DNA of 30,796 nucleotides from IMG/VR virus record IMGVR_UViG_3300035034_000396, positions 1 through 30,796 of that record; one strand, written 5' to 3'. Positions 1-30,796 of the stretch are shown here, piece by piece. A model generated the notes under the pieces. It was not told the DNA's origin. It ran no database searches and saw nothing but the letters and a program-made list of their open reading frames with translations. Every line of letters begins with the position of its first letter. Position 1 is the stretch's first letter. A program made the translations under genes and the position numbers. This DNA is from a virus.

Positions 1-2
1 CA

Positions 3-233
3 CTAGAGCTTTACGGAATTGAGTCACAAAAGCTAGACGCTTGGTCAAGAAAGCTCGGTATAGAATTGGATCACCATAACTGCGAATCAGACGTTGCAGC
101 ATGTCTTGATATATACAAGTATAAAAAGAGTTTCATGGAGGAACTACGTGGCAAAGAGAGAATCAAAAAAGAAGAAATCCAAAAAGAAGAAATCAAGAAA
201 GACGATAAAAAAAGAGGCTTGGAGGTGGTTTAG
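3..233 (+). CDS. DnaQ-like 3'-5' exonuclease, C-terminal fragment
   Basis: Open reading frame entering from the left edge and ending at TAG 231-233; 76 residues are visible. The piece LGIELDHHNCESDVAAC fits the last motif (HxxxxD) of DEDDh exonucleases of the DNA polymerase III epsilon (DnaQ) family, where the His and Asp help bind the catalytic metal ions. The family removes 3' nucleotides from DNA, for proofreading or end processing. After the motif comes a highly charged tail (K/E repeats) that overlaps the start of ninG in another frame by 86 bases. The N-terminal two thirds, including the DxE motif, lie outside the window, so the family call rests on one motif and its spacing. Confidence 0.6.
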   Translation, partial: LELYGIESQKLDAWSRKLGIELDHHNCESDVAACLDIYKYKKSFMEELRGKERIKKEEIQKEEIKKDDKKRGLEVV

Positions 234-594
234 TCTCTATATAAGAATTCGAGATGCTGACAGCAATGGTTACGGCACATGTGTGACCTGTGGTGTATAT
301 AGACCGTTTAAAGAGCTTCAAGCGGGTCATGCTGTTGGGGGTAGAACAAACGCTGTTTTATTCAATGAGGACTTAGTACATGCTCAGTGCTATGCCTGTA
401 ATATCATGCGCAATGGGAACTATGAAAGATACGCTTTATTTATGATCGATAAGTGCGGAAGAAAAAAGTATGAAGAGTTTTTAGGATTAAGACATAAGAC
501 TATAAAAATATCTGTTGCTGAGTTAGAAGAAATTGCAACCAAGTATAAAATGATGGCAGAGGTTCATGCCGATTTAAACGGTTTACAAATATGA
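148..594 (+). CDS. ninG: NinG-like recombination protein
   Basis: 148-residue protein resembling lambda NinG (Rap), a recombination protein that acts on branched DNA with phage recombinases. Visible are a very basic lysine-rich N-terminus (residues 1-22), a CxxC pair (C45, C48), the segment LQAGHAVGGRTNAVLF around H61, and HAQCYACN (C81, C84, N85). This Cys/His arrangement is typical of NinG and related to HNH-type zinc sites. The GTG start at 148 is preferred over an upstream ATG at 94 because GGAGG at 137-141 lies six bases before it. It overlaps the upstream exonuclease gene in a different frame, so bases 148-233 code for two proteins. Family assignment is fairly secure; the exact role here is inferred. 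Confidence 0.8.
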   Translation: MAKRESKKKKSKKKKSRKTIKKEAWRWFSLYIRIRDADSNGYGTCVTCGVYRPFKELQAGHAVGGRTNAVLFNEDLVHAQCYACNIMRNGNYERYALFMIDKCGRKKYEEFLGLRHKTIKISVAELEEIATKYKMMAEVHADLNGLQI

Positions 595-625
595 ATAGAA
601 ATATGAATAGTTTTTGTGGGGTTAA

Positions 626-1132
626 GTGGTGATTAGGTTTTTATCTAGGTTTAAATTATATAGATTCTTCCTTCAAACGTTCTTACCGAGTTTTTCTTTC
701 TATTCGAGAATAACTTCTATTAAAAGGGGCGATGTTAAGGCTTCTCTTGAAAGAGGTGACGTTATACTTACTAGGTCAAGATTTAATTTAACATCTATAT
801 TTATACCCGGTCTTTATTCCCATGCTTGTGTTTTTGATGGTCACAATGTAGTTGAGATGGTTTCCAGTGGCTATAGGGCAATTGATATAGACGATCTATT
901 GACTCACACCGACTATATTCAGGTATTAAGATTGAAAGAGGGTTTAAATTATTTTATTGAACAAGTTTTAAGTAGAGAGGGTGCAAGCTATGACATTGCA
1001 TTTAGACCAGACAATAAAAACTTGTATTGCACTGAATTGGTTGTTGAGTCTCTTCCCTTCAGTGTAGAAAAGAAGATGTGGATGCCGGATGACTTGTTAG
1101 AGCTAGGCTTTGAAAGAGTCCTTAAGATATAA
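626..1132 (+). CDS. YiiX/C92-like permuted papain-fold protein
   Basis: 168 residues. The layout fits the circularly permuted papain-like group (YiiX/YebB, NlpC/P60 superfamily): a GDVILTRS strand, then YSHACVF with the candidate catalytic His66, then LYCTELVV with candidate Cys135 and Glu137. Such proteins are thiol peptidases, amidases or acyl-modifying enzymes; the substrate cannot be told. The N-terminus (residues 3-28) is rich in aromatic and basic residues and could bind a membrane. GTG 626 is the only reasonable start, since no ATG or other start precedes the first domain strand; a weak GGGG lies just upstream. It sits among accessory genes rather than in a lysis cassette, so a role against host cell functions is possible but unproven. 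Confidence 0.6.
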   Translation: MVIRFLSRFKLYRFFLQTFLPSFSFYSRITSIKRGDVKASLERGDVILTRSRFNLTSIFIPGLYSHACVFDGHNVVEMVSSGYRAIDIDDLLTHTDYIQVLRLKEGLNYFIEQVLSREGASYDIAFRPDNKNLYCTELVVESLPFSVEKKMWMPDDLLELGFERVLKI

Positions 1133-1173
1133 TAGTTAGCCATGTGGGTATATGAAAAACACAAGGGGGAAAA

Positions 1174-1395
1174 ATGAAGATTAATCAAGTGGATATGAGA
1201 ATTTCTTTTTTAGAGGGGGGAGCAAAACAGTGCGATATAGCACAGATCAAAGAGATCAGAAAAATAATAGCTATGGAGATGGCCAGATGCCCCGAAACTC
1301 ATAAGTGCTTAATGGCAAATGGTCACGCCAACTTAAGAGCTGAAAAGAAACGACTTGTTAAGCTGTTGCCAAAGCTTCCGAAGTTTCTTAAATGA
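1174..1395 (+). CDS. small basic protein, unknown
   Basis: 73-residue protein with a strong ribosome binding site (AAGGGGGAAAA before ATG 1174). It has an N-terminal helix with acidic and basic residues, a central segment with two cysteines (MARCPETHKC) and a lysine/leucine-rich C-terminal helix. No family recognised. It is separated from the previous gene by 41 bases and followed by a 69-base gap with no clear signal other than the next ribosome binding site. High charge and small size are typical of phage early accessory proteins. Confidence 0.6.
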   Translation: MKINQVDMRISFLEGGAKQCDIAQIKEIRKIIAMEMARCPETHKCLMANGHANLRAEKKRLVKLLPKLPKFLK

Positions 1396-1464
1396 CATGC
1401 TTTATCATCTAAAATATAAGCATATTTCAATGAGGCGTTCCCAATGAACATAAAGAGGTGATCA

Positions 1465-1773
1465 ATGATACTAAGTAATCAAGCAAGGTGCCTTAAGTGT
1501 GGAGACGAACTCTATTCAGCATACACACATGACTATAAGGAATGCTCATGCGGTGAAATATTTGTTGACGGGGGCAGAAGCTATCTAAGACATGGATACA
1601 ACTCCCGTGACAATTATATGGATCTAAGTATAGTGATGGACGATTATCTCGCTGAGACATTGACATCGTCACTGGATTGGTGCGAGGAAAATGGAAGGAA
1701 TTTAACAGGTCAGATTTGCGCTATTGCTAGATGCTTGAGAGATTGCGGTTATGAGATAAGGGGGTTTGAATGA
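1465..1773 (+). CDS. zinc-ribbon-like small protein (DUF7695-like)
   Basis: 102 residues. The N-terminal half has a likely zinc ribbon: C9-x2-C12 followed by CSC (C27, C29), then FVDGGRSYLRHGY. This CxxCG...CSCG-x-DGG pattern is common in small phage and bacterial proteins of unknown function, which I recall as DUF7695-like. The C-terminal half is helical with three further cysteines. Start ATG 1465 follows AAGAGGTGATCA. The stop overlaps the next start by four bases (ATGA at 1770), which suggests translational coupling. The role is unknown. Confidence 0.7.
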   Translation: MILSNQARCLKCGDELYSAYTHDYKECSCGEIFVDGGRSYLRHGYNSRDNYMDLSIVMDDYLAETLTSSLDWCEENGRNLTGQICAIARCLRDCGYEIRGFE

Positions 1774-2069
1774 GTGATAGTTATGAGATGATAATAGGTG
1801 ACTTAAGAGATCATCTAGAAGAGGCGGAAGAAGAAAATAAGAAGCTCAAGCTGGCAGTGAAAGAATTGGTCAAAAGTAATGAGTTTTATGGTGATACTGA
1901 AAACTGGTGGTGGCAGCCAGGCGATTCTAATAAAACAGCGTGTGTAATAGATGATGTCGATATTTGTTACTCGGACTGGAGTGATGGATGCGCTGGAGCA
2001 AAGGCACGCGAAACAGCAAAGAATAAATATGTTATTAAGGCGCTTTATATACTGGATAGTGAGAAATGA
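1770..2069 (+). CDS. small acidic protein with coiled coil, unknown
   Basis: 99 residues starting at the ATGA overlap with the gene before. Residues 8-35 form an acidic then lysine-rich coiled coil (DHLEEAEEENKKLKLAVKEL). The second half is tryptophan-rich (NWWWQPGD) and ends with a segment GCAGAKARETA that faintly resembles GGVTARKTA in the gene at 2519, so the two might be distant relatives. No function recognised. The stop overlaps the next short gene by ATGA at 2066. Confidence 0.65.
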   Translation: MSDSYEMIIGDLRDHLEEAEEENKKLKLAVKELVKSNEFYGDTENWWWQPGDSNKTACVIDDVDICYSDWSDGCAGAKARETAKNKYVIKALYILDSEK

Positions 2070-2209
2070 AAGTACAGAACCCACCAAAGAAGAAATTCAA
2101 ATATTGGGGGTCAGGCTATTGGAGAAGTTACGACTCACTGAATAGGGTATCAGGGTTTTACACATGGAAACAAATTTTAAATTATATACAAAAAGGGAGA
2201 GTTAGATGA
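2066..2209 (+). CDS. 47-residue basic protein, translationally coupled
   Basis: Short reading frame of 47 residues with ATGA overlaps at both ends: its start shares bases with the stop of the gene before (2066-2069) and its stop shares bases with the next start (2206-2209). That double coupling is the main support for it being real. The product is basic and aromatic (KKKFKYWGSGYWRSYDSLN, later WKQILNYIQKGRVR). Nothing in it matches a family I know. An AAAAAGGGAGAG site near its end serves the next gene. Confidence 0.55.
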   Translation: MKVQNPPKKKFKYWGSGYWRSYDSLNRVSGFYTWKQILNYIQKGRVR

Positions 2210-2532
2210 GTGAGTCATGGGATGATTATATACCAGAACCTATCGAAAAGTTTCATAGTGAAGCTATTAGCTTAATAAAGTTGACCGATTTTAACCATTC
2301 TAATTGTTGTGAATTTGCAAAAGGCTATGCGCTTTCTGAACTAGATAATAAATCTGAAATCCAAAAACTCCAAGCCGCTTTAAATGAAGCTGACTTACTA
2401 ATGGAGAGCGTGGTGGGTATGTGTAGTAACCCTGACAAGGTAGATGCCTGTCATCTAATATTAAAAAGAACAGTAAAAACCCGAAATAATATTAGTGACA
2501 TTATGAACGAGATAAAAAATGAAAATAGGTAA
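2206..2532 (+). CDS. small helical protein, unknown
   Basis: 108 residues, predicted mostly helical and acidic, with a heptad-like stretch near residues 49-70 (DNKSEIQKLQAALNEADLLM) and a lysine-rich C-terminus. Three cysteines in the middle (NCCEF, MCSN, ACHL) form no obvious zinc motif. The start has a good ribosome binding site (AAAGGGAGAG). Its end overlaps the next gene by 14 bases in another frame. No recognisable domain; it is probably an early-region accessory protein. Confidence 0.6.
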   Translation: MSESWDDYIPEPIEKFHSEAISLIKLTDFNHSNCCEFAKGYALSELDNKSEIQKLQAALNEADLLMESVVGMCSNPDKVDACHLILKRTVKTRNNISDIMNEIKNENR

Positions 2533-2827
2533 ATGGTATTTAACTATAACTCTATTTAAAAAGCATATATTAGAGGTTGGTATTGGTGAGAATTACAGCA
2601 CAACTAATACCATTTATTTCACTAAAGAGTTTAGGTTATTGTGTTTTTATCTATCTATAACTAAGCCTACACTAAAATATTTAAACGAGATAAAGAGAGG
2701 CGAGGATATTGGTGGCGTTACCGCCCGAAAAACAGCAAACCATCCCGACGTAACAAATGCAATGGAGTTAATTAAGTCAGATTGTTTACCAATTAAGAAT
2801 ATCCATTATTGCAAGGAGAAGAAATGA
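2519..2827 (+). CDS. small protein, unknown
   Basis: 102 residues. Starts inside the end of the preceding gene and ends in an ATGA overlap with the next one (2824-2827), so it is part of a coupled run of accessory genes. The first half looks beta-rich (KWYLTITLFKKHILEVGIG), the second helical, with GGVTARKTANHPDVTNAM, which recalls a segment of the gene at 1770. The C-terminus contains the AAGGAGAAGAA ribosome binding site of the next gene. No function can be assigned. Confidence 0.6.
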   Translation: MKIGKWYLTITLFKKHILEVGIGENYSTTNTIYFTKEFRLLCFYLSITKPTLKYLNEIKRGEDIGGVTARKTANHPDVTNAMELIKSDCLPIKNIHYCKEKK

Positions 2828-3468
2828 AAGCATTTATAAACACACCAATAACAAAAAAGCAGTTTATTAAAAACATCAAGTGGCATATGGAACAAGATGC
2901 GATCATTAAAGTAACCTACGGCAAGGGATTAGGAAGTAACTTTAAAGGGTGCGCGGTCGGTTGCTCCTTAAGCTCTATTCGGATGCATCTCGGGGTCGAC
3001 ATTCAGCTGAGTGACCACTCTTTATATGAAAAATATCTAGGCGCTCCAAAGTGGCTTGCAAAGCTTGAAGACTTTTTATTTGAGAGGTTACCAAGTGACA
3101 GACCGTGGACACTAGAATTTTCTAAGGCGATTAACGTTGGTGCTGATTTAGATAAAATAAAAGTCCCGTTTATTGTTTATATAATGGAAGAAAACCTTAA
3201 AGCGCTCGACCCGTTGAGGGGTTATCAAGACGAGCAGTGGTTAATAGATTGCAAGAACGCAGTCTATTATATGATCTTTGCCCAAGAGAGCGGTGATAGT
3301 GAGCTTATCGATGATGCAAGGTCAGCAGTAGAGTCAGCAGTAGAGTCAGCAGTAATGTCAGTAGAAGGGTCAGCAACACGGTCAGTAAGATGGTCAGTAG
3401 AATGGCCAGAAACATGGTCAGCAATATGGTCAGTAGGGCGGTCAGCAGTTACCTTGAGAATATACTAA
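2824..3468 (+). CDS. repeat-tailed phage protein, C-terminally truncated by frameshift
   Basis: As it stands, 214 residues. The N-terminal domain (about 1-165) resembles a family I know from phage genomes: a start like ITKKQFIKNIKWHMEQD, a GCAVGCSL motif, a PKWLAKLEDFLFE segment, and then a tail of four-residue repeats (S-A/V-x-x). Its function is unknown. Here the tail is read from 12-bp DNA repeats beginning at 3322. After eleven units a 31-nt insertion shifts the frame and the protein ends in TLRIY. The ancestral end (KYADILLDMMKLCK) survives in another frame at 3485-3568. Deleting the 31 nt would give a 237-residue protein. ATG 2824 is chosen because AAGGAGAAGAA precedes it. Whether the truncated form works is unknown. 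Confidence 0.65.
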   Translation: MKAFINTPITKKQFIKNIKWHMEQDAIIKVTYGKGLGSNFKGCAVGCSLSSIRMHLGVDIQLSDHSLYEKYLGAPKWLAKLEDFLFERLPSDRPWTLEFSKAINVGADLDKIKVPFIVYIMEENLKALDPLRGYQDEQWLIDCKNAVYYMIFAQESGDSELIDDARSAVESAVESAVMSVEGSATRSVRWSVEWPETWSAIWSVGRSAVTLRIY

Positions 3469-3520
3469 ACAACATCAAGGATGGTCAGTAATATGGTCAG
3501 TAGAAAGGTCAGTAACATTT
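3322..3520 (+). repeat. 12-bp degenerate tandem array, coding
   Basis: Fourteen units of about 12 bp with consensus TCAGYARNANGG start at 3322, 3334, 3346, 3358, 3370, 3382, 3394, 3406, 3418, 3430, 3442, 3485, 3497 and 3509. The first two are identical and the rest differ at a few sites. In frame they encode S-A/V-x-x repeats. The eleventh unit is interrupted: TCAGCAGT, then 31 nt of foreign sequence, then ATGG. Because the unit is a multiple of three, gain or loss of units would keep the frame; the 31-nt insertion does not. Confidence 0.9.
3449..3485 (+). repeat. 37-bp direct repeat, copy A (inside the coding array)
   Basis: Perfect 37-base match to 3653-3689. It begins TTACCTTGAG and ends CATCAAGGATGGT. 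The copy contains a 6-bp dyad, CCTTGA...TCAAGG, separated by 17 bases. This copy sits inside the 12-bp array and causes the frameshift of the repeat-tailed gene. Microhomology (ATGGT) at its right edge is shared with many array units, so it looks like the inserted copy. Confidence 0.95.
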
Positions 3521-3568
3521 AAAAAATACGCCGACATACTTCTTGATATGATGAAGCTGTGCAAATGA
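3485..3568 (+). pseudogene. out-of-frame C-terminal remnant of the repeat-tailed gene
   Basis: Read in the frame beginning at 3485, this stretch continues the repeat pattern (SVIWSVERSVTF) and ends with KYADILLDMMKLCK and a TGA at 3566-3568. Proteins of this family, as I recall them, end in a similar YAD-x-L helix after the repeats. It lies +1 relative to the upstream reading frame, separated by the 31-nt insertion, and has no start or ribosome binding site of its own. Confidence 0.7.
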
Positions 3569-3636
3569 AAGGGTCAGACCAAATAGAGAAATGAGAGAGA
3601 AAAAGAATAAAATCATAACCTGACTAATTAGCTAAG

Positions 3637-3665
3637 TTGATATTGCGTTCATTTACCTTGAGAAT
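3637..3665 (+). promoter_or_regulatory. possible sigma70-type promoter before the phosphoesterase gene
   Basis: TTGATA at 3637-3642, a 17-base spacer and GAGAAT at 3660-3665, just before the gene at 3693. The -10 element is weak and overlaps the direct repeat. The rest of the 3569-3692 gap is purine-rich and holds only two tiny reading frames of about ten codons. Confidence 0.25.
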
Positions 3666-3689
3666 ATACTAAACAACATCAAGGATGGT
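3653..3689 (+). repeat. 37-bp direct repeat, copy B (5' region of the phosphoesterase gene)
   Basis: Second copy of the 37-base repeat, 204 bases downstream of copy A. Here it provides AAGGA (3681-3685) as ribosome binding site for the TTG start at 3693, so this copy is the functional and probably original one. It includes the CCTTGA...TCAAGG dyad, which could form a weak hairpin or a protein binding site in the leader. Confidence 0.95.
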
Positions 3690-3692
3690 AGT

Positions 3693-4427
3693 TTGAGCGT
3701 AAAAAAAGTAAACTGCAAGGGTAGAAGTATACTAATTGTGCCCGACCAACATTGTCCCCACGACCACCAAGATGCCTTACTGTTTCTTGAGGCCGTCAAA
3801 AAAAAACATTGTGATGAAAACTCTATCTATATTAATCTCGGAGATGAGATAGACGGGAATCAAATTTCTTTTCATGAAAAAGATCCAGATATGCCATTTA
3901 GTCCCACTACTGAGCTAGAGGCAGCGGTCGAAAGAATCCAAGAGTATTATGAGATATTCCCTAAAATGTATGTCTGTGATTCAAATCACGGCTCGTTAGT
4001 TTATCGTCGAGCAAAATATGCCGGCATACCAAAGCAGTGCATTAAGTCTTATCAAGAAATACTTGGAACTCCCGGGTGGCATTGGCATGAAGACTACTTA
4101 TTGCAAACTCATGTTGGAGATATTTATGTATGTCACGGTAAAACATCTGGGGTAGGTAAGCTTGCTAAAGAGATGGGAACATATGGAGCAATTCAAGGTC
4201 ACACTCATAGTAAGTTTAATATAAATTGGTTTGCCACAGCAACATGGGATCGATTCGATTCATTTAGTGGGTGCTTAATAGACAGAAAGTCATTGGCCTT
4301 TGCATATGGAAAGAACCACATACCAAAGCCCATACTTGGGTGCATGATTATAACAAAGTACGGTTACCCAAAATTAATTAAGATGGTAACAAACGAGAAT
4401 GATAGATGGATCATGGAGCTTCCTTAA
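3693..4427 (+). CDS. calcineurin-like metallophosphoesterase
   Basis: 244 residues with the metal-binding motifs of the calcineurin-like phosphoesterase superfamily in order: DQH (D18, H20), GDEID (50-54), SNHG (97-100, in place of the usual GNHE/D), VCHGK (H148) and GHTH (169-172). Such enzymes use two metal ions to cleave phosphomono- or diesters; phage members are often linked to nucleotide or nucleic-acid end processing, but the substrate here is unknown. The start is TTG 3693, with AAGGA seven bases before it; no ATG or GTG lies nearer. The end overlaps a short gene at 4406. The Gly-to-Ser change in the third motif is mild and the metal ligands are kept. Confidence 0.85.
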   Translation: MSVKKVNCKGRSILIVPDQHCPHDHQDALLFLEAVKKKHCDENSIYINLGDEIDGNQISFHEKDPDMPFSPTTELEAAVERIQEYYEIFPKMYVCDSNHGSLVYRRAKYAGIPKQCIKSYQEILGTPGWHWHEDYLLQTHVGDIYVCHGKTSGVGKLAKEMGTYGAIQGHTHSKFNINWFATATWDRFDSFSGCLIDRKSLAFAYGKNHIPKPILGCMIITKYGYPKLIKMVTNENDRWIMELP

Positions 4428-4561
4428 CTCGGGTACAAATTAAATTAATAGAAGATATGCTGCTAATAGCAGACGATGATACAATTTCATATATAGAATA
4501 TGAAACAGAGGCTAGCGTTATTGACAAGAAAAGGGCGGTGTTTTGGAGTATGGAAAAATAA
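4406..4561 (+). CDS. 51-residue acidic protein
   Basis: Short reading frame beginning inside the end of the phosphoesterase gene (22-base overlap) and running into the next gene. The product starts MDHGASLTRVQIKLIEDML and then has an acidic middle (ADDDTISYIEYETEA). It fills a stretch that would otherwise be an unexplained 115-base gap in a densely packed genome, and its codon use (AGG, ATA) resembles its neighbours. A weak GAG lies eight bases before the ATG. No family recognised; support comes mainly from position and overlap. Confidence 0.45.
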   Translation: MDHGASLTRVQIKLIEDMLLIADDDTISYIEYETEASVIDKKRAVFWSMEK

Positions 4562-4761
4562 TTGATGTTTGCTTTAAAGATAAGAGGGTCAATCTCACTT
4601 ACGAGTACCGCCTTCAATTGCAAGAACACGAAAAACTAAGAACTAAATTCAACGAAGCGGCCGTTTTAATTAAGGGATTAGTTAACTCTAAAAGCCAAGA
4701 AGCATATATGTTTCGTGAGCTTTCTTGTATTCTTGACGACCTAAGAAAAAACATTAAGTAA
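4543..4761 (+). CDS. small helical protein, unknown
   Basis: 72 residues, helical and charged, with a coiled-coil-like centre (YEYRLQLQEHEKLRTKF) and a second helix near the end (FRELSCILDDLRKNIK). The start is probably TTG 4543, since AAGGG lies seven bases before it and no in-frame ATG exists until late in the gene. It overlaps the preceding short gene by 19 bases. It is the last gene before a promoter-bearing gap. Confidence 0.5.
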   Translation: MEYGKIIDVCFKDKRVNLTYEYRLQLQEHEKLRTKFNEAAVLIKGLVNSKSQEAYMFRELSCILDDLRKNIK

Positions 4762-4779
4762 CGCATTCAGTCTCAACTC

Positions 4780-4808
4780 TTGACACACCGTTAAGAAGTC
4801 CATAGCAT
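4780..4808 (+). promoter_or_regulatory. sigma70-type promoter of the methyltransferase-packaging operon
   Basis: Perfect -35 TTGACA at 4780-4785, 17-base spacer, -10 TAGCAT at 4803-4808. It lies in the 74-base gap before the methyltransferase gene, whose ATG (4836) follows TAGGAGTGAATC. This is the clearest promoter in the window and could drive the packaging and head genes that follow without another obvious break. Confidence 0.55.
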
Positions 4809-4835
4809 TTATTTAAAACACTTTAGGAGTGAATC

Positions 4836-6098
4836 ATGGAGCTTAGGGCCAACGAAACAAAGATAAAATGTGAGTACGGAAAACTAGAAGACATACATAA
4901 ATTAATACCAAATCCAAAAAACCCAAACAAACACCCCGATGAACAAATTAAAAGACTGTCTGAGATAATTGATTATCAAGGCATGAGAAGTCCTATCGTT
5001 GTTTCTAAGAGATCCGGATTCATTACGAAGGGACATGGCAGACTTGAAGCTTTAAAGCTTTTGGGTTGGGATAAGGCACCCGTTGACTACCAAGACTATG
5101 ACGATGAAGCTCAAGAGTACGCTGACATCGTAGCAGACAATGCAATTGCAGAATGGTCGATTCAAGACTTATCAGAAATAAATGCTGAGATACTTGATCT
5201 AGGTCCTGACTTTGACATTGATCTATTGGGTCTTAAAGACTTTGTTATTGAACCCGTTGAGAAATACGACGAGGAAACAGAAGATAATGTACCAGAGCTT
5301 AAAGGTGACCCGATTACTAAGAAGGGTGACGTTTGGCTATTGGGTGATCACAGAGTTATGTGCGGTGATTCGACTGTGATTGATGATGTCGAGAAGTTAA
5401 TGAATGGCGAGAAGGCTGACCTGTTGCATACCGACCCACCTTATAATGTAAACTATTCAAACGCTGACCGACCAAAGGCAGGAAAGACCGACTTTGGTCA
5501 CATAAAAAACGACAAGATGGACGATGCGTCTTTTTATCAGTTTTTATATGATTCGTTTGTTTGCGGATTTCACTCTTGTGGCGAAAACTCCATGGCATAC
5601 GTTTGGTGCGCAGCCTTGGAGCATATTAACTTTACTCAAGCACTAATTGATTCTGGATGGGGATACAACCAGCAGATCATATGGAAAAAGCCCATGCTGT
5701 TAGGTCGTGGAAAATATCAGTGGGCGCATGAACCATGTCTGACGGCAGTTAAAGGAAAACCATTCTTTACGGGCGACAGGACAAAAACAACCCTATGGGA
5801 CTTTGGTGGCTATGATAAGTCTAAAAATGTACACCCGACACAGAAGCCAGTGGTGATTCCAGAGGAGGCCGTAAATAACAGCTCAGAAGTTGGGGGCGTT
5901 GTCCTTGATCTATTCCTTGGATCAGGATCGACATTAATAGCTTGCGAGAAAACAAACCGAAAATGCTACGGCATGGAACTGGATGAACATTACTGTGATG
6001 TAATCGTTAATAGATATATAAAATATACTGGTGATAAAAATGTGACACTTGAAAGCACAGGAGAGAGATATGTCGACCTCGAAAAATCTAGAGTGTAG
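4836..6098 (+). CDS. ParB-domain DNA methyltransferase (N4/N6 type)
   Basis: 420 residues in two parts. Residues about 14-135 are a ParB/sulfiredoxin-like N-terminal domain with ITKGHGRLEALKLLG (63-77). Residues about 165-397 are an amino-methyltransferase of the DNA methylase N-4/N-6 family: TDPPYN (199-204) is the catalytic motif and LDLFLGSGST (357-366) the S-adenosylmethionine-binding motif, so the order is that of beta-class enzymes. It should methylate adenine N6 or cytosine N4, probably to protect phage DNA from host restriction. No restriction endonuclease partner is seen except the HNH gene that follows. The C-terminal tail (398-420) resembles the tail of that HNH protein, as if the end of the gene had been duplicated. 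Confidence 0.9.
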   Translation: MELRANETKIKCEYGKLEDIHKLIPNPKNPNKHPDEQIKRLSEIIDYQGMRSPIVVSKRSGFITKGHGRLEALKLLGWDKAPVDYQDYDDEAQEYADIVADNAIAEWSIQDLSEINAEILDLGPDFDIDLLGLKDFVIEPVEKYDEETEDNVPELKGDPITKKGDVWLLGDHRVMCGDSTVIDDVEKLMNGEKADLLHTDPPYNVNYSNADRPKAGKTDFGHIKNDKMDDASFYQFLYDSFVCGFHSCGENSMAYVWCAALEHINFTQALIDSGWGYNQQIIWKKPMLLGRGKYQWAHEPCLTAVKGKPFFTGDRTKTTLWDFGGYDKSKNVHPTQKPVVIPEEAVNNSSEVGGVVLDLFLGSGSTLIACEKTNRKCYGMELDEHYCDVIVNRYIKYTGDKNVTLESTGERYVDLEKSRV

Positions 6099-6633
6099 CT
6101 ATTGTGCGAATATATTTAACTCTAAATCAAGAAACAGTAAGCAAAAATATTGTTCTAAGCCTTGCGCTAGAAAAGGTAGCCCAAATAAAAACGTTTTTAA
6201 AAAGGGCGATGGGTCGTGGAACAAAGGTTTGAATATTTCTGGAATGAGTGGAAAGAAAATGACTCAAGAACATAAACATAAAATAGGTGAGGCTAATTCT
6301 GGTGAAAAGTCTTATTTATGGAAGGGCGGCATTACAAGTGAAAACTATAGAGCAAGAAGGTCTGCAAAATATAACGACTGGAGAAAATTTGTATTTGAAA
6401 GAGATAACTACACATGTCAAGATTGTGGGTCAAAATCAATAAAGGGAAACAGGGTGATGCTTAACGCACACCATATAAAACCTTTTTCAGAATACACAGA
6501 GCTAAGGACTGAAGTCGATAATGGTCAAACATTGTGTGAAGAATGTCACAGAAAAGTCCATAGCTTTAACACTGGAAAGAAGGCAACGCTTGAATCTAAC
6601 GGCCAAACATACGAGGAGCTTATAAATGGGTAG
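6070..6633 (+). CDS. HNH endonuclease with NUMOD-like motif
   Basis: 187 residues. N-terminal Cys cluster (C9, C12, C28, C32) forms a likely zinc finger; residues 51-86 (NKGLNISGMSGKKM to LWKGG) resemble the NUMOD3 DNA-binding motif of homing endonucleases; residues 108-164 are an HNH nuclease core (CQDC, AHHIKP with H134/H135, N151, CEEC, H164). The last 20 residues (TGKKATLESNGQTYEELING) look like a methyltransferase C-terminus, not like HNH proteins. ATG 6070 is chosen for AGGAG seven bases upstream; it lies inside the end of the methyltransferase gene. The stop overlaps the terminase small subunit gene. It could be a mobile nuclease inserted at the methyltransferase end, or an HNH partner of the terminase as seen in other phages. 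Confidence 0.85.
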   Translation: MSTSKNLECSYCANIFNSKSRNSKQKYCSKPCARKGSPNKNVFKKGDGSWNKGLNISGMSGKKMTQEHKHKIGEANSGEKSYLWKGGITSENYRARRSAKYNDWRKFVFERDNYTCQDCGSKSIKGNRVMLNAHHIKPFSEYTELRTEVDNGQTLCEECHRKVHSFNTGKKATLESNGQTYEELING

Positions 6634-6970
6634 ACCTAAAAAAGAACTAAGTGTGGATGAGTTTGAAAAGCTATGCGCATTACAATGTACACAAGAGGAA
6701 ATATGTGGATGGTTTGATGTTCATGATGAAACATTGACGCGATGGATAAAAGAAACATATGGCGAAGAGTCAAGTTTTTCGGAGATTTTCAGACTAAAAA
6801 AGGGAAAGGGTAAAATATCGCTAAGAAGAAATATGTGGAAGCAAGCCGAAAAGAGTGCAGCGGTCGCTATATTTCTAGCAAAGAACCACCTTGGAATGAA
6901 AGATAAACAAGAGATAGATCATAGGGCCGACAATATAAGCATTAACTACAGTTTAGTTCAAGATGACTAA
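6626..6970 (+). CDS. terS: terminase small subunit
   Basis: 114 residues. An N-terminal helix-turn-helix (about 10-45: DEFEKLCALQCTQEEICGWF then DETLTRWIKETYGE) with charged helices after it fits small terminase subunits, which recognise phage DNA and regulate the packaging motor. The gene overlaps the HNH gene by eight bases and shares one base with the large subunit (TAATG at 6968-6972), the usual arrangement. The start MGRPKKELS is typical of the family. Confidence 0.8.
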   Translation: MGRPKKELSVDEFEKLCALQCTQEEICGWFDVHDETLTRWIKETYGEESSFSEIFRLKKGKGKISLRRNMWKQAEKSAAVAIFLAKNHLGMKDKQEIDHRADNISINYSLVQDD

Positions 6971-8184
6971 TGGAAGTAAGGCTCCTATCTCATCAACGTG
7001 AAGCCCTCTTTTCAAATCATAAAGCAACAGCATTAGTCTCAGGTATTGGCGGTGGTAAAACGTGGACTGGAGTTCATTGGGTCATTAAAATGTCTCAGGA
7101 ATACCCCAAGTCACTAGGCTTCATCGGTGCCAACACATTCTCTCAACTAAGAAACTCAACACTGTCTGCGGTCTTTAATGAGCTAATGAATCTCAACATT
7201 CCCTTTAGCTATAATCAATCATCTGGAATATTAACTGTTTTGGGAAAGAGGTGGCTTTGTAAGTCAATGGACAACTACGACCCTTTAAGAGGTATTGAGG
7301 TGGGAGAGATTTGGTTAGATGAGTGTGCCTATATGAAGGAAGAGGCTTATAACGTTATCATGGGTCGATTAAGAGATAAATTTGGTGCGCTAAAGGTCTT
7401 TTTGACGACAACCCCAAAGGGATTTAATTGGCTATACCAGAAGTTTCACGAAAACGGAGACGACAAGACAGATGAGAATTTTCTTATTCACGCCGTATCA
7501 AGCGAAAATCTTTTCTTACCAGATGGTTACCTAGATACTATTCGAGGTCAATACGATGAAAAGCTACTAGCACAAGAGCTAGGCGGAGAGTTTATTAATG
7601 TTACTAGTGGCTCTATTTACTACGCCTTTAGTAGGGTGGCTCACGTTAAAGACATAGAGATCAATGAAAGGTTTCCACTTTGGGCGGGGGTAGACTTTAA
7701 CGTAAACCCAATGACCGCAACAATAGGACAGGTAATCAATGACATTTTGTATGTAGTGGATGAGTTTTATCTTAAAAACTCCAATACAGAGGCCTTATGT
7801 AAAAACATTATTTCAAAATATGGTGATGGTGTAACAATCGTACCTGACTCAACTGGTAAGAAGATGACCACAAATGCAAACGTTTCAGATCTTCAAATAT
7901 TACAAAGGTATTTTAAAAATGTAAGAGTGGCCGGAAACCCCTTTAGGGTGGATAGATATGCAGCAGTCAACGGAGCATTCTCAAATGGCAAAGTTGTGAT
8001 TTCGCCGCGATGCAAGTACACTATTAAAGATCTAGAGAGTGTCGTCTACAAAAAGGGAACTGATAAGCCCGATACAAGTGACAAGATGCTAACGCACTGT
8101 AGTGATAATCTAGGGTATCTTATTTACAGGACGGTCAATCCGTTATTCAATAGAAACAGCAAAATACAATCATTTAAACGCTAG
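6970..8184 (+). CDS. terL: terminase large subunit
   Basis: 404 residues, the packaging ATPase and nuclease. Walker A is SGIGGGKT (24-31), Walker B with catalytic Glu is IWLDE (114-118), and motif III is TTTP (146-149). The RNase-H-like nuclease domain starts at GVDFNVNP (D242), followed by VPDST (D293) and a final acidic site near HCSDN (D379). The length is normal for the compact terminases of siphoviruses. It binds the portal protein encoded next and translocates DNA into the prohead. Confidence 0.93.
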   Translation: MEVRLLSHQREALFSNHKATALVSGIGGGKTWTGVHWVIKMSQEYPKSLGFIGANTFSQLRNSTLSAVFNELMNLNIPFSYNQSSGILTVLGKRWLCKSMDNYDPLRGIEVGEIWLDECAYMKEEAYNVIMGRLRDKFGALKVFLTTTPKGFNWLYQKFHENGDDKTDENFLIHAVSSENLFLPDGYLDTIRGQYDEKLLAQELGGEFINVTSGSIYYAFSRVAHVKDIEINERFPLWAGVDFNVNPMTATIGQVINDILYVVDEFYLKNSNTEALCKNIISKYGDGVTIVPDSTGKKMTTNANVSDLQILQRYFKNVRVAGNPFRVDRYAAVNGAFSNGKVVISPRCKYTIKDLESVVYKKGTDKPDTSDKMLTHCSDNLGYLIYRTVNPLFNRNSKIQSFKR

Positions 8185-8193
8185 GGAAGGTTT

Positions 8194-9750
8194 ATGCTAG
8201 AGTCTGATAAGGAGCGTAAAAGCTTAATTCAAGAGATTGCTAATACTGAAAACGTAAGAAGAAAAGCCGAGTCATTAAGACAAACAGAAATCTATGGAGA
8301 TTATTTATTTAATCATGTGTGGGATAACGTTGCTGGTCGCTTCTCTGTTGAGACCGCTAGACAGATACCCATTGTCGCCTACATAAACCTTGCTAGAAGA
8401 ATAGTTAAGGCAGAGGCATCTATTTATAAGAGCGAGCCAGTGCGAACGTTTACAAATGTTTCTGACGCTCAAGAAGAGACACTCCACAAAATATATAGAG
8501 ACATGATGGCAAACACCAAGTTCATGCGCTCAAACGAATCCTTTAAGTTGCAACAACAAAACCACATTATGATCCTTCCTAAGGATGGAAAGTTTGTTAT
8601 GAGGGTTTTGAAAAACCACCATATAGACTCAATTCCAGACAGAATGCACCCAGAAGACGCAAAGGGCTATGTAATTCACAGCTTTGATAGATCATTCTTC
8701 GATGAGAATAGGCGTGGTGATAATAACCAAAACACTGTCGGCAAGTTTAATCAATACACCAACCAGAGAGAAGACGGCATTAATCAAGTGATCGGCGACC
8801 CTGACGACTGGATGAGTGAGGACATGCATTATCTTGTTTGGACAAAAGAAAAGAACTTTATCATGAACGGTAAGGCAAAAATCTTATCTGAAATAGAGGA
8901 TTCTCCAATACCGGGAGTTATACCCATTGTTGACATATCGCAAGAAAAGGATTTCACATACTGGGTTAAGCAAGGCGATGCTATTGTAGATGCAACGATT
9001 GATTATAATGTAACGATGAGTGACATTGGACATATCGTACAGAATCAGGGTTTTGCTCAGGCATATTTAATTGGTGATGATTCAATAACTCCAGATAACT
9101 TTCAAATTGGACCTAATTTAATTGTTAAGCTTCCAATTCAGCCTGGTGGAGAGAGACCAGAATTTGGTTATGCTCAGCCGGGGTCAGACATAGCGGGTGC
9201 GTTAGAGTATGCTAATGATAAGCTAATTGCATTTCTTACTTCAAGGGGGCTAGATCCTGACGTTGTTACAACTGATTCTGCTGGAGGTTCTTCTACTAGT
9301 GGTGTTCAAGAGTTTCTTAGAATGATGAAACATTTTAAGGCCACAAAAGAAGACTATGACACATATAAGCGTGCCGAAATGCAAATCTTTGAAGTCATTA
9401 AGGCATGGCAAAATCTAAGCCCCAACCTAATTGCAGACAAGTATAAAACGGGATTCTTGAGTGAAGATGCAGAGCTAATGATAGATTTCTCTGGCCCTGA
9501 GATGCTTCAAACAGAGATGGAAAGAGTGGACGTGTTGCAATCCAAGATAGAGCTAGGCGTTATGTCAAAGATTGACGCGATTATGGAGCTTGAGGGGTTA
9601 GATAGAGAGTCTGCAAAGGAAAGAATTAGAGAAGTTGAAGAAGATTCAATGGGAGAGTTTAATGCCAATCAACAAATCAGAATCGACCAAAATAGTAAAA
9701 CTGGACCTATCGGAGCTGACACCGAGTCAGAAGAAAACGGCGAAAATTAA
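8194..9750 (+). CDS. portal protein
   Basis: 518 residues directly after the large terminase, the standard position. The protein has a helical N-terminus with RIVKAEASIYKSEP, a central region with DATIDYNVTMSDIGHIVQNQG, and a long helical C-terminal part (LMIDFSGPEMLQTEMERVDVLQSKIELG followed by a DAIMELEGLDRESA segment), as in SPP1 gp6-like portals where the crown follows the stem. It forms the dodecameric ring through which DNA enters. AAGG precedes ATG 8194. The C-terminus overlaps the next gene by 89 bases. Confidence 0.85.
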   Translation: MLESDKERKSLIQEIANTENVRRKAESLRQTEIYGDYLFNHVWDNVAGRFSVETARQIPIVAYINLARRIVKAEASIYKSEPVRTFTNVSDAQEETLHKIYRDMMANTKFMRSNESFKLQQQNHIMILPKDGKFVMRVLKNHHIDSIPDRMHPEDAKGYVIHSFDRSFFDENRRGDNNQNTVGKFNQYTNQREDGINQVIGDPDDWMSEDMHYLVWTKEKNFIMNGKAKILSEIEDSPIPGVIPIVDISQEKDFTYWVKQGDAIVDATIDYNVTMSDIGHIVQNQGFAQAYLIGDDSITPDNFQIGPNLIVKLPIQPGGERPEFGYAQPGSDIAGALEYANDKLIAFLTSRGLDPDVVTTDSAGGSSTSGVQEFLRMMKHFKATKEDYDTYKRAEMQIFEVIKAWQNLSPNLIADKYKTGFLSEDAELMIDFSGPEMLQTEMERVDVLQSKIELGVMSKIDAIMELEGLDRESAKERIREVEEDSMGEFNANQQIRIDQNSKTGPIGADTESEENGEN

Positions 9751-10099
9751 GATAGGGGCGCTGATAGTCAAAGAAATCAATAGGTTTCTAGACAAGTCAA
9801 AGTCCCCTGTTTTTGAGGGTGAGTTTAAAAAGAAGAAGGCTGATAATTCTAAGTCAACACTATTTGAGTTTGGAGACATGCGTTCACAGATAACATTTGA
9901 TGAGCACCCCAAAGGCGTTAAGGTTGGCATCTTCGAAACTGCACCAGAGATTGAAAAACTTAAAAGTAAGGGCCACAATTTAGGCAGCGCAACGCTACCC
10001 GTTAGGCAGTTTATACCCAAGCCAAATCAAAGATTCGAAGATGCTATAGAAGATAAGGTTTTACGTATAATAGAAAGGATTAAAGATGGCGACAGTTAA
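9662..10099 (+). CDS. head-completion or virion morphogenesis protein, putative
   Basis: 145 residues. The C-terminal part (SATLPVRQFIPKPNQRFEDAI) resembles the LP-x-R-x-F-x-P signature seen near the end of Mu gpG-like and HK97 gp10-like proteins, which help close the head or join the tail. It starts inside the end of the portal gene; ATG 9662 is preferred because GGGAGAG lies five bases before it and a longer form from TTG 9635 has no site. It overlaps the next gene by 14 bases. The family call is tentative. Confidence 0.5.
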   Translation: MPINKSESTKIVKLDLSELTPSQKKTAKIKIGALIVKEINRFLDKSKSPVFEGEFKKKKADNSKSTLFEFGDMRSQITFDEHPKGVKVGIFETAPEIEKLKSKGHNLGSATLPVRQFIPKPNQRFEDAIEDKVLRIIERIKDGDS

Positions 10100-10556
10100 G
10101 GTTACAATAGGAAGTGGCGTGGCCAAGTCTATTAACAATAAAGTTAAAAAGAAGTTAGAGACAAAAAAGGTATTAAGCGAGGTCAATAAGCAGGTGCAAT
10201 CTGCGTTAAGAGAAAACAGATATTCTCCTCTTGCTTTAAAAACAATAAAAAGAAGAAAGCGGCTAGCAACAGTCAACAGCACCGACCCTAAATATTCTTC
10301 GGGTAGATCTAATTTAACATTTACAGGTGAATTTATTAAATCAATTACAGCAAGGTTTACAAAAGGGTTCGGCTTAAACATAAAACCTCGTGGAAAACAC
10401 AGGGGATATAAACTAATTAATGGTGGAAGGTCTAAGTCTGTAAACAATGCCGATATAGCAAGAGGTCAGGCAGACCAAGGTAGAGATATAGTAACCAATC
10501 TTCAAGATAATATAGTCAAAAGAATAGTTAAGATATTTAATAAAGTACTCAAGTAG
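10086..10556 (+). CDS. basic head-tail joining-like protein, putative
   Basis: 156 residues, strongly basic. LTFTGEFIKSITARF (about 76-90) resembles the L-x-x-TG-x-L-x-x-SI segment of phage virion morphogenesis / HK97 gp10-like proteins, and a C-terminal helix (LQDNIVKRIVKIFNKVL) is also typical. It overlaps the preceding gene and precedes the scaffold. Having two gp10/gpG-like genes side by side is unusual; they may have diverged to different jobs at the neck. Confidence 0.5.
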   Translation: MATVKVTIGSGVAKSINNKVKKKLETKKVLSEVNKQVQSALRENRYSPLALKTIKRRKRLATVNSTDPKYSSGRSNLTFTGEFIKSITARFTKGFGLNIKPRGKHRGYKLINGGRSKSVNNADIARGQADQGRDIVTNLQDNIVKRIVKIFNKVLK

Positions 10557-10596
10557 CACTGACGCTATTTGACATTAAGACATGGAGAACAATATC

Positions 10597-11205
10597 ATGG
10601 AAGAAACCAAAAGCGATCAGGTCGCAACTCAAGAGACTAAGGGTCAGACTGAGGAAAAGAGTAACGAGCAATTTGGGATGACCAATGCTGAACATGAAAC
10701 CCTTAAACGCGCACTTTCACAAAAAGCTAAATTAAAAGCAGAAAACGAATCTATGGCATCTAGAATAGAAAAGTTTGAGCAACAAAGCTTAGAAGTTGAC
10801 GGGAAGAAAGATGAGGCAATTGCATACTGGAAAGAGAAGTACACAACTCTAGAAACTAAAGATAGAGAGAAAACTTCTAAGTACGCATGGAAACAGGTCA
10901 AGACACAACTGATATCCGAACTCAACAGAGCAGGATGTATAGAATCAGATGTAGCTATGTCCTTAGTTGATACGGATGAACTTAAAGGCATTGAAGTCGA
11001 TGAAGACTACAACGTTAGTAAGCCTGATCTAGAAAGAATTGTTGAGACCTTAAAGAGAGATCAACGTTCGCAAAAGATTAGATTGTTCGGTGCTCCAGTT
11101 GGTGTAAACGATATGAGTCCTAGCTCTGGTTTAGGATATAAAGAGCCAAAGGACGATTTAAGTAAACTAAGTACAAAAGAATTAATGGACAAGTTAAAGG
11201 AGTAA
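10597..11205 (+). CDS. capsid scaffolding protein, putative
   Basis: 202 residues, acidic and strongly helical, with a coiled coil near residues 35-85 (LKRALSQKAKLKAENESM...) and a conserved-looking C-terminal tail (LSKLSTKELMDKLKE). These traits and the position right before the major capsid gene fit a scaffold that guides prohead assembly and is then expelled. No protease domain or separate protease gene is seen nearby. ATG 10597 is chosen because GGAG at 10584-10587 is nine bases before it; ATG 10582 is in frame but has no site. Confidence 0.75.
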   Translation: MEETKSDQVATQETKGQTEEKSNEQFGMTNAEHETLKRALSQKAKLKAENESMASRIEKFEQQSLEVDGKKDEAIAYWKEKYTTLETKDREKTSKYAWKQVKTQLISELNRAGCIESDVAMSLVDTDELKGIEVDEDYNVSKPDLERIVETLKRDQRSQKIRLFGAPVGVNDMSPSSGLGYKEPKDDLSKLSTKELMDKLKE

Positions 11206-11207
11206 CA

Positions 11208-12059
11208 ATGCCAGCAAACAATTTAGTAAACACGAAGCAGGATTTAATCGCTGCTATCGTACAAAGAGAACTTTTAGAGAGTGCTACACTCTTACCACTA
11301 TTGTCTGACTACTCTAACCTTGCGGTCAAGGGTGCTAAGACAATTTCAATTCCTAAGCTTTCTAGCTTTACTGTTGCAGATAGAGCTTTTGGTGCCGTCG
11401 GTGCTGAGAACTCTCCACTTACTGACAGTGTAGATGAGATTGCTTTGGATAAAAACAAGTATATCAAGTTTGGTTATGATGCTGCTGATGAGATGCAATC
11501 AACAATTGATTATCTTGCAGCCGCTATCACAAGAGCTGCTCGTGCTCATGGTCGTCAAGTTAACACTGACATCATCACTGAGTGGGAGCTTGTGGCTGGC
11601 CTTAACTTAAACGCCGCTGTGCCAGCAGATATCACTATTGATAATATTCTCGATATGAGAGAATTTTTAATGGGGAATTTTGCTGACATGAGCACTGCTC
11701 GTTTAGTTATCGCTGCCGATCAAGAAAAAGCAATGCTTAAGCTTGCTGAATTTAGTCGCTATGATTATCGTGGTGATGGAACATCTCCAATCGTTAACGG
11801 AATGATCGGCTCTGTTTATGGCGTACCTGTAGTAACGAATCAACAGGTCAAAGCACAACAGGCTTTTATGGTTGCTCCCGAAGGATGCGGATTCGCATTC
11901 CAAAGAGCGCCGGCCGTAGCTCAAGACACTGATCTTGACTATGGTACACAAGGCCAAAAAGTGGTTGTTGATCAACTTTACGGTGTTGGTGGACTTCAAC
12001 TAGGTGAACAAGGCGTTGGCGCGACTGAATCACCACTTATTGCGAAGCTTGCTGACTAG
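11208..12059 (+). CDS. major capsid protein
   Basis: 283 residues, strong ribosome binding site (AAAGGAGTAACA before ATG 11208). It looks like an HK97-fold coat protein of the shorter kind without an N-terminal delta domain: an early VQRELLESATLLPLLSDYSNLAVKGAKTISIPK segment, a stretch DKNKYIKFGYDAADEMQSTIDYL, a long spine-like helix, and an A-domain region DMSTARLVIAADQEKAMLKL followed by GMIGSVYGVPVVTNQQV. Codon choice appears more regular than in neighbouring genes, as expected for a highly expressed protein. The separate scaffold gene and absent protease suggest assembly without prohead proteolysis. Confidence 0.85.
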   Translation: MPANNLVNTKQDLIAAIVQRELLESATLLPLLSDYSNLAVKGAKTISIPKLSSFTVADRAFGAVGAENSPLTDSVDEIALDKNKYIKFGYDAADEMQSTIDYLAAAITRAARAHGRQVNTDIITEWELVAGLNLNAAVPADITIDNILDMREFLMGNFADMSTARLVIAADQEKAMLKLAEFSRYDYRGDGTSPIVNGMIGSVYGVPVVTNQQVKAQQAFMVAPEGCGFAFQRAPAVAQDTDLDYGTQGQKVVVDQLYGVGGLQLGEQGVGATESPLIAKLAD

Positions 12060-12064
12060 TTTCA

Positions 12065-12277
12065 GTGAACAGCAATAATCTTCCTAATTTTGTAACGGCG
12101 GGGACCCATCAAGGTCTCCGTCAACAAATGTTTGCTGTTAATGCGCGCTACGGTGCCTTTCATCGCTTCTTTGATATTGGTCAATATAAAGACAAGTCAG
12201 GGAAAATGAAGTGGATTGCTTGGTACTATAGAAAGCTAGACGATCTGAATGAGTTAATGGAGGAAGGTGGAGAATGA
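12065..12277 (+). CDS. small protein after capsid gene, unknown
   Basis: 70 residues from GTG 12065, or 49 from ATG 12128; neither has a clear ribosome binding site. The product is rich in aromatic and basic residues (YGAFHRFFDIGQYKDKSG, WIAWYYRKLDDLNELM). Its stop overlaps the next start (ATGA at 12274) and it begins five bases after the capsid stop. No family recognised; the position suggests a virion or assembly role. Confidence 0.55.
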   Translation: MNSNNLPNFVTAGTHQGLRQQMFAVNARYGAFHRFFDIGQYKDKSGKMKWIAWYYRKLDDLNELMEEGGE

Positions 12278-12747
12278 CAATACCTTGCTCTGTTCTAGAT
12301 TTAGAAAGACAAAAGTTTAGTGAGTGCCCCGATGGATCTGGGATAGTCGTAGTCAATACCAAGATATGTGACATGCCTCCAGTTCAAGTTGAGGCAGAGA
12401 TTACACCCGGGCTACCTTCGGGCTTTGGGCCATTAAATGAGTTTGCGCAATCATCTGCCATTCCATCTGGGTCAGAGATAACAATTATATCTTATACCGT
12501 GGCCGTCGGTGAGCAACTAATCTTGTCGGGTGTTGATGTCGGTGGTGAAAATATAGCTACCTACAAAACTGTAGTAGATGGCACTGTTGAAGCATTAAAG
12601 AGAACCTATTACACTAAGTTTGATACTAATTTTAAGTTTGATCGTTTAATTTTAACAGAGGGTCAAGTTTTAGAAATAAAAGTGGAACATAACGGACCCG
12701 GATCAAGTGATCATGAGGCCAGAATTATGGGAATAAAAGAATTATGA
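12274..12747 (+). CDS. beta-rich putative virion protein
   Basis: 157 residues. The C-terminal 110 residues alternate short strands (GSEITIISYTVAVGEQLILSG then FKFDRLILTEGQVLEIKVEHNG) and end in EARIMGIKEL. This layout resembles beta-sandwich domains in phage decoration, tail or receptor-binding proteins. N-terminal segment has two cysteines near residues 5 and 18. It is coupled to both neighbours by ATGA overlaps. A capsid-surface or neck role is inferred only from position. Confidence 0.6.
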   Translation: MTIPCSVLDLERQKFSECPDGSGIVVVNTKICDMPPVQVEAEITPGLPSGFGPLNEFAQSSAIPSGSEITIISYTVAVGEQLILSGVDVGGENIATYKTVVDGTVEALKRTYYTKFDTNFKFDRLILTEGQVLEIKVEHNGPGSSDHEARIMGIKEL

Positions 12748-12920
12748 CAAAACTAGAAGTAGCAAAAATAAGACTGGAGCTTTCAAAAGTTAAGGCCGCA
12801 AAAGAAGAAATGGAATATAGGATTCTCGAAAGAGAAGAGGACATAAATAGAATAAAAGAAAACATCATCAACCAAGACAAGCGCATCATGGAATTAGATG
12901 CGACATTACAAGGAGAGTAA
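12744..12920 (+). CDS. 58-residue coiled-coil protein
   Basis: Short gene of 58 residues coupled to the gene before by ATGA (12744-12747). It is almost one continuous charged helix (LEVAKIRLELSKVKAAKEEM then REEDINRIKENIINQDKRIM) with heptad spacing, so it should form a coiled coil. AAGGAGAG near its stop is the ribosome binding site of the next gene. Its location between putative virion genes suggests a small structural or assembly protein. Confidence 0.6.
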   Translation: MTKLEVAKIRLELSKVKAAKEEMEYRILEREEDINRIKENIINQDKRIMELDATLQGE

Positions 12921-12922
12921 TC

Positions 12923-13471
12923 ATGGCAGATATCGATTCAGCATTACCAATTAGAACCAAGGAAGACATCGACGAAAGGCTTCAGTCAAAGATTGTTGAC
13001 TTTACCACACCCTCTCAAGGTATGGAAGTTGACACAGATAACGACGCTCACGTTAAGGCGAAGCTAAGAGACGATGCCGGCGCTGCATTTGGTACGCTTG
13101 CAAACCCTGTCGCTGTAACTCAAACAACTGCTATTCCTGGAGACGGGATTGTAGACTTTGACGCTGCTTCTGCTGTCGCCAAAGACGCAACATCTGATCA
13201 CAGCTATGCGATTACTGCTACTAAGTCTGGTAGAGGCTTAAGGATTCACATGGCAGCTTCTGGTTATGCTAAGTTTGAGATTTCATATGGAACAACTGCT
13301 TCCGAAGTTTTAAAATATGTTGTCTTTAACTCAACATCTCAACCCTATCAGTTTCTAGACATTGAGGCTGAAGTTGAATTGGCTGACACTGAATCCATTA
13401 AAATCACCAAGACTAACCTTGATAACCAAGCGCAAGATCTTTATTCAACAATTGAGCTTACAGAGTTTTAA
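12923..13471 (+). CDS. putative virion surface protein
   Basis: 182 residues. A charged N-terminal arm (MADIDSALPIRTKEDIDERL, then QSKIVDFTTPSQG) is followed by a beta-rich domain (RGLRIHMAASGYAKFEISYG, LDIEAEVELADTESIKITKTN). The N-terminal arm plus a beta-sandwich suits a decoration or spike-base protein anchored by its arm. It ends at TAATG-type overlap with the next gene, which also starts MADI; the two may share an N-terminal anchoring signal. Confidence 0.6.
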   Translation: MADIDSALPIRTKEDIDERLQSKIVDFTTPSQGMEVDTDNDAHVKAKLRDDAGAAFGTLANPVAVTQTTAIPGDGIVDFDAASAVAKDATSDHSYAITATKSGRGLRIHMAASGYAKFEISYGTTASEVLKYVVFNSTSQPYQFLDIEAEVELADTESIKITKTNLDNQAQDLYSTIELTEF

Positions 13472-14043
13472 TGGCTGACATAAACCCAAATACGCAAGCT
13501 TCGTCTCCTGTCACAATAACTGGCGGGAACGAGGCTTTCCAAGCGGACGTTATTGAAGACGGAACCGAAAAAAGGCTTTTGGTTGATTCTAAGGGCGGTC
13601 TCCCGATCATCACTGGCATATCATATGATGACATGAATGCGACCAGTGGTGGCGTTGCAAGAGGAACCACTATTAATACTACGTTTACAAGGCTTTATTC
13701 CTATTCTGGTTCTGGAATATTCTTTGGATTTCTGGCGACTCTTGAAAAGCTTGACGATGACAATCCCGGAAAGGCTTACAGAATAAGACTTGTTATTGAC
13801 GGGGTAGAGGTGTTCGGACCCAATGGCTTTATTCATACAGACTTTATTAATCCAGATTTGTACGGTTTTCTATCTGATCCAGTCAATCCCTTTTTGGGGA
13901 TTTCTTTTCGAGGAAACACAATAAGAGCAGCAATGCCAAATGGGGCAATTATCCCATATAGCTCATCTGTTGAGGTTTATGTTAGAAAGTTAAGTGATTT
14001 TAAAGCTTTTAGAGCTGGATTAATAGCACTGAGTAAGGATTAA
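13471..14043 (+). CDS. putative virion surface protein
   Basis: 190 residues beginning MADINPNTQ. Residues about 20-45 contain a small repeat-like strand pair (FQADVIEDGTEKRLLVDSKG) seen as an anchoring or linker module in virion proteins, and the rest is a beta-rich domain (AYRIRLVIDGVEVFGPNGF, AIIPYSSSVEVYVRKLSD) that looks like a jelly-roll or lectin-like fold. One base is shared with the gene before. Function unknown; capsid decoration or a neck fibre are the likeliest. Confidence 0.6.
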   Translation: MADINPNTQASSPVTITGGNEAFQADVIEDGTEKRLLVDSKGGLPIITGISYDDMNATSGGVARGTTINTTFTRLYSYSGSGIFFGFLATLEKLDDDNPGKAYRIRLVIDGVEVFGPNGFIHTDFINPDLYGFLSDPVNPFLGISFRGNTIRAAMPNGAIIPYSSSVEVYVRKLSDFKAFRAGLIALSKD

Positions 14044-14044
14044 A

Positions 14045-14803
14045 ATGAAAGTTTCATGGAGTGAAATTAAATCATTTGTAGATAGTAGAAATCTTAATAT
14101 TCAACATGTTGAGTCTGGGAACTACTATCATATTAAAGCGTCCGACGATTGGTATCAGCTTGATCATGAAATGGATAAGAACGCTAGTGACACTGCTGAT
14201 CTTGACGACTTTGAAAACAACTATAAGGCAGACTCAAACAAAACTATAAAAGAAAAAGATCCATCGGGTAGGGGTGTTGTCAGAACAGCTGTCACGACAA
14301 GAGGTTGGCACTATCAAGCTCACTGTGTTGAGTTTGAAACGAGTGTTAAGGACAGTAATCACAATAGGGACAGAGACGGGAATGATTTAGGATATACATC
14401 ATTAAAGTTTTACGACTCAAATGGTGACGAACTCACAACTCAGGTGGCCATTGATGCAGGCTGTGTTAAAACCACTATGAAGTGGCAGGCTGATTTTGAC
14501 TTTGAAATTATATCTGGTCAAATTAGACAAACATCTAACGTTACAACAGATTCATATTTATATACATCTTTGTTTGCACCGACAGGGCTAGCAGCGCCGA
14601 ATGACTTGCTAGAAATACCATTTGCACAGGGTGGAATTAATTTAAGATACATTGGTGCCGACGAGATACTTAGGACAGACGGAAGGGCCGGTAAACTAGT
14701 TCGAACGTCACTAGGTCAATACTTTGAAACAACAATTAATCACGATGTAGGCGTTAAACATAAAATCTCAACCATATATGAAATATACAAAAGCCTCACG
14801 TAA
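14045..14803 (+). CDS. putative virion protein, unknown
   Basis: 252 residues, acidic, starting one base after the gene before. A 60-residue N-terminal part (YYHIKASDDWYQLDHEMDK) precedes a beta-rich region with an asparagine/aspartate-rich loop (DSNHNRDRDGNDLG) that could bind calcium. No signal peptide or membrane segment. No family recognised. It completes the run of six genes between the capsid and connector genes. Confidence 0.6.
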   Translation: MKVSWSEIKSFVDSRNLNIQHVESGNYYHIKASDDWYQLDHEMDKNASDTADLDDFENNYKADSNKTIKEKDPSGRGVVRTAVTTRGWHYQAHCVEFETSVKDSNHNRDRDGNDLGYTSLKFYDSNGDELTTQVAIDAGCVKTTMKWQADFDFEIISGQIRQTSNVTTDSYLYTSLFAPTGLAAPNDLLEIPFAQGGINLRYIGADEILRTDGRAGKLVRTSLGQYFETTINHDVGVKHKISTIYEIYKSLT

Positions 14804-14812
14804 GGAATATCT

Positions 14813-15499
14813 ATGATTTTTCCAGTGTTAAAAACAGAAAAAACTCTACAGGTTGGAGACAAGACTCGCTTAGATGCAGAAAATAGCTATGTGACTACTG
14901 GAGAAGATGCTTTAACTGTTTTTGAGATTGAGCCAGAGGCCGGAGCTGGATTCATTGACATCACAACAAGTAAACATTTGGATTATCAATATTCAACGGA
15001 CGGCAACAAGGTTGTAACGCTTAGGGTGGACAATGGAAGTGGGTCGGTTGCAACCAATAAAACTATTTCAGTTATATCAGAAGAAAACGATAAGCTCTTT
15101 AGTTCAGACGAGGAGATAGTTCCACACGAACCAAGCATTTTAGACTACGTTAGGGGCGGAAGAAGCTCATTTCTAGATATTCACAGGACCGCACAAGATA
15201 GAATCGTTAAGTGGCTAGACGAACATAGAATTTGGGGCACTGACGGCACTAGGCTAACTAAAGATGCCATTGTAGACATTGAAGAGGTCAACGACTGGTC
15301 TAAGTATATGACACTCAGAATGATCTTTGAAGGTCTATCTAACGCTGTGGATGATATCTTTAGCGAAAAGTCAAATAAATATAGAGAGCTTGAAAAAGCT
15401 GCAAGGAATAGATCGTCTATTAGACTAGATAAAGATGGCGACGGCGAAGCTGATAGCGGGGCGATCGACTTAAGATCGGTTAGGATTAGAAGAGGATGA
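14813..15499 (+). CDS. head-tail connector-like protein with Ig/PKD-like N-terminus
   Basis: 228 residues in two parts. Residues 1-88 look like an Ig/PKD-type beta domain (LQVGDKTRLDAENSYVTTGE to GSVATNKTISVI). Residues about 105-205 are helical (SILDYVRGGRSSFLDIHRTA, WSKYMTLRMIFEGLSNAV) and resemble gp6/gp15-type connector proteins that sit under the portal. Near the end lies DKDGDGEAD, a DxDxDG calcium-binding-type loop. AAGGAATATCT precedes ATG 14813. The stop overlaps the next gene by four bases. The connector call rests on position and helical content. Confidence 0.5.
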   Translation: MIFPVLKTEKTLQVGDKTRLDAENSYVTTGEDALTVFEIEPEAGAGFIDITTSKHLDYQYSTDGNKVVTLRVDNGSGSVATNKTISVISEENDKLFSSDEEIVPHEPSILDYVRGGRSSFLDIHRTAQDRIVKWLDEHRIWGTDGTRLTKDAIVDIEEVNDWSKYMTLRMIFEGLSNAVDDIFSEKSNKYRELEKAARNRSSIRLDKDGDGEADSGAIDLRSVRIRRG

Positions 15500-15939
15500 G
15501 CTATTCTCAGATAAGAAAATATTTTAATGGTGAGATTTTAAAGGTTGAGCCTGACTTTAAAGAATGGCGCGATGCCTTGGTAGTAAGCGATGCACAAAAT
15601 ATTCCCAATACGCTACTTGACACTAGGTATCACATAGAGGTTGGTGCGGTTACATCAACACCAGCCCAAGACCTATCTGTAGAAGATCAGGGCACTGTTA
15701 TTTTAACTTTATTTAGACGGGGGTTTAATAACCCTCTATTGGCGTTAGACTCTTTGTTAGACTCTGCGCACTGTATAAGACATCAATTAATCAACCCTCA
15801 AAATATTCAAACATTTAATGGGGATATAGATGCAGTTGAGAGCGTGTCGATTACACCTTCTGAAATTGACGCGAGTAATGACAACACGATCCAAGTGCAG
15901 TTAGAATTTAACGTAAGAATGTATTTTTGTGTCATCTAA
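15496..15939 (+). CDS. tail terminator-like protein, putative
   Basis: 147 residues. Pattern of a strand pair (RYHIEVGAVTST, GTVILTLFRRG), a central helix (ALDSLLDSAHCIRHQLINP) and closing strands with NTIQVQLEFNVRMYF resembles small tail terminator or tail-completion proteins placed just before the tail tube gene. It is coupled to the gene before by ATGA. Motif evidence is weak; gene order is the main support. Confidence 0.5.
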   Translation: MSYSQIRKYFNGEILKVEPDFKEWRDALVVSDAQNIPNTLLDTRYHIEVGAVTSTPAQDLSVEDQGTVILTLFRRGFNNPLLALDSLLDSAHCIRHQLINPQNIQTFNGDIDAVESVSITPSEIDASNDNTIQVQLEFNVRMYFCVI

Positions 15940-15977
15940 GATGATTACAAGCCACGCAAAACATAAGGAGATGTTAT

Positions 15978-16901
15978 ATGGCAGGTTCAAACCAAACTTC
16001 TTTTCTTCTCTCGGCGGCGAACGTCTCCTGGGGTAGAAGGGAATGTTACGAAATCGATCTAACAGGTGCTACTGCCGTTGGATTAGATGGAAAGTATTTC
16101 GAAGTAGACGCACTCAGTTCAAATTTCGGTTCAAATGTTGAATACTACGTCTGGTTTAATCTAGATGCAGGTTCAGTTGATCCGGCACCGGCTGGAAAGA
16201 CTGGAATTGAAGTTGCGGTTACAACTGGTGACAGTGTTGCCGTAATGGCCACCGCATTAAAAGACGCTTTAGAAGCTGAGGCTGACTTTAGAAGTAAAAT
16301 CGGATCAAGCACAAGCAAGGTAATTATGGAAGGCGAGTTTAAGGGCGAAGTTGCCAATGGGGCTGCTGACGTTGACTCTGGCCTAACACTTACAAGAGCT
16401 AGAGCTGGGCTTGGAGGTGACCTTGGTAAGACATCTGGCGGCGTTGAAGTAACAATGGAAACTCAAACCGTTCAAATCTTAGCAGACCAAACAGGACAGC
16501 TAATATTAGACGAGGTTTATACTGGTCAATCTGTTGAAGCGACAGTTTCATTTCTTGAAATGACCCCCGAAAGGTGGAAGACGATCGTTGGATCTGTTTC
16601 TGGTGATGCCTATACGCCGTCTGGTGGTAGTGAGCTAATTGGTTTTGGTCAATCTAGATTGTACAGTTCATTTCTTGATCTAGGTGGAGAGTTGGTAATG
16701 CACCCAACACGTTTTGCCGAAAGTGATAAGTCGAGAGATATTACATTTTTTAAATCTGCACCTCTGCCAAGCTCAGTAAACTTTTCTGGTGAAGAGCCGC
16801 AAACTATGGAAGTAACTTTTAGAGCACTTCTTGATAGTGATGTTGTTGAGTCAATTAGACTTATGGCATTTGGTGACTCTAGTCAGGATGTGAGGTCTTA
16901 A
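15978..16901 (+). CDS. major tail tube protein with inserted domain
   Basis: 307 residues. The start (MAGSNQTSFLLSAANVSWGR) and the part from about residue 149 (KTSGGVEVTMETQTVQILAD, later TFFKSAPLPSSVNFSGEE and QTMEVTFRALLD) fit a tail tube protein. Between them, about residues 24-148, lies an extra beta/alpha domain (GKYFEVDALSS, YYVWFNLDAGS, an AVMATALKDAL helix) of a type seen appended to other phage tube proteins, probably exposed on the tail surface. Good site (AAGGAG) before ATG 15978. The gene is followed by the chaperone pair, as in lambda. Confidence 0.8.
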   Translation: MAGSNQTSFLLSAANVSWGRRECYEIDLTGATAVGLDGKYFEVDALSSNFGSNVEYYVWFNLDAGSVDPAPAGKTGIEVAVTTGDSVAVMATALKDALEAEADFRSKIGSSTSKVIMEGEFKGEVANGAADVDSGLTLTRARAGLGGDLGKTSGGVEVTMETQTVQILADQTGQLILDEVYTGQSVEATVSFLEMTPERWKTIVGSVSGDAYTPSGGSELIGFGQSRLYSSFLDLGGELVMHPTRFAESDKSRDITFFKSAPLPSSVNFSGEEPQTMEVTFRALLDSDVVESIRLMAFGDSSQDVRS

Positions 16902-17146
16902 TGAAGTTTCAAAGAAGAAAACTTGAAATAGACATATATGGGGAAAGCGTAGAAATGCGTTTTCCCACTGTTAGAGAAAGCCAAGGTTACGGGGATAAAA
17001 TGAAGAAAGCCGGCGAAGAAAAGGCTGGTGATATGCTTTTAGATTTCTTGTCTGATTTGGGTTTACCTAAAAATATCGCGGAAAGCATGGAGGCTGAGCA
17101 CTTAACGGAGTTAATGGAGGCTTTGATTCCAGCTAAAAAAAAGTAA
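16901..17146 (+). CDS. tail assembly chaperone (gpG-like)
   Basis: 81 residues, the zero-frame product. It is helical and charged, with DMLLDFLSDLGLPKNIAESM in the middle, and ends PAKKK at the slippery run. In lambda and many siphoviruses the gene between tail tube and tape measure makes such a chaperone, which binds the tape measure protein while tube subunits assemble. The start shares a base with the tube gene stop (TAATG). A -1 shift at its end makes the longer form. Confidence 0.8.
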   Translation: MKFQRRKLEIDIYGESVEMRFPTVRESQGYGDKMKKAGEEKAGDMLLDFLSDLGLPKNIAESMEAEHLTELMEALIPAKKK

Positions 17147-17427
17147 GCACTGAAGCTTTATTTAAGGCTTCACTGGCTAGGTTTTATGGGTGGTCGAATG
17201 AAGAAATAGATGACTTGCCATATATAACGGCCATTGAATACTACGAATCAATTAGAGTCATAGACGCACAAGAAAGATTGGTAGAAATGCAAATGGCCGA
17301 TTATCCCAGAATGAAAGCAGAGGGTAGAAAGAAGATGCACAGAGAAATGAGAAAAGCTGCACACCCCGAGCACTTGCAAAAGAAATTAGACTTTGACGAG
17401 TTTATAAGGAAAATGCAGAATGGCTGA
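16901..17427 (+). CDS. tail assembly chaperone, -1 frameshift fusion (gpGT-like)
   Basis: Joined product of 16901..17143 and 17143..17427, 175 residues. A -1 shift on A-AAA-AAG (17137-17143) avoids TAA 17144 and continues as VSTEALFKASLARFYGWSNE, then YITAIEYYESIR and a basic helical end. The second frame (94 codons) is open without a start codon of its own close to the shift, and lies exactly -1. In lambda the G and GT forms are needed in a set ratio for tail assembly. An internal TTG at 17215 could start the downstream part alone but has no ribosome binding site. Confidence 0.82.
17137..17175 (+). promoter_or_regulatory. programmed -1 ribosomal frameshift site with hairpin
   Basis: Slippery heptamer A-AAA-AAG at 17137-17143 (within an A8 run), followed after four bases by a hairpin: CACTGAAGC (17148-17156) pairs with GCTTCACTG (17167-17175), with one C-C mismatch and a 10-base loop. 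A-AAA-AAG is the most efficient bacterial slippery sequence, and a hairpin 5-8 bases downstream raises efficiency. The position between the two chaperone frames matches the G/GT arrangement. Confidence 0.85.
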
Positions 17428-19354
17428 CGAAATAAAAGTTCAATTAACGTTCGAAGGTGACAAGACTAGCCTAGACAAAACACTTAGCGGCGCTGTTCAG
17501 AGTTCAGAGTCAGCAGGAAGGCAGGCTGGTGATAAATTTAGTCGAAATTTCTTAAATGGATTCAATAGAGTAGGCGGAACCGCGATTAAGGCTGGGGCCG
17601 CAATTACTGCTGCAATTGGTGGTCTAGTGGGAAAGAATGCTTTTGATGCAGCCGCATCTTTAGAAAGCATTAGGACAAGATTCGAAGTGTTGAGCGGGTC
17701 AGCGACACAAGCTGACAAGCAAATTAGAGGCTTGATAGACTTCGCAGCAAGAACACCTTTTCAACTGGAAGGCCTAGCGAATGCATCTGCAAGGCTTCAG
17801 GCTTTTGGGTTTGAGCAAGAAACTATTATTGACAGACTTGGCGTTTTGGGTGACCTAGCATCGGGATCTGGTGCCGATATAGGCGAATTGGCTCTTATTC
17901 TTGGGCAGGTTTCTGCAGCTGGTAAGCTAACAGGCGAGAGGCTACTTCAATTAGAAGAAAGAGGAATTATTATTGGACCCGCGCTTGCTAAGTCTTTTGG
18001 TATAGCTGAATCAAAAGTTAGAGAGTTCGTTAGTTCCGGCAAGGTTGGTTTAGCAGATGTTGAGGCGGCTTTTAAGTCGTTAACGTCAGAAGGTGGAAGA
18101 TTCTTTGGTGCCACGGAAAAGCAATCCAAAACGTTAACAGGTTTGGTTTCCACGTTAAAAGACAACTTCTTTGCTTTAAACGTCTCCATAGGTGAGGCAT
18201 TTGGGCCTATATTTAAAAGATCATTACAGATTGCAATATCTGGAGTACAGCAGCTTACTGAGTCCGTTAGAGTTAATAGTGATAAAATCATTGAAAGATT
18301 TTTTGCTATATCTAAATTTATATTAGAAAGATTTATTGTTCCCATAGAGCTTGCATCCAATGCAATAGTTGTTTTGTTTGGTGGTAGCTTTTCTAGGGCA
18401 GCCGCTTTATTTGATATATTCGTAGGGACGATCAAGAGAGGACTGGGGCTTATTGGTAGAGCTCTTGAGGCTTTGGATCTTGGTGGAGACTTATCAAAAT
18501 CACTTCAAAGCCTAGCACAAGAGGGGACCGCTCAACTTAAAAATGGATTTGGAGAGTTTGCCAGACAAAAAGATCAATTATTAGACTTTAGCGCATCATT
18601 GAAGGTGGATGAGTTTTTATCTGAACTACAAAGAGCTGCTGACGAATCTGCCGACCCACTAAACAGGCTAGCCAAAAACGTGAATGGCGTTAAGGGCGGC
18701 GAAGAGGGTGTTAATGCTGAAGAGGTTATTGGACTAACGGATGCATTAACGATATCACTTTCAGGCCTAGCAAACGGGTTTACAAGCTCTGCATCAAATA
18801 TTGGCGATGCGCTTGCTGGTTTGGCGAAAAGATCAATTGAGGCCGGAAAGCAAATAAGAGTTGGTCTTGCCAATGGTATTGGTCAAGGGTTTGCAGCATT
18901 TGGTAAAGCAATTGCTAACGGGGACAATGCCTTAGATGCTTTTGCAAAATCCATTCTTGCCACTTTCGCACAACTTGCAATTCAGCAAGGTACTTTCTTT
19001 ATTTTAGAGGGAATTGCTCTTCAATTCGTGCCCGGCGCTCAGGCACAAGGTTCTGCTCTAATTGCTGCTGGTGCTGGGCTTGCAACGTTTGGCGGTGTTT
19101 TAAGCGCGATATCTGGTGGCGGTGGAGCTTCTGCCCCTGCTTCTGGTGGTGCATTAGGACAGTCTAGCGTAACCGGGGAAAACGCATTTGCACAAGATCA
19201 GACAGAGGAAAGAGAAGAACCAAGTACTCAGGTTGCGGTCAATATAGCTGGCGATGTTTTAGACAGTGAAGAAACAGGCTTAAGAGTTGTTGAAATATTA
19301 AATGATGCCTTCGACAAACAGGGCGTAGTGATTAACAGGGGGTTGTTGGCATGA
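17420..19354 (+). CDS. tail tape measure protein
   Basis: 644 residues. N-terminal half carries the tape-measure N-terminal region (ADKQIRGLIDFAARTPFQLE, LGDLASGSGADIGELALILG, KLTGERLLQLEERGIIIGPA). Hydrophobic stretches near residues 55-75 (IKAGAAITAAIGGLVG) and 530-575 (FFILEGIALQF, LIAAGAGLATFGGVLSAI) may insert in the host membrane during DNA ejection. In this class tape length sets tail length; 644 residues would imply a tail of roughly 100 nm by the usual rule of about 0.15 nm per residue. The start lies inside the end of the chaperone frame. Confidence 0.9.
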   Translation: MADEIKVQLTFEGDKTSLDKTLSGAVQSSESAGRQAGDKFSRNFLNGFNRVGGTAIKAGAAITAAIGGLVGKNAFDAAASLESIRTRFEVLSGSATQADKQIRGLIDFAARTPFQLEGLANASARLQAFGFEQETIIDRLGVLGDLASGSGADIGELALILGQVSAAGKLTGERLLQLEERGIIIGPALAKSFGIAESKVREFVSSGKVGLADVEAAFKSLTSEGGRFFGATEKQSKTLTGLVSTLKDNFFALNVSIGEAFGPIFKRSLQIAISGVQQLTESVRVNSDKIIERFFAISKFILERFIVPIELASNAIVVLFGGSFSRAAALFDIFVGTIKRGLGLIGRALEALDLGGDLSKSLQSLAQEGTAQLKNGFGEFARQKDQLLDFSASLKVDEFLSELQRAADESADPLNRLAKNVNGVKGGEEGVNAEEVIGLTDALTISLSGLANGFTSSASNIGDALAGLAKRSIEAGKQIRVGLANGIGQGFAAFGKAIANGDNALDAFAKSILATFAQLAIQQGTFFILEGIALQFVPGAQAQGSALIAAGAGLATFGGVLSAISGGGGASAPASGGALGQSSVTGENAFAQDQTEEREEPSTQVAVNIAGDVLDSEETGLRVVEILNDAFDKQGVVINRGLLA

Positions 19355-20133
19355 CAATACAAACCAGACCTGTTTTTTATTATGTAGACGAAATAACAGA
19401 AACAAGCAATTTATTAAACTTTTCAGAACCAAATATTGCTCCCGATGAATTGGCCGCAACCCTAGATGTTGGATCAAGGTCAATGACCGATTTAATGACT
19501 GAGATTGAAAAAGGTCTAAATGATGCCGGAGATCAAGACTATACCGTAACACTCGACAGAGACACTAGATTTGTTACAATTTCATCTAGTGACGTATTTG
19601 ACTTATACCCTGTTACAGGTTCGAATACTGGTCTATCAGCCTTTTCATTAATAGGATTCACAACAGACAGAACAGGCCTATCAAGTTATGAGTCAGATGT
19701 AGTAATGGGAGGCGAATACTCTCCACAGTTCTACCCTCAATCTTATAAGTCTTTTGAGAATAATATAGAAAACGTACAGGCAAGCGTTAATGAATCGGCC
19801 TCTGGAATTATTGAGGTTCTTAGCTTTGGTCAACGTAGGTTTATGGAGATGAATATTACATTTATAACCAATAGGCCACAGTCAAAGAGCGCCCCAATAG
19901 AAAATAATCCAAACGCTATGAGCGAAACTAGGTCATTTCTCACGTTTCTGATAACGAAATCAAACCTTGAATATATGGAAGATCGAGATAATAGATCAAC
20001 GTTTGACAAGATACTGTTGGAGTCTACTAAACAGTCAAGACAGGGAACCGCATTTCAGTTAAATGAGCTTGTGAACAAAGGGTTTGAAGAATTCTTCGAA
20101 ACTGGAACACTAAAATTTAGGAAAGTAGAATGA
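19351..20133 (+). CDS. distal tail protein-like
   Basis: 260 residues directly after the tape measure gene, with a four-base overlap. N-terminal region is acidic (YYVDEITETSNLLNF); the middle alternates strands and loops; the C-terminal half (YPQSYKSFENNIENV, FGQRRFMEMNITFITNRPQ) has the look of a tube-like domain used by distal tail and baseplate ring proteins. The place between tape measure and fibres fits a distal tail or minor tail protein. No closer identification can be made from sequence alone. Confidence 0.5.
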   Translation: MTIQTRPVFYYVDEITETSNLLNFSEPNIAPDELAATLDVGSRSMTDLMTEIEKGLNDAGDQDYTVTLDRDTRFVTISSSDVFDLYPVTGSNTGLSAFSLIGFTTDRTGLSSYESDVVMGGEYSPQFYPQSYKSFENNIENVQASVNESASGIIEVLSFGQRRFMEMNITFITNRPQSKSAPIENNPNAMSETRSFLTFLITKSNLEYMEDRDNRSTFDKILLESTKQSRQGTAFQLNELVNKGFEEFFETGTLKFRKVE

Positions 20134-20155
20134 AATATATATTAGGGGGTAAAAA

Positions 20156-21142
20156 TTGTCAGTAAACAATGGACAGCCCGGTAACCAAACCACGTTTAAT
20201 TCTGCTTTTTTAAGTAGAACGACAAACAGTAACACGATTGGAAAGATTGACCTTGAAAATGTATCAACGACAAGCTTAGTTGATCTACAAAGAATAATTA
20301 ACGAGCTATTAGATCAACAGGGTCTAGATAATCAGGCGGCAACAGATGCTAATGCTAAAGTTTATTCCTCAAATAACGTGGTATCTAATGGAGATGACCA
20401 AAAGGTCTCAATTGGAAAGCTGGATGGCGAGTTTGACGTGTCTACTGGGCATAGTCACGATGGCATTGGCTCATCGCAAATAGAGGCCACTAATCTTTTA
20501 AATATAAATCAAATTCAAAATAGTTTATTAGTATTTGTTGACGACGCAGCGTTTGAGACCGACAAGGGATCTGTCGCCGCTCAGGGTGACGTTTACTTTA
20601 ATAGCACAGATTTAAAAGTAAGGGTCCACGATGGCGTGGCGTTTGATGAGCTTTCTGGTGCTGTTGCAATGGAAAGAGAGATTCCAACAGGCCTAATAAA
20701 TGGCGTAAATACAAGCTATACATTATCTTTCGTTCCATTATCTGCGGAGCATATCTCTGTTTATATTGATGGAACATTTCAAGAAGACGCTGACTTTTCA
20801 CTTCTTGGTAATACCATTACAATGGGCACAGCTCCTGCATTGGGTCAAAGTGTTTTTGTCTGGTATATGCACGATGGAAACGTAAGCCCCATATCTCCAC
20901 CCGCCGGAACAGAGGCGCTGGAATACCACTTGGTGACTGCTGGGGAAGAGGCTGCTAAACAATTCACACTATCAGCTACGCCTGCAACGGCAGCTAAGAC
21001 ATTGGTGGATATAATTGGGGGAACCTCTCAACAATTTGGCGTTGATTTTACCATTACTGGCGATGTATTCGATTGGTCAGGGTTTAGTTTAGATGGTTTA
21101 CTAACGGATGGCGATGTAGTTAGACTTAGGATAGTTAGTTAA
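20156..21142 (+). CDS. tail fibre or receptor-binding region protein
   Basis: 328 residues from TTG 20156, with AGGGGG seven bases before it. Residues 98-114 contain GHSHDGIGSSQIEATNL, the HSHDG-x-x-S-x-I motif common in phage fibre proteins. Residues about 173-240 form a module (NGVNTSYTLSFVPLSAEHIS, VYIDGTFQEDADF, TITMGTAPALGQSVFVWY) that recurs in the two following genes, and a more distant copy may fill the C-terminus. It probably forms part of the adhesion apparatus at the tail tip. Confidence 0.7.
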   Translation: MSVNNGQPGNQTTFNSAFLSRTTNSNTIGKIDLENVSTTSLVDLQRIINELLDQQGLDNQAATDANAKVYSSNNVVSNGDDQKVSIGKLDGEFDVSTGHSHDGIGSSQIEATNLLNINQIQNSLLVFVDDAAFETDKGSVAAQGDVYFNSTDLKVRVHDGVAFDELSGAVAMEREIPTGLINGVNTSYTLSFVPLSAEHISVYIDGTFQEDADFSLLGNTITMGTAPALGQSVFVWYMHDGNVSPISPPAGTEALEYHLVTAGEEAAKQFTLSATPATAAKTLVDIIGGTSQQFGVDFTITGDVFDWSGFSLDGLLTDGDVVRLRIVS

Positions 21143-21168
21143 AATACTTTAAATGTATTAAATATAAT
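21139..21168 (+). promoter_or_regulatory. possible promoter before fibre gene
   Basis: TTAAAA (21139-21144), 18-base spacer, perfect -10 TATAAT (21163-21168), in the 43-base gap before GTG 21186. The -35 is weak, and an AATAC...GTATT dyad overlaps the spacer. It is one of the few gaps in the late genes and could allow separate control of the fibre genes; AT-richness alone can also produce such matches. Confidence 0.3.
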
Positions 21169-21185
21169 AATTTCATGGAGGAATT

Positions 21186-22148
21186 GTGGCAAAACTTAAA
21201 AAGAAATTTATCGAATCTGGCGCGGTTGGGTCAAATGAGATTCTATTAGAAAACGCATCTTATCTAAAAGGTAGAAACCAGGCTGACTCTGTCGATATAG
21301 ACATGATTAGAGTTAACGCTAGTGACGCACTGGAACTGGCATCTAAACTAAATGACCCTGACAGTACGGCCCCTAGTGCTGACACTGAATTAGCAAACAA
21401 GAAATACGTTGACGATCAGTTGGCAACCATCACAATTCCTTCGGTTTTTGAGCTGCAAGGAAATTGGGACGGATCTACAAACACTCCAACACTGGCAAAC
21501 ACTGATACTGGTGTTGCCGATTATCTTTACTATGTAAACGCTGCTGGATCTGTTGACTTTGGTGCAGGCTCAAAGACGTTTGCTGTTGGTGATTGGGTTT
21601 ATAATGTAAACGGAGCATGGGAAAAGGCTGATAATAACGACGATGTTTTGTCTGTTAACGGCCAAGCTGGAACTGTTGTTCTAAACACTGAAGACATTGC
21701 TGAAAGTGGCGATGATCTTTATTATACAGCGGCCAGATCAGGACTAAACGTAAAGCTTGCTGGATCAACAATGGACTCTGCTGCTAACCTTACACTCGCC
21801 GGCGGTGGTGAAGTTTTAGGACTTCCTGCTTCTCCAAGTGCCACAGGTGCCGCGTCGAAGGAATATGTTGATACGCAAGTTGGTGGTGCCAATGCTGACG
21901 CAGAAAATGAAACAATTACACTAGATGGAACAGACATTTCTAACGGATATGTTGACCTTGGCTTTGAGGGCATGGACGGATCTTTTGACGTAACTCCCGT
22001 TGGTGGATTGTTACAAGAGGAAGACACTGACTACACTGTTCTACTTACTGGTGGTGTCGGCTCAGTTACAAGAATAACCTTTGCCGGCGATCTTGCTGCT
22101 GAGTTGGTTGACACTGATAAGTTAATGATTAAATACTTGAGAGCTTAA
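21186..22148 (+). CDS. tail fibre protein
   Basis: 320 residues from GTG 21186 with GGAGG six bases upstream. Fibre signatures are clear: ELANKKYVDDQL and later ASKEYVDTQV (the KEYVD linker motif), and VLSVNGQAGTVVLNTEDIAE, the SVNGQ-x-G-x-V motif of fibre repeats. The middle has a FELQGNWDGSTNTP to WVYNVNGAWEKADN module. C-terminal residues about 255-320 are a beta module similar to those in neighbouring genes, ending in KLMIKYLRA. Trimeric assembly and receptor binding are expected for the family. Confidence 0.8.
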   Translation: MAKLKKKFIESGAVGSNEILLENASYLKGRNQADSVDIDMIRVNASDALELASKLNDPDSTAPSADTELANKKYVDDQLATITIPSVFELQGNWDGSTNTPTLANTDTGVADYLYYVNAAGSVDFGAGSKTFAVGDWVYNVNGAWEKADNNDDVLSVNGQAGTVVLNTEDIAESGDDLYYTAARSGLNVKLAGSTMDSAANLTLAGGGEVLGLPASPSATGAASKEYVDTQVGGANADAENETITLDGTDISNGYVDLGFEGMDGSFDVTPVGGLLQEEDTDYTVLLTGGVGSVTRITFAGDLAAELVDTDKLMIKYLRA

Positions 22149-22384
22149 TGAAACTTACTGGAAAATATATTGATGATATTTTCGTGATAGACAGTGGGGC
22201 TGGCGACGGCTCCACTGCTCTATTCAATCTCACAGAGGCACCTCACAGTGCCAACCAAATTGATGTTTATTTAAATGGAATTTTAACAACGGAATATTCA
22301 GTTAACGTCGTAGCTCAGACCATCACATTTACTGGTGCCCCTGCTTTGGCGCAAGATATAGATATAAAGTATATAAAAAAATAG
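22148..22384 (+). CDS. single-module fibre-associated protein
   Basis: 78 residues, starting on the stop of the fibre gene (TAATG). It is almost entirely one beta module: GDGSTALFNLTEAPHSANQI, DVYLNGILTTEYSVN, TITFTGAPALAQDIDIKYIK. The same layout is found at 20156 (residues 173-240) and at the end of the 21186 product. It may be a split-off fibre module or a small subunit capping the fibre. No ribosome binding site is clear, so coupling to the preceding gene is likely. Confidence 0.65.
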   Translation: MKLTGKYIDDIFVIDSGAGDGSTALFNLTEAPHSANQIDVYLNGILTTEYSVNVVAQTITFTGAPALAQDIDIKYIKK

Positions 22385-22393
22385 GAAAGTTAT

Positions 22394-24241
22394 ATGGCCA
22401 AGATCCAAAATGAAGATGTAAAAAGCGAAGCAGATTTAACAGGTGCTGGTGGCGCTAAGTCTCAGCTAATAAATGACACTAAAATCTATATCACAGGCGA
22501 TGGCATTAATAAGAGATTAGATGAGGCTATAAATGATGGTGACATTGGTGCTCCCAGTGGATACATAAACTTTCACCCGGTTATTAACTCATTAAATGAC
22601 GTGTCTGATTTTACAGTATCGGGTGGTGTTTTATCAATTACAACTTCGGGTGGTGAAGTTCTAAACGAAGATCAATCTTTAAAGCACGTTGCAACAACAG
22701 TAGGTGAAACTTTTGATTTAGATGTAGATATACCCCTTGGATATAGAGGCTCTATTGTAATCTTTCAAGCTGTTTATAAATCAGATCAAGAGAGAACTAT
22801 AACGTACACGGTTGGCTCAAGCGTGGTTGCTGTTACACTACCTGCTACAGGATCAAGCACAGGTAGAATCAAACAAGAACTACAAACAAAAAACGCTGAT
22901 GCTTCTTTAAATTATGAAATAGAATCAAGCGCAGCAGATACTTTTATCATTGATGACATAATAGTTAATGATGATACACAAATAGGTGCGAGTAAAGTCA
23001 GTCAGGTTTACAATATTAATCAACTGGGGGACGCCGTAACAAGCCTAAGCCCATTAAGATATAATCTTGGCACCGCTACAATATTAAACGAAGGCAACGA
23101 ATTAATAGAGCCAATAGACGACGCTGGAAATGGTAGAACTAATTTTACAGCTAAGGTCGATGGTGACTTTACGGTTTCTGTCCATGGTCAAATGGACGCA
23201 GCAAATTCTATATTTGATATATTTAGATCAAGCGACTCTAAGTTTTTTATGAGGTCAAATCAAATAGCGGTTTCAAACAAAAGCGTTATAAGTACGGTTT
23301 CTATTCCACTTCAAGCCGGTGATTCATTTTACATTGATCCTGTCGTTGGTGCTTTTAGAAATGATTCAGGGAATCCGATTATAGTAAACATTCTTGCAGA
23401 AGCAAAACAAACAACCGCAGCGCAAGAGCAATTGATGCAAGAAAATAACTTTGCAGCCAGAATTAACAATAATGGGACAGCAGCAATATCTTCAGAGGGT
23501 GCAGATTTTATAGATTCTGTTAATCAGACTGCTGCTGGGCTGGTCGATGTTGACTATACCTCTTTAGGACTTACGGTGCTTCCTGCTGTTTCTGCAGATG
23601 TAGTTAAGGATTCTGCTGGCGACAATACCGACTCGGATATTTATGACATCACTCTTACGGGGTGCAAAGTCAGAACATCGGTAACAAGCACTAACGCAAA
23701 TCTAGATAGAGATTTTATACTGAGACTAACAAAACAAGGCGCAGACTACACGCCAATATCCAGAAGCATTATTGCAAGTGAAAAGCCTACGGCAATACTG
23801 AAGGATGAAAAAACAGCAGGTACCCACGGAGGAACTTTTACCTCAGGATCTTATGTTACAAGGGAATTGAATATATCTGAGGGTCAAAACTATTTTGTTA
23901 ATCTATCTTCAAACCAATTCACATTAATACCCGGGACATATTTAATAAAATCTGAAGCTCCGGCAATAGGTGTTGATAGAAATATGATTAAATTAAGAAA
24001 CATAACTGACTCTACTGATGACATTGGTGGAGAGGGTGCCTTTACTCCTAGTGGTAGTATAATACAAATATTTGCGAAACTTAAGGGTATAATAACAATA
24101 ACAGAAAATAAAACCTTTGAGATTCAACACATAGGGGAAGCTACACAAGCAACGTTTGGTCTAGGTATCCAAGTTGGTGGATCTATTGTTACTGGGTTTC
24201 CGGAAACTTATAGCAGTGTAGAAATTACTAAATTAAAATAG
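22394..24241 (+). CDS. large fibre/receptor-binding protein, putative
   Basis: 615 residues. Starts MAKIQNEDVKSEADLTGAGG; residues about 50-195 form a beta-sandwich that looks like a carbohydrate-binding module (GETFDLDVDIPLGYRGSIVI, then DTFIIDDIIVND); residues about 225-335 contain a TNF- or C1q-like pattern (NGRTNFTAKVDGDFTVSVHG, VISTVSIPLQAGDSFYIDPV); a further beta region follows with CKVRTSVTSTNANLDRDFIL. The C-terminus ends in strands. No enzymatic motif seen, so receptor binding is more likely than depolymerisation. GGAAAG precedes ATG 22394. Confidence 0.65.
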   Translation: MAKIQNEDVKSEADLTGAGGAKSQLINDTKIYITGDGINKRLDEAINDGDIGAPSGYINFHPVINSLNDVSDFTVSGGVLSITTSGGEVLNEDQSLKHVATTVGETFDLDVDIPLGYRGSIVIFQAVYKSDQERTITYTVGSSVVAVTLPATGSSTGRIKQELQTKNADASLNYEIESSAADTFIIDDIIVNDDTQIGASKVSQVYNINQLGDAVTSLSPLRYNLGTATILNEGNELIEPIDDAGNGRTNFTAKVDGDFTVSVHGQMDAANSIFDIFRSSDSKFFMRSNQIAVSNKSVISTVSIPLQAGDSFYIDPVVGAFRNDSGNPIIVNILAEAKQTTAAQEQLMQENNFAARINNNGTAAISSEGADFIDSVNQTAAGLVDVDYTSLGLTVLPAVSADVVKDSAGDNTDSDIYDITLTGCKVRTSVTSTNANLDRDFILRLTKQGADYTPISRSIIASEKPTAILKDEKTAGTHGGTFTSGSYVTRELNISEGQNYFVNLSSNQFTLIPGTYLIKSEAPAIGVDRNMIKLRNITDSTDDIGGEGAFTPSGSIIQIFAKLKGIITITENKTFEIQHIGEATQATFGLGIQVGGSIVTGFPETYSSVEITKLK

Positions 24242-24250
24242 GACAACAAA

Positions 24251-24943
24251 ATGACATTAGATCAAATTAACGCTTTAGCTTTTGAAGATTCTATTTGGGA
24301 GGTAGCCGATAGACTCCACGACGAACTAATAGCTCTAAACAGAGAGCTACCCGAAGGTGAAGCGCCAGTGTGGGCAGACTTAGAATTTCTTGATTTAGAT
24401 CAAAATCCAGTTGCAGGGCCAACACTGGAAGCGGCTCAAGCTGATTTTCTTATTTATAAGCAAGAATTATTAGACGCTGAAAATGCCAGACTTGCAGAGA
24501 TTGCTAGAGTCGAAGATATTAAATCAAGATGGTCACTCGTTACAGACATAAGAGCTGTTGTTAATGCGAGTAACCCCGCTTTAGAGTTAAAAAGAATTAT
24601 TGATGAGGACGACCAGGCAACATTAACTCAAATCGAGTTAGATTGGGACTCTCACGCATCAGATCTTTCATCTAAACACGAAAAGAGTGTAAGAAAAGAA
24701 CTTGGAAAAAGAGCAAGAGAAGCTTGTCTTGGCGCACTAGATGTAGTCGCAGGGTGGAACTTAGAGAGAGAGTTAACTACAGATCAGGTTGATCAGATGA
24801 CCTCTAGTTTTTCGACTATACTCCAGCTTCTCCAGTCAAATAGATTTTCATCGGCAAGGGCTGCCATTGTAGAAATAACGCCAGATGGAACGTTAGTAAC
24901 GCAAGAAATGAAGGATGAAATCCTTGAACAGCTTACTATATAA
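24251..24943 (+). CDS. helical protein, possible fibre chaperone
   Basis: 230 residues, acidic and mostly helical. Residues 70-90 form a helix (YKQELLDAENARLAEIARVE); the C-terminal third has RAREACLGALDVVAGWNLER, LTTDQVDQMTSSFSTILQLL and ends with DGTLVTQEMKDEILEQL. Proteins with an end like DGTLVT-x-x-MK-x-x-I-L occur next to phage fibre genes in my recollection, and fibre genes often have a helper protein downstream. The role as chaperone is an inference from position. Confidence 0.5.
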   Translation: MTLDQINALAFEDSIWEVADRLHDELIALNRELPEGEAPVWADLEFLDLDQNPVAGPTLEAAQADFLIYKQELLDAENARLAEIARVEDIKSRWSLVTDIRAVVNASNPALELKRIIDEDDQATLTQIELDWDSHASDLSSKHEKSVRKELGKRAREACLGALDVVAGWNLERELTTDQVDQMTSSFSTILQLLQSNRFSSARAAIVEITPDGTLVTQEMKDEILEQLTI

Positions 24944-24944
24944 A

Positions 24945-25313
24945 ATGGAATTTAAATTAGAGTTTAAAAGTGATGTCAAAGTCAAAGATCTTTCATGTCT
25001 TACGAGTAATTGTATTGCTATGTTCGCTAGTTTTTTGGAGTACTGCCGAAAGCATGGCCTGAGGTGTAAGTTAACAAGTCTTAAAAGCGACAGAGAAAAC
25101 GTTAAGTCGGTTAGCAATACACATGAAACAGGGAGGGCATTTGATGCCTCAGTTAAGGGGTGGTCCAAAGAAGAAATAAAAGATTGCTTAGATTATTTTA
25201 ACGAACACTATAAAACGATAGCAGCAATTTCATATGGCGACATGAAACCACGGGCCGTAGTTTATCACGATGCAGGATATGGATCACACCTACACTTTCA
25301 AGTGAGGCCATAA
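24945..25313 (+). CDS. M15-type zinc peptidase (endolysin or tail lysin)
   Basis: 122 residues. SNTHETGRAFDAS gives the H60-x6-D67 pair, and YGSHLHFQVRP gives H115 and H117: together these are the zinc ligands and HLHFQV-type end of the M15 (VanY / D-Ala-D-Ala carboxypeptidase / L-Ala-D-Glu peptidase) family. It should cut peptidoglycan peptides. ATG 24945 starts two bases after the previous stop; an earlier in-frame ATG at 24915 would overlap that gene. There is no signal peptide. Its place between fibre genes and the hub gene suits a tail-associated enzyme, but the window shows no other endolysin, so it may serve for lysis. Confidence 0.75.
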   Translation: MEFKLEFKSDVKVKDLSCLTSNCIAMFASFLEYCRKHGLRCKLTSLKSDRENVKSVSNTHETGRAFDASVKGWSKEEIKDCLDYFNEHYKTIAAISYGDMKPRAVVYHDAGYGSHLHFQVRP

Positions 25314-27797
25314 ATGACCCTAGATGTTTCAGTTAATGCCGACCTGTTATTAAATCAACAAAATATAGGACAAAACATCATCTTAGAAATAGATGGTATT
25401 CCTTGCATCTTTGGCGCTGTTAAATCTACTAAGTTTTGGAAAATTGGCGATGATATAACCATAGGACAGACTGGCTTAATAATTGGCGGTGTAATAGCAG
25501 ATGAAAACTCAAAACCTTGGGTTTCTCTAAAGGGAACAACTACAAATATTAATCAACAAATCGAAGTTGACAAGGGCGGTTCTGGATCTATCAGTAGATT
25601 TCAAGTTGAATTATTAGACAAAGATCAACAAGTAACAAAGCTATTTAAGCCCGGAACAAACGTTTCAGACATTCTATCAAGAGAAGCAAATATATATGTT
25701 TCATTTGAAGGCGGTTCGTTCCCAGAAGATGCCGTTAAAATCTTTAACGGAATTGTGACCTCTCAACAAGCAAAGCAAGGTACTTGGAAGATAGGGATTG
25801 ACCATCCCGAGTTTTTAAAAAGGCAAGATCTATTCACACAGATCAACACGGATATCAACGGTGCCATTGACGCATCTCAAACTTCTTTAATTGTTGAAAG
25901 TGTTAGCGGATTTATCACTCCTAAAGATGCCGTCCGTACGGCCGTTTTAATAGATGATGAAATTATTGAATACACTGGCATAGATTCGGGAACAAACACG
26001 CTTACAGGTCTTGTCAGGGGGTCTTTTGATACTATTGCAGACTCTCACGACGACAATGCAAAGGTGACGAGCTTTTATATACTCGAAGGCAAGCCGTTAG
26101 ACCTTGCGTTAAAAATAATGCTATCTAGAAAAGAGGGTAGCGGAAAATTTGTATCAGATGTTGAGTGTACTAGATTTGTCCAAGTTGACGCACTTAACAA
26201 TGTGCCCAATGGAGTCTTTTTCCCTGACTTTAATATTCAATCTAAATTTAACTTAACTGTCGGTGATCTCATCACTATTACAGGTGCCACGGAAGGTGCC
26301 AACAACGTTGTAGAGGCTGAAATCACCGGCTTTCAATCTGTTCCTACTGGTGAAGTTATAATTGTGGGGAATGAATCGTTGGTTTCAGAAATAGGATCTA
26401 ATTCTGTTGCGGCGTTTAGATCACAATATGACACACTCCCAGAAGGTGCGGGCTGTTGCATGAAACCTTCGCAAGTAGACATTAAGCAGCATACAGATTT
26501 AAAGACATTATTTGCCGCAAGTCAGCCTGAATACCAATTCTTCTTGAAAGACACTGTTAATGCGAAAGAGTTTTTAACAGATGAGATATATTTTCCCGCT
26601 GGTTACTATAGAGTAGACAGAAAGGGTAGAGCGTCCGTTGCGGCCACCATTCCACCGTTGGTTTTATCAGAGCTTCCAGAGTTTAACGATAATGCAATTA
26701 AGAGGGCCGACTCTATTAATATGCAAAGACAAATCAATAAAAATTTCTATAATTCTGTTGTCTATAAATATAATGAAGACTCTTTAGAAGATAAGTTTAA
26801 ATCTGGTCAAGTCTTTCTAAGTCAAAGATCACTTAATAGAATAGATACTGGAACAAAAACTTTGACAATTCAGTCTAAGGGGTTAAGGGGCGATGATGAA
26901 ACCTTTAATTATATTAGAACGCAAGCAAGAAGATTTTCAGATAGATATCAATTTGCTGCTGAAAGCGTGGAAGTAGAAGTTAAATATAAAGACGGCCTAA
27001 AGGTTGAAATAGCCGATCAGGTTTTATTCGGTTCCAGCACCCTGCAAATTGTTGACAGCGAAAGAGGCACTAGGGCCTTTAAGCCTAGACTATTTGAAGT
27101 TACAAACAAATCAATGAATCTTAAAACTGGTAACGTGAAAGTTTCCATGCTGGATACTGGCTTTGGTGTTGATGGTAGGTTTTCTACAATATCTGCTGCA
27201 TCTAAGATTGGAGCAGGGTCAACAGCTGGATCCATTGTTTTAAAAAGATCGTTTTCCACTGGCGAGTTTCAGCTTGAAAGAGACAAATGGACAATTTTTA
27301 TTGGTGAAAGAATTGAGATTAGGTCAGAAGACTTTTCCTTTAGAGAAACCGTTAAGCTTGTGGAGTTTGACCCTACTAACTCAAGTAAAATAACAATTGA
27401 CCCGCCACTTTCTTTGGACCCACCAGAAGATTACATTGTTGAGCTTCCGTCGTATCCTGACGATGTTGATGACACTATTGATTCTAAGATGAAGGCCATA
27501 CATTGCTTTTTTAACCCACAAGTTTTAATTACAAGCGGTGTTTCAGACACGGTTTTTGAAGTTGGGGCTGGAGATATAGACAAGTTTTTTATTGGATCAT
27601 TCGTTAGAGTTCACAATGAGGATTTTTCTAATGATTCTGTGGTCAATCTAGATGATGATGATGCCGTGGTAATAGACATTGACACGGTGCTAAATAGAAT
27701 AACGGTTGATCGAGGCCTTACATTTTCCCCTGTAAATGGTGATCTAGTTGATCTGATAGGGTTTAAGGATCTCGGAGTGCCTTATAGGTATATATAG
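25314..27797 (+). CDS. large tail tip / baseplate hub-like protein
   Basis: 827 residues, starting directly after the peptidase stop (TAAATG). N-terminal domain has strand-rich SVNADLLLNQQNIGQNIIL; DHPEFLKRQDLF and TSLIVESVSGFITP follow; residues about 215-245 contain DDEIIEYTGIDSGTNTLTGL and VRGSFDTIADSHDD, a short repeat common in tail-tip proteins; residues about 590-630 contain RLFEVTNKSMNLKTGNVKVS. The C-terminal third repeats strand-rich segments (GERIEIRSEDFSFRETVKLV and SFVRVHNEDFSNDSVVNLDD), an internal duplication. Size, position and domain flow suit the hub that links the tail tip to fibres. Confidence 0.6.
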   Translation: MTLDVSVNADLLLNQQNIGQNIILEIDGIPCIFGAVKSTKFWKIGDDITIGQTGLIIGGVIADENSKPWVSLKGTTTNINQQIEVDKGGSGSISRFQVELLDKDQQVTKLFKPGTNVSDILSREANIYVSFEGGSFPEDAVKIFNGIVTSQQAKQGTWKIGIDHPEFLKRQDLFTQINTDINGAIDASQTSLIVESVSGFITPKDAVRTAVLIDDEIIEYTGIDSGTNTLTGLVRGSFDTIADSHDDNAKVTSFYILEGKPLDLALKIMLSRKEGSGKFVSDVECTRFVQVDALNNVPNGVFFPDFNIQSKFNLTVGDLITITGATEGANNVVEAEITGFQSVPTGEVIIVGNESLVSEIGSNSVAAFRSQYDTLPEGAGCCMKPSQVDIKQHTDLKTLFAASQPEYQFFLKDTVNAKEFLTDEIYFPAGYYRVDRKGRASVAATIPPLVLSELPEFNDNAIKRADSINMQRQINKNFYNSVVYKYNEDSLEDKFKSGQVFLSQRSLNRIDTGTKTLTIQSKGLRGDDETFNYIRTQARRFSDRYQFAAESVEVEVKYKDGLKVEIADQVLFGSSTLQIVDSERGTRAFKPRLFEVTNKSMNLKTGNVKVSMLDTGFGVDGRFSTISAASKIGAGSTAGSIVLKRSFSTGEFQLERDKWTIFIGERIEIRSEDFSFRETVKLVEFDPTNSSKITIDPPLSLDPPEDYIVELPSYPDDVDDTIDSKMKAIHCFFNPQVLITSGVSDTVFEVGAGDIDKFFIGSFVRVHNEDFSNDSVVNLDDDDAVVIDIDTVLNRITVDRGLTFSPVNGDLVDLIGFKDLGVPYRYI

Positions 27798-27849
27798 TTT
27801 GCAAGATAAAGTCTCGTAAAGTAGGATTTAATAACTCAAGGACGGGTAG

Positions 27850-28386
27850 ATGACAGACATAGCAGATGCAAAGTCAATAATTCAAGAAGAAGAAAGTCAG
27901 TTCGGGGCAGCAGTCAGCGAGGCGTATGCTTTTAAGGTCGGCGCATCTATTAACTTTATCAACAACAGGCAATACGATAAACACTCATGGAATATAAACG
28001 GCTTCTATAAGTTAGGAGAGGGCTCGTCAATAGATGGAATTTTTCCATTTCTTTTTGATGTAGAGCTAACAGGTTTTTATTATTTCAATGGTGCCACAGG
28101 AATAACCGGAACGACGACTATCGACGTTCACTGGTTGAGCGGTGGAACTGTTGACGAGGGAACAATTTTTTCTACAAAGCCATCCGTAACAACCACGGCC
28201 CCAAGCGGATCCTACACTTTATATAATCAAGTAACATCAACAACAATATCAAATCCAACTGGTCACACTTTGGCTGCTCTTTCTAAGGTTCAATTTAATG
28301 CAGGAGATGCATTAAGATTAGATCTAGACTCTGCAATGAGTGGTGCTACTAATTTTCAGTTCGGGATAATGTTTAGACCGAGGTAA
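27850..28386 (+). CDS. putative virion protein near tail tip, unknown
   Basis: 178 residues; AAGGACGGG precedes ATG 27850. After a helical start (DAKSIIQEEESQFGAAVSEA) the rest is beta-rich with glycine and threonine (GFYYFNGATGITGTTTIDVH) and ends FQFGIMFRPR. The pattern recalls phage adhesin or fibre-tip domains. No enzymatic residues visible. It follows the hub gene after a 52-base gap that shows only the ribosome binding site. Confidence 0.55.
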   Translation: MTDIADAKSIIQEEESQFGAAVSEAYAFKVGASINFINNRQYDKHSWNINGFYKLGEGSSIDGIFPFLFDVELTGFYYFNGATGITGTTTIDVHWLSGGTVDEGTIFSTKPSVTTTAPSGSYTLYNQVTSTTISNPTGHTLAALSKVQFNAGDALRLDLDSAMSGATNFQFGIMFRPR

Positions 28387-28388
28387 AT

Positions 28389-28700
28389 ATGACAACTTTT
28401 GCAGGTGCAGAAACTATAGTAAACACAGTTGAGATTTTCGGAAACATATCTTCTGGAGCTAATGCCTATATCGTTCCGGCGGGGAGATATGCAAATGTTT
28501 CTGTTTTGCGTATTCTTGACATTACTAACCCATTCCGTCTAAGAACTTCAACCGGTGACACCATAGCAGATCTAAGTTTAGTTACAGGGCCAACAGACTT
28601 TTATGAGGTGTTAATGCTTTCGGGTCAATTCATCTTTAACTCAGGCGGACTTCAGAAAGTTATAGCGTTAAACATTTTAGAATTTAACAACCCATCTTAA
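28389..28700 (+). CDS. small beta-rich protein, unknown
   Basis: 103 residues beginning two bases after the preceding gene. A strand-rich product (EIFGNISSGANAYIVPAGRY, ANVSVLRILDITN, FYEVLMLSGQFIFNSGGLQ) with many glycines; reminiscent of small head or tail surface proteins containing an IPAG-x-Y-x-NVS pattern. No specific family. Likely virion-associated, coupled to the gene before. Confidence 0.55.
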   Translation: MTTFAGAETIVNTVEIFGNISSGANAYIVPAGRYANVSVLRILDITNPFRLRTSTGDTIADLSLVTGPTDFYEVLMLSGQFIFNSGGLQKVIALNILEFNNPS

Positions 28701-28710
28701 GGAGATGAAT

Positions 28711-28974
28711 ATGGAAAAAATTAAGTATGAAATGGAAGTCCCAAAAGAAAGCAAAGAAATTATTGACTTCTTAGATGCCATTTTAGAAAAAGTAAAAGCT
28801 AAGGCACCATTGGCTGACTACGCTAGTCTTTTTGGTCAAGCAAGCACGGCGTTAAACGGCATTGATATGCTAGGCGACGAGGCAAAGTCAGACGGTAGAG
28901 ATGAAATCGCCGCATATATGGTTCATAAATTAATGAGCAGGCTACTTCCAGTAGAAGATGCACCGGCTGAGTAA
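28711..28974 (+). CDS. small acidic helical protein, unknown
   Basis: 87 residues from ATG 28711; AAGGAG lies six bases before it, while the ATG at 28705 overlaps that site and is less likely. Helices: SKEIIDFLDAILEKVKAKAP and DEIAAYMVHKLMSRLLPV. No recognisable domain. It is the last gene before a probable terminator. Confidence 0.6.
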   Translation: MEKIKYEMEVPKESKEIIDFLDAILEKVKAKAPLADYASLFGQASTALNGIDMLGDEAKSDGRDEIAAYMVHKLMSRLLPVEDAPAE

Positions 28975-28997
28975 ATTAATTAATTGGTTTATAAGAT

Positions 28998-29036
28998 TCC
29001 CATGGGTGAAATTACATCTTTCACTTATGGGATTTT
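28998..29036 (+). terminator. hairpin followed by T run, probable terminator
   Basis: Stem TCCCAT (28998-29003) with ATGGGA (29027-29032), an internal GGG/CTT loop, an inner stem TGAAA/TTTCA, then TTTTC. It fits a moderate Rho-independent terminator at the end of the late gene run. The T run is short, so read-through into the next two genes is likely. Confidence 0.45.
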
Positions 29037-29049
29037 CAATGGTCTATTC

Positions 29050-29775
29050 ATGGATAAAAAGCAAGATAAAGAAAATGTTAAAAGAGTAATTTTAGAATTT
29101 ATTTCTGTTTCTTTATTATTATGGGCACTAGTGGTGCTATTATCTTCTTGCTCAAACCTATCAACACACAACAGTGAAACATTCTATAAAAGAGACATGC
29201 TCTTAGAGATTAATGACAAAGAGTATGAGGGGACTGCTGTAGTTGAAGATATCTCAGATCTAGACATCAAAGCTTTCTTTAAAGACGATGGCGACCTTCT
29301 TAGAATTAAGACTTGTCATCGTTCTTTAGATTATGAAAAGGTATGGAAGACTAAGGCCGGTATATTTGTAAAAAAAGATTCTGCTAGAATAGAATTAAAG
29401 CTGAACACACCAATCGAAAATCAAGATTACTGCCCCATAGAAATTACTGCCTTTTCTCATTCAGGTAAACATTCTTGGGCATTTATGGATAAGAAGACAC
29501 CTAATGAAACTTTGTCAGCAATGTATCGATGCAACGGAGAGAGCGGCGTTAAGGACGGGGTGGGAATATGCCAATCTTACGTTGGGCTAGAGCAGAGAAT
29601 AGAATTTCAGGTCCCTGTTAACATTAGAACTAGTTGTCCTTATTTTAGAATTGATGAAATGGCGTTTATGTTTAAGCCTAAAAAGGGATATTGCACCTAC
29701 TCTTTCAAGAGCGAAGTTGGGACTTATCACAGAATGACCGCAATAGGTTACGAAGCAATTAAATTAAAACAATAG
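29050..29775 (+). CDS. probable lipoprotein, unknown
   Basis: 242 residues from ATG 29050; longer in-frame starts at 28984 or 29002 would lie in or before the hairpin. The N-terminus is a lipoprotein signal: basic MDKKQDKENVKR, hydrophobic VSLLLWALVV, then LLSSC, so Cys34 would be lipidated. The mature part has six more cysteines (CHRS, YCPI, RCNG, ICQS, SCPY, YCTY), which fits disulfide formation in the periplasm. No family recognised. A phage lipoprotein may block superinfection or help lysis; neither is shown. No clear ribosome binding site. Confidence 0.65.
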   Translation: MDKKQDKENVKRVILEFISVSLLLWALVVLLSSCSNLSTHNSETFYKRDMLLEINDKEYEGTAVVEDISDLDIKAFFKDDGDLLRIKTCHRSLDYEKVWKTKAGIFVKKDSARIELKLNTPIENQDYCPIEITAFSHSGKHSWAFMDKKTPNETLSAMYRCNGESGVKDGVGICQSYVGLEQRIEFQVPVNIRTSCPYFRIDEMAFMFKPKKGYCTYSFKSEVGTYHRMTAIGYEAIKLKQ

Positions 29776-29782
29776 GTATGCC

Positions 29783-29992
29783 ATGATTACTTTTCTTACA
29801 TCCATAGCGCCAATAATTGTCAGCATAATAATGGCAGTCTTAAAAGTTATTGGCATTTCAAAAGAAAACAAAGTAAAGTTTCTTCAGAGTGTCTTAAATA
29901 ACTCAAACGAAAATATATCAATAAAGCTAAGAGAAGAATATTCTGACCTTTTAAATTCTCACGACAAACCCCAAGATGGCGACGTTTTTTAA
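29783..29992 (+). CDS. small membrane protein, holin or spanin candidate
   Basis: 69 residues with one hydrophobic N-terminal segment (FLTSIAPIIVSIIMAVLKVI, about residues 3-23), then a charged, probably cytoplasmic or periplasmic, helical tail ending DKPQDGDVF. This shape fits single-span holin-like or inner-membrane spanin-like proteins. It starts seven bases after the lipoprotein gene. A membrane protein beside a lipoprotein is a setting where phage lysis genes are often found, but there is no overlap of Rz/Rz1 type. Confidence 0.5.
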   Translation: MITFLTSIAPIIVSIIMAVLKVIGISKENKVKFLQSVLNNSNENISIKLREEYSDLLNSHDKPQDGDVF

Positions 29993-30042
29993 TTGACACT
30001 ATAAAATCTAATAATTAATAGGTAACTGTACCCTTATGTCAA
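29993..30042. promoter_or_regulatory. face-to-face TTGACA elements in convergent gap
   Basis: The 98-base gap between the convergent gene sets holds TTGACA on the + strand (29993-29998, 17 bases before TAATAG at 30016-30021) and TTGACA on the minus strand (30042-30037, 17 bases before ATTAAT at 30019-30014). The -10 elements overlap. A GGTA-ACTG-TACC dyad (30021-30032) lies between the -35 boxes. Each half is a plausible promoter, directed at the opposing genes. No hairpin terminator is seen here. Confidence 0.3.
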
Positions 30043-30079
30043 GTTGAATTTTGTCTCTAATATTGTATATTTGACTCAT
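30008..30079 (-). CDS. 23-codon open frame after transposase-like gene
   Basis: ATG at 30079 is preceded on the minus strand by AAAGGA with seven bases spacing, and the frame runs MSQIYNIRDKIQLDIRVQLP to a stop at 30008. It would be the third gene of the minus-strand operon, starting twelve bases after the stop of the gene before. Too short for any family call; it may be the stub of a truncated gene. Confidence 0.2.
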   Translation of the reverse strand: MSQIYNIRDKIQLDIRVQLPINY

Positions 30080-30090
30080 GAAAAATTCCT

Positions 30091-30501
30091 TTATGAAGCT
30101 TTTGAAAAAGTCTGCCCAACCTTGTCACCTAGTGGGCTATCATCATCGGTCATAAGTAATCTTATTTGCCGGGCCATACGCCAAGCACATTTATAAGTTA
30201 CACCTAGTTGTCGCTCTAATTCCTTGGCGGCAACTCCATTTTTACTTTGACTCATTAAGAAAATAGCGTGAAACCAAAGTGTTAGCAACGTACTTGATTT
30301 ATGAAATATCGTACCCTCGGTTGGTGATACCTGATAACCGCATTTACAAGCGTATGATTTTCTCCCTTTTACACGGTAAAAATTCTTACTCTCACAATTA
30401 GGGCAAGTTAAGCCTTTGGGCCAGCGGTTTTTGAAAATGAAGTCTAAACACGCATCATCGTTGGGAAAATCAGCTTTTAGGTTTTTGATTGTATATTTCA
30501 T
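30091..30501 (-). CDS. IS1595-like zinc-ribbon/HTH protein lacking the DDE domain
   Basis: 136 residues. Residues 12-66 are the N-terminal zinc-binding domain of IS1595-type transposases: WPKGLTCPNCESKN (C33, C36), then YACKCGYQVSPTEGTIFHKS (C52, C54). Residues 72-115 (LLTLWFHAIFLMSQSKNGVA, LGVTYKCAWRMARQIR) are the helical, helix-turn-helix-like part that follows in those proteins. Full transposases then continue with a DDE nuclease domain; here the frame stops after 20 more residues and no such sequence follows. The start overlaps the stop of the upstream gene (ATGA), so it is translated as part of an operon. It is either a decayed transposase or a DNA-binding protein derived from one. Confidence 0.75.
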   Translation of the reverse strand: MKYTIKNLKADFPNDDACLDFIFKNRWPKGLTCPNCESKNFYRVKGRKSYACKCGYQVSPTEGTIFHKSSTLLTLWFHAIFLMSQSKNGVAAKELERQLGVTYKCAWRMARQIRLLMTDDDSPLGDKVGQTFSKAS

Positions 30502-30796
30502 CTTTTCCCCTTTAGTTTTCTACTGATGGCCTTCGCCCCATTTGGTGCGTCTATTGGGTGCCCCATTACTTCAAAAAAGTCTCTGTTTTCAATACTTTGT
30601 TGCAATGAACGTGCTATTAAATACATTTCAAGACTTGTTAAATCTCTTTCAATCTTGGAAGCTGCCCAATCGTAAATTTTCTGTCTTGCTTTGGGAATTA
30701 ATTCTATATCTAACTCTATTGCATAAAATTTGAATAACGTGTCTGCTAATGCTTGTTCTTTATCTCCGTATTTTTTTTCTAACTCGTTAAAAATTC
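30498..30796 (-). CDS. unknown protein, C-terminal part, upstream in minus-strand operon
   Basis: Open frame of 98 residues entering from the right edge and ending at 30498, overlapping the next start by ATGA. It is helical and charged: IFNELEKKYGDKEQALADTL, FYAIELDIELIPKARQKIYD, DLTSLEMYLIARSLQQSI, and ends ISRKLKGKR. No family recognised from this part. The open frame, its normal codon use and the tight coupling support it as a real gene whose start lies outside the window. Confidence 0.6.
   Translation of the reverse strand, partial: IFNELEKKYGDKEQALADTLFKFYAIELDIELIPKARQKIYDWAASKIERDLTSLEMYLIARSLQQSIENRDFFEVMGHPIDAPNGAKAISRKLKGKR

Follow-up and report, generated by a model that had tools for sequence, protein, structure and literature searches.

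The viral DNA analysed here (IMG/VR record IMGVR_UViG_3300035034_000396, positions 1 to 30,796; all 30,796 nt are referred to as the window) very probably carries an intron-less homing element at the 3' end of a DNA methyltransferase (MT) gene. As read from sequence comparison, the element would consist of a replacement MT 3' end and an HNH nuclease ORF. The features of the locus are as follows.

4836–6098, + strand: MT gene, ParB-N plus N6/N4 DNA methyltransferase, 420 aa, host gene invaded by the putative element (Pfam PF01555, E 5e-26; phrog_498, E 5e-136)
5988–6005, + strand: putative insertion site, codons H-Y-C|D-V-I of ELDEHYC|DVI, junction TGT|GAT at 5996/5997, placed in the window by homology only
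6012–6098, + strand: present MT tail RYIKYTGDKNVTLESTGERYVDLEKSRV, probably imported with the HNH gene; RY-type and unmatched by the W-type native-tail HMM
6059–6068, + strand: Shine-Dalgarno-like AGGAGAGAGA, presumably for the HNH gene, within the MT tail codons TGER (from the sequence at 6040–6110)
6070–6633, + strand: gene of an HNH endonuclease of 187 aa, with zinc pairs and with NUMOD3 and HNH domains (Pfam)
6571–6633, + strand: native MT tail TGKKATLESNGQTYEELING in displaced position, forming the C-terminus of the HNH protein (HMM; tail scores; DNA alignment to L009, L013 and L016)
6613–6618, + strand: Shine-Dalgarno-like GAGGAG, presumably for terS, within the displaced-tail codons YEEL (same place in the L009 MT)
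6626–6970, + strand: terS (small terminase subunit) gene, its start overlapping the displaced tail (AATGGGTAG) (phrog_309, E 2e-10)
6970–8184, + strand: large terminase subunit (TerL) gene, context (phrog_2, E 1e-42)

The methyltransferase tail at the end of the HNH protein

The HNH ORF starts with an ATG at 6070, overlaps the MT gene by 29 nt and stops at 6631–6633. Its HNH domain scores 42.8 bits against a curated Pfam cut-off of 21.4 (E 6e-11). A NUMOD-like segment had been suspected by the first-pass annotation, and Pfam confirmed it as NUMOD3 (23.6 bits, curated cut-off 20.4, E 5e-5). In alignment A1 the HHIK, N and CxxCH motifs are conserved; the catalytic HH and N and the zinc cysteines are intact, with H217, H218, N234, C204, C207, C239 and C242 invariant (numbering of L032, the first row of A1). 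The ParB-N match (PF02195) in the MT is sub-threshold. No Rfam match to an intron or other RNA family was found in the window. A 44-nt repeat (~95% identical) is present at 3446–3489 and 3650–3692, and a cut-short ORF on the minus strand (30091–30501) looks like a transposase N-terminus (zinc ribbon).

The MT ends TGDKNVTLESTGERYVDLEKSRV and the HNH protein ends TGKKATLESNGQTYEELING; the MT copy of the tail starts at 6027 (TG codons) and the HNH copy at 6571. The two tails share the motif TLES.G..Y..L, and the agreement at nine of eighteen positions noted earlier holds if one gap is allowed (KNVTLESTGERYVDL aligned to KKATLESNGQTYEEL, score 41). A tail HMM was built from 42 W-type MT tails (RWQ..TGK..) at HNH-free loci and run on 145 HNH ORFs and 2900 shuffles. 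The window HNH scored 18.6 bits (E 2e-4) and the best shuffle 12.7, which confirms that the HNH protein ends in an MT C-terminal tail and that the resemblance is beyond chance. The only other HNHs above all shuffles were L032/L169, L321 and L322; two of these three sit behind an MT, and the L321 contig begins too close upstream to show. With an HMM trained on all tail types the match of the window HNH was weak (E 0.08).

The first-pass annotation had called this tail typical of MTs and not of HNH proteins, and had named tail-bearing HNH proteins far from MTs as the finding that would speak against it. None were found among the closest HNH relatives. The HNH relatives away from MTs were searched for the MT tail and lack it; the closest of them stop soon after CxxCH or in unrelated residues, and the close relatives L002, L469 and L470 have other endings. 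A chance or family-typical HNH tail is ruled out by the HMM with its shuffles and by these relatives.

The tail of the window HNH is closer to the MT tails of HNH-free loci L009, L020 and L042 (score 74) than to the tail of the adjoining MT (41), and the best score of the window MT's own tail against any HNH-free MT tail is 57. L009 has no HNH gene, and its MT and TerL are 52% and 63% identical to those of the window. At the end of the L009 MT, which reads TGKKAVLESNNKTYEELKNDNG, the stop codon and the start of terS overlap in AATGGGTAG, precisely as the HNH stop and terS do in the window. L009, L013 and L016 are HNH-free empty-site relatives that were aligned at the DNA level to the displaced tail of the window, and the HNH gene is absent from most MT-terS relatives. 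By the tail scores and the L009 junction, the HNH protein ends in the displaced native end of the MT, and it is the tail now on the window MT that is the odd one. The comparison with HNH-free relatives that the first-pass annotation had asked for thus supports its proposal of an HNH insertion at the 3' end of the MT gene, by which the old tail came to end the HNH protein.

The module and its insertion site in related phages

A dozen other phages show this arrangement as well. Of 116 different MT 3' ends followed by 900 nt or more of sequence, 12 have a second MT tail downstream, in every case with a nuclease ORF separating the two tails. Second tails are thus present at 12 of the 14 nuclease-followed MTs (the exceptions are L174 and L325, each with an HNH after the MT) and at none of the ~102 MTs without a nuclease. 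The Fisher p value of 1e-14 for this association is only illustrative, because HNH queries served in part to gather the loci and some of the group assignments were made by eye once the result had been seen. Ten cases were called automatically by the zinc-HNH pattern; L177 and L366 were assigned by inspection, and the L366 nuclease is HNH-like with no Pfam match. L177 (1951–2619) carries a Vsr/DUF559-type nuclease domain together with the zinc N-terminus, MT tail and insertion site of the HNH elements, which points to a nuclease swap within the element. In L170 (847–2297) an HNH is followed by a T5orf172/GIY-YIG ORF fused to a displaced MT tail, and a third MT-tail-like fragment (2184–2297) lies before terS. 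HNH, Vsr-like and GIY-YIG nucleases are therefore all found at the MT site, and L177 and L170 share the MT tail type and the displaced tails.

The extent of the module is best seen in L171 and L173. Their MT bodies are only 31% identical and their MT tails are identical at 27 of 27 positions; the shared DNA (95.7% over 1018 nt) runs from the MT 3' end to just behind the HNH/displaced tail, and its left edge falls in the codons of ELDEHYC|DVI. Directly after the HNH stop, L171, L172, L173, L176 and L316 carry a stub of the native MT end (e.g., DVIIQRWENFTGKKAVLLNG), and these displaced tails resume at GATGT of D-V-I. The point of resumption marks ELDEHYC|DVI as the insertion site, and in these alignments it is shown to be a constant, conserved stretch in the relatives. 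The alignments likewise show the MT tail and the nuclease travelling together in the relatives. The displaced tail appears as an in-frame fusion to the HNH in the window and as an orphan stub in many relatives.

L032 is a cleaner second case with the same layout as the window. Its HNH ends KARWQTLTGKEAVRQDGIKFNDL; the stretch from RW via the stop and the intergenic region to the beginning of terS can be aligned with HNH-free L058 (123/170 nt). The L032 MT body is 63% identical to that of L058; its tail, RYINLKKSDADVFLLRGGKKIPYKEV, is not L058-like and is 74% identical to the L171/L173 tails, although the MT bodies are only 32–39% identical. A tail common to unrelated MT bodies in L171, L173 and L032 argues that it came with the nuclease, and the inserted tail is clearly foreign to the host gene at these loci. 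By analogy, the present MT tail of the window is probably foreign and imported with the HNH. Tail searches of annotated phages and viral contigs found no element-bearing donor for it. No close relative with the MT tail and HNH pair in a second host was found either; the only close match, L001/L079 (IMGVR_UViG_3300023049_000149), is 99.95% identical to the window over 8.5–11 kb, has the HNH gene and is the same phage in another assembly. A scan of IMG/VR for the HNH plus tail pattern and a scan of genome contigs yielded no new MT-linked HNH.

The first-pass annotation had taken the tail on the MT for a second copy of the old one, and the divergence of the two at the DNA level as the mark of an old event. 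The MT does end in a tail of this kind, which is probably foreign and not a duplicate, as related loci carry a foreign MT tail. The age estimate falls: if the elements bring a foreign tail, the divergence measures the distance between donor and recipient and not the age of the event. It is unlikely that the native tail was simply duplicated in tandem on insertion and that the two copies then diverged over a long time. Such an origin would account for the motif TLES.G..Y..L common to both window tails, but it fits neither the closer match of the HNH copy to HNH-free MT tails (74, against at most 57 for the MT copy) nor an MT tail beside the HNH in L171, L173 and L032 that is common to unrelated MT bodies.

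Proposed mechanism and known precedents

We propose that the HNH nuclease would cut an MT gene lacking the element, at the codons of the conserved ELDEHYC|DVI, and that, during co-infection, repair from an element-bearing genome would insert the module. The MT tail of the module would restore an open, full-length, hybrid MT that presumably keeps its function, so that the host gene would not be destroyed and the cut site would be separated or recoded. The native tail would be pushed downstream, and in the window it would still carry the terS start region. An AlphaFold model of the window MT (mean pLDDT 86) places the insertion site inside the last core helix (384–398) and shows an ordered MT tail (pLDDT 90–97); in this model, insertion without a replacement tail would be predicted to truncate or damage the fold. 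An AGGAG (Shine-Dalgarno-like, HNH) lies within the new MT tail and the terS GAGGAG lies within the displaced tail, as in L009. The displaced tail may persist because the Shine-Dalgarno-like stretch of terS is inside it.

Some phage group I introns carry HNH endonucleases (I-HmuI type). As in these introns, a NUMOD3/HNH nuclease of the window interrupts a conserved coding region of a phage gene. The window element differs in that the window has no Rfam match and the host gene appears to be completed by an imported tail, not by splicing.

A closer precedent is known from fungal mitochondria, where mobile ORFs form hybrid genes in Allomyces macrogynus (atp6) and Glomus sp. (atp6, atp9, cox2 and nad3) (PMC3630166). 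In these, a foreign C-terminus is inserted, followed by the nuclease ORF and the displaced native C-terminus, which is more like uninvaded relatives (PMC3630166). Likewise, the nuclease ORF of the window is preceded by an MT tail (the tail ends at 6098 and the HNH gene starts at 6070), a second tail follows the HNH core, and the displaced tail is the one nearer to uninvaded relatives (74 versus at most 57; similarly L032 versus L058). The fungal elements have LAGLIDADG or GIY-YIG nucleases in mitochondria, whereas HNH/NUMOD3, Vsr-like or GIY-YIG nucleases are found here in tailed phages; in the window, unlike in fungi, the nuclease and the displaced tail form one protein, and the ribosome-binding site of the downstream gene appears to lie in that tail. 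Free-standing HNH homing endonuclease genes of phages are known, such as those of the T4 Mob proteins and ICP1 (PMC10448857). Like the window gene, they encode HNH proteins that have DNA-binding modules, and they lie next to essential genes, terminase among them. In contrast to them, the tail of the host gene appears to be replaced here, of which no case was found in the passages of PMC10448857 consulted. No phage report of a tail-replacing element was found in those passages or in a full-text literature search in which subscription journals were thinly covered.

Similar cases in other host genes

For 111 HNH ORFs with an upstream ORF, the upstream C-terminus was compared with the sequence after the HNH core, and about 10 loci scored above the 99th percentile of mismatched controls (38). 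Three of these follow. In L198 (1517–3956) an HNH directly after a gene that is portal-like by appearance only ends in a copy of the C-terminal segment of that gene (TG.ISPVELSI). A glycosyltransferase gene is split in two by an HNH in L337 (1381–4390), and the last residues of its N-terminal part recur at the C-terminus of the HNH (WHR.N...EK.F.TSNG). In L384 (2694–4413) an HNH lies between a small gene, of replication-initiator type by appearance only and matching no Pfam family, and a second copy of its C-terminal 55 residues (score 164).

These loci bear on the idea that the window HNH is a resident packaging gene like HK97 gp74, merely recombined with the MT end and not homing. The gene is directly upstream of terS, and an HK97 HNH protein adjoining terminase acts together with terminase in cos cleavage (PMC10448857). 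Against this, the window HNH has NUMOD3 and zinc motifs, nucleases of three types (HNH, Vsr-like, GIY-YIG) occupy a single site, similar modules are found in portal and glycosyltransferase genes, and the HNH is not a conserved resident, being absent from most MT-terS relatives; we regard this explanation as improbable, a little more so than tandem duplication. That the tail is a native C-terminal domain of the HNH family, like an MT tail by chance or convergence, is scarcely credible, for although the HNH ORF runs on into the tail in frame and without a break, the tail is absent from all but 4 of the 145 HNH ORFs, L002, L469 and L470 end otherwise, and the terS junction is that of the HNH-free L009 MT, so that this reading is already contradicted.

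An intron-less homing element thus remains the preferred explanation for the window. More broadly, we lean somewhat towards the view that phages host a broad class of such elements with replacement 3' ends, in which the nuclease domain (HNH, Vsr-like, GIY-YIG) and the target (MT, portal, glycosyltransferase, replication gene) are interchangeable. Displaced ends would be left behind, phage genes would steadily be made hybrids, and the ends would sometimes be reused as nuclease C-termini that keep the translation of the next gene. This would account for the arrival of free-standing homing genes within conserved coding sequence where there is neither an intron nor an intein: they bring the missing gene end. 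The signature would be a nuclease ORF with, behind it, another copy of the end of the upstream gene that resembles the version in relatives; from it one could read where many uncharacterised phage nucleases have inserted, and hence where they probably cut. For annotators it is a warning that certain unusual C-termini, in nucleases as well as in phage genes, are swapped parts.

A few further loci were noted. MT835481 (H41), with a tblastn match extending to residue 185, was rejected: its HNH end is unrelated and the terminase region is apparently broken up. In BUCT618 (H81) an HNH-like match lies within an ORF annotated as methyltransferase. In L469 (1288–1761; Leeuwenhoekiella phage Arctus_1) the ~65 residues before the HNH resemble the N-terminus of another phage gene, possibly an insertion near a gene start. 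The HNH ORFs of L081 (2169–2780) and L080 (4040–4651) start terS-like (MARPRKELEDIKIS...), and the real terS comes after them; this may be the mirror image of the event, at the 5' end of a gene.
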